Assembly (NCBI GenBank): GCA_913778145.1
Contig: CAJYVI010000104.1
Span: forward strand, 43,596 to 107,595
Length of the DNA: 64,000 nt
Source: an uncultured Pseudocitrobacter sp.
GTDB taxonomy: Bacteria; Pseudomonadota; Gammaproteobacteria; Enterobacterales; Enterobacteriaceae
Direction: 5' to 3'
Shown in pieces: positions 1 through 64,000 of the stretch. The position numbers were made by a program, and so were the translations under genes. How positions within the stretch are numbered: position 1 is the first letter of the stretch; the number at the start of each line of letters is the position of its first letter. Under the pieces are notes generated by a model. That model searched no databases and was not told where the DNA came from. It was given only the letters and a program-made list of their open reading frames with translations.

Positions 1-701
1 CAGCCGAAGTAGAGGATGGCAGTACCGATGAACACCATCGGCAAGTTGTGCGGTTTAAACGCTTCTTTGCCAAAACCGACGCGTTTACCAATCAGGTACG
101 CCCCGACGAGACCCGCAACCGCCGCGTTAATGTGAACCACCGTACCGCCCGCGAAGTCCAGCGCGCCGTGCGAGCCAAGCAGACCGCCGCCCCATACCAT
201 GTGCGCAATCGGAATGTAGGAGAGCGTCAGCCAGATAACCACGAAAATCAGCACCGCTGAGAAGCGAATACGCTCCGCCAGCGCACCGACTATCAGCCCT
301 ACGGTGATGCAGGCGAACGAGCCCTGGAAGGCAACGTGAATATACTGGTAAAACGTGCCCATCGGCGCCGTTATCGCGATGCCTTTCAGCATCACCCAGT
401 CGAAATTACCGAAGAAGCTGCCGCCGGTACCGAAAGCCAGCGTGTAGCCGTAAACCACCCACAGCACGCAGACCAGCGCAAACGTCACCGCCACCTGCGT
501 CAGCATAGAGAGAACGTTTTTCCCACGAATCAGGCCGCCGTAAAACAGGGCAATTCCCGGAATGGTCATAAACAGGACCAGCGCGGTACAAATCATCATA
601 AAGGCGTTGTCTGCTTTATCGATCGTCGCCGGAGCCGCCATCGCCAGGCCCGGCAACAGCGCCAGAGCCGCCAAACCGGTTTTCAATTTTGCTATTTTCA
701 T
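1..701 (-). CDS. amtB: Ammonium channel AmtB, N-terminal part (gene runs off the left edge)
   Basis: Inner-membrane trimeric ammonium/ammonia channel. The 233 visible codons match the N-terminal half of enterobacterial AmtB. They begin with a cleavable signal peptide of about 22 residues (ends GLAMA, then APATIDKAD) and continue with the hydrophobic segments of the first half, including the FYGGLIRGKN and HVAFQGSFACIT stretches. The ATG at 701 lies 31 bases after the glnK stop, so the two genes form the usual glnK-amtB operon, transcribed from the sigma-54 promoter upstream of glnK. The C-terminal part, including the pore histidines and the cytoplasmic tail that binds GlnK, lies outside the window. 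Confidence 0.97.
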   Translation of the reverse strand, partial: MKIAKLKTGLAALALLPGLAMAAPATIDKADNAFMMICTALVLFMTIPGIALFYGGLIRGKNVLSMLTQVAVTFALVCVLWVVYGYTLAFGTGGSFFGNFDWVMLKGIAITAPMGTFYQYIHVAFQGSFACITVGLIVGALAERIRFSAVLIFVVIWLTLSYIPIAHMVWGGGLLGSHGALDFAGGTVVHINAAVAGLVGAYLIGKRVGFGKEAFKPHNLPMVFIGTAILYFG

Positions 702-732
702 TTTTTCGATCCCTATCACTGTGCGCCAGGAA

Positions 733-1071
733 TTACAGTGCCGCTTCGTCGGCTTCGCCGGTACGAATACGAATCACACGTTGCAGCTCGGCGACGAAAA
801 TCTTACCGTCGCCAATTTTTCCGGTGTAAGCCGCTTTACTCACCACATCCACGACTTCATCAAGCTGGTCGTCGGCAATCGCGACGTCAATTTTCACTTT
901 CGGCAGGAAGTTCACGCTGTACTCCGCACCGCGATACAGCTCGGCATGCCCCTTCTGACGACCGAAGCCCTTCACTTCCGTCACGGTCAGTCCCTGAATA
1001 CCAATGGAAGACAGCGCTTCGCGGACGTCTTCGAGTTTGAATGGTTTGATTACCACGGTAACCAGCTTCAT
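733..1071 (-). CDS. glnK: PII nitrogen-signalling protein GlnK
   Basis: Trimeric PII protein that blocks AmtB when nitrogen is plentiful and is uridylylated by GlnD when it is scarce. At 112 residues it has the exact family length. Tyr51, the uridylylation site in the T-loop, is present in the RGAEYSVNF context, and the start MKLVTVVIKPFKL is typical of the family. It is the first gene of glnK-amtB. Upstream are a consensus sigma-54 promoter and NtrC-like sites, so it should be induced by nitrogen limitation. The distinction from GlnB rests on the amtB linkage. Confidence 0.98.
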   Translation of the reverse strand: MKLVTVVIKPFKLEDVREALSSIGIQGLTVTEVKGFGRQKGHAELYRGAEYSVNFLPKVKIDVAIADDQLDEVVDVVSKAAYTGKIGDGKIFVAELQRVIRIRTGEADEAAL

Positions 1072-1125
1072 AGATCCCCTCCAGTCAGAATTCGGTAATG
1101 GCTGCTGCTACACGATTGAGATAAA

Positions 1126-1140
1126 GCAAGGGGCGTGCCA
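1126..1140 (-). promoter_or_regulatory. Sigma-54 promoter of glnK-amtB
   Basis: On the minus strand this reads TGGCACGCCCCTTGC. It matches the -24/-12 sigma-54 consensus TGGCAC-N5-TTGC, with GG and GC at the correct spacing. Transcription should start near 1114, about 43 bases before the glnK ATG. NtrC-like sites lie roughly 118 and 150 bases upstream of that point, close to the enhancer distances known at glnA. Confidence 0.93.
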
Positions 1141-1218
1141 GAAATGAAAAGTCACAAAAATAGGCGGTTAACAGCATGAGGCGAGAGGCCATGCACGCGT
1201 TTTAGCAAGAAATGAAAC

Positions 1219-1251
1219 AAAAACGCACCATGCGAGTGCAGGGTGCGTTTT
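1219..1251 (-). terminator. Intrinsic terminator of mdlA-mdlB, overlapping an NtrC site
   Basis: A 10-bp perfect stem (1220-1229 with 1242-1251, arm AAAACGCACC) encloses a 12-nt loop and is followed on the minus strand by a U-rich run. It lies 52 bases after the mdlB stop. The loop and left arm contain most of the first NtrC-like site. Confidence 0.75.
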
Positions 1252-1271
1252 GAAATTGCACGCGCTGGTGC
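1225..1271 (-). promoter_or_regulatory. Putative tandem NtrC enhancer sites for glnK
   Basis: The first site, 1225-1239, reads GCACCATGCGAGTGC: GCAC and GTGC half-sites with the seven-base spacing of NtrC boxes. The second, 1258-1271, has GCAC and TGGTGC half-sites but a six-base spacer, so it is weaker. The centres are about 32 bases apart, three helical turns, which would allow cooperative NtrC binding. Assignment is by motif and position only. Confidence 0.7.
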
Positions 1272-1302
1272 GTCTGTTAGCAAATTGCTTAAAAAAAGTG
1301 CA

Positions 1303-3081
1303 TCAGGCGGTCAGGGTTTCATCCTGCGTGCTGGCGGCGAGCTCTTCCCCGGCCAGCTGAAGCTGATACATCTGCCAATAACGGCCTTTTGCTTCCAGCA
1401 GTTGCTGATGCGATCCCTGCTCCACCGCCTGCCCGCGATGCAGCACCATAATGGTGTCTGCGTCGACGATGGTGGAAAGCCGGTGCGCAATCACCACAAG
1501 CGTCGTGTGTTCACGCACGGCGGCCAGCGCCTGCTGAATGGCCTGCTCGGTACCGGAATCAATATTGGCAGTGGCTTCATCCAGAATCAGCACCTGCGGG
1601 GTATCAACCAGCACGCGCGCCAGCGCCAGTAGCTGTTTTTGCCCGACGGAGAGATTATTCCCCTGCTCGCCCAGCGGCGTATAGATACCATCGCTCAGAC
1701 TACGCGCCAGTTCCGCCAGTTGTACCGTTTCCAGCGCTTGCCAGACCTGCGCTTCGCTGATATCACGGCCCAGCGTGACGTTCGCAAAGAAAGAATCCGC
1801 CAGGACAACCGGATCCTGCTGCACCATGGCAACGCCCTGACGGAGCACCTGATGACTCAAACTGCCAAGCGGGCGACCGCCCAGGCGAATTTCACCTGCG
1901 TTCGGCGGGTAATAGCCCATCAGCAAACTGGCAAGCGTGCTTTTTCCGCTGCCCGTGTGCCCCACCAGCGCCACAAAACTGCGCGAGGGAATCGACAGCG
2001 AGATATCCTGCAACACCATCCGGTCATCGCGGTAAGCAAAGGAGACGTTATCAATTTCAATGTCGCCGCTTTCCAGCTGACGGGTATCGTCACCGTAGGT
2101 CTGGCGCGGCCTGTCCATCAGTTCGAATACGCGCTCCCCGGCCACCACTGCCTGTTGCAGCATTGACTGCTGAGTGGTGAGTTCAATCAGCGGTTCATTG
2201 AGTCGACCCAGATAGCTGATAAACGCATAAAGTACGCCCACTTCAATCGTGCCCACCGACGTAAAGCCAAACAGCATCAACAGACCGCACAGTATTAACG
2301 TAGAGAAGAGGCTCAGCAGCGGGCGCAGCAGGAAGCCATCGAGACGCAGCGTTTGCATACGCGCCAGATAGTGCTGACGGCTATGTTCGCCGATGCGCTC
2401 GCCAAAGCGCGCCTGCTGACGGAACTGCTGGATAACGCTCATGCCGTTGATCACTTCGTTAAAACCGTCGTTGATATCCGCCAGATACGTCCGCACGCGA
2501 CGCACGATAGGCGTGCTGTAGCGTTGGTAAATCACCATCACCGTCAGCACCGCCGGGAAGATGCACACCGCCACCAGCGCCATGCGCCAGTCGAGGCTGA
2601 ACATCGCCACCAGCATCGCGCCAATCAGCGCCGCGCTGCGCAGCACCGTCGCGACGACGGTGACGTAGAGATCGCGGATCACTTCCGTGTCGTTAGTGAC
2701 GCGGGAAATCAGCTGCCCGACAGGTTGCGTATCAAACTCGCTCAGCGGCTGGCGCAGCGCGGCGTCCATCACGTCACTTCGCAACTGTTGCACCACCCCA
2801 ACCGCCGCACGATTGAACAGCAGCGACTGGTTATAGTGCAGCGTCGCCGCCAGCAGTTGCAGGCCGATATACGCCGCCGCCAGCCCCGCAACGGTGCCCA
2901 GCGGCAGCGTGTGTTTCGCCACCATGTTATCGATGAAGTAGCTTATCAACACCGGTCCGGAGACTTCCGCCGCTGCCGCCACCCACAGCATCACAACCGC
3001 AATAGAGAGCGGTTTGCGCCAGGGTGAGCCGTAGGCCAGCAATCTTTTTAATGTCGGCCACAGTTGACCAAAATTACGCAT
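1303..3081 (-). CDS. mdlB: ABC-type multidrug exporter half-transporter MdlB
   Basis: Half-transporter with an N-terminal six-helix membrane domain (about residues 20-320) and a C-terminal ATPase domain (about 340-575). Walker A (GHTGSGKST), Walker B (VLILDEAT) and the H-loop (AHRLST) are intact. The signature is the variant LSVGQ rather than LSGGQ, as in E. coli MdlB. At 592 residues it is one shorter than E. coli. Its start overlaps the end of mdlA by 8 bases, so the two are translationally coupled and should form a heterodimeric exporter. The natural substrate is not established. Confidence 0.96.
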
Positions 3082-4849
3082 CGGTCACCTCCGACGGTTC
3101 TTCATCAGGCGCATCATCCAGCGCCGCTTCCAGTTGCTGATAACGATACATATCGCGATACCAGCCTGGCTGCGTCACCAGCTGTTCATGCTGCCCGCGC
3201 TGGCAAAGATGCCCGTGCTGCATCACGATAATTTCACTGGCTTCCGTCAGCGCCGACAGTCTATGGGCGCTGATAATCACGGTGCGGCCCTCGCCCCACT
3301 GGCGCAGGTTATGCAAAATTTGGTGTTCGGTACGGCCGTCCACCGCCGAGAGCGCATCGTCGAGGATCAGAATTTCCGCGTTCAGCAGCAACGCGCGCGC
3401 AATGGAGATGCGCTGTTTCTGCCCACCGGAGAGCATCACCCCACGCTCGCCCACTTCCGTATCGTAGCCCTGCGGCAGACGCAGAATATCTTCATGAACG
3501 CTGGCAAGTCGGGCGACGTGTTCAATTTCGTCCTGGCTCGCCCCCGGACGGCCCAGTGCGATGTTGTTAGCCACCGTGTCTGAAAAAAGGAACGGTGTCT
3601 GGCTGACTACCGCCAGGCGGCTTCTCCAGGCATCCAGTTTCAGTTTCGGCAGGGCGATACCGTGAAAATCGATTTCGCCTTTTTCGACATCAAAGTGGCG
3701 CTGAATCAGCGACAGAATGGTGGATTTACCTGAGCCCGTTGGGCCGCAAATGCCCAGCATCTGCCCCGGTTGTAGCGTGAAGTGGACTTTCGTCAGCGTC
3801 GCTTTTTCCGTTTGTGGATAATGGAACTGGTCAATGGCGACCTTCAATACGCCTCGCCCGTCCGGCACCGATTCGGTGCCGTCATTGACCACCGGGGCTT
3901 CCATCAGCATGGCGCGAATACGGCTGTAGGCGGCGCTGCCGCGCTCGACGATATTAAACATCCACGCCAGCGCCAGCATCGGCCAAATCATCAGGCCGAG
4001 ATACATCACGAAGCTGGTGAGCTGACCGAGGGTTAACTCGCCCTGCATCACCATCCAGCTTCCACCGCCAATCGCCAGCAGGTTTGCCATGCCGATGGCG
4101 ATATAAATTGTCGGGTCAAAACGGGCATCGATACGCGCCACGCGCATATTCTTCGCCCCGGTATCCGCCGCATCGGCAGCGAAAAGCGCCGACTGGCGAT
4201 CTTCCAGGCCAAAGGCTTTGATCATGCGAATACTGGTCAGGCTCTCTTGTGTGCGGTCGTTCAGGCTGGAGAACGCCGCCTGCGCAAGCTTGAAGCGGTT
4301 GTGCAGCATATCGCCATAGCGCTTAATCGCCAGCGCCATAATCGGCATCGGTAACAGCGCCAGCAGCGTGAGCTGCCAGCTGATTTGCGTGGACATCACA
4401 ATTAACACCGCGCAGCCCATCACCAGCGAGTCGACCAGCGTCAGCACGCCTTCCCCGGCGGCAAAGACCACGCGGTCAACGTCGTTGGTAGCGCGCGCCA
4501 TTAAGTCACCGGTGCGGTGACGCAGATAAAATTCCGGGTGCTGGCGGCTCAACTGGTGATAAAAGTCTTCTCGCAGTTCGACCGCAAGCTGATAGGACGC
4601 GCCGAACAGCAGCACGCGCCAGACGTAGCGCAGCAGATAAACCACAACGGCAATCGCCACCATAAGGCCAATCAACATCCAGATGGTCGCCGCGGTGTAG
4701 TGATGTTGGGTGACGCCATCGACAACGTAGCCCACCACTTTTGGTGGTATCAGTTGAAGAATGGCAATGACCACCAGCAGCGCGACGGCGCCAACATAGC
4801 GACGCCACTCCCGGCGGAAATACCAGCTTAATTGAGCAAATAATCGCAC
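3074..4849 (-). CDS. mdlA: ABC-type multidrug exporter half-transporter MdlA
   Basis: Partner of MdlB: 591 residues with an N-terminal membrane domain (six helices, roughly 15-310) and a C-terminal nucleotide-binding domain. It has Walker [10 protein letters not shown], the canonical signature LSGGQ, Walker [13 protein letters not shown] (Asp in place of the usual catalytic Glu) and H-loop SAHRLS. With the variant signature in MdlB, the pair looks like an asymmetric heterodimer with one degenerate ATP site. The gene starts 23 bases after decR stops on the same strand and is probably co-transcribed with it. Confidence 0.96.
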
Positions 4850-4872
4850 GCAGTAAAATTCCAGAGATAGTG

Positions 4873-5331
4873 TTATTCGATAGGAAGCGCTGTGGTGTAT
4901 TTAATCTGTTCCATCGCAAAACTTGAGGTCACGTCCGACAGTCCGGGGACGCGATTCACCAGGCTTTTATAAAAGTCGTCGTAGCGTTTCATGTCGGCGA
5001 CCTGGACCCGCATCAGGTAATCATATTCGCCCGCCATGCGCCAGAAACCGAGCACCTCGGGCATCTGGCTGACTTCATTCACGAAACGACTATACCATTC
5101 ACTGCTGTGATGTTGCGTTTTTATCAGCACAAATGCGGTGAGGCCGAGCCCCAGTTTTTCCGCATCCAGCAACGCCACGCGCCCAAGCAAAATGCCGTCA
5201 TCTTCCAGCCGCTTGAGACGCTTCCAGCAGGGTGTGGTGGTCAGATTAACGGCATCGGCCAGCGCCTGCAAAGAGAGGGTGCAGTCCGTTTGCAGCAGCG
5301 AGAGCAGCTTGCGGTCAATTTTATCTAACAT
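4873..5331 (-). CDS. decR: Lrp/AsnC-family cysteine-responsive regulator DecR (YbaO/CdsR)
   Basis: Lrp/AsnC regulator of 152 residues, the same length as E. coli DecR. An N-terminal helix-turn-helix (about 5-60, with [19 protein letters not shown]) is followed by a RAM ligand-binding domain (about 70-145). In E. coli this protein activates cysteine detoxification; in Salmonella the orthologue controls the neighbouring cdsH. Here it diverges from cdsH across 115 bases that carry a perfect palindrome over its own predicted transcription start, which suggests autoregulation and shared control. A GAGGTGG ribosome-binding site supports the start. Confidence 0.95.
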
Positions 5332-5340
5332 CGCCCACCT

Positions 5341-5361
5341 CAGGAGAAAATTTTTCTCCTG
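5341..5361. promoter_or_regulatory. Palindromic operator candidate for DecR
   Basis: A 21-base perfect palindrome with 10-base arms (CAGGAGAAAA and TTTTCTCCTG) around a single central T. It begins 9 bases upstream of the decR ATG. An AT-rich centre with symmetric flanks is typical of Lrp-family sites. The predicted decR start point falls inside it, fitting autorepression; whether it also serves cdsH is inferred. Confidence 0.7.
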
Positions 5362-5363
5362 TA

Positions 5364-5392
5364 AGTCTATTTTAAAGTGGAGATAGCAACAA
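5364..5392 (-). promoter_or_regulatory. Predicted sigma-70 promoter of decR
   Basis: On the minus strand, TTGTTG (5387-5392) and TAGACT (5364-5369) are separated by 17 bases and abut the palindrome at 5341-5361. Four of six bases match at each hexamer. Confidence 0.5.
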
Positions 5393-5446
5393 TTTTTTCC
5401 GCATCTTTCGCTAAGCTAGGCACAAAATGACAAATGGAAAATCACC

Positions 5447-6496
5447 ATGAACAGCACCTGGGTCAAAAATGCCATTAGCGAAATTAACGCCGATTATCAA
5501 CGTAGCGCCGACACGCACCTGATTCGTCTGTCGCTGCCGGCGTTTCCCGGTATTCAGCTCTATTTAAAAGATGAAAGCACTCACCCAACCGGCAGCCTGA
5601 AACACCGGCTGGCGCGGTCGCTGTTTCTGTATGGCCTGTGCAACGGCTGGATCAAAGAAGGCACGCCCATTATTGAAGCGTCGTCCGGTTCTACCGCCGT
5701 ATCGGAAGCCTATTTTGCTCGCCTGCTGGGGCTGCCATTTATCGCCGTGATGCCCTCCTGTACGGCAAAACGCAAAATCGAACAGATTGAGTTTTACGGT
5801 GGACGTTGCCATTTCGTGCAGAGCGCCTGCGAAATTTATGCAGCCTCCGAAACGCTGGCACGTGAACTTAACGGCCACTATATGGACCAGTTTACGTTCG
5901 CCGAACGCGCGACCGACTGGCGCGGTAACAACAACATCGCCGACAGTATCTTCCGTCAGATGAGTCACGAACCGAACCCGATCCCTGACTGGATTGTGAT
6001 GAGCGCGGGCACAGGCGGCACATCGGCAACCATTGGCCGCTATATTCGCTGTCAGGGACATAACACGCAGTTAATGGTGGTCGATCCGCAAAACTCAGTG
6101 TTTATGGACTACTGGCAAAGCCGCGACGGCAGCCTGCGTAGCTCTGTTGGCAGTAAAATTGAAGGGATTGGTCGCCCGCGCGTCGAGCCTTCTTTCATTC
6201 CTGATGTGGTGGATGACATGCTACGAGTGCCGGATGCGGCAAGCGTCGCCACCGCGCAATGGCTGGAAAGCCAGTTAGGCCGCAAAGTTGGCGCATCCAC
6301 CGGCACCAACATGTGGGGCGCGTTGCAACTGGCAGCGCGGATGCGCAAAGAGGGACGCAGCGGGTCAATCGTGACGCTGCTGTGCGACAGCGGCGAGCGG
6401 TATCTGGAAACCTATTACAATGCAGAATGGGTGAAGGAGAATATCGGCGATCTCGCGCCGTGGCAGGCGGAAATTGAGTGCCTGCTGGCGAGGTGA
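5447..6496 (+). CDS. cdsH: PLP-dependent L-cysteine desulfhydrase (CdsH type)
   Basis: Fold-type II PLP enzyme of the cysteine synthase/cystathionine beta-synthase family, 349 residues. The Schiff-base lysine is Lys52 (PTGSLKHR). A substrate loop SSGSTAVS and the phosphate-binding motif [12 protein letters not shown] are present. Genes in this position, divergent from ybaO/decR, encode the inducible cysteine desulfhydrase of Salmonella (cdsH), which degrades cysteine to pyruvate, sulfide and ammonia; E. coli K-12 lacks it here. Context and length support that call, though sequence alone does not exclude a related beta-replacement enzyme. A terminator shared with cof follows the stop. Confidence 0.87.
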
Positions 6497-6497
6497 A

Positions 6498-6527
6498 CAA
6501 AAAAAGCCGGGCTAATATGCCCGGCTT
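6498..6527 (-). terminator. Intrinsic terminator of cof
   Basis: Perfect 9-bp stem (AAGCCGGGC at 6504-6512 with its complement at 6519-6527) and a 6-nt loop. It is followed on the minus strand by a run of U residues. cof ends 16 bases upstream. In the plus direction it directly follows cdsH but has no U-run. Confidence 0.88.
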
Positions 6528-6542
6528 GCTGGAAAGGTCTCA

Positions 6543-7361
6543 TTATTCGGGGGAATAAGGAAGGTTGGGTTTGTCCAGCCAATGTGTCAAATAGTGGGAG
6601 ACCGCCTGATTCTGGCAGTGTCCGATAACCGGTAAGTGCGGCAATGCCGCTTTCAGTTGTCCCATCGCGTTGCCCATCACCAGGCCACGCCCGACCAGGC
6701 TCAGCATTTCGCGGTCGTTCATCGCATCACCAAACGCCATACATTCCTGCATCGTCAGCCCAAGATGTGCGCTCAGCACCGTCAGCGCCGCGCCCTTATT
6801 GCAGCCAACGGGCAGCACTTCCAGACAATCCACCGCCGAAAAACAGAGATGCGCACGATCGCCCAATGCTTCCTGGAGCTGTATGCCCAGACGCACGAGA
6901 TCGTCGTGATCGCCGCAGAAACAGATCTTGGTTACCTCATGGGCAGGGATCTGTCGCAGATCGCGCAGCTGATAGTGAAAGCCGCTGTACATATGCGCCT
7001 GCAGCATTTCGGGGATAGCTTTGCCAGTGAACCAGCCGTTATCGTTGAAAACGTGCATGCTGGCGTGGGTGTCCCAGCGAGCATGCAACACTTCATCGGC
7101 CACGTCCGGGGCGAGGTCGCTGCGATGCATTACCTCGCCGTGCAGAGAGTGAACGCGGGTTCCGTTGCCGGTAATCAGAAACGCGTCGAGCGCCAGTTGA
7201 TCAATCAGCGGGCGCATCTCAAGAACGTGCCGTCCCGTGGCGAAAGTCAGCGTAATGTCGCGTTCGCGCAGGCGCTTAAGCGTGGCGATGGTCTCATTCC
7301 CCAGCCGATGATCGGGCATCAGCAGAGTGCCATCCATATCAAATGCCGCCAGTTTTGCCAT
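6543..7361 (-). CDS. cof: HAD-superfamily phosphatase Cof (HMP-PP phosphatase)
   Basis: Cof-type HAD hydrolase of 272 residues, as in E. coli, where Cof hydrolyses 4-amino-2-methyl-5-hydroxymethylpyrimidine pyrophosphate and other phosphates. HAD motif I is FDMDGTLL near the N-terminus, motif II FATGR, and motif [13 protein letters not shown] chose the ATG at 7361 because it aligns with E. coli and follows a GGAG site; the frame stays open 26 codons further upstream. It diverges from ybaE. Confidence 0.95.
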
Positions 7362-7459
7362 TTTATCTCCGCCTGTGATCCCGCTCTCTTGCGTGACAGT
7401 ATTGCCTGAGATATACGGAAGTAATACTGAATTGATCACATTTATTGTTCCGGGTTTTT

Positions 7460-9157
7460 ATGCGACTGCTCAACCGATTAAACCAGTTTCAGCGTCTGTG
7501 GCTACCCTCTTCCGGCGCACCGCAGCAGGTCACCATTGCCGATCTCGCGGCGCGCTGTTTTTGCAGTGAGCGGCACGTCCGCACGCTGCTGCGTCAGGCG
7601 AGCGAAGCGGGCTGGCTCAGTTGGCAGGCGCAGTCCGGGCGCGGGAAACGCGGTACGCTGACCTTCCACACGACGCCAGATACCCTGCGTAATGAGATGA
7701 TGGAGCTGGCGTTAAACAGCGGTCAGCAACACAATGCGCTGGAACTGGCGCAACTGGCGCCAGTAGAACTGCGCGCGCTGCTGCACCCCTTTTTGGGCGG
7801 CCAGTGGCAGAACAATACGCCGACGCTGCGTATCCCTTACTATCGCCCGCTGGAGCCGTTGCATCCTGGCTTTTTAGTCGGCCGCGCCGAACAGCATTTA
7901 GCGGGGCAAATCCATTCCGGGCTGACCCGCTTTGGCCGCGATACCGCCCGCCCGGAAGGCGATCTTGCGCATCACTGGGAGGTTTCAGCGGATGGGCTGC
8001 GCTGGCAGTTCTATATTCGCTCCACTCTGCACTGGCACAATGGCGACCCCATCGAAACACGACAGCTCAAACAACGGCTGGAAATGCTGCTGACGCTGCC
8101 CGGTTTGCGCAGACTGTTTGCCAGCGTGGAACAGATTGCGCAGCCTCACGCCCAGTGCCTGAGCTTTACGCTTTCGCGCCCGGATTATTGGCTGCCGCAT
8201 CGGCTGGCAAGCTATTGCAGCGTGCTGGCGCATCCGGACGATCCGTCGCTCGGTAGCGGCCCGTTCCAGCTGAAGATCTTTGAGCCTGAGCTGGTGCGTC
8301 TGGAAAGCCACCATCGTTATCATCTGGGGCATCCGCTGTTGCAGGCGATCGAGTTTTGGATCACCCCACAGCTGTTCGAACAGGACCTCGGCACCAGCTG
8401 TCGCCACCCGGTGCAAATCGCTGTCGGCGAAGCGGAAGAACTCAGCCAGCTACGGCTGGTGAGTAACAGCATCAGCCTCGGCTTCTGCTACCTGACATTT
8501 CGTCAGAGTTCACGGCTGTCGAAAGCACAGGCGCAGCGGGTGATTTCGCTGATTCATCACAGCGGCCTGCTGCAATCATTGCCGGTAGATGAGAACCTGA
8601 TTACGCCCAGCGAAGCGCTGCTTCCTGGTTGGGCAATACCTCCCGTGCAGGAGCACGCGGTGCCCTTGCCGCCGCGCCTGACGCTGCATTATCACCTGCC
8701 CGTTGAATTACACACCATGGCCGAAGAACTGAAGCGGGCGCTGGCGAAGGAGGGCTGCGAGCTGACGCTCTGCTTCCACGATGCGAAGAGCTGGGATGAT
8801 TATCCGGATCTGGATCAGGCCGATCTACTGATGGGCGATCGGTTGATTGGCGAAATGCCGGAATACACGCTTGAGCAGTGGCTACGCTGCGATCCGTTAT
8901 GGCCCGCCATATTGAGCGAGTCACGTTATTCGGCGCTGATGACCGCGCTGGATGCCGCGCAGGCGCAAACGGATGAAGCTCAGCGCATTGCCGCGCTGAA
9001 AACCATCTTCACCCTGCTGATGGAGGAAGGTATGCTCACGCCGCTGTTTAACTATCAATATCAAATCAGCGCGCCGCCGGGAGTTAACGGCATTCACCTC
9101 AACGCGCGCGGCTGGTTTGATTTCACCCAGGCCTGGCTGCCGCCGTCGACGCGGTGA
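7460..9157 (+). CDS. ybaE: SgrR-like regulator/solute-binding fusion protein YbaE
   Basis: 565 residues, close to E. coli YbaE. An N-terminal winged helix (about 1-100, ARCFCSERHVRTLLRQASEAGW) is fused to a periplasmic-binding-protein-like domain of the oligopeptide-binding family (about 150-560) without a signal peptide. This is the architecture of SgrR, the glucose-phosphate stress activator. YbaE's own target and ligand are not established. The start at 7460 matches E. coli; a TTG five codons upstream is also open and neither has a good ribosome-binding site. It points toward queC and may be co-transcribed with it. Confidence 0.93.
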   Translation: MRLLNRLNQFQRLWLPSSGAPQQVTIADLAARCFCSERHVRTLLRQASEAGWLSWQAQSGRGKRGTLTFHTTPDTLRNEMMELALNSGQQHNALELAQLAPVELRALLHPFLGGQWQNNTPTLRIPYYRPLEPLHPGFLVGRAEQHLAGQIHSGLTRFGRDTARPEGDLAHHWEVSADGLRWQFYIRSTLHWHNGDPIETRQLKQRLEMLLTLPGLRRLFASVEQIAQPHAQCLSFTLSRPDYWLPHRLASYCSVLAHPDDPSLGSGPFQLKIFEPELVRLESHHRYHLGHPLLQAIEFWITPQLFEQDLGTSCRHPVQIAVGEAEELSQLRLVSNSISLGFCYLTFRQSSRLSKAQAQRVISLIHHSGLLQSLPVDENLITPSEALLPGWAIPPVQEHAVPLPPRLTLHYHLPVELHTMAEELKRALAKEGCELTLCFHDAKSWDDYPDLDQADLLMGDRLIGEMPEYTLEQWLRCDPLWPAILSESRYSALMTALDAAQAQTDEAQRIAALKTIFTLLMEEGMLTPLFNYQYQISAPPGVNGIHLNARGWFDFTQAWLPPSTR

Positions 9158-9223
9158 AGAAGCTGGTCGCCACGCTGCCCGCGCGTTACCATAGCGTCTT
9201 TATCGTCATTAACAGGAAATGCT

Positions 9224-9919
9224 ATGAAACGCGCGGTTGTCGTCTTTAGCGGCGGACAAGATTCCACTACATGCCTGGTGCAGGCACTCCACCAATATGA
9301 TGAAGTTCACTGCGTCACATTCGATTATGGTCAGCGCCATCGCGCAGAGATCGACGTCGCCCGTGAACTGGCATTAAAACTGGGCGCGCGTGCTCATAAA
9401 GTGCTCGACGTCACCCTGCTTAATGAACTGGCGGTCAGCAGCCTGACGCGCGACAGTATTCCGGTGCCAGACTATGAACCGGACGCCAACGGTATTCCGA
9501 ATACCTTTGTGCCGGGGCGCAATATTCTGTTCCTGACGCTGACGGCGATTTACGCTTATCAGGTCAAGGCCGAAGCGATCATCACGGGCGTTTGTGAAAC
9601 CGATTTTTCCGGCTACCCGGACTGCCGCGACGAATTTGTGAAAGCGCTGAATCACGCGGTTAACCTTGGTATGGCGAAAGATATTCGTTTCGAAACCCCG
9701 CTGATGTGGCTCGATAAAGCCGAAACCTGGGCACTGGCGGACTACTGGGGCAAACTCGACCTGGTGCGCAGCGAAACACTGACCTGCTATAACGGCATTA
9801 AAGGCGATGGCTGCGGGCATTGCGCGTCCTGCCATCTGCGAGCAAACGGGCTGAACCACTATCTGGCGGATAAAGTCGGCGTGGCGGCAGCGATGAAGCA
9901 GAAAACCGGGCTGAAATAA
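9224..9919 (+). CDS. queC: 7-cyano-7-deazaguanine synthase QueC
   Basis: ATP-dependent enzyme converting 7-carboxy-7-deazaguanine to preQ0 in queuosine tRNA modification. At 231 residues it equals the E. coli protein. The PP-loop SGGQDST (residues 9-15) and the zinc-binding cysteines Cys188, Cys197, Cys200 and Cys203 are all present. It follows ybaE by 66 bases. A BIME lies between its stop and the convergent fadM. Confidence 0.98.
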
Positions 9920-9929
9920 CGGCGGCGGG

Positions 9930-10022
9930 TTGCCGGGGGCGCTGCGCTTGCCCGGCCTACAGACCAGAGCCAGATATCGAAGGGACCTTTGTAGGCCCGG
10001 TAAGCGCAGCGCCACCGGGCAA
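9930..10022. repeat. BIME: two inverted REP units between queC and fadM
   Basis: Two REP-like units face each other: 9930-9961 (TGCCGGGGGCGCTGCGCTTG then CCCGGCCTACA) and 9990-10022 (TGTAGGCCCGGTAAGCGCAG then CGCCACCGGGCAA). The spacer is 28 bases. Such elements lie at convergent 3' ends and can stabilise mRNA or bind gyrase or IHF. Confidence 0.9.
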
Positions 10023-10029
10023 TGCGCAC

Positions 10030-10428
10030 TTACGCGACCATCTGCTCCAGGTGTTCGCGTAACTCCCCTTCCAGAGGCAACGCCTTCTGCGTTTTCAGGT
10101 CAATGCAGACAAACGTAATCAATGCATCCGCCACCACCTGCCCTTCCGGGTCCAGCGTCACTACCTGACTTAACACGCCGCTTTTTCCGTTTAACTGCTC
10201 CACTTTACTGGTTACCGTGAGCACATCGCTCAGCACCGCCGGGCGGCGGTAGTTAATGTTGATGTTCACCACCACAAACGCGATATGGTGCGCAGTCATC
10301 CACTGGAAACTGGCGCTGTTTTCCAGCCCATCCCAGCGGGCTTCTTCCAGAAACTCCAGATACCGGGCGTTATTGACGTGCTGATACACGTCCAGGTGAT
10401 ACCCGCGAACTTTAATTTTTGTCTGCAT
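10030..10428 (-). CDS. fadM: Long-chain acyl-CoA thioesterase FadM
   Basis: Single hot-dog-fold thioesterase of 132 residues, identical in length to E. coli FadM (YbaW), which hydrolyses acyl-CoA side products of beta-oxidation. The 4HBT catalytic region HLDVYQHVNNARYLEFLEEARW carries the conserved Asp in the active-site helix. A FadR-like operator 45-60 bases upstream predicts repression by FadR and induction by fatty acids. Confidence 0.96.
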   Translation of the reverse strand: MQTKIKVRGYHLDVYQHVNNARYLEFLEEARWDGLENSASFQWMTAHHIAFVVVNININYRRPAVLSDVLTVTSKVEQLNGKSGVLSQVVTLDPEGQVVADALITFVCIDLKTQKALPLEGELREHLEQMVA

Positions 10429-10472
10429 AGCGCCATAGCCTTACATGTTATTAGAAGAGTCAGAGGTCACAC

Positions 10473-10489
10473 CACTGGTATGACCTCTT
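10473..10489 (-). promoter_or_regulatory. FadR-like operator upstream of fadM
   Basis: CACTGGTATGACCTCTT keeps the CTGGT-NN-GACC core of FadR operators and lies upstream of fadM, a known FadR-regulated gene in E. coli. It is part of a larger inverted repeat (AGAGGTCA at 10462-10469 with TGACCTCT at 10481-10488). Confidence 0.65.
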
Positions 10490-10532
10490 TAGTCTGGCAA
10501 ACTTTGACGCCAGTGCAAGCTACGAGAAGCAA

Positions 10533-10976
<444 letters not shown>

Positions 10977-10986
10977 TCAAATGTGG

Positions 10987-11009
10987 AAAAGGCCGCGAAA
11001 GCGGCCTTT
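10987..11009 (-). terminator. Intrinsic terminator of ppiD
   Basis: Stem AAAGGCCGC/GCGGCCTTT with a GAAA tetraloop and U residues on both sides. It lies 44 bases after the ppiD stop and upstream of ybaV. Confidence 0.85.
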
Positions 11010-11052
11010 GAGGTGTGCATCGCATTACAAATTAATGCGAGGAGGGTTCCGA

Positions 11053-12927
11053 TTATTGTTGCTGATCGACGATGTCGCCCATCTTAATCTTCGCCGCTTT
11101 ACGCAGGTTGCTCATCAACGCTTCGAACGCGATTTGCGCGTTGTTCTGAGTGATACCCTGAACCATCGCTTTCTTCTGCGCTTCCGGCATTTCGCCCGCT
11201 TTCACTTCGTCCAGCGCCAGCAGAACTACGTTGCCCTGCATGTCGTTGCCCATACCGAAGCTTGGTTTACCAGGCTGCGGTAACGGCAGTTCAAAGGTGG
11301 CCTGGCTCAGCGGATCCTGACCGGTACGGCTCAGGGTTTTGGTTTCGCCAAAACGCAGACCAGCAGCTTTCATCGCCTCGTCGCCTTTACCGTCTTTCAG
11401 CGCAGCCAGCAGTTTTTCAGCATCGAGTTTCGCCTGCTGTTCTGCTTTGTTGTGCTTAACGATATCGATCACCTGCGCTTTCACTTGATCCAGCGGTTTC
11501 ACGCTTTCTGCTTTGTGCTCAGCGACACGCAGAACGAAAGCACGATCGCCATCGACGGTGATGATGTCGGAGTTGTTGCCCGGCGCGCCGTTTTCGCCCA
11601 CCAGACCGCCGTTGAAGATAGCATCGGTGACCGGTTTGAAGTTCAGCTCAGCCGGGACATTGTCGTGGCCGAACCAGTCGGTTACCACGGCTTTCACACC
11701 CGCAACCTGCTCAGCACCTGCCAAAGAGTCGTTGTCGCTGCTGGCGGCATCGCTCACTTTCTGCTGCAGGGCATAGTAGGCATCCAGCGCTTTTTCCTGT
11801 TTCACTTTGTCAGCGATTTGCGCGTGAACATCGGCCAGCGGTTTAACCTGTTCCGGCTGGATATCGTCCAGACGCGCAATCAGGAAGCCCACGGAAGATT
11901 TGATGACGCCAGAGAGCTGACCTTTTTCTTTCAGGCCCGCGTCTTTCAGTTCCTGCACGGTGGCGGAGTCTTCCAGCCAACCCATGTCGCCGCCGTTACG
12001 TTTAGAGATAACGTCGGTCGATTTCTCTTTCGCTATCGCGGCAAAATCGCCGCCGTTGTTCAGCTCATCAAGGATGGCTTTCGCATCGGCTTCGGTTTTA
12101 GTTTGGATGATGCTGTAACGTTTACGCTCAGGCTGAGTGAACTCATCTTTGTGCTGGTCGTAATAGGCCTGTATGTCAGCGTCAGAAGCGGAAGACGGCA
12201 TGCTCGCCGCGTCCAGTTTGATGTAGCTGACGCGGAACTGCTCCGGCGCAACAAACTGGCCTTTATTCTGCTCGTAGTAGCTGGCAACTTCCTGATCGCT
12301 CACCTGCTGCTTCGCTGCCAGCGCGTTGACATCGATGGTGGCTTCACGCACCAGACGCTGCTGGGACACCAGCGCGGCCAGCTGGTCGGTTTCACCCGGC
12401 AGCATAAAATCGGTACCCGCAACGGCGCTAATCAGCTGGTTAGTGGTCAGCTGGTTACGCAATGCCTGCGCGTACTGGTCTGCGGTCATCCCCATTTGAT
12501 TCACCAGCGCGTTATAGCGGGTGTTATCGAATTTACCTTCGCTCTGGAAGGCCGGGGTCGCGAAGATTGCTTTACGCACCTGTTCGTCGCTGATGCCGAG
12601 GCCCAGCTCTTTAGCGTATTGGTCGAGCAGCGCTTCGTCCACCAGGCGGCTCAGCACCTGTTGACGCATCGTTTTGATGTAATTTTCGTTCGCCGCCAGT
12701 TCGGAGAATTGATCGCCCATCTGCTGCTGCATACGGTTACGTTCGCTGGCAACAGCGTTTTCAAACTGACTACGGCTGATTTCCTGGCCATTCACTTTCG
12801 CGGCATAGTTGTTACCGCCGCCGATAAGATAGCCACTTACGCCGGTCAAAATGAACGACACAATAATGATACCGAAAATTACCTTGAGCACGACGCTATT
12901 AGCTGCCGTGCGTAAATTGTCCATCAT
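11053..12927 (-). CDS. ppiD: Periplasmic folding chaperone PpiD
   Basis: Membrane-anchored SurA-like chaperone at the SecYEG exit, 624 residues (E. coli 623). One N-terminal membrane helix (about 13-34, VIFGIIIVSFILTGVSGYLI) is followed by SurA-N-like helices, one parvulin domain (about 266-356, containing KEKSTDVISKRNGGDMGWL) and a C-terminal helical region. E. coli PpiD has little or no isomerase activity, so chaperoning is the safer function. It follows hupB in the same direction with its own promoter space of 262 bases. Confidence 0.97.
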   Translation of the reverse strand: MMDNLRTAANSVVLKVIFGIIIVSFILTGVSGYLIGGGNNYAAKVNGQEISRSQFENAVASERNRMQQQMGDQFSELAANENYIKTMRQQVLSRLVDEALLDQYAKELGLGISDEQVRKAIFATPAFQSEGKFDNTRYNALVNQMGMTADQYAQALRNQLTTNQLISAVAGTDFMLPGETDQLAALVSQQRLVREATIDVNALAAKQQVSDQEVASYYEQNKGQFVAPEQFRVSYIKLDAASMPSSASDADIQAYYDQHKDEFTQPERKRYSIIQTKTEADAKAILDELNNGGDFAAIAKEKSTDVISKRNGGDMGWLEDSATVQELKDAGLKEKGQLSGVIKSSVGFLIARLDDIQPEQVKPLADVHAQIADKVKQEKALDAYYALQQKVSDAASSDNDSLAGAEQVAGVKAVVTDWFGHDNVPAELNFKPVTDAIFNGGLVGENGAPGNNSDIITVDGDRAFVLRVAEHKAESVKPLDQVKAQVIDIVKHNKAEQQAKLDAEKLLAALKDGKGDEAMKAAGLRFGETKTLSRTGQDPLSQATFELPLPQPGKPSFGMGNDMQGNVVLLALDEVKAGEMPEAQKKAMVQGITQNNAQIAFEALMSNLRKAAKIKMGDIVDQQQ

Positions 12928-13127
12928 GGTGTAACAACACTCCGCTGTAGGTGACTTTTATACCCGTCCTGCCGCAGGTTGCTGACAACCCGGCAAATTC
13001 AGAGCAAATACCTCGTGCAGCATAGCACGTCTCGACCGCTGCGCGTGAGGCCGTATTTTGACAAGAAAACGGGGCCGTTGTCAGCCCGAAACGCGTAGAA
13101 ACTCGCAGAAAGTGGCATTTTGGACAT

Positions 13128-13154
13128 AAAAAAAGGCACATCGTTCGATGCGCC
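13128..13154 (-). terminator. Intrinsic terminator of hupB
   Basis: A 9-bp stem (13135-13143 with 13146-13154, one G-U pair) is followed by seven U residues on the minus strand. It lies 35 bases after the hupB stop. The rest of the 262-base gap holds the ppiD leader, with nothing else recognisable. Confidence 0.85.
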
Positions 13155-13189
13155 CTTGTACTGTTTCACATTCCCAAACGGGAGAGCGA

Positions 13190-13462
13190 TCAGTTTACCG
13201 CGTCTTTCAGTGCTTTACCTGCACGGAACGCCGGTACTTTCGCAGCAGCGATGGTGATCTCTTTACCGGTTTGCGGGTTGCGGCCAGTACGGGCAGCACG
13301 CTCTTTAACGGCAAAAGTACCAAAACCTACCAGCGCAACATCATCCCCGGATTGCAGAGATTCAGTAACAGAAGCAATTAAAGCGTCTAACGCACGTCCA
13401 GCCGCAGCTTTGGAGATATCCGCACCAGCAGCAATTTTGTCAATCAGTTGAGATTTATTCAC
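13190..13462 (-). CDS. hupB: Nucleoid protein HU, beta subunit
   Basis: DNA-bending HU-beta, 90 residues, essentially the E. coli sequence, with the beta-arm motif [10 protein letters not shown] (about 61-70). It begins with GTG at 13462 behind an AGAGGAAGAG site, as in E. coli; extension upstream would add 18 residues without homology. It lies directly downstream of lon in the same direction, with lon's terminator and a large inverted repeat between them. Confidence 0.98.
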
Positions 13463-13532
13463 TGTTCTCTTCCTCTCTTTATTATTTATATCGCACCTGA
13501 ACCCTTCACGGTGCAACGCGCAGCAGTTATAT

Positions 13533-13578
13533 CAGGACTGTCATGCCCTTACAACAATAGTTGTCGATAACAGTCCTG
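13533..13578. repeat. Nested inverted repeat between lon and hupB
   Basis: Outer arms CAGGACTGT (13533-13541) and ACAGTCCTG (13570-13578) are perfect complements. Inside them ACAAC (13551-13555) and GTTGT (13560-13564) form a second, almost concentric inverted repeat. It lies in the hupB promoter region, after the lon terminator. Function unknown. Confidence 0.6.
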
Positions 13579-13601
13579 TCAGCGTCTTAAATTAGCGAGA
13601 C

Positions 13602-13638
13602 AAAAAAAGGCTGGCAAGTGTGTTTTCACCTGCCAGCC
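13602..13638 (-). terminator. Intrinsic terminator of lon
   Basis: Twelve-base stem with one mismatch (GGCTGGCAAGTG at 13609-13620 against 13627-13638), a 6-nt loop and a seven-U run on the minus strand. It starts 33 bases after the lon stop. Confidence 0.88.
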
Positions 13639-13670
13639 CTGTTTTTATTGACGCTCTTTGCGCGAGGTCA

Positions 13671-16025
13671 CTATTTTGCGGTTACAACCTGCATGCCAGT
13701 AGGCTCATTTTGCAGCGCAAGGGCCAGAACTTCCTCGATACGTTTCACCGGGTGAATATCAAGATCGGCCAGAACGTTGTCCGGAATCTCTTCCAGATCG
13801 CGCTTATTCTCATCAGGAATCAGAACTGTCTTAATACCGCCACGGTGTGCCGCCAGCAGTTTTTCCTTCAGACCACCAATCGGCAGCACCAGGCCACGCA
13901 GGGTAATTTCCCCTGTCATTGCCACATCGGCGCGAACCGGGTTGCCGGTCAGACAAGAAACCAGCGCTGTACACATGGCGATACCTGCGCTTGGGCCATC
14001 TTTCGGCGTTGCCCCTTCCGGCACGTGAACGTGGATATCGCGTTTTTCGTAGAAATCCGGGTTGATACCCAGTTTTTCTGCACGCGCGCGTACCACGGTC
14101 AGCGCAGCCTGAATGGACTCCTGCATGACTTCGCCCAGCGAACCGGTATAGGTCAGCTTGCCTTTACCCGGCACACAGGCGGTTTCGATGGTCAGCAGAT
14201 CGCCGCCCACTTCTGTCCATGCCAGGCCGGTCACCTGACCGACGCGGTTTTCGTCATCCGCACGACCGTAGTCGAAGCGTTGAACGCCGAGGTAGTCGTG
14301 CAGATTGTCGCCGTTAATATCGATGTGCTTCAGGGATTTATCCAGCAGCAGCTGTTTCACCGCCTTACGGCACAGTTTCGAAATTTCACGCTCAAGGCTA
14401 CGCACGCCCGCTTCACGGGTGTAGTAACGAATGATGCCGACAATCGCGCTGTCATCTACCGTCAGTTCGCCTTTTTTCAGGGCGTTACGTTCGATTTGCT
14501 TCGGCAGCAGGTGCTGTTTGGCAATGTTCAGTTTCTCGTCTTCGGTATAACCGGACAGACGAATCACTTCCATACGGTCCAGCAGCGGCGCCGGAATGTT
14601 CATGGAGTTCGAGGTCGCAACGAACATCACGTCGCTGAGATCGTAATCCACTTCCAGATAGTGATCGCTGAACGCCACGTTCTGCTCTGGATCCAGCACT
14701 TCTAACAAGGCAGAAGCCGGATCGCCGCGCATATCGGACGACATTTTGTCGATTTCATCGAGCAGGAACAGCGGGTTTTTAACGCCCACTTTCGCCATTT
14801 TCTGAATCAATTTACCCGGCATGGAGCCGATGTAGGTACGACGGTGACCGCGAATTTCCGCTTCATCACGCACGCCGCCCAGCGCCATACGAATGTACTT
14901 ACGCCCAGTCGCTTTAGCGATAGATTGACCCAGAGAGGTTTTACCCACCCCCGGCGGCCCAACCAGGCACAGAATCGGGCCTTTAATTTTGTTCACACGG
15001 CTTTGAACCGCAAGATACTCAAGGATACGGTCTTTCACACGCTCAAGGCCGTAATGGTCGGTATCGAGGATTTCCTGCGCCTGGCGAAGGTCTTTTTTGA
15101 CCTTGCTGCGCGCATTCCACGGCACCTGCACCATCCAGTCGATATACCCGCGAACCACGGTCGCTTCGGCTGACATCGGTGACATCATTTTCAGCTTCTG
15201 CAGTTCGGCTTCGGTTTTCTCTTTCGCCTCTTTCGGCATTTTCGCCGCGTCGATCTTACGCTTCAGCGCTTCGTTTTCGTCCGGCGCGTCGTCCATCTCG
15301 CCCAGTTCTTTCTGAATAGCTTTCATTTGCTCGTTCAGATAGTACTCACGCTGAGATTTCTCCATCTGCTTTTTGACGCGGTTGCGAATGCGTTTCTCAA
15401 CCTGCAGCAGATCGATTTCGGACTCCATCATCGCCATCAGATATTCAAGGCGTTCGTTGATGTCGGACATTTCGAGCACAGACTGTTTGTCCGCCAGTTT
15501 CAGCGGCATATGCGCAGCGATGGTATCTGCCAGACGTGCAGGGTCGTCGATGCTGTTCAGCGACGTCAGCACTTCTGGTGGGATTTTTTTGTTTAGCTTG
15601 ATGTAGCCTTCAAACTGGCTAATCGCGGTACGAACCAGCACTTCCTGCTCGCGTTCTTCGATATCCGGTGATTCCAGATATTCCGCTTTTGCCGAAAAGT
15701 GTTCCCCGTTATCCGACAACGTGGTGATACGCGCACGCTGCAAGCCTTCAACCAGCACTTTGACAGTGCCGTCCGGCAGCTTCAGCATTTGCAAAATAGA
15801 GGCCACGGTCCCGACGGTGAAAAGATCGTTTACACCCGGCTCATCCGTTGATGCTTCTTTCTGCGCGACCAACATGATTTTTTTATCATGATCCATGGCG
15901 GCTTCAAGGCAACGGATAGATTTTTCCCGCCCTACAAATAAGGGTATGACCATGTGCGGATAAACCACCACATCGCGCAACGGCAATACGGGGATTTCAA
16001 TGCGTTCAGAACGCTCAGGATTCAT
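13671..16025 (-). CDS. lon: ATP-dependent Lon protease
   Basis: Hexameric AAA+ serine protease for damaged and regulatory proteins. At 784 residues it equals E. coli Lon: N-terminal substrate domain (about 1-300), AAA+ module with Walker [10 protein letters not shown] (about 356-364) and Walker B FLLDEIDK, and a protease domain with the Ser-Lys dyad (GPSAGIAM, Ser679; [13 protein letters not shown], Lys722). I chose the ATG at 16025 over an upstream open start because it matches the family and follows AGAGAGAGC. A strong heat-shock promoter lies 80-110 bases upstream. Confidence 0.98.
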
Positions 16026-16106
16026 AGAGCTCTCTCTTAGTTTAATGTCCGCCAGGTAATCAGATGACACAAGTGTGCGTCATGCCATCATTAACATGTA
16101 TGTCAG

Positions 16107-16135
16107 TATATGGGGATGTATTCCACACATTCAAC
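16107..16135 (-). promoter_or_regulatory. Sigma-32 heat-shock promoter of lon
   Basis: On the minus strand a -35 element GTTGAAT (16129-16135) and a -10 element CCCCATATA (16107-16115) are separated by 13 bases. This matches the sigma-32 consensus and the known position of the E. coli lon promoter. Confidence 0.88.
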
Positions 16136-16154
16136 GCCATGATTACGGAAAAAT

Positions 16155-16182
16155 AAAAGGGGAGATAAAATCCCCCCTTTTT
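16155..16182 (-). terminator. Intrinsic terminator of clpX
   Basis: AAAAGGGGA pairs with the C-run and T-run at 16171-16182; U residues follow on the minus strand. It begins 28 bases after the clpX stop and separates clpX from the lon promoter. Confidence 0.75.
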
Positions 16183-16209
16183 GATTAACTGATTGTATGA
16201 ATTGGCGAA

Positions 16210-17484
16210 TTATTCACCAGAGGCTTGCTGCGCTTCCGGCTTACCGTAAATCAGCAGCGGTTTGCTCTGGCCGCCAATCACCGACTCATCGATAACCACT
16301 TTTTCGACGTCTTCCATAGAAGGCAGATCGTACATGGTATCGAGCAGTGCGGCTTCGACGATAGAGCGCAGGCCACGCGCGCCGGTTTTACGGATCATCG
16401 CTTTCTTAGCAATGGCATCCAGCGCTTCATCGCGGAATTCGAGATCCACACCTTCCAGATTGAACAACGCCTGATACTGTTTGGTCAGGGCATTTTTCGG
16501 CTCTTTCAGGATCTGAATCAGCGCCTCTTCGCTCAGCTCATTGAGCGTTGCAACCACCGGCAGACGACCGATAAATTCCGGGATCAAACCAAATTTGATC
16601 AAATCTTCCGGCTCAACCTGCGTCAGCAGTTCACCTTCGCTGGCTTTATCAGTTTTCGATTTCACGGTCGCACCGAAGCCGATACCGGAACCCGTTTCTA
16701 CACGGTTAGCGATAACTTTATCGAGGCCCGCAAATGCGCCGCCGCAGATAAACAGAATCTTGGAGGTATCAACCTGCAAGAACTCCTGTTGCGGATGTTT
16801 GCGCCCACCCTGAGGTGGAACGGCAGCGACGGTGCCTTCAATCAGTTTCAGCAGCGCCTGCTGTACGCCTTCGCCCGATACGTCACGAGTGATAGACGGG
16901 TTGTCAGATTTACGAGAAATCTTATCGATTTCATCAATGTAAACAATGCCGCGCTGGGCTTTCTGTACATCGTAATCGCATTTCTGCAGCAGTTTCTGAA
17001 TGATGTTTTCGACGTCTTCACCCACATAACCAGCTTCGGTCAGGGTGGTGGCGTCAGCCATGGTGAACGGTACGTCCAGCAGGCGCGCCAGCGTTTCAGC
17101 CAGCAGCGTTTTACCGGACCCGGTCGGGCCAATCAGCAGAATGTTGCTTTTGCCCAGTTCAACGCCGTTGCTGGTATCACCGTTGCGCAGACGTTTGTAG
17201 TGGTTATAGACCGCTACAGCCAGGACCTTTTTCGCCTGTTCCTGACCGATGACGTAGTCATCCAGGTGATGGCGAATTTCATGTGGCGTCGGCAATGCAC
17301 TACGTTCACGATGCGGCGCCACTTCTTTAATCTCTTCGCGAATGATGTCGTTACATAGATCAACACATTCGTCGCAGATATACACTGACGGCCCGGCGAT
17401 CAGCTTACGCACTTCGTGCTGGCTTTTGCCGCAAAAAGAGCAATACAACAGTTTGCCCGAACCATCTTTGCGTTTATCTGTCAT
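16210..17484 (-). CDS. clpX: ATP-dependent unfoldase ClpX
   Basis: AAA+ unfoldase that feeds ClpP, 424 residues as in E. coli. The N-terminal zinc-binding domain uses Cys15, Cys18, Cys37 and Cys40. The AAA+ module has Walker A GPTGSGKT (about 120-127), Walker [10 protein letters not shown], the pore-loop and RKH regions, and an IGF-type ClpP contact ([12 protein letters not shown]). It lies 128 bases downstream of clpP in the same direction, as an operon with a probable internal promoter. Confidence 0.98.
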
Positions 17485-17612
17485 GAGTCAAAACCTCTTT
17501 TTAAGTTCTTTGTGCCGCATATGACGACGCAAATGCCATTCTCAAGCGCAAGCCGCTTCGCAAGCGTTTTGCCGCCCATACATAGTATAGCGGCACACTC
17601 ACGCTCTGGGCA

Positions 17613-18236
17613 TCAATTACGATGGGTCAGGATGGAGTCGACCAAACCGTACTCTACCGCCTCTGAAGCAGACAAGAAGCGATCGCGCTCGGTGTCGCGT
17701 TCGATCTGCTCAAGAGATTGACCCGTGTGGTGAGCCATAAGTTCATTCATGCGCCCTTTCACTTTCAGGATTTCGCGGGCGTGGATTTCGATATCCGTCG
17801 CCTGACCCTGATAGCCGCCCAGCGGCTGGTGAATCATGACGCGCGAGTTCGGCAGGCAGAAACGCTTGCCTTTCGCCCCTGCGGTCAGCAGGAATGCGCC
17901 CATAGACGCGGCCTGGCCCATACAAATGGTGCTCACGTCCGGCTTGATGAACTGCATGGTGTCATAAATCGACATCCCGGCGGTAATAACACCGCCTGGG
18001 GAGTTAATGTACAGGTAAATATCTTTTTCCGGGTTTTCCGCTTCCAGAAACAGCATCTGCGCCACGATCAGGTTCGCCATGTGGTCTTCCACCTGGCCGG
18101 TCAGAAAGATAACGCGCTCCTTAAGAAGACGGGAGTAGATATCAAAAGAACGTTCACCGCGTGAGGTCTGTTCGATGACCATCGGCACCAGGGCCATATG
18201 GGGTGCAAAGTTATCTCGTTCGCCACTGTATGACAT
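17613..18236 (-). CDS. clpP: ATP-dependent Clp protease proteolytic subunit ClpP
   Basis: Serine peptidase forming the two-ring ClpP chamber, 207 residues including the 14-residue propeptide (cleaved before ALVPMVIEQ). The triad corresponds to E. coli precursor Ser111 (GQAASMGAF), His136 (MIHQPLGG) and Asp185 (TERDRFL). It is the first gene of clpP-clpX and follows tig, with a heat-shock promoter in between. Confidence 0.98.
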
Positions 18237-18338
18237 TTCCGTCTCCTGGATAAAAAAATGAAACCTGCTGCACTGATTGTAACCTTGTTTGCAACCTTGT
18301 GGACGGTCTACCAGCCATCGCAGCTAATACTTCCCCTT

Positions 18339-18367
18339 TTATGGGGACAAATCCACCCTATTTCAAG
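18339..18367 (-). promoter_or_regulatory. Sigma-32 heat-shock promoter of clpP-clpX
   Basis: On the minus strand, CTTGAAA (18361-18367), a 14-base spacer and CCCCATAA (18339-18346) match the sigma-32 consensus almost perfectly. The -10 element ends 102 bases before the clpP start. Confidence 0.92.
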
Positions 18368-18440
18368 CATAACAATATTTTGCCGTTACGCTAACACCGA
18401 AACTGTGTTTTATCACGCTTCCGCTGTCTATCAGTGCGAT

Positions 18441-18475
18441 AAAAAAAACCCGCTGCCGGAAGGCAACGGGTTTTT
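18441..18475 (-). terminator. Intrinsic terminator of tig
   Basis: AAAACCCGCTGCC/GGCAACGGGTTTT stem around a GGAA loop with a long U-run on the minus strand. It begins 29 bases after the tig stop and shields clpP. Confidence 0.9.
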
Positions 18476-18503
18476 GCTCAAACTTTAAACGCAGGAAGCG
18501 AAA

Positions 18504-19811
<1,308 letters not shown>

Positions 19812-19939
19812 TCAAAAAAATCACAGTGCTCGGTCAACTCTGAGTTTTGCCTCGCAATACCGGGATGTTCTCTTTAAATCAGATTCACATTCCGTGTCGC
19901 CAGAATCATCCCGAAGACATTCTGAAAAATAAGACGCGC

Positions 19940-19968
19940 ATTATAGCGGCATCACTGATATGAGTCGA
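19940..19968 (-). promoter_or_regulatory. Sigma-70 promoter of tig
   Basis: On the minus strand, a perfect -10 TATAAT (19940-19945) lies 17 bases from TCGACT (19963-19968). This puts the start about 130 bases before the tig ATG. Confidence 0.75.
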
Positions 19969-20017
19969 GAACGGTTGTTATGCCTGGATGCGGCTTTTTT
20001 CACAATTCCCGGCGAAT

Positions 20018-20060
20018 TTTTGTCTGAAAAAGGTCAAACTGGTCCATTTTTCAGACAAAA
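20018..20060. repeat. Perfect 14-bp inverted repeat between bolA and tig
   Basis: Arms TTTTGTCTGAAAAA (20018-20031) and TTTTTCAGACAAAA (20047-20060) flank a 15-base loop. It lies just after the bolA terminator and about 50 bases upstream of the tig promoter, within the 337-base gap. T-runs follow both arms, so it could be a second bidirectional terminator or a protein site. Confidence 0.65.
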
Positions 20061-20061
20061 C

Positions 20062-20083
20062 AAAACGGCCCGCAGGCCGTTTT
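20062..20083 (-). terminator. Intrinsic terminator of bolA
   Basis: Perfect 9-bp stem AAAACGGCC/GGCCGTTTT around a 4-nt loop, with U-rich sequence on the minus strand; 56 bases after the bolA stop. Confidence 0.82.
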
Positions 20084-20139
20084 CTCATAAATCTGTACGC
20101 AACATACTGGAAAAGTTCAGTCGGTTGCAAATGCCTTTT

Positions 20140-20457
20140 CTAGGCGAGGCTTCCCGCGCCGCGACAAGGTGGTGATGCGACGACAGTATCCTGTAACCCC
20201 TCCCACTCTTTATGCGTGTAGGTGTGCAGCGCCAAAGCGTGCACCGTGGAAGCCAGCTCCTCCGCCAGGGTGCCATAGATCATGCGATGGCGATTGAGAA
20301 AACGTTCACCGGTGAAACGATCGCTGACCAGCACCACCTTGAAGTGGCTTTCAGAACCCGCCGGTACGTTGTGACGATAGCTTTCATCTGTCACCTCGAG
20401 AAACACAGGTTCGAACGCTGCCCTTAATTTTTCTTCTATATGTTCACGTATCATCAT
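20140..20457 (-). CDS. bolA: Stress and morphogene regulator BolA
   Basis: 105-residue BolA-fold protein, nearly identical to E. coli BolA. It pairs with monothiol glutaredoxin and affects cell shape, permeability and biofilm under stress. The class II KH-like fold includes the conserved [15 protein letters not shown] region and the His of LNRHRMIY. A gearbox-type promoter (20504-20512) supports growth-phase control. The gene reads toward tig. Confidence 0.97.
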
Positions 20458-20503
20458 GAAGTTACTCCTCCGACAACGTTGAGATGCCGTCTATCCCTTT
20501 AAA

Positions 20504-20512
20504 TGTTAGCCG
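20504..20512 (-). promoter_or_regulatory. Gearbox-type promoter element of bolA
   Basis: CGGCTAACA on the minus strand, followed by TTTAAAGGG, resembles the -10 gearbox element of E. coli bolA1p (sigma-S and growth-phase dependent). It lies about 47 bases before the bolA ATG. Confidence 0.6.
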
Positions 20513-20705
20513 CTTTTACCGTTTCCATTACACAAAGACAACAAAAAATTAGCGTTTGTCTGATGTGAACCGACAAATCAATGATGTTAACTGACTCCTC
20601 ACACCTTTTATGCCCCGCGCTGCGGAGTGAGTTGCGGCGCAAGGTTATAAAACGCACAACACGATGAATTTACATGCATTGCCTACTTCCCCTTGCCGTT
20701 GGCAA

Positions 20706-20714
20706 TGTTATGAT
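20706..20714 (+). promoter_or_regulatory. Possible extended -10 promoter of yajG
   Basis: TGTTATGAT has the TGn extension and a good -10 hexamer 42 bases before the yajG start. No convincing -35 is visible at 17 bases. Confidence 0.4.
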
Positions 20715-20755
20715 GGCGGGAATTTTCAGTAAACAATGCGTTTGAGAGCCTGAAC

Positions 20756-21334
20756 ATGTTAAAAAAAATCCTCTTTCCCTTAGTAGCACTGTTTATGTTG
20801 GCAGGATGCGCTACGCCGCCGACCACCATTGAAGTGTCACCTAAAATGACGCTTCCACAGCAGGATCCAAGCCTGATGGGCGTAACCGTCAGTATCAACG
20901 GCGCTGACCAGCGTCAGGATCAGGCGTTGGCGAAAGTCACCCGCGACAACCAGCAGGTCACCCTGACGGCCTCTCGCGACCTGCGCTTCCTGTTACAAGA
21001 AGTGCTGGAAAAACAGATGACCGCGCGCGGTTATATGATTGGGCCTAACGGCGCGGTCGACCTGCAGATCATCGTCAGCAACCTGTACGCTGATGTCTCT
21101 CAGGGCAACGTGCGTTACAACATCGCCACTAAAGCGGATATCGCTATCATTGCCACCGCGAAAAACGGCAACAAGATGACTAAAAACTACCGAGCCAGCT
21201 ACTCGGTAGAAGGTGCGTTCCAGGCTTCGAACAAAAATATCGCTGATGCGGTGAACAACGTTCTGACCGATACCATCGCCGATATGTCACAGGACACCAG
21301 CGTCCACGACTTTATCAAGCAAAACGCGCGTTAA
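20756..21334 (+). CDS. yajG: Putative lipoprotein YajG
   Basis: 192-residue lipoprotein precursor, same length as E. coli YajG. The lipobox LAGC places the acylated cysteine at residue 18, and no Asp follows it, so sorting to the outer membrane is expected. The mature part is a conserved domain of unknown function. ampG follows 48 bases downstream, and in E. coli the pair is co-transcribed. Confidence 0.95.
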   Translation: MLKKILFPLVALFMLAGCATPPTTIEVSPKMTLPQQDPSLMGVTVSINGADQRQDQALAKVTRDNQQVTLTASRDLRFLLQEVLEKQMTARGYMIGPNGAVDLQIIVSNLYADVSQGNVRYNIATKADIAIIATAKNGNKMTKNYRASYSVEGAFQASNKNIADAVNNVLTDTIADMSQDTSVHDFIKQNAR

Positions 21335-21382
21335 TCCCACTAAAACTGACCCGGCTTTATGTCGGGTCAGTGCTATAAGAAC

Positions 21383-22858
21383 ATGTCCAGCCATTATTTA
21401 CGTATTTTCCAACAACCTAAATCGGCCATACTGCTGATTCTTGGTTTCGCCTCCGGTTTACCCCTTGCACTCACCTCCGGGACGTTGCAGGCGTGGATGA
21501 CCGTTGAAAACATCGATCTGAAAACGATCGGCTTCTTCTCTCTCGTTGGCCAGGCTTACGTCTTTAAGTTTCTCTGGTCGCCGGTGATGGATCGCTACAC
21601 GCCGCCATTCCTTGGCCGCCGTCGCGGCTGGCTACTGACCACGCAATGTTTGCTGTTACTTGCCATCGCCGCGATGGGCTTCCTGGAGCCTGCCTCGCAG
21701 CTGCGCTGGATGGCGGCGCTGGCGGTGGTGATTGCCTTCTGTTCCGCTTCGCAGGATATTGTCTTCGACGCCTGGAAAACCGACGTTCTGCCTGCGGAAG
21801 AGCGCGGCGCAGGCGCGGCCATCAGCGTGCTCGGCTATCGCCTGGGGATGCTGGTTTCCGGCGGACTGGCGCTGTGGCTTGCCGACAAATGGCTTGGCTG
21901 GCAGGGCATGTACTGGCTGATGGCGGCACTGCTGGTGCCGTGTATTATCGCCACCCTGCTTGCGCCGGAGCCCAGCGACGTCATTCCGGTGCCGCGCAGC
22001 CTGGAACAGGCGGTTGTCGCGCCGTTAAAAGATTTCTTTGGCCGTAACAATGCGTGGCTGATTCTGCTGCTGATCGTGATGTACAAACTGGGCGATGCCT
22101 TCGCCATGAGTCTGACCACCACCTTTTTGATTCGCGGCGTCGGCTTTGATGCCGGTGAAGTCGGGGTGGTAAACAAAACCCTCGGCCTGTTCGCCACCAT
22201 TGTTGGCGCATTGTACGGCGGCGTGTTAATGCAGCGTTTAACGCTGTTCCGTGCGCTACTGATTTTCGGCATCCTGCAAGGTGCATCGAATGCGGGCTAC
22301 TGGCTGCTGTCGGTGACCGATAAACATCTGTTCTCGATGGGCGCGGCAGTGTTCTTCGAAAATCTGTGCGGCGGGATGGGAACCGCGGCGTTTGTTGCGC
22401 TGCTGATGACCCTGTGTAACAAGTCGTTCTCCGCCACCCAGTTCGCGCTGCTATCGGCGCTCTCTGCCGTGGGCCGCGTCTATGTCGGGCCGATTGCCGG
22501 TTGGTTCGTCGAAGCGCACGGCTGGCCGACCTTTTATCTGTTCTCAGTTGTCGCCGCCGTTCCGGGAATTTTACTGCTGCTTGTCTGCCGCCGGACGCTG
22601 GAATATACCCAGCAAACCGAGCAGTTTATGCCGCGCAGCACCTTTAGCGGGGGTTATCGCTTCGCCCTGCGTCTGTTGCTTATCGGCGCTCTGTTGCTGG
22701 GCGCATGGCTGATCATGCTGATTATTGATGCACTGGATCTGGCGTCACTCCCCTTCTCGACCACCGTTCTGGAAGCCGGGGCATTGATTGCCATTGCCGG
22801 TATTTTAGTCGGTTGCGTGCTTGATTATCTGGCGCTACGTAAAACGCATCAGATGTAG
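21383..22858 (+). CDS. ampG: Anhydromuropeptide permease AmpG
   Basis: Inner-membrane MFS carrier importing GlcNAc-anhydroMurNAc and its peptides for murein recycling; the imported muropeptides also signal ampC induction where present. At 491 residues it equals E. coli AmpG, with about 14 hydrophobic segments. The ATG at 21383 matches E. coli; the open frame extends 8 codons upstream. The ribosome-binding site is weak, consistent with coupling to yajG. Confidence 0.96.
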   Translation: MSSHYLRIFQQPKSAILLILGFASGLPLALTSGTLQAWMTVENIDLKTIGFFSLVGQAYVFKFLWSPVMDRYTPPFLGRRRGWLLTTQCLLLLAIAAMGFLEPASQLRWMAALAVVIAFCSASQDIVFDAWKTDVLPAEERGAGAAISVLGYRLGMLVSGGLALWLADKWLGWQGMYWLMAALLVPCIIATLLAPEPSDVIPVPRSLEQAVVAPLKDFFGRNNAWLILLLIVMYKLGDAFAMSLTTTFLIRGVGFDAGEVGVVNKTLGLFATIVGALYGGVLMQRLTLFRALLIFGILQGASNAGYWLLSVTDKHLFSMGAAVFFENLCGGMGTAAFVALLMTLCNKSFSATQFALLSALSAVGRVYVGPIAGWFVEAHGWPTFYLFSVVAAVPGILLLLVCRRTLEYTQQTEQFMPRSTFSGGYRFALRLLLIGALLLGAWLIMLIIDALDLASLPFSTTVLEAGALIAIAGILVGCVLDYLALRKTHQM

Positions 22859-22870
22859 TTCAGCGCAAAT

Positions 22871-22916
22871 CATGCGAGTCCTGAGTAGTCACGATAAGTA
22901 ATTATTTGGGACTCGC
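22871..22916. repeat. Inverted repeat downstream of ampG
   Basis: GCGAGTCC (22874-22881) and GGACTCGC (22909-22916) flank a 27-base loop. Immediately after is ATG plus 11 codons and a stop (22918-22956), without a clear ribosome-binding site. The 470 bases between ampG and cyoA otherwise hold the cyo control region. No U-run follows, so a simple terminator is unlikely. Confidence 0.45.
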
Positions 22917-23065
22917 CATGAACCAACTGGATAATTTGTTGTTTCGTGCCTTTTAGAATTCTGGAAATTACTGGAACCAATTAAAAGCGCTTTATTTCGT
23001 TAACCGATTCAGCATCTGCTCTATTATTTTTCTTTTACTGATTTGTCGCTGATTTGATGATTAAT

Positions 23066-23075
23066 TGTTAATTAT
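23066..23075 (+). promoter_or_regulatory. ArcA box in the cyo control region
   Basis: TGTTAATTAT matches the ArcA-P consensus WGTTAATTAW exactly. The cyo operon of E. coli is repressed by ArcA under low oxygen. It lies about 260 bases upstream of cyoA in a very AT-rich stretch; I could not fix the core promoter. Confidence 0.65.
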
Positions 23076-23319
23076 TTGTATATTATTGACAATGGTTATA
23101 CCAATTGACATTTCATATCATCCTTTTATCCCTCTTTCGTTATAACACCCGTCAAATGGGCGATCTGCCTGAAAAATAGACACAATTGGCAACATATGTG
23201 ACATCAACGGCAGAACCCAGTAACAGATAACTGACAGAGAGCCATTCGCATTTACAGTAATGTAACTTTCCCGTAAAATACCCACACGCTTTAAGCGCCA
23301 CCAAACCCCGTGGAATTGA

Positions 23320-26887
<3,568 letters not shown>

Positions 26888-26888
<1 letters not shown>

Positions 26889-27217
26889 TGAGTCATTCTA
26901 CCGATCACAACGGCGCATCCCACGGCAGCGTGAAGTCCTATATGACGGGCTTCATCCTGTCCATCATCCTGACGGTTATTCCGTTCTGGATGGTGATGAC
27001 GGGTTCAGCGTCGCCGGCGGTGATTCTGGGAACCATTCTGGTAACGGCGGTGGTGCAGATTCTGGTACACCTGGTGTACTTCCTGCACATGAACTCGAAG
27101 TCTGACGAAGGCTGGAACCTGACTGCGTTTGTCTTCACCGTGATCATCATTGCCATCGTGGTTGTAGGCTCCATCTGGATTATGTGGAACCTGAACTACA
27201 ACATGATGGTTCACTAA
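26888..27217 (+). CDS. cyoD: Cytochrome bo3 ubiquinol oxidase subunit IV
   Basis: 109-residue three-helix subunit IV, the same length as E. coli. The start is the ATG in TAATG at the cyoC stop, implying translational coupling. The last segment [11 protein letters not shown] is conserved. Confidence 0.97.
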
Positions 27218-27228
27218 GAGCGGCGAGT

Positions 27229-28119
27229 ATGATGTTTAAGCAATACCTGCAAGTAACGAAACCAGGCATCATTTTTGGCAACCTGATCTCCGTGATCGGC
27301 GGTTTCCTGCTGGCCTCCAAGGGCAGCATCGATTATCCGCTGTTTGTCGCGACGCTGATTGGCGTGTCTCTGGTGGTCGCCTCGGGTTGTGTATTCAACA
27401 ACTACATCGATCGTGACATCGACCGTAAGATGGAACGTACGAAAAACCGAGTGCTGGTCAAAGGACTGATGGCGCCTAAAACGTCGCTGGTTTACGCCAC
27501 CTTGCTGGGTATTGCTGGCTTCATGCTGCTGTGGTTCGGCGCTAACCCGCTGGCCTGCTGGCTGGGCGTGATGGGGTTTGTGGTTTATGTCGGCGTTTAC
27601 AGCCTGTACATGAAACGCCACTCCGTCTACGGCACGCTGATTGGCTCTCTCTCCGGCGCTGCGCCGCCGGTGATTGGCTACTGCGCGGTGTCCGGCACCT
27701 TTGACAGCGGCGCGGCTATCCTGCTGGCGATTTTCAGCCTGTGGCAGATGCCTCACTCCTACGCCATCGCGATTTTCCGCTTCAAGGATTATCAGGCGGC
27801 GAACATTCCGGTTCTGCCGGTAGTGAAAGGCATTTCAGTGGCGAAAAACCACATCACGCTGTACATCGTGGCGTTTGCTATCGCCACCCTGATGCTGACG
27901 CTTGGCGGCTATGCAGGTTATAAATACCTGATTGTTGCGGCGGCGGTCAGCGTGTGGTGGCTCGGCATGGCGCTACGCGGTTATAAAGTGGAAGATGATA
28001 AAGTCTGGGCGCGCAAGCTCTTTGGCTTCTCTATCATCGCCATCACCGCGCTCTCTGTGATGATGTCCGTCGACTTTATGGTCCCGAACTCCCAAAGCCT
28101 GCTGACGTATGTCTGGTAA
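27229..28119 (+). CDS. cyoE: Protohaem IX farnesyltransferase (haem O synthase)
   Basis: UbiA-type prenyltransferase that makes haem O for CyoB, 296 residues as in E. coli. The Asp-rich motif [18 protein letters not shown] (about 70-88) binds farnesyl diphosphate-Mg. Multiple membrane helices. It begins 11 bases after cyoD and ends the operon at a strong terminator. Confidence 0.98.
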
Positions 28120-28134
28120 GGTTTGAAGGATGTG

Positions 28135-28164
28135 AAAAAACCCGCTGCGGCGGGTTTTTTATTG
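28135..28164 (+). terminator. Intrinsic terminator of cyoABCDE
   Basis: AAAAAACCCGC/GCGGGTTTTTT stem with a TGCG loop and a U-run, 15 bases after the cyoE stop. Confidence 0.93.
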
Positions 28165-28177
28165 TCTGCAATTCAAT

Positions 28178-28251
28178 ATACGGCTATTAACCGTATCGCT
28201 TGACGCGATGACGCTTTGGGCATAGATTATGTCATACGGCTAACAGCCGTA
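28178..28251 (+). promoter_or_regulatory. Promoter with two flanking operators for the toxin-antitoxin pair
   Basis: Palindrome 1 (28178-28196) has arms ATACGG/CCGTAT around seven bases. Palindrome 2 (28235-28251) reads TACGGCTAACAGCCGTA. Between them, TTGACG (28200-28205) and TAGATT (28223-28228) are 17 bases apart. One site abuts the -35 and the other covers the start point, the layout expected for autorepression by a ribbon-helix-helix antitoxin. Confidence 0.72.
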
Positions 28252-28305
28252 CCATGTATGGAATCCATCACCAGGATTTCATTCAGCCACATTAAGAGGT
28301 CAATC

Positions 28306-28617
28306 ATGCCTGGTAAAACCGCCACTCTGCCCGACGTCGAGAAAGCGCTGAAAAACGCGCGGGTTGAACTGAAAACCAGCTCCGACGCCAAGAACAGACT
28401 TCGCGAAGCTGCCGAAGCCGTTGGGTTAGATTTAAGCGCCTTTATCCTGAGCGCCGCCATGGAACGCGCCGAAAGCGTGCTGGATAACCAGCGTCGTCGC
28501 GAGCTTTCGAATCAAAGCTGGGAACTGATGAATCAGCTCATCGCGGAACCTGCTCAGCCGACGCTCGCACTCAAGGCGTTAATGAGAAGGAAAAAGAGCG
28601 ATGACCAATCTGCCTGA
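28306..28617 (+). CDS. DUF1778 (TacA-like) ribbon-helix-helix antitoxin
   Basis: 103-residue protein with a ribbon-helix-helix N-terminal region (RVELKTSSDAKNRLREAAEAVGLDLSAFILSAAMERAESVL) typical of DUF1778 antitoxins that neutralise GNAT toxins. The ATG at 28306 follows AAGAGG; earlier in-frame starts lie inside the promoter region. It overlaps the downstream toxin gene by 17 bases, the usual coupling. The C-terminal tail probably wraps the toxin. Confidence 0.85.
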   Translation: MPGKTATLPDVEKALKNARVELKTSSDAKNRLREAAEAVGLDLSAFILSAAMERAESVLDNQRRRELSNQSWELMNQLIAEPAQPTLALKALMRRKKSDDQSA

Positions 28618-29143
28618 GGAAAGTGCCCTCCCCCCGGTGCTCTCCTGTAATTATCAGTCCGACATAACCTACCCGGGGCAAAAACACTTCGATTGCGGTA
28701 ACCCCGTTATCGATAAATTTGTTCGCACGTCACTTAAGAAGAGCGTGCATAACAGTGACTGTGCTGCAAAAGCACTTATCGACAGTAACAGCGGCGAACT
28801 TATCGGCATCTGCACCTTTACCGCCTACTCGCTGGAAAAACAACGCGTGTCGGGCGTATTGCAAGGCTCGCAACCGTCAGAAATAGGCGTCGTAAGGCTG
28901 GTCATGCTTGGCGTGGCGCGTAAATACCAAAAACAGGGCTATGGTCAGGATTTGCTGTGCGACTTTTTTGAGCATGTCAAAATCATCCACCAGGCATTGC
29001 CGATTAAAGGAGTCTATCTCGACGCTGACCCGGCAGCGATTAATTTTTATGTACGCCTCGGTTTTGTGCAACTTTCGGATACGCCGAATGCCTTTGGCGC
29101 TGTGCCGATGTTTTTAGCCATTCAGCATATTATTGCGGCGTAG
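28601..29143 (+). CDS. GNAT-family acetyltransferase toxin (TacT/AtaT-like)
   Basis: 180-residue GNAT protein. The acetyl-CoA pyrophosphate loop is visible as RKYQKQGYGQDLL, and a conserved Tyr lies in INFYVRLGF. Toxins of this class acetylate the aminoacyl group of charged tRNAs and stop translation. Gene order and overlap with a DUF1778 antitoxin support the call; the tRNA target cannot be read from sequence. The pair sits between cyoE and the Sel1 genes, a junction where E. coli has yajR. Confidence 0.85.
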   Translation: MTNLPEESALPPVLSCNYQSDITYPGQKHFDCGNPVIDKFVRTSLKKSVHNSDCAAKALIDSNSGELIGICTFTAYSLEKQRVSGVLQGSQPSEIGVVRLVMLGVARKYQKQGYGQDLLCDFFEHVKIIHQALPIKGVYLDADPAAINFYVRLGFVQLSDTPNAFGAVPMFLAIQHIIAA

Positions 29144-29148
29144 CGGTT

Positions 29149-29176
29149 TATCGGATGGTGTCGAAACCATCCGATA
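29149..29176. terminator. Probable bidirectional terminator between toxin and Sel1 genes
   Basis: Perfect 11-bp stem TATCGGATGGT/ACCATCCGATA around a 6-nt loop, at the convergent 3' ends. The U-runs are weak. Confidence 0.55.
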
Positions 29177-29179
29177 GAT

Positions 29180-30106
29180 TTAGGGTGCCAGCGTCAAAAT
29201 CCCCGTCTTTAATAAATCGATGTCTTTACCGTTAAGGGTTGCTGAAGCGGCGGTTACCCTAAGTTTAACAGCCGAACAAAATTCAGGTTGGTAGATGATA
29301 AGTTCCGCATCGCTGGAAGATGAGCTCCTGATATAATCAGTGAAATTAATATCCATCCTGTTCATACCGAAATGCACAAAGCCCAATGTTTGCGTTATCT
29401 GCTTACTGGCATTGTTTTTTATACCTAGCGTGACGCGCAGGTTTGCGACTTCACCCAGTTTATTGGTACTCACACTAAAGCCGTATCGACAGGTAAAATC
29501 ATCATTTTCATCTGCCAAAAACATATACACGCGCTGAAGTTTCAGTACGGGTAATGTGGCACTCGACATTTTTCGATCAACCATGTCTTTTTGGCAAGCG
29601 GCAAGAAAATCCTCCGGGCCTGTGAAAATGTGTTCGCCCTTATCCAGATATTCCTTCGCTTTAGTACAATCCGCCTCAACGTACTGCCCATTGGCATACA
29701 TCAGCCCCAGATTTGACCAGGCCGCTTTCTCTCCATGCTGTGCGGCCTGATTAAAGAAAGAATAAGCTTTTGCGTAATCCACACGGACCTGCTCGCCGGA
29801 ATAGTAGATTTGACCAAGCGCCAGCAGCGCCTCACCCTCTCCCTGTTTAGCGGCTAACGTAAACCATTTTAAAGCCTCCTGAATATCCGGCGTTGTATTA
29901 TATCTGGGCTGATAATATTCCCAACCCAGCAACGCCTGCGCCTGCGCATCGCCCTTATTGGCCATATCGCGCAGCGCGCTCAGGAGTTTAGGTACTGATT
30001 TTTCACCTAACCCTCGATCGTACAATTCGCGTGCTTTCCCTTCTGCCAGACAGCCTGATGACAGTATCAGGCTACAAAGCAGTAAAATCCTTTTAGTACG
30101 CCCCAT
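29180..30106 (-). CDS. Sel1-repeat lipoprotein, paralogue of the gene upstream
   Basis: 308 residues. The lipobox LSSGC gives a lipidated cysteine at residue 19. About three Sel1 (TPR-like) repeats occupy residues 53-160 (AQALLGWEYY, ALLALGQIYYSGE, AWSNLGLMYANGQY). A roughly 125-residue C-terminal domain of unknown fold follows, ending GKDIDLLKTGILTLAP. That domain is shared with the neighbouring paralogue. A good AAGGAG site precedes the ATG, 21 bases after the stop of the paralogue. Specific function unknown; Sel1 proteins commonly mediate protein-protein contacts. Visibly more AT-rich than the flanking backbone. Confidence 0.8.
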   Translation of the reverse strand: MGRTKRILLLCSLILSSGCLAEGKARELYDRGLGEKSVPKLLSALRDMANKGDAQAQALLGWEYYQPRYNTTPDIQEALKWFTLAAKQGEGEALLALGQIYYSGEQVRVDYAKAYSFFNQAAQHGEKAAWSNLGLMYANGQYVEADCTKAKEYLDKGEHIFTGPEDFLAACQKDMVDRKMSSATLPVLKLQRVYMFLADENDDFTCRYGFSVSTNKLGEVANLRVTLGIKNNASKQITQTLGFVHFGMNRMDINFTDYIRSSSSSDAELIIYQPEFCSAVKLRVTAASATLNGKDIDLLKTGILTLAP

Positions 30107-30127
30107 CGCTTACTCCTTGATGATGCT

Positions 30128-31582
30128 TTACGGTACCAGCGTCAAAATCCCCGCCTTCAATAAATCAACGTCTTTACCCTTAATTTTTGCCGTCGCATGA
30201 GTCATCTCCAGGGTCAGTCCATCACAAAACGCGTTATCCTCAATATGCAGCAACGTGGATTGACTAAACGAATTATGTTCATCTCCCTCCAGGTTGCGAT
30301 TAAGCGTATTCATGCCAAACGGAGCAAACGACACGGTATCTGTCAGTACCGCACCTTCTCGATTTTTGATGTTTAAACCCACGCGCATATTGGCAACTTC
30401 GCCAATGCGGTTAGTATCAACTTGCAGATGGAGCTGGCAGGCGTAGCTATCGTTTTTACCACCGGTAAATGTGCCGACCTGTTTAAACGTCAGCACAGGC
30501 AGCTCATTACTCCCCTTTTCGCGTGCCTGCTTGTCTTTTTCACAGGTGGCTAAAAAGCCGTCAATACGCCCCACCCTGCTCTGCCCTTTATCAAAATAGT
30601 CTGCGGCCAGTTTGCAGTCGGTCTGCACATATTGTCCGTTGGTGTACATCCAGGCCAGATAACGCCACGCAACGGCGCTACCTTGCTCTTTCGCCGTATC
30701 AAAAAGCTGGAACGCTTTGGTATAATCAATATCAACCTGTTCACCAAGATAATAAATTATACCGAGGTTGGTTAATGCATCTTTGTTACCCTGCTTCGCC
30801 GCCAGTTCATACCATTTGAGTGCTTGCTGAATATCCGGTTTAACGCCCTTCTCTCCCGTTGCATATAAAAGCCCCAGGATATTCTGTGCGTCAGGCTGGC
30901 CCAGTTCCGCCGCCCTGCGATACCACTTCATTCTAAACGCGTCTTTATTGGCAACCTTAATAAACCTGGCATCATAAAGCTGGCCGACCAGAAAAGTAAT
31001 GTCGGGATCGTTATCTTTCGCCCAAAATTCAGCAAGATTCAATACATCTGATTTTGAAAAGCCCAGACGATTCATAAGCAGTTCATTCCCCGTATTGGCA
31101 TAACTCATCACCATCTGGAGAAAAGTAAAACGCTGGCTGGGATCTTTTATCGCCGTAGCTTTTGCCGAATAGATTTCATCGACCAGCTCATTAAGTGTTG
31201 TCGCATCAACGAGAATATCTTGTTTATTCGCTTTGTCAGCAAGCGCCTGAGCGCGAGTGGTATTCAGCGCAACGCCTTGCCCGTACTGATAGAAATAGCG
31301 CGCGTTGTAGCAGCCGTAGCGGCTATCCAGATCGCAGGCTTGCTCGTAGAAGTGAAGGGCTTTTTCTACATCGGCAGAGCCTGAAACGCCGTATTCATAG
31401 ATAAAACCCAGCTTCATCAGCGCGTCGGGATCTTTCGCTTTCGCCAGCGACTGGAGTCCGGCTAATGCTTTTTTTTCACCCCCGGCGAACAAATGATAAT
31501 ACCCTTCAGCATCATCGGCAGCCTGACATACCGCAGAGACAGATAACATTAAAAACAGCCAACTCCATTTATTTAACCACAT
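30128..31582 (-). CDS. Exported Sel1-repeat protein
   Basis: 484 residues from the ATG at 31582, chosen because it opens a clear signal peptide (WLFLMLSVSAVCQA) and is preceded by AAGGG; a TTG 10 codons upstream is weaker. Sel1 repeats lie in two blocks (about 50-125 and 225-360), with units such as DALTNLGIIYYLGEQ and AWRYLAWMYTNGQY. The C-terminal domain (about 360-484) ends GKDVDLLKAGILTLVP and aligns with the downstream paralogue. Unlike that lipoprotein, it has a signal peptidase I-type leader. The pair arose by tandem duplication; function unknown. Confidence 0.8.
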   Translation of the reverse strand: MWLNKWSWLFLMLSVSAVCQAADDAEGYYHLFAGGEKKALAGLQSLAKAKDPDALMKLGFIYEYGVSGSADVEKALHFYEQACDLDSRYGCYNARYFYQYGQGVALNTTRAQALADKANKQDILVDATTLNELVDEIYSAKATAIKDPSQRFTFLQMVMSYANTGNELLMNRLGFSKSDVLNLAEFWAKDNDPDITFLVGQLYDARFIKVANKDAFRMKWYRRAAELGQPDAQNILGLLYATGEKGVKPDIQQALKWYELAAKQGNKDALTNLGIIYYLGEQVDIDYTKAFQLFDTAKEQGSAVAWRYLAWMYTNGQYVQTDCKLAADYFDKGQSRVGRIDGFLATCEKDKQAREKGSNELPVLTFKQVGTFTGGKNDSYACQLHLQVDTNRIGEVANMRVGLNIKNREGAVLTDTVSFAPFGMNTLNRNLEGDEHNSFSQSTLLHIEDNAFCDGLTLEMTHATAKIKGKDVDLLKAGILTLVP

Positions 31583-31705
31583 TCCCTTGCCCTTAAACTT
31601 TATTAACGCCAACCAATAAACTTAAAACATATTTAAAACAGTAATACATTCACTCAACGAATATTCACCCCCTAAAAATAAAGGGCAATAAAGCACAGGA
31701 AAATA

Positions 31706-31730
31706 ACACTTCTACCGTTCGTAAAAGTGT
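31706..31730 (-). terminator. Probable terminator of the IclR-family gene
   Basis: ten-base stem with one mismatch (31706-31715 with 31721-31730), then TATTTT on the minus strand, 43 bases after the regulator stop. Confidence 0.6.
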
Positions 31731-31772
31731 ATTCCCATCAAGAAATGTATTTATTTTCCGGCCGGAGGGAAA

Positions 31773-32531
31773 TTAACTCACCAGCATTTCCCGCGCACTA
31801 TACAGCAAATCCAGATGATCGCGGCACAGCGCCTCCAGCGACGTGCGCGACTGATGGCTGGTTAAGCTCAACGCGCCCCAGTAGAGCCCTTCTCTGTCGG
31901 CCAGCGGTACGGCGACCACCAGCATGCCGATTTCAAACTCCTGTTCGATGGTGGCATAACCCTGCTTGCGCACCAGCGCAATACGCGCCATCAGCTCATC
32001 AATTTCAACGGCGGTGTACGGCGTGCGGCGTTCGCGTTTAATTTGCCGTAGCACCGCCTCGCACTCTTCTTCCGGCAGCGACGCCAGCCATAAACGCCCG
32101 CCCGCCGTGCAGTACACCGGCACGCGCTCACCCAGGCGCACGGACGTCGAGTTAAACGGCGTGTGCTTACTGCGCGCGATATACACCAACTCATTTTCAT
32201 CAATCACTCCCACCGACGCATGCTCTTCCGTTCGGCTGGCGATGTACTCAACGATGGGGCGCACCATACGCGGGAACTGGGCGGAATCGACGTACGCCTG
32301 CCCCAGCCGTAGCGCTTTGGGCGTCAGCCAGTAGTAGCGCCCGTCAGTGCAGAGATAGCGTTCATGCACCAGCGTCAGGAAAAATCGCCTCGCCGCACTC
32401 TGCGTCAGGCCGCTCATTTTCGCCGCCTGCGGTACCGTCAGGCGCGGATGTTCTTTGGAGAAAAGCTGAATAATCGCCAGCCCTTTTTGCAGGCCGACGA
32501 TCAAATCACGGGAATGAATCTGATTTTGCAT
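31773..32531 (-). CDS. IclR-family transcriptional regulator (PcaU/PobR-like)
   Basis: 252 residues: an N-terminal winged helix (about 8-72, LTVPQAAKMSGLTQSAARRFFLTLVHERYL) and a C-terminal IclR effector domain (about 75-250). Features such as the opening GLQKGLAIIQLF and the AAARRFFLTL-type recognition helix point to the PcaR/PcaU/PobR branch, whose members respond to aromatic acids and usually activate an adjacent divergent operon. It is transcribed away from the seven-gene operon starting at 32684, across 152 bases carrying PcaU-like repeats. The effector is inferred to be the operon substrate or a product. Confidence 0.85.
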   Translation of the reverse strand: MQNQIHSRDLIVGLQKGLAIIQLFSKEHPRLTVPQAAKMSGLTQSAARRFFLTLVHERYLCTDGRYYWLTPKALRLGQAYVDSAQFPRMVRPIVEYIASRTEEHASVGVIDENELVYIARSKHTPFNSTSVRLGERVPVYCTAGGRLWLASLPEEECEAVLRQIKRERRTPYTAVEIDELMARIALVRKQGYATIEQEFEIGMLVVAVPLADREGLYWGALSLTSHQSRTSLEALCRDHLDLLYSAREMLVS

Positions 32532-32568
32532 AGTCGTTCACACTTTCGCAACAAACAAGCCCATTTAC

Positions 32569-32599
32569 TGCGATTATCGCACTGTTAGTGCGATTAACA
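32569..32599. promoter_or_regulatory. Palindrome plus direct repeat: predicted IclR-family operator
   Basis: TGCGATTATCGCA (32569-32581) is a palindrome, and TGCGATTA recurs at 32589, exactly 20 bases (two helical turns) on. PcaU of Acinetobacter is known to bind a palindrome plus a direct repeat. The site lies about 60-90 bases upstream of the predicted operon start, an activator position. Confidence 0.65.
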
Positions 32600-32621
32600 A
32601 CCCACCTGTCCGAATTCTGCG

Positions 32622-32666
32622 TTGTTGGTCACCGGATCCGCTGAAATACTCAATCAACATTTGATT
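32622..32666 (+). promoter_or_regulatory. Predicted promoter of the hydroaromatic operon
   Basis: TTGTTG (32622-32627) and AATACT (32645-32650) are 17 bases apart, a weak sigma-70 promoter as expected for an activated operon. It is followed by a small palindrome AATCAACATTTGATT (32652-32666) over the likely start point. Confidence 0.45.
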
Positions 32667-32683
32667 AACAAGTGAGATGAGAA

Positions 32684-33505
32684 ATGGTCAGTGGATTTAC
32701 GCAAATCGTTGCTGTGCTCGGGCATCCCATCACGCAGGTGAAATCGCCGGAAAACTTCAACCGCTACTTTGCCGATACGCAAATGGATAAGGTCATGATC
32801 CCGGTCGATATCGCCCCGGAAGCGGTTGCCGATTACCTGAACGCCCTGCGCGGCTGGCAAAACATGAGCGGCGTGCTGGTTACTGTGCCGCATAAACAGC
32901 GCGTTGCCGGGTTACTGGACAGCCTGACGCCGCGCGCGCGCCATCTCAATGCGGTGAACGTGGTCAGAAAGCTGGCTGATGGGCGTCTGGAGGGCGATAT
33001 GCTCGACGGCGTCGGCTTCCAGCTTGCCGCCGAAGCGCACGGTTTTACCGCCACAGGCAAACGCGCGCTGTTATCTGGCTGCGGCGGCGTCGGCAGCGCG
33101 ATTGCCTGGGGATTGTGTGAAGCGGGCATTAGTCACCTGGCGCTGTACGACCAGGATGACGCCACGCGTCAGCGGCTGGAAAACCGTCTGGCGACGCACT
33201 TCCCGGAAGTCCATCTCAGTGAACTGCCCGCTACCCTTGCAGGCCTCGACCTGCTGGTCAACGGTTCTCCAGCGGGCATGCAGGGTTTTGATCCACTGCC
33301 ATTGCCGCAGCCTCTGCTCGACACCTTGCAAAACAGCACCCACGTTGCCGATGTGGTAACGGCTCCGGTGGTCACCCCGCTGCTGGCCTTTGCACAAACG
33401 CGCGGCTGCACGGTGCAAACCGGCCCGGAAATGGCGCTGGCACAGATGAAACTGATGGGCCAGTTTATTGGCGCGATCCCTGCTGAGCATGAGGCGGCCG
33501 CATGA
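32684..33505 (+). CDS. Shikimate/quinate dehydrogenase-family protein (AroE-like)
   Basis: 273-residue member of the AroE/YdiB family. The catalytic Lys71 (VTVPHK), Asn92 (AVNV) and Asp108 are conserved, as is a glycine-rich nucleotide loop (SGCGGVGSAIA, about 129-139). Two substrate-contact motifs differ from biosynthetic AroE: SKS is VKS (19-21), and GDNTD is GDMLD (104-108). The loss of one carboxylate-binding serine suggests a different but related cyclic substrate. It is the first gene of the operon and overlaps the next by 4 bases (ATGA). It is unlikely to be the housekeeping aroE. Confidence 0.8.
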   Translation: MVSGFTQIVAVLGHPITQVKSPENFNRYFADTQMDKVMIPVDIAPEAVADYLNALRGWQNMSGVLVTVPHKQRVAGLLDSLTPRARHLNAVNVVRKLADGRLEGDMLDGVGFQLAAEAHGFTATGKRALLSGCGGVGSAIAWGLCEAGISHLALYDQDDATRQRLENRLATHFPEVHLSELPATLAGLDLLVNGSPAGMQGFDPLPLPQPLLDTLQNSTHVADVVTAPVVTPLLAFAQTRGCTVQTGPEMALAQMKLMGQFIGAIPAEHEAAA

Positions 33506-35178
33506 AAAACTGGGATGTGATCGTTATTGGCAGCGGCGCGGCGGGCTTTGCTACCGCGGTCACGGCCTGCTGCAAAGGCTTGTCGGTGCTGATGCTGGAG
33601 AAAGCGCCGCACTTTGGCGGCACGTCGGCGATTTCCGGCGGCGCGGTGTGGATCAACGATACCGATCAGGCTCGCCAGGCGGGTAAAAGCGGTTCACCAG
33701 ACGCCATCAAAACCTATCTGCGCACCATTATTGGCGATGCGAATTACCGCCCGGCACTGGTGGATGCATTTGTGGATTCCGGGCGCGAAGCGCTGGCCTT
33801 CCTTGAGCAGGAAGGCGCGGTGAAATACAGCCTGCGCCCGCTCTCACCCGATTATTACCCGGATGAAGCCGGGGCGGTCGATGCGGGCCGTGCGCTGGAA
33901 GTGGTGGAATTTGATGGTCGTGAGCTGGGTGAACACTTTAGCACCCTGCGATCTCCGCCGCCGGGTATGCTGCTGTTTGGCGGCATGATGGTCAATCGTG
34001 TCGATATTCAGCACTTCCTGGATATGCGCCGTTCGTGGACATCATTTCGCCACTGTTCGCGCCTGCTGCTGCGCTACGGCCGCGATCGTCTTCGTCACCC
34101 GCGCGGCACGCGTCTGGCGATGGGCAACGCGTTGATTGCGCGGATGGCGACGCTGGCGCTGCGCAAAGGGCTGGACCTGGCGCTGAACGTCAACGTGACC
34201 GCGTTAATCGAAGAGCAGGGCCGCGTTACGGGCGTCACCATCAAACGTGAGGGCAAAGAAGAACAGCTGCACGCACGCTGCGGCGTGGTGCTGGCGGCTG
34301 GCGGCTTTGCTGCCGGGCAAATTGCCGCACGGTTCCGTCCGGCAACGCAGCAACATTTCACCATGTCGCCTGCCACCAACGACGGCGCTGCATTTCAGCT
34401 GGCGGGACGCGTCGGCGCGCAAGAAGGTGCCGATCTTCCCTCTAACTTTTTCTGGGCCCCGGTGTCGGTTTTACGTCACCCGGACGGCACAGAAGAGCGC
34501 TTCCCGCATCTGGTGACCGACCGCGCCAAACCGGGCGTAATTGCCGTCAATCAGCGCGGCGTACGCTTTGTAAATGAGTCGAACTCTTACCACCACTTCG
34601 CCAGCGCGATGCAGCAGCAGCCGGAAAACGCGCCCTGCTATCTGATTTGTGATGCCCTGGCGATGAAAAATTACGGTCTCGGCCTCGCGCGTCCGGCTCC
34701 GGTTAATAACGATGCGCTGATTAAAGCGGGATATTTGTATAAAGCCGATACCCTCGCCGCGCTCGCGCAGCAGCTCAACCTCGACCCGCGCACGCTGGAA
34801 GAGACCGTCGCACGCTATAACCGCGATGCCGCTAACGGTAGCGACAGCGAATTCCGCAAAGGCGGGAACAGTTACAACCGGGCGATGGGCGACCCGGCGC
34901 ATCAGCCAAACGCCTGCAACGCACCGCTCAGTCAGGGGCCGTTCTACGCCATCATCCTTTATACCGGCGATTTAGGCACCTCGCGCGGGCTGGTCACTAC
35001 CGCCGACGCGCAGGTGATGAATCAGCAAAACGAGGCCATTCCTGGCCTGTATGCGGTCGGTAATGACATGGATTCCATGATGGCGGGCACCTATCCCGGC
35101 CCCGGCATTACGCTCGGCCCGGCGCTCACCTTCGGCTATCTCGCCGCGAAACATATGGTTCAACAACAATCCCTTTAA
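33502..35178 (+). CDS. FAD-dependent dehydrogenase, FAD_binding_2 family (first copy)
   Basis: 558-residue flavoprotein of the fumarate reductase/3-ketosteroid-delta1-dehydrogenase family. The dinucleotide motif is GSGAAG (10-15), followed by FGGTSAISGGAVW. The C-terminal FAD contact YPGPGITLGPALTFGY is typical of delta1-dehydrogenases. No haem-binding CxxCH and no signal peptide are seen, so it is soluble and cytoplasmic. Enzymes of this family introduce or remove a C=C bond next to a carbonyl, which would suit ring desaturation of a cyclic ketone made by the AroE-like enzyme. That link is inference. Confidence 0.8.
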   Translation: MKNWDVIVIGSGAAGFATAVTACCKGLSVLMLEKAPHFGGTSAISGGAVWINDTDQARQAGKSGSPDAIKTYLRTIIGDANYRPALVDAFVDSGREALAFLEQEGAVKYSLRPLSPDYYPDEAGAVDAGRALEVVEFDGRELGEHFSTLRSPPPGMLLFGGMMVNRVDIQHFLDMRRSWTSFRHCSRLLLRYGRDRLRHPRGTRLAMGNALIARMATLALRKGLDLALNVNVTALIEEQGRVTGVTIKREGKEEQLHARCGVVLAAGGFAAGQIAARFRPATQQHFTMSPATNDGAAFQLAGRVGAQEGADLPSNFFWAPVSVLRHPDGTEERFPHLVTDRAKPGVIAVNQRGVRFVNESNSYHHFASAMQQQPENAPCYLICDALAMKNYGLGLARPAPVNNDALIKAGYLYKADTLAALAQQLNLDPRTLEETVARYNRDAANGSDSEFRKGGNSYNRAMGDPAHQPNACNAPLSQGPFYAIILYTGDLGTSRGLVTTADAQVMNQQNEAIPGLYAVGNDMDSMMAGTYPGPGITLGPALTFGYLAAKHMVQQQSL

Positions 35179-35191
35179 CCAGGAGAACGAC

Positions 35192-35512
35192 ATGATCTAC
35201 GAAAAACGCACCTACACCATCAATCCTCTGAAAATGGCCGACTGGCTGGCGCTGTATAAGAGCGACGCTTATGCGGTGCAAACCGAGCACCTCGGCAAAC
35301 TGATTGGCTTTTTCTTTACTGAAATTGGCGTGGTGAATCAGGTGGTGCATATCTGGGCGTATGAAAGCCTGGATGACCGTCTGGTTCGCCGTGGCCGCAT
35401 GGCCCAGGACGAACGCTGGCTGACCTTCTCGCGTAAAAACCGTGAGCTGGGGGCGGTTGAGCGTCTGGAATCGGTGCTGATGCGCCCGACCGATTTCTCC
35501 CCGCTGCAATAA
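35192..35512 (+). CDS. NIPSNAP-family protein
   Basis: 106-residue ferredoxin-like alpha+beta barrel protein of the NIPSNAP family (start MIYEKRTYTINPLKM; HIWAYESLDDR; RLESVLMRP). Small NIPSNAP proteins sit in catabolic operons, but their activity is largely unknown. It lies 13 bases after one FAD dehydrogenase and 10 before the other, both with good ribosome-binding sites, suggesting a role with the pair. Confidence 0.8.
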   Translation: MIYEKRTYTINPLKMADWLALYKSDAYAVQTEHLGKLIGFFFTEIGVVNQVVHIWAYESLDDRLVRRGRMAQDERWLTFSRKNRELGAVERLESVLMRPTDFSPLQ

Positions 35513-35522
35513 GGAGCCCAGG

Positions 35523-37223
35523 ATGAGCAGGCAGGTAAAGGTCGATGTTCTGGTGGTCGGTTCCGGTGCTGCGGGTTTATCCGCCGCCGTGACCGCCGCG
35601 CTGCACGGCGCACGCGTGCTGGTCGCGGAAAAAGAGCCGGTGATTGGCGGAACCAGCGCCTGGTCCGGCGGCTGGCTGTGGATCCCACGCAATCCGCTGG
35701 CGCGTGAAGAGGGCATTAACGAAGAGGAATCCGCCCCGCTTACCTACCTGAATGCGGAGATGGACGGCCGCCCTGCTGATGCGCGCCTGCAAACGTTTCT
35801 GCGCTACGGCCCGGAGATGGTCGATTTCTTTCGCTCACGTACCGCGGTGCAATTTCTCTCCGGCAGCAAAATGCCGGATTTCCACAACTCCCCCGGTTTT
35901 GCCACCGGCGGGCGCTCGGTCACCGCGCAGCCTTACGACGGGCGCGGGCTGGGCGACTGGCTGTACCGTCTACGCGCCCCCCTGGAGACCATCAGCCTGG
36001 CAGGCATGGGGATCGCGGGCGGTGCGGATATGGCACATTTTTTCAACGCCACCCGTTCACCACGATCGGCATTCTACGCCACCCGTCGCCTGCTGCGCCA
36101 CAACTGGCAGCGTCTGCGCTACGGGCGTGGGCAGCACCTGGTGAACGGCAATGCGCTGGTCGCGCGTCTGCTACGTTCGGCGCTGGATGCCGACGTTCAG
36201 TTCCAGTTAAACGCCCCGGTAGCCCGATTGCTGAAGCAGGACGGGCAAATTATCGGCGCGGTGCTCGATAGCGATGAAGGCGAGATAACCGTCAGCGCTG
36301 GCGCGGTGGTACTGGCCTGCGGTGGCTTTCCGCACGATAAAGCACGGCTGGCGCAGGAAGTGCCGCACGCGCGTCAGGGCTACGGCCACTTTTCCGCCGC
36401 GCCGCCGGGGAATCAGGGCGATGGCATTCGGCTTGGCGAAGCGGTTGGCGGCCATTTTGAGCACAATCTCAAGCACCCCATGGCCTGGGCGCCGGTATCA
36501 CGCGTCACGATGGCAAGCGGGTTACAGCTCGCGTTCCCGCATCTGGTCGAGCGTGCCAAGCCGGGGTTTATCGCCGTATTACCCAACGGGAAACGCTTCA
36601 CCAACGAAGCCGATTCCTATCACGATTTTATCGCAGCACTGATTGCCGCCACACCGGAAGGTGAAAAACCGCAGGCATGGCTGCTGGCAGACCAGCGCAC
36701 GCTGAGCCGTTACGGATTAGGCCACGCGCGGCCCACGCCGTTTCACGTTAAGGCGTGGCTGCGCAACGGCTATTTGCAGTCCGGCGAGACGCTGGAAATG
36801 CTGGCGAAAAACTGCGGGATTGAAGCAACCACGCTGGTTGAAACCGTCGCGCGCTTCAACGGTTTTGCCGAACGCGGTGTGGATGAAGAGTTTCAGCGCG
36901 GCGCATCCGCCTACAACTGCGCCCAGGGCGATGCCACGCATCAACCCAGCCCGACGCTGGGCGCGATAAAACAGGGGCCCTATTACGCCGTGCGCATTCT
37001 GCCCGGTTCGCTGGGTTCATTCAGCGGCCTGCTGACCGATGAACATGCGCAGGTGCTGAACGATCAACATCAGCCCATCCCCGGCCTGTACGCCGTGGGG
37101 AACGATATGTCGAGCGTCATGCAGGGGTTCTACCCCAGCGGCGGCATAACGCTTGGCCCGGCCATGACCTTCGGGTATCTGGTGGGAAAAAATCTTGCCG
37201 CAAACATAACAAAAACAGCGTAA
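35523..37223 (+). CDS. FAD-dependent dehydrogenase, FAD_binding_2 family (second copy)
   Basis: 566 residues, clearly paralogous to the gene 340 bases upstream. It has GSGAAG at the N-terminus, IGGTSAWSGGWLWIP, and a C-terminal FAD segment YPSGGITLGPAMTFGY. Its substrate-side segments differ from the first copy, so the two probably act on successive intermediates or form a heteromer. It is preceded by AAGGAG. The 15-base direct repeat at 37202 and 37249 spans its stop codon. Confidence 0.8.
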   Translation: MSRQVKVDVLVVGSGAAGLSAAVTAALHGARVLVAEKEPVIGGTSAWSGGWLWIPRNPLAREEGINEEESAPLTYLNAEMDGRPADARLQTFLRYGPEMVDFFRSRTAVQFLSGSKMPDFHNSPGFATGGRSVTAQPYDGRGLGDWLYRLRAPLETISLAGMGIAGGADMAHFFNATRSPRSAFYATRRLLRHNWQRLRYGRGQHLVNGNALVARLLRSALDADVQFQLNAPVARLLKQDGQIIGAVLDSDEGEITVSAGAVVLACGGFPHDKARLAQEVPHARQGYGHFSAAPPGNQGDGIRLGEAVGGHFEHNLKHPMAWAPVSRVTMASGLQLAFPHLVERAKPGFIAVLPNGKRFTNEADSYHDFIAALIAATPEGEKPQAWLLADQRTLSRYGLGHARPTPFHVKAWLRNGYLQSGETLEMLAKNCGIEATTLVETVARFNGFAERGVDEEFQRGASAYNCAQGDATHQPSPTLGAIKQGPYYAVRILPGSLGSFSGLLTDEHAQVLNDQHQPIPGLYAVGNDMSSVMQGFYPSGGITLGPAMTFGYLVGKNLAANITKTA

Positions 37224-37263
37224 TACATCGCTTTGCCACGGAAGGCTAAAACATAACAAAAAC
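37202..37263. repeat. 15-base direct repeat around the stop of the second FAD gene
   Basis: AAACATAACAAAAAC occurs at 37202-37216 and again at 37249-37263. The unit between looks like a small slippage duplication or a former deletion hotspot. Confidence 0.7.
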
Positions 37264-37290
37264 CTTACCTGCAACTGTACTGGAGTCCCT

Positions 37291-38094
37291 ATGAACACGC
37301 GTTCCTTGTCTCTTGCTGCACTGACGATGCTCGACGTTCCGCCACCGGAACAGGTGCGCATCGCCGCCGAAACGGGCTTTACGCACGTTGGCCTGCGCCT
37401 GCTCCCCGCCACGCCGACAGACCCTGACTACGATATGCTTGGCGACACCGAAACCGTTCGCGAAACCCTCGCCGCCCTGCGGGAAACGGGCGTTCGCGTG
37501 TCGGACGTAGAGATTGTCCGTTTAACGCCAGATTTCAATCTTGACGCCCTGCGTCCCTTCCTGGAAACCTCCGCGCGTCTGGAAGCCCGTCAGGTGTTGG
37601 TCGCCGGGAATGATGACAACGTCACACGCTGCGCGGAGAATCTGGCGCGGCTGGCCCAGGCCGGGAAAACCTACGGCCTGACCATGAACCTCGAACCGAT
37701 GCCGTGGACGGCGCTGAAAACCGTGCGTGACGCGCAGACGTTGATTACCGCCAGCGGGCAGAACAACGTCGGCATTCTGGTCGACGCGATTCACTTCTGG
37801 CGTGCGGGGGAATCGTTGACCACGCTGGCTGACATTCCGGCTGCGCAACTGAACTATATGCAACTGTGCGATGCCCCTGCAAAAATCCCTGACACCATCG
37901 ATGAGCTGATTTACCAGGCGCGCAGCGCACGAAAAGTGCCGGGCGAAGGCGGCCTCGATTTACGCGGTTTGCTGGCGGCGTTGCCTGCCACGCTCCCCGT
38001 CTCTCTCGAAGTCCCGCTGGCGGGCGCACAAGGTGCCCTTCCCGCTCAACAACGCGCACAGCTGCTGTTTAACGCCGCGCAATCCTTCCTGTGA
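37291..38094 (+). CDS. Xylose isomerase-like TIM-barrel protein (sugar phosphate isomerase/epimerase family)
   Basis: 267-residue AP endonuclease-2/xylose-isomerase-like TIM barrel. Likely metal ligands are Glu135 (NLEPMPW), Asp165 (VDAIHFWR), His168 or Gln191, and Glu240 (SLEVPL). This superfamily includes inosose isomerases and dehydratases and the 3-dehydroshikimate dehydratases that form protocatechuate. The AroE-like gene and aromatic-acid carrier in the operon make a dehydratase or isomerase of a cyclic hydroxy-ketone the best guess; a sugar epimerase cannot be excluded. Confidence 0.78.
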   Translation: MNTRSLSLAALTMLDVPPPEQVRIAAETGFTHVGLRLLPATPTDPDYDMLGDTETVRETLAALRETGVRVSDVEIVRLTPDFNLDALRPFLETSARLEARQVLVAGNDDNVTRCAENLARLAQAGKTYGLTMNLEPMPWTALKTVRDAQTLITASGQNNVGILVDAIHFWRAGESLTTLADIPAAQLNYMQLCDAPAKIPDTIDELIYQARSARKVPGEGGLDLRGLLAALPATLPVSLEVPLAGAQGALPAQQRAQLLFNAAQSFL

Positions 38095-38116
38095 ATCACT
38101 CACCCGAGGACTCGTT

Positions 38117-39481
38117 ATGGCTCAGACTCAACGCCTGGACGTCAGAGAGTTAATTAACACCCAGCCGCTCAGCCGCTATCAGAAGCTGGTGATTTTTTTA
38201 GGGTTTGCCGTAATTGCGCTGGACGGTTTTGATATCGCCATCATGGGGTTTATCGCCCCAGTGCTGAAACAGGAATGGGGCGTCAGCAACCATGAACTGG
38301 GCTTTGTGATCAGCACCGCGCTGATTGGCCTGGCGCTGGGGGCGATGTTCTCCGGCCCGCTCGCCGACTGGCTGGGGCGCAAGAAGATAATCATTAACAG
38401 CGTCTTCTTCTTCGGTTTCTGGACCGTCGCCACCGCGTTTTCGCACAACATCGAACAGATGATTTTCTTCCGCTTTATGACCGGGTTGGGCCTCGGTGCC
38501 GCAATGCCCAATATCAGTACGCTGGTCTCGGAGTATGCGCCGGAACGGAAGCGCTCGTTCATCATTACGGTAATTTTCTGCGGTTTCACCTTCGGGGCGG
38601 CAATTGGCGGCTTTACCGCGTCATGGCTGATCCCAATGTATGGCTGGCATTCACTGATGGCGCTGGGCGGCATTTTACCGCTGCTGTTTGTGCCCATTTT
38701 GCTGTGGAAACTGCCGGAGTCCGTGCGTTTTCTGGTGATTAAGCAAGCCCCCGCCGGGCAGATTTGCGCGATCCTAAAGCGGCTCTATCCGGGAAAAATT
38801 GCCGATAACGTGAGTTTCGTTCTGCCCACGCTGCCGGTAAGCGGCAACGCGATGCGCATCGTGCTCTCACCGCAATACCGTTTCGGCACGCTAATGCTGT
38901 GGCTCGTCTACTTTATGGGGCTGTTTCTGGTTTACATTCTCGGCAGCTGGCTGCCTACCCTGGTGAAAGAGATTGGTCTCACCGTTAGCCAGGCGGCAAT
39001 CATGACCGCCATTTATCAGGCGGGCGGCACGGTGGGCTCGCTGTTCGCCGGGTGGTTGATGGACCGCATTAACCCGCATCGGGCGCTGGGAGTCATTTTT
39101 GCCGTTGGCGGGCTGGTGACGATGGCGATTGGTTTTGCGGCCGCCAGCTTCACGTTACTGTGCCTGCTGGCGCTGATTAGCGGCGCCTGTCTGAACGGCG
39201 CGAATACCGGCATGAACGCGCTCTCTGCGCGCTTTTATCCCACCCAGGCGCGCGCCACCGGTTCAAGCTGGATGCACGGCGTCGGGCGTATCGGGGCGAT
39301 CCTCAGTGCCTTTGCCGGGGCTGAAATGCTGGCGATGGATCTCAAATTTGAAACCGTCTTCCTGCTGCTTGGCATTCCGGCGCTGCTCACCGTGCTGGGC
39401 GTCGCGGCAAAAGGCTGGTTTGCCTCGGGCCAACCCGACAATGTTCCTCCCGTTACCTCTTCGCTCAGGAGCCCATCATGA
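38117..39481 (+). CDS. MFS transporter, aromatic acid:H+ symporter type (PcaK-like)
   Basis: 454 residues with about 12 membrane helices. The first helix carries LDGFDIAIMGFIAPVL, the DGFD hallmark of the AAHS family (PcaK, MhpT, BenK), and the first cytoplasmic loop has PLADWLGRKK. Such carriers import aromatic or hydroaromatic acids with protons. The ATG at 38117 follows GAGGA; the frame is open 28 codons upstream into the previous gene. Its stop overlaps the next start by 4 bases. Confidence 0.85.
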   Translation: MAQTQRLDVRELINTQPLSRYQKLVIFLGFAVIALDGFDIAIMGFIAPVLKQEWGVSNHELGFVISTALIGLALGAMFSGPLADWLGRKKIIINSVFFFGFWTVATAFSHNIEQMIFFRFMTGLGLGAAMPNISTLVSEYAPERKRSFIITVIFCGFTFGAAIGGFTASWLIPMYGWHSLMALGGILPLLFVPILLWKLPESVRFLVIKQAPAGQICAILKRLYPGKIADNVSFVLPTLPVSGNAMRIVLSPQYRFGTLMLWLVYFMGLFLVYILGSWLPTLVKEIGLTVSQAAIMTAIYQAGGTVGSLFAGWLMDRINPHRALGVIFAVGGLVTMAIGFAAASFTLLCLLALISGACLNGANTGMNALSARFYPTQARATGSSWMHGVGRIGAILSAFAGAEMLAMDLKFETVFLLLGIPALLTVLGVAAKGWFASGQPDNVPPVTSSLRSPS

Positions 39482-40485
39482 ATCTGACAAGACTCGCCGT
39501 GATCGGCGCGGGCGCCATCGGGCGCAAACATATCGAGGTTATTCAGCATGCGTCAGATGCCAGGCTGGTGGCGCTTGCCGATCCCTCCGAACAGGCGCGG
39601 GAACTGGCGACTGAACTCGGCGTCGCGTGGTTTGCTGACGTCGAGGAAATGCTGGATGAAATCGAGCCAGACGGGGTGATCAACGCCACGCCAAACACGC
39701 TGCACGTGCCCTGCGCGCTGGCCTGCGTAACACGCGGTATTCCGGTGCTGGTGGAAAAACCGGTAGCGGAATCTCCTGAGCGTGCGCGTGAGCTGGTGGA
39801 CGCAGCGCTTGCGCACAATGTGCCGGTATTAGTTGGCCATCATCGCCGTCATAACGCCCTGACGGCGGCGGCGAAAACGCTTATCGACAGCGGCAAACTC
39901 GGCAATATCGTCGCTGTTTCCGCCCACTGGCTACTGCAAAAACCGGACGACTATTTTGACGTAAGCTGGCGACGCGAGCCCGGCGCGGGGCCGCTATTGG
40001 TTAACCTGGTGCACGATATCGATCTTATGCGCTATCTGCTGGGCGAAATTGAAGAAGTCCAGGCGATGGCCTCCAGCGAAACGCGCGGCTTTGCCAACGA
40101 GGACAGCGCGGTGGTGAATTTGCGTTTCGCACGCGGCACGCTGGGCAGCGCGGTGTTGAGCGATTGCAGCGTTAGCCCGTGGAGTTGGGAGATGAACTCG
40201 GCGGAGAACCCGATTTACGCGCACACGGCGGAAAACTGCTACCTGATTTCCGGCACGCTGGGCGCGCTGGCGATACCGCAGATGCGCTGGTGGCGCTACG
40301 GCGAGAAAAGCGGCTGGCACGAGCCGCTTATCAGTGAGACGTTGCACATAGACGCCATCGACCCGTTTATCCTGCAACTGAACCACTTTATTGCCGTTAT
40401 TCGCGGCGAGGCCACGCCGATTATCGACGCCGCCGATGCGCTACGATCGCTCGAGGTTATCGGCGAGATCCGCCAGGCAATTTGA
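39478..40485 (+). CDS. Gfo/Idh/MocA-family NAD(P)-dependent oxidoreductase
   Basis: 335 residues with an N-terminal Rossmann fold (VIGAGAIGRKH, 8-18), the EKP motif (LVEKPVAES) carrying the family lysine, and a C-terminal alpha/beta domain with the NLVHDIDLMRYL His. Members oxidise sugar or cyclitol hydroxyls, including inositols. It is the last operon gene, followed by a terminator. In context it probably handles a cyclic polyol intermediate or side product. Confidence 0.82.
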   Translation: MNLTRLAVIGAGAIGRKHIEVIQHASDARLVALADPSEQARELATELGVAWFADVEEMLDEIEPDGVINATPNTLHVPCALACVTRGIPVLVEKPVAESPERARELVDAALAHNVPVLVGHHRRHNALTAAAKTLIDSGKLGNIVAVSAHWLLQKPDDYFDVSWRREPGAGPLLVNLVHDIDLMRYLLGEIEEVQAMASSETRGFANEDSAVVNLRFARGTLGSAVLSDCSVSPWSWEMNSAENPIYAHTAENCYLISGTLGALAIPQMRWWRYGEKSGWHEPLISETLHIDAIDPFILQLNHFIAVIRGEATPIIDAADALRSLEVIGEIRQAI

Positions 40486-40497
40486 CCTTCAGGCCAG

Positions 40498-40520
40498 GGC
40501 CCCGCACAGGGGCCTTTTCT
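40498..40520 (+). terminator. Intrinsic terminator of the hydroaromatic operon
   Basis: GGCCCC/GGGGCC stem with a 5-nt loop and TTTT, 12 bases after the last operon gene and before yajR. Confidence 0.85.
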
Positions 40521-40624
40521 ATACAGCACAAAAAATTCACGAATGTAATATTTGCTCATTAACACTCTGTTTACCCTGCCTGCGCTCCGCACTACACTAT
40601 GGGGCGATTAATAATGAGGTGGGA

Positions 40625-41986
40625 ATGAACGATTACAAAATGACGCCGGGTGAATTGCGCGCCACCTGGGGTTTAGGGACCGTATTTTCGTTGCGCATGC
40701 TCGGCATGTTTATGGTCCTGCCGGTTCTGACCACTTACGGCATGGCCCTGCAAGGTGCAAGCGAAGCGTTGATTGGCCTGGCGATTGGTATTTACGGGCT
40801 GGCGCAGGCCGTCTTCCAGATCCCCTTTGGTTTACTCTCCGACCGTATTGGCCGCAAGCCGCTGATTGTTGGCGGGCTGATGATTTTTGTCGCCGGTAGT
40901 GTGATTGCCGCGCTCTCAGACTCCATTTGGGGCATTATTCTTGGGCGCGCCTTGCAAGGTTCCGGGGCGATCGCCGCCGCCGTGATGGCGCTGCTTTCCG
41001 ACCTTACCCGCGAGCAAAACCGCACCAAAGCGATGGCCTTTATCGGCGTCAGTTTTGGCGTCACCTTTGCAATCGCCATGGTGTTAGGGCCGATTATTAC
41101 CCATAAGCTGGGCCTGCACGCGCTGTTCTGGATGATTGCCATCCTCGCGACGCTTGGCATTTTGCTGACGCTTTGGGTGGTGCCAAACAGCCATAACCAT
41201 ACGCTGAACCGCGAATCCGGTATGGTGAAAGGCTGCTTTAGCAAAGTGCTGATGGAGCCAAAACTGCTGCGCCTGAACTTCGGCATTATGTGTTTGCATA
41301 TTCTGCTGATGTCGACCTTTGTTGCCCTGCCTGGACAGCTGGAAGCGGCGGGTTTCCCGGCCCCCGAGCACTGGAAAATCTATCTGGTCACCATGGTGGT
41401 GTCGTTTATTGCCGTGGTGCCGTTTATCATTTATGCCGAAGTAAAGCGCAAAATGAAGCGCGTGTTTTTGCTGTGTATCGCCCTGCTGCTGATTGCCGAG
41501 ATTGTACTGTGGGGTTCCGGCAGCTACTTTTGGGAGCTGGTGGCGGGCGTGCAGATTTTCTTCCTCGCCTTTAACCTGATGGAAGCGCTTTTACCGTCAC
41601 TGATCAGTAAAGAGTCTCCTGCGGGCTACAAAGGCACGGCGATGGGAATTTACTCCACCAGCCAGTTCCTCGGCGTAGCCATTGGCGGCTCGCTGGGCGG
41701 CTGGATTGACGGCTTCTTCGATTCGCAAACCGTATTCCTGGCGGGCGCCCTGCTGGCGACGGTCTGGATGCTGGTCGCCATCACCATGAGCGAACCGGCT
41801 TATGTCAGCAGTTTACGCATTGAAATTCCCGATGGCGTTGAGGTCGACGATGCTCTGAAGGCGCGCCTGCTGGCGAAAGAGGGGATTAAAGAGGTGCTGC
41901 TGGTGGGCGATGAGCGTTCGGCTTACGTTAAAATCGACAGCAAAGTGACGAATCGGTTTGAGGTGGAGCAGGCGATTATCGCATGA
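40625..41986 (+). CDS. yajR: MFS transporter YajR
   Basis: 453 residues (E. coli 454). Twelve membrane helices are followed by a C-terminal ferredoxin-like YAM domain (about 390-453, EVLLVGDERSAYVKIDSK). Motif A of drug:H+ antiporters is present as GLLSDRIGRKPLI. The physiological substrate is not firmly known. The ATG at 40625 follows GAGGTGGGA and matches E. coli; the frame runs open far upstream. In E. coli it directly follows cyoE, so 28.2-40.5 kb here is inserted DNA. Confidence 0.95.
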   Translation: MNDYKMTPGELRATWGLGTVFSLRMLGMFMVLPVLTTYGMALQGASEALIGLAIGIYGLAQAVFQIPFGLLSDRIGRKPLIVGGLMIFVAGSVIAALSDSIWGIILGRALQGSGAIAAAVMALLSDLTREQNRTKAMAFIGVSFGVTFAIAMVLGPIITHKLGLHALFWMIAILATLGILLTLWVVPNSHNHTLNRESGMVKGCFSKVLMEPKLLRLNFGIMCLHILLMSTFVALPGQLEAAGFPAPEHWKIYLVTMVVSFIAVVPFIIYAEVKRKMKRVFLLCIALLLIAEIVLWGSGSYFWELVAGVQIFFLAFNLMEALLPSLISKESPAGYKGTAMGIYSTSQFLGVAIGGSLGGWIDGFFDSQTVFLAGALLATVWMLVAITMSEPAYVSSLRIEIPDGVEVDDALKARLLAKEGIKEVLLVGDERSAYVKIDSKVTNRFEVEQAIIA

Positions 41987-41994
41987 GCCTGAAA

Positions 41995-42076
41995 TGCCCG
42001 ATGGCGCTTCGCTTATCGGGCCTACAACAGCACAACGATGCCGTAGGCCGGATAAGGCGAAGCCGCCATCCGGCAA
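41995..42076. repeat. BIME: two REP units between yajR and yajQ
   Basis: REP units at 41995-42026 (TGCCCGATGGCG, TATCGGGCCTACA) and 42039-42076 (GTAGGCCGGATAAGGCG, CCATCCGGCAA) in opposite orientation at the convergent 3' ends of yajR and yajQ. Confidence 0.9.
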
Positions 42077-42082
42077 TACAGA

Positions 42083-42574
42083 TTAATCGCGGAAGTTTTT
42101 GAACTGGAACGGCTGACCTAAATCGCCGCCGCGCACCAGCGCCATTACCGCTTGTAAATCATCACGGGATTTCCCGGTCACGCGAATCTCTTCACCCTGA
42201 ATTTGCGTCTGCACTTTCAGCTTGCTGTCTTTGATGAGCTTCACGATTTTCTTCTGAATCGCGCTCTCAATCCCCTGCTTCAGCTTCGCTTCCACAAACC
42301 AGGTTTTCCCGCTGTGCACAAACTCTTCCGGCACATCAAGAGACGTCCCTTCAATGCCGCGCTTGAGCAGTTTGGCGCGCAGAATATCCAGCAGCTGGTT
42401 GACCTGGAAATCAGACTCACTCAGCACTTTGATGGTTTTATTCGCATCGTTCAGCTCGATTTTCGCTTCTACGCCACGAAAATCGAAACGTGATTCAACT
42501 TCACGCGCTGCGTTATCCACGCCGTTGCGTGCTTCCTGAAGATCAACTTCAGAGACAATATCGAAAGATGGCAT
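42083..42574 (-). CDS. yajQ: Nucleotide-binding protein YajQ
   Basis: 163-residue YajQ, as in E. coli, with two ferredoxin-like domains. YajQ-family proteins bind nucleotides and RNA, and in Xanthomonas and Pseudomonas cyclic di-GMP. The ATG at 42574 follows GAGGGAGAGG and starts [17 protein letters not shown]. It diverges from panE. Confidence 0.95.
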
Positions 42575-42701
42575 CTTTTCCTCTCCCTCAGTGACTTTTG
42601 CGTTGCATAATACCTGCAACGCGGCATAACTCAACTTGTTATCCCCGAAAGCTTAGCGCCCGAGGCTATAATTTGGGTGTCAACGCCGTTCAGGAGGCAG
42701 T

Positions 42702-43613
42702 GTGAAAATTACAGTATTAGGATGCGGCGCGCTGGGTCAACTGTGGCTCACGGCGTTATTTAAAAAAGGATTTGATGTTCAGGGCTGGCTACGCGTCCCC
42801 CAGCCTTACTGTAGCGTAAATCTGCTTGAGCTGGATGGTTCTGAATTTAATCAGTCCGTTACCGCCAACGACCCCGACTTTCTCGCCCACAGCGACCTTT
42901 TGCTGGTGACGTTAAAAGCCTGGCAGGTCTCCGATGCGGTAAAAACGCTGGCAAAAAAGCTGCCGGCAACGTCTCCTATCCTGCTTATCCATAATGGCAT
43001 GGGCACAGTAGAAGAGTTAAACGACGTCACACAGCCGCTGCTGCTGGGCGCGACCACGCAGGCCGCGCGCCGTGACGGCAATATCATCATCCACGTCGCC
43101 AACGGCACCACGCATATTGGCCCGGCCAAACATTACGATCGCGATTACAGTCATCTGGCGGTAACCCTGCAGGACGTTCTGCCGGATGTCGCCTGGCACG
43201 ATAACATTCACTCGGCGATGTGGCGCAAGCTGGCGGTAAACTGCGTGATCAACCCATTGACCGCGCTGATGAACTGCCCGAACGGCGAACTGAGCCAGCA
43301 TTTACCGCAGGTTGAGCTTATCTGCGCGGAAGTCGCGCATACCATGGCGCGGGAAGGTATTCATACTTCGACGGAAAACCTGCTATTTTACGTCACCCAG
43401 GTGATTGAACGCACTGGAGAAAATATCTCTTCCATGCTTCAGGATGTTCGGGCGCTGCGACACACGGAAATCGACTATATCACCGGTTACCTGCTCCGAC
43501 GCGCCCGCGCTCACGGCCTTAGCCTGCCGGAAAATACCCGCCTGTATGAACAGATTAAACGTAAGGAGAGTGAATATGAGCGCATCGGCACTGATCTGCC
43601 TCGCACCTGGTAG
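42702..43613 (+). CDS. panE: 2-dehydropantoate 2-reductase PanE
   Basis: NADPH-dependent ketopantoate reductase of pantothenate and CoA synthesis, 303 residues as in E. coli. The N-terminal GCGALGQLW loop binds NADPH. The catalytic Lys lies in the [17 protein letters not shown] segment and the substrate Asn in LLIHNGMG. It overlaps yajL by 38 bases. Confidence 0.97.
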
Positions 43614-44166
43614 TGAAGAGACGGAAGCCGTCACCACGATCGACCTGCTGGTTCGCGGCGGTATTAACGTCACCACGGCAAGCGTCGCCAGCGACGGCAA
43701 CCTGACTATCGTCTGCTCGCGCGGTGTGAAGCTGCTGGCCGATGCCCCGCTGGTGGAAGTCGCCGATGGCGATTACGACATCATCATCCTGCCGGGCGGC
43801 ATCAAGGGCGCAGAGTGTTTCCGCGATAGCCCGCTGCTGGTTGAAACCGTGCGTCAGTTCCATCTCTCCGGGCGGATTGTGGCCGCGATTTGCGCCGCTC
43901 CCGCCACGGTACTGGTTCCGCACAATCTCTTCCCAGTCGGAAACATGACCGGCTTCCCTACGTTGAAGGATAAAATCCCGGAAGATCAGTGGATGGACCG
44001 GCGCGTTGCGTGGGATCCGCGCGTAAACCTGCTCACCAGCCAGGGGCCTGGTACGTCGATCGATTTTGGCCTGAAGATTATCGACCTGTTAGTTGGGCGT
44101 GAGAAAGCTCATGAAGTCGCCTCACAGCTGGTGATGGCGGCGGGGATTTATAACTACTACGAGTAA
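43576..44166 (+). CDS. yajL: DJ-1/PfpI-family protein deglycase YajL
   Basis: 196-residue DJ-1 homologue, as in E. coli. The reactive Cys106 is in the nucleophile elbow [12 protein letters not shown] and the partner Glu is near the N-terminus (PGSEETEAV). It is linked to oxidative-stress protection and reported deglycase or chaperone activity, the former being debated. The start at 43576, inside the panE end, follows AAGGAGAG. Confidence 0.96.
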
Positions 44167-44177
44167 CGCGTTTTAAA

Positions 44178-44209
44178 TGCCCGATGGCGTTGCGCTTATC
44201 GGGCCTACG
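44178..44209. repeat. Single REP element after yajL
   Basis: TGCCCGATGGCGTTGCGCTT followed by ATCGGGCCTACG: one REP unit, 12 bases past the yajL stop. Confidence 0.85.
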
Positions 44210-44377
44210 GTTATATTTGTGCGAAGGCTCACAGAACATCACTTTTTTCTCCTCTTAATTTCCCTGCTCGTACCGCGACCTCGCTAAAAAGCATCGTTAA
44301 TTCAATCAGATATTCAATAAAACGTCTCTTTTGTCGCTGTATTGACTCGGAAATCATTCCATGAAAAACTCCGCACC

Positions 44378-44395
44378 AACTGGTATATACCAGTT
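44378..44395. promoter_or_regulatory. dre-like operator for the GntR/HutC regulator
   Basis: AACTGGTATATACCAGTT is a perfect 18-base palindrome. Its TGGT...ACCA core with 4 central bases is that of the DasR/NagR (dre) site family, bound by HutC-type GntR proteins. It lies 63 bases before the EIIC start. A possible -35 (TTGACT, 44342-44347) upstream puts the site near the transcription start. Confidence 0.8.
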
Positions 44396-44458
44396 AAACT
44401 CCTGAGAAAGAGATTTAATAAACAGGGGAAATACAACACCTCACTGGAGGCATTTCTC

Positions 44459-45721
44459 GTGGTCACATTTATTGAAAATCGTATTATTCCGTTGCTGATT
44501 AGGATCGGGGAAGATAAACATCTGATCGCTGTGCGTAACGGCATTGTTTTGACGCTTCCCTTTACCATTACCGGAAGCCTGTTCCTCATTCTGGCAAATT
44601 TGCCCATCCCTGGCTGGGCGGAGTTACTTGGGCCTTTTGCTGCCAAGCTCAGCGCCCCTGCTGCAGTTACCTTTGGCGCTATTGGTTTAATTTCATCAAT
44701 TGGCATCAGTTATAATTTAGCGAAAGAATATAAGCTCAGCGCGATAACCTGTAGCGTAGTTTCCGTTGTCGTTTTTTTACTGGCGCAGTTAAATAATGAA
44801 TATCAGCTTAACGTTGATAACCTTGGCGCAGCGGGTCTTTTCTCAGCCATTATTCTGGCGATATTTACCGTTCAAACTCTGCGTTTTTTTATTACGCGCA
44901 ACCTGGTTATTAGCCTGCCCGATGGCGTGCCGCCTGCGGTCGCACAATCTTTTTCCAGCCTGATTCCGGCCATTTTTGTCATCACCCTGGTGTGGCTGAT
45001 TCGGGTATTACTCAACTTCGATATCAATAGTTTTTTCACCTGGCTGGTCAGCCCGCTGGTTAGCGGCCTTGGCTCACTGCCCGGTATGTTAACGCTGATT
45101 TTCCTGATTTCTCTGCTCTGGTGCTGCGGTATTCACGGCGATAACGTGTTATCCGGTATCACCAGCCCGATTTTTCTAAAATATATCGCGGAAAACACCC
45201 AGGCTTACCTTAACCACCAGCCCATTCCCCATATTACCGCCGATGGTTTTTATATCGTCTTTATGTGTATCGGCGGTACGGGCGCAACGCTAGGTCTGGT
45301 GCTGGCGATGCTGCGTTCGCGCAGCAAACTTTATCGCTCAGTGGGTAAACTCTCGGTCACGCCTGCGGTATTTTGCATCAACGAACCGGTGATATTTGGT
45401 TGTCCGGTGGTCTTTAACCCGCTGTTGATGATCCCTTTCACCCTGACGCCGATGCTGCTGTGCACCGCCACCTATTGCCTGATGTATTTCGACATTATTG
45501 GCCGCCCTGTTCTGCAAATCCCCTGGACCATGCCGCCTATTTTCGCCGCCTGGTTTGTTACAGGGGGCAATATTCCGGCAGTGATTTGGTCTGTCTGCAC
45601 CATCGTCATCTCGGCCCTGATTTACCTCCCCTTTTTCAAGCTCGCCGAACGCAAGCAGGTTGAAAGAGAGCTGGCAGAAGAAAAAGGCGAAGACGCTTTC
45701 GCCACCACAGAATCCGCTTAA
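44459..45721 (+). CDS. PTS EIIC component, lactose/cellobiose (Lac) family
   Basis: 420 residues from a GTG at 44459, chosen because it follows GGAGG by 8 bases and gives the usual EIIC start (FIENRIIPLLIRIGEDKHLIAVRNG); the open frame extends 39 codons upstream through the operator. About 10 membrane helices and the EIIC signature region (CGIHGDN..., INEPVIFGCPVVFNP) are present. It transports and phosphorylates a beta-disaccharide or glucosaminide with an EIIB and EIIA, neither of which is encoded nearby, so it must borrow partners from elsewhere. Confidence 0.88.
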   Translation: MVTFIENRIIPLLIRIGEDKHLIAVRNGIVLTLPFTITGSLFLILANLPIPGWAELLGPFAAKLSAPAAVTFGAIGLISSIGISYNLAKEYKLSAITCSVVSVVVFLLAQLNNEYQLNVDNLGAAGLFSAIILAIFTVQTLRFFITRNLVISLPDGVPPAVAQSFSSLIPAIFVITLVWLIRVLLNFDINSFFTWLVSPLVSGLGSLPGMLTLIFLISLLWCCGIHGDNVLSGITSPIFLKYIAENTQAYLNHQPIPHITADGFYIVFMCIGGTGATLGLVLAMLRSRSKLYRSVGKLSVTPAVFCINEPVIFGCPVVFNPLLMIPFTLTPMLLCTATYCLMYFDIIGRPVLQIPWTMPPIFAAWFVTGGNIPAVIWSVCTIVISALIYLPFFKLAERKQVERELAEEKGEDAFATTESA

Positions 45722-45735
45722 TAAAAGGATGTCCT

Positions 45736-47055
45736 ATGCAAAAGCTTAAAGTTGTCACCATTGGTGGCGGGTCCAGCTACACGCCGGAATTAATTGACGG
45801 ATTTATTAAGCGCTACGCTGAATTACCCGTTACCGACTATTACCTGCTGGATATTGAAGAAGGAAAAGAGAAGCTGGAGATCGTCGGTAAGCTGGCGCAG
45901 CGCATGGTGCAGCAAGCTGGCGTGCCGATGAACATTCACCTGACGCTGGATCGCGAAGAAGCCCTGAAAGACGCCGATTTTGTCACCACCCAGCTGCGTG
46001 TCGGTTTTCTGGAAGCCCGTATCACCGATGAGCGTATTCCGCTGAAATATGGCGTACTCGGCCAGGAAACCACCGGCCCTGGCGGTTTTATGAAAGCTCA
46101 GCGTACTATTCCCGTGCTGCTCGATATCTGCCGCGATATGGAAAAATGGTGCCCCAATGCATGGTTGATTAACTTTACCAACCCGGCAGGTATTGTCACC
46201 GAGGCGATTACCCGCCACAGCAATATTAAAACCATCGGTATTTGCAGCGGCGCCAACAGCATGATGATGGATATCGCCAAAGCGTATGACGTTGAAAAGT
46301 CCGCCGTGGATACGCGCATTATTGGCCTGAACCATCTTATTTTCGCTGACCGTATCGCGATACACGGCGAAGATAAAACGGATGATTTTATTAATAAGCT
46401 GGCGCAAGGCAGCGCCAGCAATTCGCTAAAAAATATTCCGGATATCGGCTTTACCGCCCGCTTTGCCCAGGCACTGCACATGTATCCGATTTCCTACCTG
46501 AAATACTTTTTCCTCAATCGCGAAATGGTGGAAACCGCGCAGCAGGATGCCGCCACGAAGGGCACGCGTGGCGAACAGACGCGCGAAATTGAGAAACGGC
46601 TGTTTGAGCTTTATCAGGATGAACACCTGAATCATAAACCGAAAGAGCTGGAGAAACGCGGCGGCGCATGGTACTCCGACACTGCCTGTTCCATCATCAG
46701 CGCTATCTATAACGATAAAAAAGAGATCCACGTGGTCAACACCGTCAACAACGGCACTACGCCGGATCTGCCGGATCACGTCACCCTTGAGACCAATGCG
46801 GTTATCGATAAACATGGCGCGCACCCTGTCGCTTATGGCCGCCTGCCGGTGAAAATTCGTGGTTTGATTCAGAGCGTGAAGGCTTACGAAGAGCTTACCG
46901 TCGAAGCCGCCGTTACCGGTGATTACGATACCGCTTTACTGGCGCTGAGCATCAACCCGCTGGTGCCTTCGGCAACCATTGCCGAGCAGATTCTTGATGA
47001 GTATCTGGACGTTAACCAACGCTATCTTCCGCAGTACGCTAAGGAGGCAAAATGA
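45736..47055 (+). CDS. Glycoside hydrolase family 4, 6-phospho-beta-glucosidase-like
   Basis: 439-residue NAD- and Mn-dependent GH4 enzyme. The Rossmann loop VVTIGGGSSYTPELIDG opens the protein. The metal ligands correspond to Cys170 (GICSGAN) and His200 (GLNHLIF), with Asn149 in NFTNPAG. The usual CNVP of 6-phospho-beta-glucosidases is replaced by CSGA, so specificity may differ. It would cleave the 6-phosphorylated sugar imported by the EIIC. It overlaps the deaminase gene by 4 bases. Confidence 0.88.
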   Translation: MQKLKVVTIGGGSSYTPELIDGFIKRYAELPVTDYYLLDIEEGKEKLEIVGKLAQRMVQQAGVPMNIHLTLDREEALKDADFVTTQLRVGFLEARITDERIPLKYGVLGQETTGPGGFMKAQRTIPVLLDICRDMEKWCPNAWLINFTNPAGIVTEAITRHSNIKTIGICSGANSMMMDIAKAYDVEKSAVDTRIIGLNHLIFADRIAIHGEDKTDDFINKLAQGSASNSLKNIPDIGFTARFAQALHMYPISYLKYFFLNREMVETAQQDAATKGTRGEQTREIEKRLFELYQDEHLNHKPKELEKRGGAWYSDTACSIISAIYNDKKEIHVVNTVNNGTTPDLPDHVTLETNAVIDKHGAHPVAYGRLPVKIRGLIQSVKAYEELTVEAAVTGDYDTALLALSINPLVPSATIAEQILDEYLDVNQRYLPQYAKEAK

Positions 47056-47777
47056 ATATTGAAATTCGCCAGGATTACCCGGCACTGTGTGAATATGTCG
47101 GTCAACAGGTTATCCAGACGCTGAAAAACAAACCCGATGCGCTGGTCTGCATTGCCGGGGGGGACACCCCGCTTGGCGTCTTTAAAGTGCTGGTGGAAGC
47201 CAGCCAGCAGGGGCTGGATCTCTCCCGTGCCGCCTTTGTTGGTCTGGACGAATGGCTTGGTCTGGGGCGCGAGGATAAAGGCAGCTGTCGGGAGATGGTG
47301 TATAGCCATCTTTTCGATAAGCTGCCGCTGCGCCCGGATCAAATCTGCTTTTTCGACGGGCTGACGGCGAACCCACAAGCGGAATGCCAGCGCGTTGATG
47401 CCTTCATCGCGGAACATGAGCACATTGATATTTTGGTGCTGGGCATTGGCATGAACGGGCATATTGGCTTCAACGAACCCGGCGCAGACCTCAACAACCG
47501 GTGCCATATCGTTCCGCTGGACCCCATCACCAAAGCGGTATCCGTCAAATATTTCGGCGGCGCGCGAGACGTCACGCATGGCATTTCCCAGGGGCTGAAA
47601 ACGTTACTGGAAGCGCAACAGATTATCGTGATGGCGAATGGAGAGAAGAAAGCGGAGATTGTCGCCACCACGCTGAACAGCGAACCTACAACAGCAATAC
47701 CTTCGACGCTGGTCAAAAATCATGCGTACTGTACGCTGGCGCTGGATACCACTGCCGCGAGCCTTATTAAAGGTTAA
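47052..47777 (+). CDS. Glucosamine-6-phosphate deaminase-like protein (NagB paralogue)
   Basis: 241 residues with NagB motifs: GLDEWLG (Asp66, Glu67), GMNGHIGFNEPG (His137, Glu142) and the phosphate loop AGGDTPLG. It has Asn135 where E. coli NagB has Asp141, a variant common in Gram-positive NagB. It converts glucosamine-6-phosphate to fructose-6-phosphate if active. It lacks E. coli NagB's C-terminal allosteric tail and is shorter (241 vs 266). A coupled start (ATGA) with the GH4 gene suggests the latter releases an amino sugar. Confidence 0.85.
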   Translation: MNIEIRQDYPALCEYVGQQVIQTLKNKPDALVCIAGGDTPLGVFKVLVEASQQGLDLSRAAFVGLDEWLGLGREDKGSCREMVYSHLFDKLPLRPDQICFFDGLTANPQAECQRVDAFIAEHEHIDILVLGIGMNGHIGFNEPGADLNNRCHIVPLDPITKAVSVKYFGGARDVTHGISQGLKTLLEAQQIIVMANGEKKAEIVATTLNSEPTTAIPSTLVKNHAYCTLALDTTAASLIKG

Positions 47778-47783
47778 GTATGT

Positions 47784-47809
47784 GGGTCGGGGGAATACCC
47801 CGGCCCTTT
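47784..47809 (+). terminator. Terminator after the NagB-like gene
   Basis: 9-bp stem GGGTCGGGG/CCCCGGCCC with a GAATA loop and TTT, between convergent genes. Confidence 0.7.
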
Positions 47810-47810
47810 C

Positions 47811-48545
47811 TCAGCGCTCAATGCGCATATTTTTAACCCGGAAGATATCGGCGCGGTTATAGCTGATGGAGTAGTTAAAGATGACACCGCCTTCGAGTCG
47901 TGTAACTTCGGTGATTTTTAGCATTGGCAGCCCCGGCGAAATATTCAGCAACGTCGCCTGCTCAGGGTCAAAAAGCGCGGCTTCGATCAGTGAATCAGCA
48001 TCTTTGATTTTCTTATCCGTAAAGGTTTCGATGTAGCCATACAGCGATCCCTCTTTAAGCACTGACTCTGGAATGGTCTCTATCACATGGCAGGGAATAT
48101 TACTGTCTTCAATCAGCACAGGTTCTCCGTCGAGCAGACGAATACGGCGGATAAACCAGACCGCATCGCCCACAGCGAGATCAAGCTGCGCGGCCAGCGA
48201 TTCATCTGCCTGAATCTGCCTGAAATCCACCAGTTGGCTTGTTACCGCCACCCGCCCCTGAAATTCGCGCGAGAAGCCCAAAATACTGTCGCTTTTTTCG
48301 TTATTGAGGATATAAATATTGGATTCGGTGTTTTTCAGGACAAACATGCCTTTGCCATGAATACGCTCGATAAACCCTTCCTGCACCAAACTTGCCATCG
48401 CCTTCTGTACCGTCACGCGTGTCACATCGTAAACCGCCGCCAGCTCGCGTTCGGAAGGGATACTTTCGCCTTTCTTATATTTCAGGCAGAGAATATCTTT
48501 TTTGATCTTCTCTTTGATTTCCATGTACTTGTGTACTTTTTGCAT
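47811..48545 (-). CDS. GntR/HutC-family transcriptional regulator
   Basis: 244 residues: N-terminal GntR winged helix (about 10-75, SIPSERELAAVYDVTRVTVQKAMASLVQEG) and a C-terminal UTRA effector domain (about 95-240). HutC-type members with UTRA (DasR, NagR) commonly sense glucosamine- or N-acetylglucosamine-6-phosphate and bind dre sites. It is convergent with the PTS/GH4/NagB genes and is the natural binder of the dre-like palindrome at 44378. The ATG at 48545 follows GAGGAC; an upstream start is less likely. Confidence 0.88.
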   Translation of the reverse strand: MQKVHKYMEIKEKIKKDILCLKYKKGESIPSERELAAVYDVTRVTVQKAMASLVQEGFIERIHGKGMFVLKNTESNIYILNNEKSDSILGFSREFQGRVAVTSQLVDFRQIQADESLAAQLDLAVGDAVWFIRRIRLLDGEPVLIEDSNIPCHVIETIPESVLKEGSLYGYIETFTDKKIKDADSLIEAALFDPEQATLLNISPGLPMLKITEVTRLEGGVIFNYSISYNRADIFRVKNMRIER

Positions 48546-48590
48546 GCTGTCCTCGCCGCTGGTGTGAAGCGAGTACTTTAGCACCAGGGA

Positions 48591-49259
48591 TTACGGTGTT
48601 GCCAGCATGCAAAATCGCCCGATGGCGCTACGCTTATCGGGCCTACGATTATTGAGCGATATGATGAATCGCAATTTGCTTTGGATGAAATGGATGGCGG
48701 GTTGTCGTAAGTGTTCTGGAATGTTATGTGGGATCCATAAGTACATTCCTCCCATATACAAATAATTAACGTTTTCACCCGGCACAACCGCTTTCACTTT
48801 TTGCCAAACAACAAACCCATAACCAATATTATTTGTCCAACGCATTCCACTGTCGGTTAACTCCAGCACATAACCATTCTGACAACTTTCATTTTGTTCA
48901 TAGATACGCCGGTGCGATTTACGCAGCGGTCTGGCTATCAGCGCAATACCAACGGCTATGCCGGCAAAATACAACCCAAGAAGAGAGTAGAGAATTCCCC
49001 CGTCATAGAGTGTGACAAGTAACTCACCGGTCGTTGCTGACCAGATGCCTAACGAGAAATTAAGCTGGTTTATCCCCGTAGTAATAGCGATACTCAGTGC
49101 TATCCATAAAATGATAAATTTTATATATGCTCGAGGTTTGTAAGAGCGAACCCTTTCGCGTAACTCAAGATTGCTTCCCTTGGTATATTCTTTGAACGTT
49201 AATGTTCCCGCAGGTATTTCCAGACGGAATAGTACATCTTCCTGGTAACTGTGTTCCAT
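48591..49259 (-). CDS. YcxB-like membrane protein with REP-derived C-terminus
   Basis: About 222 residues from the ATG at 49259, which follows CAGGGAAG. The frame stays open 80 codons upstream, but that part is repeat DNA. Two membrane helices (KFIILWIALSIAITTGI; LYSLLGLYFAGIAVGIALI) precede a C-terminal segment (GMRWTNNIGYGFVVWQKVKAV...YLWIPHNIP) typical of YcxB-like proteins, whose role is unknown. The last ~20 residues (RRPDKRSAIG...) are translated REP, so the native stop was probably lost. AT-rich by eye and without backbone counterpart. Confidence 0.65.
   Translation of the reverse strand: MEHSYQEDVLFRLEIPAGTLTFKEYTKGSNLELRERVRSYKPRAYIKFIILWIALSIAITTGINQLNFSLGIWSATTGELLVTLYDGGILYSLLGLYFAGIAVGIALIARPLRKSHRRIYEQNESCQNGYVLELTDSGMRWTNNIGYGFVVWQKVKAVVPGENVNYLYMGGMYLWIPHNIPEHLRQPAIHFIQSKLRFIISLNNRRPDKRSAIGRFCMLATP
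48616..48647. repeat. REP element at the 3' end of the YcxB-like gene
   Basis: CGCCCGATGGCGCTACGCTT followed by ATCGGGCCTACG: a single REP unit. The reading frame of the adjacent membrane protein passes through it and ends 25 bases later. Confidence 0.85.
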
Positions 49260-49389
49260 ACTTCCCTGTTCATGTTCTATTTGATACATAGACAGAGTGT
49301 AATATCCGAGTTCGCTATCCGCATGTCCGTAAAAAGACCTTTTGTAGCTCAGATACGCACAGCCGCCATCCCCCCAAAACCGCAGACAT

Positions 49390-49412
49390 AAAAAACTCGC
49401 ATCGCGAGGTTT
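49390..49412 (-). terminator. Possible intrinsic terminator between thiI and the YcxB-like gene
   Basis: CTCGC/GCGAG stem with a 3-nt loop and U5-6 on the minus strand. The 342-base gap otherwise holds the palindromic repeat at 49449-49551. Confidence 0.5.
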
Positions 49413-49448
49413 CAGATTGATGGCAAAATTCAAAAATAGTGCGGACAG

Positions 49449-49551
49449 TCCCCTCGCCCCTTTGGGGAGAGGGTTAGGGTGAGGGGAACAGGCCAGCACT
49501 GGTGCGGATATTTACCCTCACCCCGGCCCTCTCCCTGGAAGGGCGAGGGGG
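49449..49551. repeat. CCCTCACCC-type intergenic palindromic repeat, copy 1
   Basis: Two imperfect palindromic units: 49449-49486 (ends GAGGGTTAGGGTGAGGGG) and 49515-49551 (starts CCCTCACCCCGGCCCTCTCCC), separated by 28 bases. A related copy lies at 55318-55426 in a different arrangement. No coding content. Confidence 0.75.
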
Positions 49552-49601
49552 AAAACCGTGCCCACATTAATGTATGAGCCGGTTTGTCAGCAATAATGCA
49601 A

Positions 49602-51050
49602 TTACGGGCGATAAACCTTCACATTGGCAAAGCCCTGCTCGCGCAGGTAAAGCGCCTGCAGGCGGCTCATCACGCCGCGCTCGCACCACAGCAGGTAGTT
49701 TTTGCTCTGGTCGAGGTTGCCAAACTGGGTGCTCAGTTTGTAGAACGGCAGAGAAGCAATTTCCACACCTTCCACTTGCAGCGGTTTGTCATCCTGCTCA
49801 TCAACGGAACGAATATCCAGAATCACATCGTTGTCACCAAAACCTCTGACGGTTTCAACTTCAACCACTGCCTGGTCGGTCTGCTGCGCGATTTCGCGGA
49901 TATCGAGGTTGTTGGCGTTTGCCACCACGTCATCGAGAATGCTGAAATCAAAGTGCTCTTCTTCTGCTTCGATTTTCGCCTTCACCGCTTTGATGGTCGG
50001 GCTTTTCGAGATCACGCCGCAATATTCCGGCATGGTACGGGCAAAGTCTTCGGTACCAATTTCACGCGCCAGATTGATGATGTGCTCTTTATCGTGGGAG
50101 ATCAGCGGGCGCAAAATCAACGTGTCGGAGACATTATCAATCAAACGCAGGTTGGTCAGCGTCTGGCTGGAAACCTGGCCCAGCGCTTCACCGGTGACCA
50201 GCGCCTGCACGCCGTAGCGTTCAGCCACTTTCGACGCCGCGCGGACCATCATGCGTTTCAGCACCACGCCCATCTGGCCATCGTCGATTTTCTCGAGGAT
50301 TTCGCCGACAACCGGTTCAAAGTTAATGGCGACGAAACGCACGCGGTGGGAGCTGCCAAAGCGGTTCCACAGGTAATGCGCCACCTGACGAACGCCGATT
50401 TCGTGCGCCGCACCGCCGAGGTTAAAGAAGCAGTAGTGTACGCGGCAGCCGCGACGCATCAGCATGTAGCTGGAGACGCCGGAGTCGAAGCCACCGGAAA
50501 TCAGCGACAGCACATCTTCCTGGGTACCGATAGGGAAGCCGCCGATACCTTCATAACGGCCTTTGACCAGCAGCAAGCGATCGTTTTCGATTTCCAGGTT
50601 AACGGTGACGTCCGGGTTGGTCAGCTTCACTTTCGCCGATTCAACGTGCTGATTCAGGCCACCGCCGACGTAGCGCTCGATCTCAATCGAGGTGAACTCG
50701 TGTTTACCACGACGTTTCACACGCACGCAGAAGGTTTTGCCTTCAATTTGATCGCGATACTGCACCAGCGCTTTTTCAAAGATATCGTGCAGCGAGGTGA
50801 ACGGCACATCTTCAACTTCAAGAATATGGTGGATGCCGGGAATGCGGGTCAAGGCGTCACGGATATCGAGGCGCTGATTCTCATCTTTCGCGCGAACTTC
50901 GATGTGATCCCAGTGACGAACAACGGCGAGCGTCTCGTCATAATGCTTTAGAACGTTACGAATGTTCCCGGTTAAAATTTTAATAAAGCGCAACCGCACA
51001 GATTGGCTTTTGATGGTGATTTCCGGGAACAATTTAATGATAAACTTCAT
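49602..51050 (-). CDS. thiI: tRNA 4-thiouridine synthetase / thiamine sulfur-transfer protein ThiI
   Basis: 482 residues as in E. coli. THUMP domain (about 60-165), PP-loop domain with [10 protein letters not shown] (about 184-193), and a C-terminal rhodanese domain with the catalytic Cys of LWCERGVMS (Cys456 in E. coli). The partner Cys344 lies in [10 protein letters not shown]. It makes s4U8 in tRNA and supplies sulfur to the thiamine thiazole. It diverges from xseB. The ATG at 51050 matches E. coli; the open frame extends 21 codons upstream. Confidence 0.97.
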
Positions 51051-51260
51051 GGCGGCAATGGTTCGTTGGCAAGCCCGATGCGGGCTGTAGGTAAAATTTG
51101 TACTGCAGCGCACCGGGGTACCTGCATCCAGGTCGCGGAGTATACCATCTTCGTGGTTAAGCTGCGCGCTTTCCCATATACCATTGTGTGTTATTTGATT
51201 CAGGACGCGACTGGGCTACCATAGTCGCCATCGCGATATAAAAAGAGCTGATCATTCACT

Positions 51261-51503
51261 ATGCCAAAGAAAAATGAAGCCCCGGCCAGTTTCGAAACTT
51301 CACTCACCGAACTGGAGCAGATCGTTAATCGCCTCGAAAGCGGCGATCTTCCGTTGGAAGAGGCACTGAACGAATTCGAGCGCGGCGTACAGCTGGCGCG
51401 TCAGGGGCAGGCAAAACTGCAACAGGCAGAACAACGCGTGCAGATCCTGCTGGCAGATAACGACAACGCCTCTCTGACCCCTTTTATGCCGGACAATGAA
51501 TAA
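51261..51503 (+). CDS. xseB: Exodeoxyribonuclease VII small subunit
   Basis: 80 residues as in E. coli; three-helix XseB fold with [21 protein letters not shown] and the conserved [15 protein letters not shown]. It partners XseA (encoded elsewhere). Its TAA abuts the ispA ATG, so the two are coupled. Confidence 0.97.
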
Positions 51504-52403
51504 ATGGATTTTTCGCAGCAGTTAAATGCCTGTGTCGAACACGCCAACAGCGCGTTGCGGCGTTTTATTGAGCCTCAGCCCTTTCAGAACACTCCGCTGG
51601 TTGAAGCCATGCAGTATGGCGCATTATTAGGCGGTAAACGCTTGCGTCCGTTCCTGGTGTACGCGACCGGGAAAATGTTTGGCGTCGATCAGCTCACGCT
51701 GGACGCCCCCGCAGCCGCCGTCGAATGCATTCACGCCTATTCGCTGATGCATGACGATCTTCCGGCAATGGACGATGACGATTTGCGTCGCGGCCTACCG
51801 ACCTGCCACATCAAATTTGGCGAAGCGAATGCAATTCTGGCAGGCGATGCCCTGCAAACGCTGGCGTTTTCTATACTGAGTGATGCGCCAATGATCAATG
51901 TGTCGGACCGCGATCGTCTGGCGATGGTTGCCGAACTGGCACAGGCCAGCGGCGTTGCAGGGATGTGCGGCGGCCAGGCATTGGATCTTGACGCTGAAGG
52001 TAAGCAGGTTGATCTGGCGACGCTTGAGCGTATTCATCGCCATAAAACCGGTGCGTTGATTCGCGCGGCTGTACGTTTAGGCGCACTGAGCGCGGGCGAG
52101 AAAGGCCGCAACGCGCTACCACTGCTGGATAAATACGCTGAATGTATCGGGCTGGCCTTCCAGGTTCAGGATGACATTCTGGATGTGGTGGGCGATACTG
52201 CGACCCTCGGAAAGCGCCAGGGTGCCGATCAACAATTAGGCAAAAGCACCTATCCCGCACTGCTGGGTCTTGAGCAAGCCCGCACTAAAGCCCGTGACCT
52301 TATTGAAGAGGCCCGTCAGTCGTTAACTGAACTGGCCGCACAGTCACTGGATACCACTGCACTGGAAGCGCTGGCGAACTACATCATCCTGCGCGACAAA
52401 TAA
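51504..52403 (+). CDS. ispA: Farnesyl diphosphate synthase
   Basis: 299 residues as in E. coli. The first Asp-rich motif is DDLPAMDDDDLRRG (about 84-97) and the second DDILDVVGD (about 224-232); both bind Mg-diphosphate. It condenses IPP with DMAPP and GPP to FPP in the cytoplasm. It is followed 18 bases later by dxs, the source of its substrates. Confidence 0.98.
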   Translation: MDFSQQLNACVEHANSALRRFIEPQPFQNTPLVEAMQYGALLGGKRLRPFLVYATGKMFGVDQLTLDAPAAAVECIHAYSLMHDDLPAMDDDDLRRGLPTCHIKFGEANAILAGDALQTLAFSILSDAPMINVSDRDRLAMVAELAQASGVAGMCGGQALDLDAEGKQVDLATLERIHRHKTGALIRAAVRLGALSAGEKGRNALPLLDKYAECIGLAFQVQDDILDVVGDTATLGKRQGADQQLGKSTYPALLGLEQARTKARDLIEEARQSLTELAAQSLDTTALEALANYIILRDK

Positions 52404-52421
52404 ACTATAAATGAGTCTCTG

Positions 52422-54284
52422 ATGAGTTTTGATATTGCCAAATACCCGACCCTGGCGTTGGTCGATTCCACTCAGGAGTTGCGCCTGCTGCCAAAAGAGA
52501 GCCTGCCGAAGCTGTGCGATGAACTGCGTCGTTACCTGCTCGACAGCGTGAGCCGTTCCAGCGGACACTTCGCCTCCGGGCTTGGCACGGTGGAGCTCAC
52601 CGTGGCGCTGCACTATGTCTACAATACGCCGTTCGATCAGCTGATTTGGGACGTGGGCCATCAGGCCTATCCGCATAAAATCCTGACCGGACGTCGCGAC
52701 AAGATTGGCACTATTCGCCAGAAAGGCGGCCTGCATCCGTTCCCGTGGCGCGGTGAGAGTGAGTATGACGTGTTAAGCGTCGGCCACTCCTCTACCTCCA
52801 TTTCTGCCGGGATTGGCATCGCCGTTGCTGCCGCGCGCGAAGAGAAGCAGCGCCGTACCGTCTGCGTGATTGGCGATGGCGCAATTACCGCAGGCATGGC
52901 GTTTGAAGCGATGAACCACGCGGGCGATATCAAACCGGACATGCTGGTCGTGCTGAACGACAACGAGATGTCCATTTCCGAGAACGTCGGCGCGCTGAAT
53001 AACCATCTGGCGCAGCTGCTTTCCGGCAAGCTTTACTCTTCTCTGCGCGAAGGCGGCAAAAAAGTGTTCTCCGGCGTACCGCCGATTAAAGAACTGCTCA
53101 AGCGCACCGAAGAACATATCAAAGGCATGGTGGTGCCGGGCACACTGTTTGAAGAACTGGGCTTTAACTATATTGGCCCGGTCGACGGCCATGACGTGCT
53201 CGGTCTGGTGAACACGCTGAAAAACATGCGCGACCTGAAAGGCCCGCAGTTCCTGCACATCATGACCAAAAAAGGGCGCGGCTACGAGCCCGCCGAAAAA
53301 GATCCCATTACGTTCCATGCGGTGCCGAAATTTGACCATACCAGCGGAAAATTACCGAAAAGCAGCGGCGGTTTGCCCTCTTATTCCAAAATTTTCGGCG
53401 ACTGGTTATGCGAAACGGCGGCTAAAGATCGCAAATTAATGGCGGTTACGCCTGCAATGCGTGAAGGTTCCGGCATGGTCGAATTTTCGAAAAAATTCCC
53501 AGACCAGTACTTTGACGTAGCGATTGCTGAACAGCATGCGGTCACCTTCGCCGCGGGTCTGGCGATTGGCGGGAATAAGCCGGTGGTGGCGATTTACTCC
53601 ACCTTCCTGCAACGTGCCTACGACCAGGTTATTCACGATGTGGCTATCCAGAAACTGCCGGTGATGTTCGCCATCGACCGCGCGGGGATTGTCGGCGCTG
53701 ACGGTCAGACACATCAGGGCGCGTTTGATCTCTCCTTCCTGCGCTGCATTCCTGATATGGTCATCATGACACCGAGCGATGAAAACGAGTGCCGCCAGAT
53801 GCTGCACACCGGCTATCACTACAACGATGGCCCGAGCGCAGTACGTTATCCTCGCGGATGCGGTACCGGCGCGGAACTCCAGCCGCTGGAGAAACTGCCG
53901 CTGGGCAAAGGCGTGGTGAAACGTCAGGGTGAAAAAATCGCTATTCTGAACTTCGGTACGCTGTTACCTGAAGCCGCAGTGGTCGCCGAAAAACTCAACG
54001 CCACGCTGGTGGATATGCGCTTTGTGAAACCGCTTGATGAAAGCCTGATTCTTGAGATGGCGGCGCAGCACGACGTGCTGGTTACGCTGGAAGAGAACGC
54101 TATCATGGGCGGTGCAGGCAGCGGCGTGAATGACGTGCTGATGGCGCACCGTAAACCGGTGCCAGTGCTGAACCTTGGCTTGCCGGACTTCTTCATTCCG
54201 CAGGGCACTCAGGAAGAGATCCGCGCCGACCTCTGCCTTGACGCGGCAGGTATCGAAGCGAAAATCGCGAGCTGGCTGGCATAA
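52422..54284 (+). CDS. dxs: 1-deoxy-D-xylulose-5-phosphate synthase
   Basis: Thiamine-diphosphate enzyme starting the MEP isoprenoid pathway and supplying DXP for thiamine and pyridoxal. At 620 residues it equals E. coli. The ThDP motif begins [18 protein letters not shown] and ends NDN; catalytic Glu and His lie in [14 protein letters not shown] and GHSSTSIS. The third gene of xseB-ispA-dxs-yajO. A strong hairpin follows its stop. Confidence 0.98.
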
Positions 54285-54292
54285 CCCTCCTC

Positions 54293-54338
54293 TCCGCTCC
54301 TGCTATGCTTAAAGGTAAACCTTAAAAGCAGGAGCGGA
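54293..54338 (+). promoter_or_regulatory. Hairpin enclosing the yajO ribosome-binding site
   Basis: Perfect 12-bp inverted repeat: TCCGCTCCTGCT (54293-54304) and AGCAGGAGCGGA (54327-54338), with a smaller inner TTAAAGG/CCTTAA hairpin. The right arm contains the AGGAG site of yajO, so the folded mRNA would hide it. Confidence 0.75.
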
Positions 54339-54341
54339 ACC

Positions 54342-55316
54342 ATGCAATACAACCTCTTAGGACACACCGACCTTCGGGTTTCCCGTCTTTGCCTGGGCTG
54401 CATGACCTTTGGCGAACCGGACCGCGGCAAGCACGCCTGGACCCTACCCGAAGAGAGCAGCCGCCCTATCATCCAGCGCGCCCTTGAAGGCGGCATTAAT
54501 TTCTTCGACACCGCCAACAGCTATTCCGACGGCAGCAGCGAAGAGATCGTAGGCCGCGCCCTGCGCGACTTTGCACGCCGTGAAGACGTTGTTGTCGCTA
54601 CCAAGGTTTACCATCAGGTCGGCGACCTGGCGGAAGGACTCTCCCGTGCGCAAATTCTGCGCTCTATCGATGACAGCCTGAAACGGCTGGGGATGGAGTA
54701 CGTCGACCTGCTGCAAATTCACCGCTGGGATTACGGCACGCCCATTGAAGAGACGCTGGAAGCGTTAAACGATGTGGTGAAAGCCGGGAAAGCGCGTTAT
54801 ATCGGCGCATCGTCGATGCACGCGCGCCAGTTTGCTCATGCGCTGGCGCTGCAAAAACAGCACGGCTGGGCACCGTTTGTCACCATGCAGGACCACTACA
54901 ATCTGATTTATCGTGAAGAAGAGAATGAAATGCTGCCGCTGTGCAGCCGCGAAGGTGTGGCGGTGATCCCCTGGAGCCCGCTGGCGCGTGGACGCTTAAC
55001 CCGCCCGTGGGGCGAAACGACCGCACGTCTGGTGTCCGATGAGTTTGGTAACACGCTCTACAGCACCACCGAAGCGAACGATGCACAAATTGCCGACCGG
55101 TTGGCGCACGTGGCGGAAGACCTTGGCGCTACCCGTGCGCAGACAGCGCTGGCGTGGTTGTTGAGCAAGCCGGGCGTGGCGGCACCGATTATCGGCACAT
55201 CGCGAGAAGAACAGCTAGATGAGTTGTTGAATGCGGTAGATTTAACGCTGAAGCCCGAACAGATTGCCGAGCTGGAAACGCCGTATCAGCCGCATCCGGT
55301 GGTGGGGTTTAAGTAA
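54342..55316 (+). CDS. yajO: Aldo/keto reductase-family protein YajO
   Basis: 324 residues as in E. coli. AKR barrel with catalytic Asp and Tyr in FFDTANSYSDG, Lys in VVATKVYH and His in LLQIHRWD. E. coli YajO has been linked to thiamine or DXP formation from ribulose-5-phosphate. Its ribosome-binding site lies in a 12-bp hairpin just after dxs. Confidence 0.93.
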   Translation: MQYNLLGHTDLRVSRLCLGCMTFGEPDRGKHAWTLPEESSRPIIQRALEGGINFFDTANSYSDGSSEEIVGRALRDFARREDVVVATKVYHQVGDLAEGLSRAQILRSIDDSLKRLGMEYVDLLQIHRWDYGTPIEETLEALNDVVKAGKARYIGASSMHARQFAHALALQKQHGWAPFVTMQDHYNLIYREEENEMLPLCSREGVAVIPWSPLARGRLTRPWGETTARLVSDEFGNTLYSTTEANDAQIADRLAHVAEDLGATRAQTALAWLLSKPGVAAPIIGTSREEQLDELLNAVDLTLKPEQIAELETPYQPHPVVGFK

Positions 55317-55317
55317 G

Positions 55318-55426
55318 GCCCCTCACCCTAACCCTCTCCCACGGGGAGAGGGAACCGACCGCGGATAAATTCAAGACCTGCTCTGGTTTTCACCCTCTCC
55401 CCGTGGGAGAGGGCCGGGGTGAGGGG
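55318..55426. repeat. CCCTCACCC-type intergenic palindromic repeat, copy 2
   Basis: Two units: 55319-55352 (CCCCTCACCCTAACCCTCTC...) and 55391-55426 (CACCCTCTCCCCGTGGGAGA...GGGTGAGGGG), facing outward; related to the copy at 49449. It lies at the convergent 3' ends of yajO and pgpA. Confidence 0.75.
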
Positions 55427-55443
55427 TGGAATCCCCGCTCTCC

Positions 55444-55947
55444 CTAAATCACCCCTATCGGCCAATGATGCCCGATAAAATACAATATCCCCGCCGAAAT
55501 CACCCCGGCGACGATGTCATCAACCATAATCCCCATGCCGCCGTGAACGTTGCGGTCGAACCAGCGAATCGGCCACGGTTTCCACATATCGAGAATACGG
55601 AAAATCACAAACCCGGCGGCAACCCACTGCCAGTCCATCGTCGGCAGCGCCATGAGCGTTATCCACATGCCGACGAACTCATCCCATACGATGCTGCCGT
55701 GGTCGTGGACGCCCATGTCTTTTGCCGTCTGATGGCACAGGTAAACGCCAATGCAGATGCTCAGCATCACTACCAGCGAATAGAGCTGCCACGGCAGGAA
55801 GGTCATCAGATACCAGAAGGGAATCGCGGCCAGCGAGCCCATCGTACCCGGCACTATCGGGCTTAAGCCACTACCAAAACCGACCGCCAGCAGGTGCCAG
55901 GGGTTGCGTAAATTGAGACGGCTTTTCGCCACGTCTTTGCTAGCCAA
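55444..55947 (-). CDS. pgpA: Phosphatidylglycerophosphatase A
   Basis: Inner-membrane phosphatase in phosphatidylglycerol synthesis, 167 residues (E. coli 172). Conserved [27 protein letters not shown] and DDIVAGV motifs, three to four helices. The only canonical start that keeps the family N-terminus is TTG at 55947, 8 bases inside thiL and behind AAGGGA; the next ATG would delete about 40 conserved residues. Translation is therefore coupled to thiL. Confidence 0.92.
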
Positions 55948-56911
55948 AGTGATCGAATCCCTTATAGTCGAACGTCACGACGTCGCCGCCGCGCTGAAAA
56001 TGCATGCCGTCTACATCGGCGCTCATCTGGCCGATGCAGGTAAACGGCACGCCAAGATGACCTAACGCCACGTCCAGCGCACCACGGTTGAGTTCCGGTA
56101 CGGTAAAGCAGAGTTCGTAATCTTCTCCGCCGGAAAGCGCCCAGCGCATCGCCTGTTCGTCATCAACGTGACGCTGCATCGCCTCTGAATAAGGTAACGC
56201 ATCGAGGTCGATTCGCGCACCGCATTCGCTGGCTTTCAGAATATGACCGAGGTCGGAAACCAGGCCGTCGGAAAGATCGATCGCCGAACTGGCGAGGTCG
56301 CGCAGCGCCTGCCCTTGCAGAATGCGCGGCGTCGGGCGCAGGTGACGTTTAACCAGATACGCGTTATCCGTTTCATCGCTCACCGTCAGCCGGTTCTGTA
56401 AAATTGCCAGCCCGGCAGCGCTGTCGCCCGGCGTACCGGTGACGTAAATCCAGTCGCCCGGTTTTGCGCCCGAGCGCTTCAGCGCCCTGCCGACGGGGAC
56501 GTAGCCGTGAATACCCAGCGTCATAGCGAGCGGACCTTTCGTCGTGTCGCCGCCTATCAACTGCATATCGTAGTAATCGAGTTGTTCAAACAGGCTATCG
56601 CTGAACGTTTTAAGCCAGGATTCATCGATCGACGGCAACGTCAGGGCCAGCGTCAGCCAGGCCGGGTCCGCGCCCATCGCCGCGAGATCGCTGACGTTCA
56701 CTGCCAGCGCTTTATACGCCAGATCGGCAGGGTCGATATCAGGAAGAAAATGAATGCCGGACACTAAAGTGTCGGTGCTGATTGCCAGGGTCTGTTTTTC
56801 GGGAATATTGAGCAACGCGCAGTCGTCGCCGATTCCGGTTTCAACATCAAAGCGAGCGCTTTTTACGCGGTCAAAATAACGGGCAATCAGGGAAAATTCG
56901 CCGCATGCCAT
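55940..56911 (-). CDS. thiL: Thiamine-monophosphate kinase
   Basis: 323 residues (E. coli 325); AIR-synthase-like kinase converting thiamine phosphate to the diphosphate. ATP/Mg residues are visible in [30 protein letters not shown] and [14 protein letters not shown]. It lies between nusB and pgpA and overlaps the latter. Confidence 0.97.
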
Positions 56912-56940
56912 ACGTTATGCCTCTGCAGGAGAATAAAACA

Positions 56941-56980
56941 AGGCCGGGGAGTGCGGCAAAAACCACACTCGCACCGGCCT
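56941..56980 (-). terminator. Hairpin between nusB and thiL
   Basis: AGGCCGG/CCGGCCT plus an inner GAGTG/CACTC form a two-part stem; TTGTTTTATT follows on the minus strand. It may terminate or attenuate the rib-nusB transcript before thiL. Confidence 0.6.
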
Positions 56981-56985
56981 GCAGA

Positions 56986-57405
56986 TTATTTTTTCTTGGG
57001 GCGGATTGCAGGCGCTGCTTTATCCAGCACACCGTTGACAAACTTGTGGCTGTCTTCAGCGCCAAAGGTTTTTGCCAGTTCGATAGCTTCGTTGATGGCG
57101 ACTTTATACGGCACGTCATCACGTTTAGACAGCTCGAACAGCGCGATACGCAGCACCGCTTTTTCTACCTGGCCCAGCTCTTCAAGCAGACGAGACAGGT
57201 AAGGTTTCATCAATCCATCGAGGTACGCGCTGTTAGTCGCCACCCCGGACAGCAGTTCACGGAAGTACATAACGTCTACATCTTTGACGTCCTGTTCCGC
57301 CAGGAACTGGTATTCAACATCGGCGATGTCGTTCTGGGACAACTGCCAGGAGTAAAGCGCCTGAACGGCACACTCACGGGCGCGGCGACGAGCAGCAGGT
57401 TTCAC
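56986..57405 (-). CDS. nusB: Transcription antitermination factor NusB
   Basis: 139 residues as in E. coli; all-helical RNA-binding fold starting [23 protein letters not shown]. It binds boxA with NusE/S10 in rRNA antitermination. It is 19 bases downstream of ribE. Confidence 0.98.
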
Positions 57406-57424
57406 GGAATTCCCCTTACAAAAA

Positions 57425-57895
57425 TCAAGCCTTGATGGCTTTCAATACATTAATCATCTCAAGCGCGGTCAGTGCAGCTTCTGCACCTTTGTTACCGGCT
57501 TTGGTGCCAGCGCGTTCGATGGCTTGTTCAATACTTTCAGTGGTGAGAACACCAAAGGCTACCGGGATTTCGCTGTCCTGAGCGACGTGCGCCAGGCCAT
57601 TGCTTGCCCCGCCAGCGACATATTCGAAGTGCGCAGTGCCGCCACGGATAACCGTACCGAGCGCAATCACCGCGTCATATTTACCGGTTTTAGCCAGCGC
57701 GCCAGCCGCCAGTGGCAGTTCATAAGCGCCAGGCACCCAAACAACGGTAATGTTTTCATCTTTGACCTGACCAATACGTTTCAGGGCGTCAATCGCACCT
57801 TCCAGCAGGCTGTCGTTGATAAAGTTGTTGAAACGCGCAATGGTGATGGCGACGCGAGCGTCCGGGGTAGCAACGTTAGCTTCAATAATGTTCAT
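57425..57895 (-). CDS. ribE: 6,7-dimethyl-8-ribityllumazine synthase
   Basis: 156 residues (RibE/RibH). It forms the capsid that condenses ribityl-aminouracil with dihydroxybutanone phosphate. Motifs: [25 protein letters not shown] with the catalytic His, and FGVLTTES. No FMN riboswitch is visible in the 83 bases upstream. Confidence 0.98.
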
Positions 57896-57978
57896 ACTCT
57901 TCCTTTGGGTTCATTTGCCCCGCAGGGGGGCGGATTTTATCATAATATTTTGTGCGCTGCTTCCCTTTTCAGGAGGCA

Positions 57979-59082
57979 TTACGCGTTCGTCAAATGCAGG
58001 CAAATATCCGGGCCTACATGGCGTATCTCGTTGAATTTGAAATGGGGGGCGTCGGCCAGTTTCTCAAGCCCCGGCAGAACACATAATCCGCGCGCATCGC
58101 TGCCTAATAGTTTAGGCGCTACGTAAACAATAAGCTCGTCAACGACACCTGCCTGAATCAGCGCGCCAGCAAGCGTGGGGCCGGCTTCTACCCAGATGCT
58201 GTTAATCTGTTGTTTACCCAGCTGCATCATCAGCAAAACCAGATCAACATGCCCTTTATGTTCCGGCGTAATAATCGATTTTACGCTCTCTGGCCAGCGG
58301 CGTTCATCGTTTTGGGTGCGGGCAAACCAGGTTTCGCCTGGCTGCTGGACGATGCGGTGATCCGGCGTGACGCGGTTCTGGCTATCGACCACGATACGCA
58401 CCGGCTGGCGCAGGTTTTCCTCGGCATAAAGCGCCTGCGTTTCCGCGCTCAGTTCGTTCCAGCGCACGGTTAACGCCGGGTCGTCGGCCAGCACCGTGGC
58501 GCTGCTGGTGAGAATTGCGTGGCTTTCAGCACGCAGACGCTGAACATCGCGGCGCGCCTGCGGCGAGGTGATCCACTGGCTTTCGCCGCTCGCCATCGCT
58601 GTACGCCCGTCCAGAGACGCACCAAGTTTAAGCTGCACATACGGAAAGCCCGTGCGCATGCGTTTCAGGAAGCCCTTATTCAGCGCTTCCGCTTCGCTCA
58701 TCATCAGGCCGTGGCTGACGTCAATCCCCGCCTGTTGCAGGCGATAAAGCCCGCGCCCTGCCACCTGTGGATTGGGGTCCTGCATGGCGGCCACCACGCG
58801 GGAAACGCCAGCGGCAATCAGCGCATCGCAGCAAGGCGGCGTGCGGCCATGATGACTACAGGGTTCAAGCGTCACGTACGCCGTCGCGCCTTTAGCTTTT
58901 TCGCCTGCCATACGCAGCGCATGAACTTCCGCGTGCGGCTCTCCGGCCCGGTAGTGAAAACCTTCGCCGACGATTTCGCCCTGATTGACAATGACGCAGC
59001 CGACACGAGGGTTAGGATGAGTGGTGAAGCGACCACGCGCGGCAAGTTTCAACGCGCGCGCCATGTACATTTCGTCGTGCAT
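57979..59082 (-). CDS. ribD: Bifunctional riboflavin biosynthesis deaminase/reductase
   Basis: 367 residues as in E. coli. The N-terminal deaminase binds zinc through His50, Cys75 and Cys84 (EPHAEVHAL; LEPCSHHGRTPPCC), with Glu52 catalytic. The C-terminal reductase (about 147-367) uses NADPH. It starts 3 bases after nrdR. Confidence 0.98.
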   Translation of the reverse strand: MHDEMYMARALKLAARGRFTTHPNPRVGCVIVNQGEIVGEGFHYRAGEPHAEVHALRMAGEKAKGATAYVTLEPCSHHGRTPPCCDALIAAGVSRVVAAMQDPNPQVAGRGLYRLQQAGIDVSHGLMMSEAEALNKGFLKRMRTGFPYVQLKLGASLDGRTAMASGESQWITSPQARRDVQRLRAESHAILTSSATVLADDPALTVRWNELSAETQALYAEENLRQPVRIVVDSQNRVTPDHRIVQQPGETWFARTQNDERRWPESVKSIITPEHKGHVDLVLLMMQLGKQQINSIWVEAGPTLAGALIQAGVVDELIVYVAPKLLGSDARGLCVLPGLEKLADAPHFKFNEIRHVGPDICLHLTNA

Positions 59083-59085
59083 AGC

Positions 59086-59547
<462 letters not shown>

Positions 59548-59688
59548 CTATGAGGTGGTAACTGAAACCTATTTTACCCTGATATGGCTCGACAACAAAG
59601 GAAGAGCGTTTTTGAGACAATGGATCGATGCCAGAATCTTTTTTGCGATCTACCATTACGTGATCCCGACCATAAGGAAACAGACATA

Positions 59689-60231
59689 ATGACAAGACGT
59701 TACCTAAGAATTGCCGTACTGGGAAGCCTCTTTAGCCTGACTGCCTGCGCACAGCAAGCCGAGGTTCGTCAGATGCATGAAAGTATCAGTACGCTCAATC
59801 AAGAGATGACCAAACTGAACAAGGAAACGGTGAAAATCAGCCAGCAGAACGCGCTGAATGCGAAATCTGCCAGCGGTGCATATATCATTCCCGGTTCCAA
59901 TACGCCTGCGCTGCTGAAGAGCCAGATAGGCACGCTGCGCATGTCTTTGCGCAACATCGCGCCAAATGCACAGGGTACGGCGGTGACGCTGCGTATTCAG
60001 GGTGAGTCTAACGATGCGCTGCCGGCTTTTAGCGGCACCGTAGAATACGGTCAGATTCAGGGCACTACCGACAGCTTCCAGGAAGTTAACGTGCAGAATC
60101 AGCTCATTAACGCGCCCGCCAGTATTCTCGCACCCAGCGATGTCGATATTCCGCTACAGTTGAACGGCATCACCCCGGACCAGCTTGGCTTTGTCCGCGT
60201 TCATGATATCCAGCCGACAGCCGCACAGTAA
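59689..60231 (+). CDS. yajI: Putative lipoprotein YajI
   Basis: 180 residues (E. coli 179). Lipobox LTAC with the lipidated Cys at residue 20, then a short coiled-coil region (QMHESISTLNQEMTKLNKETVKISQQN, about 27-53) and a beta-rich domain. Function unknown. The ATG at 59689 follows AAGGAAAC; the frame is open upstream. Confidence 0.93.
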   Translation: MTRRYLRIAVLGSLFSLTACAQQAEVRQMHESISTLNQEMTKLNKETVKISQQNALNAKSASGAYIIPGSNTPALLKSQIGTLRMSLRNIAPNAQGTAVTLRIQGESNDALPAFSGTVEYGQIQGTTDSFQEVNVQNQLINAPASILAPSDVDIPLQLNGITPDQLGFVRVHDIQPTAAQ

Positions 60232-60249
60232 CCTGTCATTCGCGCCAGT

Positions 60250-60269
60250 TATCTCTGGCGCATTTCTCC
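60250..60269 (+). terminator. Probable terminator of yajI
   Basis: GCGCCAG/CTGGCGC stem with a 6-nt loop and ATTTCT, starting about 12 bases after the yajI stop. The U-run is short. The rest of the 291-base gap is tsx control DNA. Confidence 0.5.
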
Positions 60270-60363
60270 CGTAAATTCTCCCTATTATCATTCATCATAT
60301 TTCTTTGAAGATTGGCATTCATTGATAGGACAGGTAGAATCGCCGCCGTTCAATCTACGCAAA

Positions 60364-60438
60364 CGTGAACGCAATCGATTACGTATCTGAAAAATGTGTG
60401 ACCCGTAACTGATTTTTGTGAGCAATGATTCTTATAAT
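60364..60438 (+). promoter_or_regulatory. tsx promoter with tandem CRP-like sites
   Basis: A perfect -10 TATAAT is at 60433-60438. CRP-like half-sites TGTGA (60397-60401) and CGTGA (60364-60368) give centres near -40.5 and -73.5 relative to a start about 60445. That layout is known at CytR/CRP-controlled nucleoside promoters, including E. coli tsxP2. Confidence 0.6.
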
Positions 60439-60522
60439 AGGCACGCAGAAATACGAAACATTTTGTAAAGCTTCGACGCTTACTTTCATTCCCGTTAGGG
60501 ATTTTTTATCAGTGGCAAACTT

Positions 60523-61377
60523 ATGAAAAAAACATTATTAGCAGCCGGTGCTGTGGTAGCACTCTCCGCGTCTTTCACTGCCGGTGCAGCAGAAAACGAC
60601 AAACCGCAATATCTTTCTGACTGGTGGCATCAGAGCGTCAACGTGGTAGGCAGCTACCACACCCGTTTCGGGCCGACGCTGCGTAACGACACCTATCTGG
60701 AATATGAAGCGTTCGCTAAGAAAGACTGGTTTGATTTCTATGGTTATGTCGATGCGCCACGATTCTTTGGCGGCGACAGCAACTCTCGCGGTATCTGGAA
60801 CCACGGTTCCCCGCTGTTTATGGAAATCGAGCCGCGTTTCTCTATCGACAAACTGACCAACACTGACCTGAGCTTTGGTCCGTTCAAAGAGTGGTACTTC
60901 GCGAACAACTATATCTACGATATGGGTCGCAACAGCGAAGGCCGTCAGAGCACCTGGTATATGGGTCTGGGTACCGATATCGATACCGGCCTGCCGATGG
61001 GGCTGTCTCTGAACGTCTATGCCAAATATCAGTGGCAGAACTATGGTGCATCCAACGAAAACGAGTGGGATGGCTATCGTTTCAAAATCAAATACTTCGT
61101 GCCGATTACTGACCTGTGGGGCGGTAAGCTGAGCTACATTGGTTTCACCAACTTCGACTGGGGTTCAGACCTGGGCGACGATCAGTACCGTACCAGCAAC
61201 TCTATCGCCTCCAGCCACATTCTGGCGCTGAACTACGATCACTGGCACTACTCTGTAGTGGCGCGTTACTTCCACAACGGTGGTCAGTGGAAAGACGGCG
61301 ACGAGCCGGTTTGGCAGGCTGAGCCGATTAAATCCAACGGCTTCGGCTGGTATCTGGTGGCGGGTTACAACTTCTAA
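60523..61377 (+). CDS. tsx: Nucleoside-specific outer-membrane channel Tsx
   Basis: 284-residue precursor (E. coli 294): signal peptide of 22 residues (ends FTAGA, then AENDKPQ), then a 12-stranded barrel ending in Phe (GYNF). It admits nucleosides and serves as a phage/colicin receptor. Differences from E. coli are concentrated in predicted external loops: the loop after GSDLGDD is about 11 residues shorter and the last loop differs. Confidence 0.97.
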
Positions 61378-61381
61378 TCAG

Positions 61382-61416
61382 AAAAAAAGCACCGCACGTT
61401 CTCAACGTCGGTGCTT
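61382..61416 (-). terminator. Terminator copy A, active toward the minus strand
   Basis: Hairpin 61387-61416 (AAGCACCG...CGGTGCTT). The A-run 61382-61388 gives a U-run only on the minus strand, so it serves yajD rather than tsx. Its near-identical partner is at 61568. Confidence 0.75.
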
Positions 61417-61437
61417 GAGACTGGTGGCAAACGCAAC

Positions 61438-61539
<102 letters not shown>

Positions 61540-61567
61540 GAACAATGCGCACGTTGTCAGCAATCTG

Positions 61568-61602
61568 AAGCACCGAACGTTCTCAACGTCGGTGCTTTTT
61601 TG
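61568..61602 (+). terminator. Terminator copy B, active toward the plus strand (tsx)
   Basis: AAGCACCG...CGGTGCTTTTTTG, 29 of 30 stem-loop bases identical to copy A. The U-run lies on the plus strand, so tsx transcripts end here, about 200 bases after the tsx stop. Confidence 0.8.
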
Positions 61603-61950
61603 TTACTTCTTCTTATCCATCATTGCTTTCAAATCGGCAAAGGGATTGTACTTCGCCTCACCCACATCTTTCTGCGCGTCTTCCCCGGCAATCACCGTCG
61701 AACCGTATTGATCCGCTTCGGTATATTTCGAGTGTTCGTGATCGTGACAGAACAGGCACAATAGCTCCCAGTTGCTGCCATCTTCCGGGTTATTGGTGTG
61801 GTCGTGATCCATATGGTGAACCGTCAGCTCGCGCAGGTTCGAATAAACAAACTCGCGCGAGCAACGCCCGCACACCCATGGGAACAGTTTCAGTGCTTTT
61901 TCACGATAGCCGCTTTCCAGCCGCGCGTAGTTTTTAGGGATGATGGCCAT
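61603..61950 (-). CDS. yajD: HNH-domain protein YajD
   Basis: 115 residues as in E. coli. HNH nuclease-like motif with zinc cysteines CGRC and CLFC (CLYC in E. coli) and the catalytic HHMDHDH region. Function not known experimentally. Convergent with tsx. Confidence 0.95.
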   Translation of the reverse strand: MAIIPKNYARLESGYREKALKLFPWVCGRCSREFVYSNLRELTVHHMDHDHTNNPEDGSNWELLCLFCHDHEHSKYTEADQYGSTVIAGEDAQKDVGEAKYNPFADLKAMMDKKK

Positions 61951-61989
61951 AATTGCTCGGTAATGAAATTAAAGGTTTTGGACAGTTTA

Positions 61990-63390
61990 TCACTCTGTAC
62001 ACACCAACGCTCGCGTTGGGTCGAGCAGCCAGGGGCGCAAATACCCTACCGTATTCGAGAACGGCAACACCTCGTCCGGCAGGCAGATGCCTAAATGCTC
62101 TTTGATGTAATGGCGACGCATTAACACGCGGTTCCACAGTTCAGGGTACGCCTGCGCCAGCTCATCTCGCAGCGCTTTATCCGCCAGTGCCACCGTGTCT
62201 TCAATGCTGGCACCCGCGTAGCCCGCACGAGAAGGAATAATGTCGATTTGCAGCAGCATACCGCTGCGCAGCGGCGCGCTGGAGTTCGGGCTAATGGGCG
62301 AGCACAGCCACTCCTCATCCGCTACCAGATGGCCTGGATTAAGATGCCAGTGATACTCCGCCTTCGGCAATACCTGTTCAATCAGCGCATACATTTCACC
62401 GCCCAACATACCGGGGCGAATGTGGGTGAGCCAGGTCGCGACGGCGCGATAGTAGGGCTTCGCCACCACATCGAGATAATCGGCGACCTCAGGTGCCAGT
62501 TCGCTTTCGTCCGCCACCACATACGCGGCACGGCTACTTAATCCGCCTTTGTAACTGGTGGTGAGTGAGAATTTGTCGCCACGCTGTATACGTTTGTCGC
62601 CGGGGTAAAGATTGGCATTGGCGAAACGATCGCCGGTTGCGGCAATCATCACCACATTATTCGGCTGCCCCTGTGCCGCAAGCAGTGCGCCAATCTCTTT
62701 TTCGGTTTTCCCTGGCGCGATGGCATTCAGGGCATCGAGAATCGCCGTTGATGCCAGATTCGCGCCGTACTCGTAGTGCGCCAGTTCATTAGCATTATTG
62801 ACCGTTCGCGCGCCGTGCTCTGGCGAGATAAAAATCGCGGTGGCGTTGCACAGCGTGGCCTCAGGCCCTGCCGCCTGACGAATCGCCTCAACGATAAACG
62901 ACGGGAGATCAAACATCTTCCAGGCGTCATCCTGCGCGCCGGTAAACAGTTTCCAGCCCACCAGCCCGTAGCTTTTTCCGGCAACGATACCCGCACTGTT
63001 CAGCACATCCGGCAGTGATTGTTGATTGTCCATCGGCTGATTAGGCAGGGAAAACCACGGCGCATGCACCACGCGGTTTTCCAGCCGCGCATGCGCCGCC
63101 AGTTTCAGGTTTTCGTTACCAAGCACCAGCACGGCCTCCCCCTCACTGTGCAATACCAGCAGCGCCTCTTCGAAGCGCGGGATAAACCCGGTGAGATACT
63201 CAAAATTGCCGCCGTGCTCTTTGTCAGCATAAATCACCAGCGCGTCCAGCCCACGAGAGGCCATTCCGGCCAGCACTTTAGCTTTTCGCTCGCGCAAGGT
63301 GTCGTCGCTTAAGGTCACGGAAGGAAGATGATGCCAGACGGCTGGCTGCGGTACGGTTTGCAGAGAAAGGGAATCGAGTGTGATGGTCAC
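61990..63390 (-). CDS. M24 (Xaa-Pro peptidase/creatinase-fold) family protein with altered metal site
   Basis: 466 residues: an N-terminal creatinase-like domain (about 25-185) and a C-terminal pita-bread fold (about 195-450). Canonical M24 enzymes bind two metals with Asp, Asp, His, Glu, Glu. Here His354 (HLNPGHLV), Asp383 (QIDIIP) and Glu397 (SIEDTV) align, but both Asp positions are replaced (Thr277 in GDKFSLTT; Ala288 in SSRAA). It may be a non-metal hydrolase like creatinase or a non-catalytic homologue. E. coli has no counterpart here. It lies 39 bases upstream of yajD. Confidence 0.8.
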   Translation of the reverse strand: MTITLDSLSLQTVPQPAVWHHLPSVTLSDDTLRERKAKVLAGMASRGLDALVIYADKEHGGNFEYLTGFIPRFEEALLVLHSEGEAVLVLGNENLKLAAHARLENRVVHAPWFSLPNQPMDNQQSLPDVLNSAGIVAGKSYGLVGWKLFTGAQDDAWKMFDLPSFIVEAIRQAAGPEATLCNATAIFISPEHGARTVNNANELAHYEYGANLASTAILDALNAIAPGKTEKEIGALLAAQGQPNNVVMIAATGDRFANANLYPGDKRIQRGDKFSLTTSYKGGLSSRAAYVVADESELAPEVADYLDVVAKPYYRAVATWLTHIRPGMLGGEMYALIEQVLPKAEYHWHLNPGHLVADEEWLCSPISPNSSAPLRSGMLLQIDIIPSRAGYAGASIEDTVALADKALRDELAQAYPELWNRVLMRRHYIKEHLGICLPDEVLPFSNTVGYLRPWLLDPTRALVCTE

Positions 63391-63450
63391 TGGCGTTACT
63401 CCATGTCAAAGGCCATCCACGGAGAGTAACCAATATTGGCGGGGCTGTAA

Positions 63451-63480
63451 TAAAAAAATCCCGGCCTTGCGACCGGGATT
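63451..63480 (-). terminator. Intrinsic terminator of the secDF operon
   Basis: AATCCCGG/CCGGGATT stem with an 8-nt loop and a seven-U run on the minus strand, 23 bases after the secF stop. Confidence 0.9.
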
Positions 63481-63503
63481 CCGATTCTGACATGAAAGTC
63501 GTC

Positions 63504-64000
63504 TTACGGCAGAATTGACGGTTGATCCGCCCCTTCTTTCTCGACTTTCTGCTGCAGCATGTGCTCGCGCTTCATACCCAGTTTCAGCGCCAGTGCCGAC
63601 GCAACATAGATAGAAGACGCCGTACCGATAGACACACCAATCAGCATGGTCAGTGAGAAGCCTTCCAGTACCGGACCACCGAAGAGGTACAGCATCAGAA
63701 TAACCACTAACGTCGTACCGGAGGTGATCAACGTACGGTGCAGCGTCTGGGTCAGTGACACGTTAAAGATTTCGTAAGGCGTCCCGCGACGAATTTTGCG
63801 GAAGTTTTCACGAATACGGTCAGATACCACGATGCTATCGTTCAACGAGTAACCGATAACCGACATCAGTGATGCCACGATGGTCAGGTCAATTTCGATA
63901 TGGAACAGCGACAACACACCCAGCGTAATGATAACGTCGTGCGCCAGCGCGATAACCACCCCTGCCGCCAGTCGCCACTCGAAGCGGAAACCAACGTAAA
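63504..64000 (-). CDS. secF: Protein translocase subunit SecF, C-terminal part (gene runs off the right edge)
   Basis: C-terminal 165 codons of SecF, the membrane partner of SecD that uses the proton gradient to drive late steps of secretion. Conserved helix segments [31 protein letters not shown] and [17 protein letters not shown] match E. coli, ending DQPSILP. The first half and the secD/yajC genes lie outside the window. Confidence 0.97.

What the first reader, a model, noticed from the sequence alone, without database searches (positions are those of the whole stretch)
31773..40485. Uncharacterised seven-gene catabolic operon, probably for a hydroaromatic or cyclic polyol acid
Tight spacing or 4-base overlaps link an AroE-like dehydrogenase, two FAD dehydrogenases, NIPSNAP, a xylose-isomerase-like barrel, an aromatic-acid:H+ symporter and a Gfo/Idh oxidoreductase, with a divergent PcaU-like IclR regulator. 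Transporter and regulator point to an aromatic or hydroaromatic acid; the enzymes suggest stepwise ring oxidation, dehydration and desaturation, perhaps to an aromatic product. No ring-cleavage enzyme is present. It replaces the cyoE-yajR junction of E. coli. I know of no described pathway with this gene set.
Basis: partly seen in the sequence, partly recalled or inferred. Interest (0 to 1): 0.82.

Follow-up and report, generated by a model that had tools for sequence, protein, structure and literature searches.

The report
Hydroaromatic-acid-to-protocatechuate catabolic operon
A seven-gene operon with its own regulator, shared by Pseudocitrobacter, Kluyvera, Klebsiella-group bacteria and Citrobacter rodentium, is predicted to turn a probably plant-derived, non-aromatic ring acid into protocatechuate, which these bacteria would then break open with PcaGH, an enzyme encoded elsewhere in their genomes.

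Summary
In detail: seven closely spaced genes (32684-40485) run from a divergent PcaU-like IclR gene to a terminator-like hairpin before yajR. The operon recurs across Enterobacteriaceae with an identical three-box operator (25 of 25 operon loci), and related sets occur in Burkholderiales, Rhodobacterales, Rhizobiales and Rhodococcus. Comparative evidence points to the end product. In a family draw, 14 of 14 genomes with the operon's barrel gene carry PcaH, against 29 of 378 without it; in a phylum draw 18 of 21, and in 8 of those 18 PcaH lies within 45 kb. Some relatives sit beside a QuiC-like gene. A genome with the C. rodentium barrel has operon and PcaGH but no detected PobA or QuiC, which favours protocatechuate itself as product. 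FAD1 keeps all four, and FAD2 three of four, residues with which 3-ketosteroid dehydrogenases desaturate beside a ketone. Most likely mechanism (inferred): the AroE-like enzyme makes a ring ketone, the flavoproteins desaturate the ring, and the QuiC-like barrel rearranges or dehydrates it; the substrate is probably a reduced hydroxylated cyclohexanecarboxylate. Nothing was assayed and the exact substrate is open. The listings of eight paper searches showed no description of this gene set.

The parts
31773..32531 (-). IclR-family regulator gene, PcaR/PcaU/PobR-like, divergent from the operon
   Evidence: Pfam IclR_C and HTH_IclR; TIGR02431 270.3 bits, just below its cut-off 284.75
32569..32596 (.). 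Three-box operator: palindrome TGCGATTATCGCA (32569-32581) and third box GCGATTA (32590-32596)
   Evidence: exact 27-base pattern in 25 of 25 Enterobacteriaceae operon loci; one perfect copy in each of 14 genomes
32684..33505 (+). AroE-like dehydrogenase; closest solved relative 4k28
   Evidence: Lys71, Asn92 and Asp108 in 72 of 72 rows
33502..35178 (+). FAD1, 3-ketosteroid-1-dehydrogenase-type flavoprotein (PRK12843-like)
   Evidence: Tyr118, Tyr363, Tyr531 and Gly535 in 67 of 67 rows
35192..35512 (+). NIPSNAP-domain protein, 106 aa
   Evidence: PF07978; 25 of 25 Enterobacteriaceae loci
35523..37223 (+). FAD2, 3-ketosteroid-1-dehydrogenase-type flavoprotein (PRK06134 subfamily)
   Evidence: PRK06134 770.4 bits over its cut-off 747; Tyr366, Tyr537 and Gly541 in 95 of 95 rows
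37291..38094 (+). Xylose-isomerase-like TIM barrel, QuiC-like fold
   Evidence: PF01261; model and fold comparisons; Glu135, Asp165, Glu240 and Arg211 in 116 of 116 rows
38117..39481 (+). MFS transporter of the aromatic acid:H+ symporter type
   Evidence: TIGR00895 404.4 bits, just below its cut-off 418.55; PcaK 480.3 (cut-off 770)
39478..40485 (+). Gfo/Idh/MocA oxidoreductase, dispensable
   Evidence: orthologue in 12 of 23 Enterobacteriaceae loci
40496..40518 (+). Terminator-like hairpin and U run

Best explanation
The operon is likely a peripheral pathway that would import a reduced, hydroxylated cyclohexanecarboxylic acid (best guess a quinate- or shikimate-derived one such as 3,4-dihydroxycyclohexanecarboxylate or dihydroshikimate) and aromatise it to protocatechuate for the PcaGH beta-ketoadipate route encoded elsewhere in the genome. 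Inferred steps: (1) the aromatic-acid-type symporter takes up the acid; (2) the AroE-like enzyme oxidises a ring hydroxyl to a ketone; (3) FAD1 and FAD2 remove hydrogens beside that ketone, as KstD enzymes do in steroid ring A; (4) the QuiC-like barrel epimerises or transposes the alpha-hydroxyketone, or dehydrates it when a 5-hydroxyl is present; (5) the product tautomerises to protocatechuate. By arithmetic, three two-electron oxidations (AroE, FAD1, FAD2) take 3,4-dihydroxycyclohexanecarboxylic acid (C7H12O4) to protocatechuic acid (C7H6O4); one AroE step, one desaturation and one dehydration do so for dihydroshikimic acid (C7H12O5). The IclR protein is predicted to sense the substrate or an intermediate and to act mainly on this operon. 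Shown: genes, order, conservation, operator, co-occurrence, active-site residues. Not shown: any activity, substrate, transcript or induction.
For: PcaH in 14 of 14 family genomes with the barrel gene against 29 of 378 without; 18 of 21 against 74 of 377 in the phylum draw, with LigA in 2 of the 3 misses; PcaH on the same contig within 45 kb in 8 of 18. QuiC-like genes in the same locus in 5 of 14 phylum-draw and 3 of 13 plasmid stretches read, and pca genes beside the set in P. aminovorans. G378 has operon, PcaGH and PcaC but no QuiC or PobA match at E 1e-30. KstD catalytic residues kept in both flavoproteins, apart from one Tyr in FAD2. PcaU-like regulator and three-box operator.
Against: No substrate or activity is known. 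Co-occurrence p values ignore relatedness, and G628 has the barrel family but neither PcaH nor LigA. In G704 and G471 the barrel near PcaH is not the best-scoring copy. In loci with QuiC the AroE homologue can be of another subfamily than the window's (L161, L168). FAD2 has Phe for KstD Tyr119. IclR and MFS fall just below their curated cut-offs. G378 has a LigA-domain frame. The role of NIPSNAP is unexplained.
Confidence: 0.6

Rival explanations
1. It is a second quinate/shikimate route: the AroE-like enzyme makes 3-dehydroshikimate, the barrel is a second 3-dehydroshikimate dehydratase, and the flavoproteins act on side substrates.
For: The QuiC-type fusion 5hmq is the barrel's best Foldseek match; AroQ beside a related barrel; the operon genome G378 has no QuiC match.
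Against: 13 of 14 operon genomes also have a QuiC match at E 1e-30, though three are partial (G068, G100, G220) and none of 43 reaches the model's cut-off. Two flavoproteins are kept with intact catalytic residues. The AroE-like protein has Val19 where 1nvt has Ser, and Met106-Leu107 where 1nvt has Asn-Thr, the latter pair variable in the family.
Confidence: 0.15
2. It aromatises a mono-hydroxylated or plain cyclohexanecarboxylate derivative to 4-hydroxybenzoate, as the Chc enzymes are said to do.
For: Both flavoproteins match the ChcC1 and ChcC2 models over most of their length; PobA is present in 13 of 14 operon genomes.
Against: Scores are far below the ChcC cut-offs (436.1 and 496.3 against 900; 337.8 and 347.4 against 1000). 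G378 has the operon but no PobA match. An AroE-like enzyme and a QuiC-like barrel would be surplus.
Confidence: 0.08
3. The product is gallate, made by desaturating 3-dehydroshikimate or a relative beside its ketone.
For: KstD-type chemistry on 3-dehydroshikimate would give gallate (inference); G378 has a 421-aa frame with a LigA domain, the size of single-chain gallate dioxygenases as I recall.
Against: LigA domain in only 5 of 22 barrel-bearing genomes, and not in the window's own (84.9% complete) genome, whereas PcaH is in 19 of those 22.
Confidence: 0.06
4. It degrades an inositol-like or other cyclic polyol, with the Gfo/Idh enzyme and the barrel acting as IolG- and IolE/IolI-like steps.
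Against: The Gfo orthologue is missing in 11 of 23 Enterobacteriaceae operons. Transporters are of acid types: AAHS, Tct or TRAP. The regulator and operator are PcaU-like.
Confidence: 0.04

Closest known systems
Quinate/shikimate catabolism to protocatechuate (quinate/shikimate dehydrogenase, AroQ, QuiC)
   Same: Hydroaromatic acids, AroE-type dehydrogenase, QuiC-like barrel, protocatechuate as likely end; QuiC-like or AroQ genes beside some related sets
   Different: Two KstD-type flavoproteins, a NIPSNAP protein, no AroQ in the operon, a stand-alone barrel only distantly like QuiC (43.1 bits against a cut-off of 1200)
Cyclohexanecarboxylate aromatisation by ChcC1/ChcC2 (names from NCBIfam; pathway recalled)
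   Same: Two successive FAD desaturases of the same superfamily beside a ring ketone
   Different: Scores far below the ChcC cut-offs; likely product protocatechuate rather than 4-hydroxybenzoate; AroE-like enzyme and barrel added
3-ketosteroid delta-1-dehydrogenases (KstD; 7p18, 4c3x)
   Same: Best solved relatives of both flavoproteins; catalytic Tyr318, Tyr487 and Gly491 equivalents strictly kept
   Different: FAD2 has Phe for Tyr119; context has no steroid genes among those named; substrate predicted to be a single-ring acid
Shikimate-dehydrogenase-family protein 4k28 (recalled as P. putida RifI2, NAD+-dependent with weak shikimate activity)
   Same: Closest solved relative of the AroE-like protein over its whole length, sharing the QVKSP motif
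   Different: Here in a catabolic operon; substrate not known
PcaU/PcaR/PobR regulators of protocatechuate and 4-hydroxybenzoate catabolism
   Same: Same subfamily by best model; operator with CGATWATCG core and extra direct half-site
   Different: Just below the subfamily cut-off; one perfect site per genome, at this operon

Membership tests
Quinate/shikimate (qui) pathway | Shikimate or quinate dehydrogenase by NCBIfam cut-off | tested here: not met
   AroE-like protein 156.7 bits against 252 for the best model, PRK12549 133.4 against 235
Quinate/shikimate (qui) pathway | Barrel is QuiC by NCBIfam cut-off | tested here: not met
   NF042435 43.1 bits against 1200; the fold is similar
Quinate/shikimate (qui) pathway | Product is protocatechuate | not testable with these tools
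   Supported only by co-occurrence and gene context
Chc cyclohexanecarboxylate aromatisation | ChcC1 and ChcC2 equivalog cut-offs | tested here: not met
   337.8-347.4 against 1000 and 436.1-496.3 against 900
KstD-type ketone desaturases | Tyr318, Tyr487 and Gly491 equivalents | tested here: met
   67 of 67 FAD1 rows and 95 of 95 FAD2 rows; roles from passages of PMC5348764
KstD-type ketone desaturases | Tyr119 equivalent | tested here: inconclusive
   Met in FAD1 (67 of 67); Phe120 in FAD2 (Phe in 78 of 95 rows)
PcaR/PcaU/PobR regulators | TIGR02431 curated cut-off | tested here: not met
   270.3 bits against 284.75, narrowly below; best model all the same
PcaR/PcaU/PobR regulators | Three-box operator with extra direct half-site | tested here: met
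   Pattern in 25 of 25 Enterobacteriaceae operon loci; motif description in PMC8222616. Binding itself not tested
Aromatic acid:H+ symporter family (AAHS) | TIGR00895 curated cut-off | tested here: not met
   404.4 bits against 418.55, narrowly below
Inositol catabolism (iol) | IolG and IolE curated cut-offs | tested here: not met
   IolG model 137.5 against 355; IolE model 20.3 against 290

The most novel reading that the evidence does not exclude
A widespread, undescribed bacterial pathway that aromatises fully saturated hydroaromatic acids, the products that fermenting bacteria make from plant quinate and shikimate, to protocatechuate by an AroE-type oxidation and two KstD-type flavoprotein desaturations, so that one microbe's reduced waste becomes another's growth substrate.
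Probability: 0.35. Interest if true: 0.78.

Novelty: new variant of a known kind. Interest (0 to 1): 0.6.

Why it matters
If right, it adds another peripheral entry to protocatechuate, beside the QuiC and PobA routes, in gut and plant-associated Enterobacteriaceae and in many soil bacteria. It would give functions to proteins annotated only as FAD-dependent oxidoreductase, NIPSNAP family protein and TIM barrel protein. It yields a simple test (growth on reduced hydroaromatic acids, lost with pcaGH) and candidate enzymes that turn saturated rings into aromatic acids.

Tried and rejected
Rejected or weakened: inositol or polyol catabolism (Gfo gene dispensable); 4-hydroxybenzoate as product (no PobA match in G378); gallate as product (LigA domain in 5 of 22 genomes); chance neighbourhood (order conserved across genera, related sets in another phylum). 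A wider regulon of the operon's IclR is weakened but not excluded: each of 14 genomes has one perfect operator, at the operon, but 33 further sites with 2-3 mismatches stand against 19 matches of the control pattern, and I did not read their contexts.

Led nowhere: the listings of eight paper searches for the gene set, RifI2 or P. putida locus tags, cyclohexanecarboxylate genes and reduced hydroaromatic acids showed no description of the operon; several listings were capped and most subscription papers are not held, so absence there proves little. The remaining two searches were for KstD residues and the PcaU operator. The supplementary regulon tables of PMC8222616 were not seen and may include this regulator. 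E. coli complete genomes gave no close match (near mode only). The role of NIPSNAP stayed unresolved: its matches are labelled hypothetical, uncharacterised or NIPSNAP domain protein only.

Dropped before counts: one search used rows with at least 85% query coverage and at least 38, 45, 30 or 35% identity (FAD1, FAD2, AroE, barrel), not made non-redundant. One search used hits covering at least 55% of the query, and its few PcaH hits are weak, likely other intradiol dioxygenases. One search kept 80 of 139 relatives. Phylum-draw contexts were read for 14 stretches covering 15 of the 24 barrel places outside the window, and plasmid contexts for 13 of 178 records, chosen by me. The neighbour of PcaH is called PcaG by adjacency.
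Full report
WHAT IS THERE. The window holds a divergent IclR gene (31773-32531, minus strand) and seven plus-strand genes: AroE-like (32684-33505), FAD1 (33502-35178), NIPSNAP (35192-35512), FAD2 (35523-37223), TIM barrel (37291-38094), MFS (38117-39481) and Gfo/Idh (39478-40485). Neighbours overlap by 4 bases or lie 10 to 67 nt apart. A G+C-rich hairpin followed by a U run at 40496-40518 separates the operon from yajR, whose start codon I place at 40625. The promoter scan gave no decisive operon promoter; one promoter-like site on the minus strand (32600-32573) overlaps the operator. The operon has 60.5% G+C, the window 54.5%.

WHERE IT COMES FROM. The window lies in an unnamed 4.0-Mb genome, 84.9% complete. 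Its closest named copies are Pseudocitrobacter faecalis and P. vendiensis, 94-95% identical in the barrel, whose contig coordinates match the same-genus genomes G002 and G003. Of 24 Enterobacteriaceae loci, 21 have cyoE and yajR on the two sides, among them Kluyvera, Raoultella, Klebsiella, Intestinirhabdus and the C. rodentium-like G378; L025 shows only neighbouring genes and the two Pluralibacter loci none.

CONSERVATION. A genome-collection scan with a 14-row barrel alignment found 139 relatives, of which 80 were kept. In Enterobacteriaceae the order IclR-AroE-FAD1-NIPSNAP-FAD2-barrel-MFS is constant, apart from broken frames in L025. Over 25 Enterobacteriaceae loci: IclR 24, AroE 24, FAD1 25, FAD2 24, NIPSNAP 25, MFS 25. 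A Gfo orthologue of 74% or more identity is present in 12 of 23. Over 57 other genome loci, mostly Burkholderiales: a FAD gene in 51, FAD2 within 2 kb of the barrel in 44, NIPSNAP in 49, IclR in 48, AroE-like in 39, MFS in 25, Gfo in 20. In 14 phylum-draw stretches a FAD gene is seen in 10, AroE-like in 9, NIPSNAP in 2; in 13 plasmid stretches FAD2 in 12, AroE-like in 11, NIPSNAP in 5. A Rhodococcus plasmid has MFS-AroE-FAD-AKR-Gfo-FAD-barrel in a row. Reduced sets of AroE, transporter, FAD and barrel occur in Rhodobacterales. The barrel with a KstD-type flavoprotein is the commonest core.

WHICH WAY THE PATHWAY POINTS. Four Pseudocitrobacter genomes each have four intradiol-dioxygenase matches: PcaH with an adjacent shorter frame taken as PcaG, and two of 309-312 aa, probably catechol dioxygenases. 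In a draw of 392 genomes of the family, 14 have the barrel gene at E 1e-30 and all 14 have PcaH, against 29 of the other 378 (6 genera with the barrel of 154). In a phylum draw of 398 genomes, 21 have the barrel family and 18 of these have PcaH, against 74 of 377. Fisher p values are 4e-15 and 6e-10; they ignore relatedness, and G000 is in both draws. Of the three misses, G631 and G697 have a LigA domain, in G631 about 13 kb from the barrel; G628 has neither. In 8 of the 18 positive genomes PcaH is on the same contig as a barrel gene and within 45 kb (G774, G497, G677, G605, G704, G471, G462, G716); in G704 and G471 it is a barrel copy other than the best-scoring one. All 14 family genomes have a PcaC match, 13 over the cut-off; the incomplete G000 has only a weaker one.

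LINKS TO THE SHIKIMATE ROUTE. QuiC-like genes lie in the same stretch in L161, L162, L163, L164 and L168 (5 of 14 phylum-draw stretches) and in L123, L125 and L127 (3 of 13 plasmid stretches), and by annotation in Gemmobacter L126. P. aminovorans has pcaH, pcaC, pcaD, a QuiC-like gene, IclR, FAD, barrel, MFS, an AroE-like gene and an aromatic acid symporter in one stretch. B. japonicum has a type II dehydroquinate dehydratase near the barrel. In L161 and L168 the AroE homologue passes the PRK12549 shikimate dehydrogenase cut-off; the window's protein and those of L125 and L121 do not, so the dehydrogenase differs between set types.

A NATURAL EXPERIMENT. Genome G378 encodes a barrel identical to a C. 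rodentium protein and the operon from IclR to MFS, with no Gfo hit. It has PcaGH and PcaC, but no QuiC or PobA match at E 1e-30. The other 13 operon genomes have PobA over its cut-off and a QuiC match, the latter partial in G068, G100 and G220; no genome of 43 reached the QuiC model's very high cut-off. If the operon fed 3-dehydroshikimate or 4-hydroxybenzoate into the standard enzymes, G378 would seem to lack the next step. The simplest reading is that the operon itself ends at protocatechuate. Caveats: the barrel might itself be the dehydratase there, and G378 has a 421-aa frame with a LigA domain, so a gallate-type route is not excluded.

REGULATION. The IclR-AroE gap contains TGCGATTATCGCA and, 8 bases on, GCGATTA. 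The exact 27-base pattern is in 25 of 25 Enterobacteriaceae operon loci and in none of the other 148 loci held then, which include four short loci from the window's genus that do not reach this region. Each of 14 operon genomes has exactly one perfect copy; 33 looser sites stand against 19 control matches. [quoted passage not shown] So the regulator most likely acts mainly on this operon.

MECHANISM AND LIMITS. Hydrogen balance fits a saturated dihydroxy acid with AroE + FAD1 + FAD2, or a saturated trihydroxy acid with AroE + one FAD + a dehydration; this is arithmetic, not evidence of substrate. I recall, without a call, that lactobacilli reduce quinate and shikimate to such acids. The listings show no description of the gene set, within a library that lacks most subscription journals.

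VERDICT. The finding is real and broadly conserved. The enzymes and logic are a new combination of known kinds, hence a new variant of a known kind.

Noticed in passing
window 28216-29143: A TacA1-like antitoxin gene followed by an overlapping GNAT acetyltransferase gene, a TacAT-like toxin-antitoxin pair, lies between cyoE and the regulator.
   Followed up: no
window 29180-31612: Two Sel1-repeat genes in tandem, in a 47.5% G+C stretch that is absent between cyoE and IclR in P. faecalis L014 and P. vendiensis L015 and only partly matched in L157: a strain-variable island beside the operon.
   Followed up: partly
L159 (G029:C1:1935201-1935347): A family member without the operon has an 83-aa frame matching only the first 49 residues of the barrel at 55%, perhaps a remnant of a lost operon; the fetched stretch shows no other operon gene apart from a 23% MFS match.
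   Followed up: partly
L155 10403-11842: In the C. rodentium-like genome the gene divergent from pcaH is a 2-oxoadipate dioxygenase/decarboxylase (HGLS), an unexpected neighbour for a protocatechuate dioxygenase.
   Followed up: no
L097 8339-8992: Between AroQ and the barrel in B. japonicum lies a 218-aa protein without a Pfam or NCBIfam match at E 0.001, perhaps a diverged NIPSNAP.
   Followed up: no
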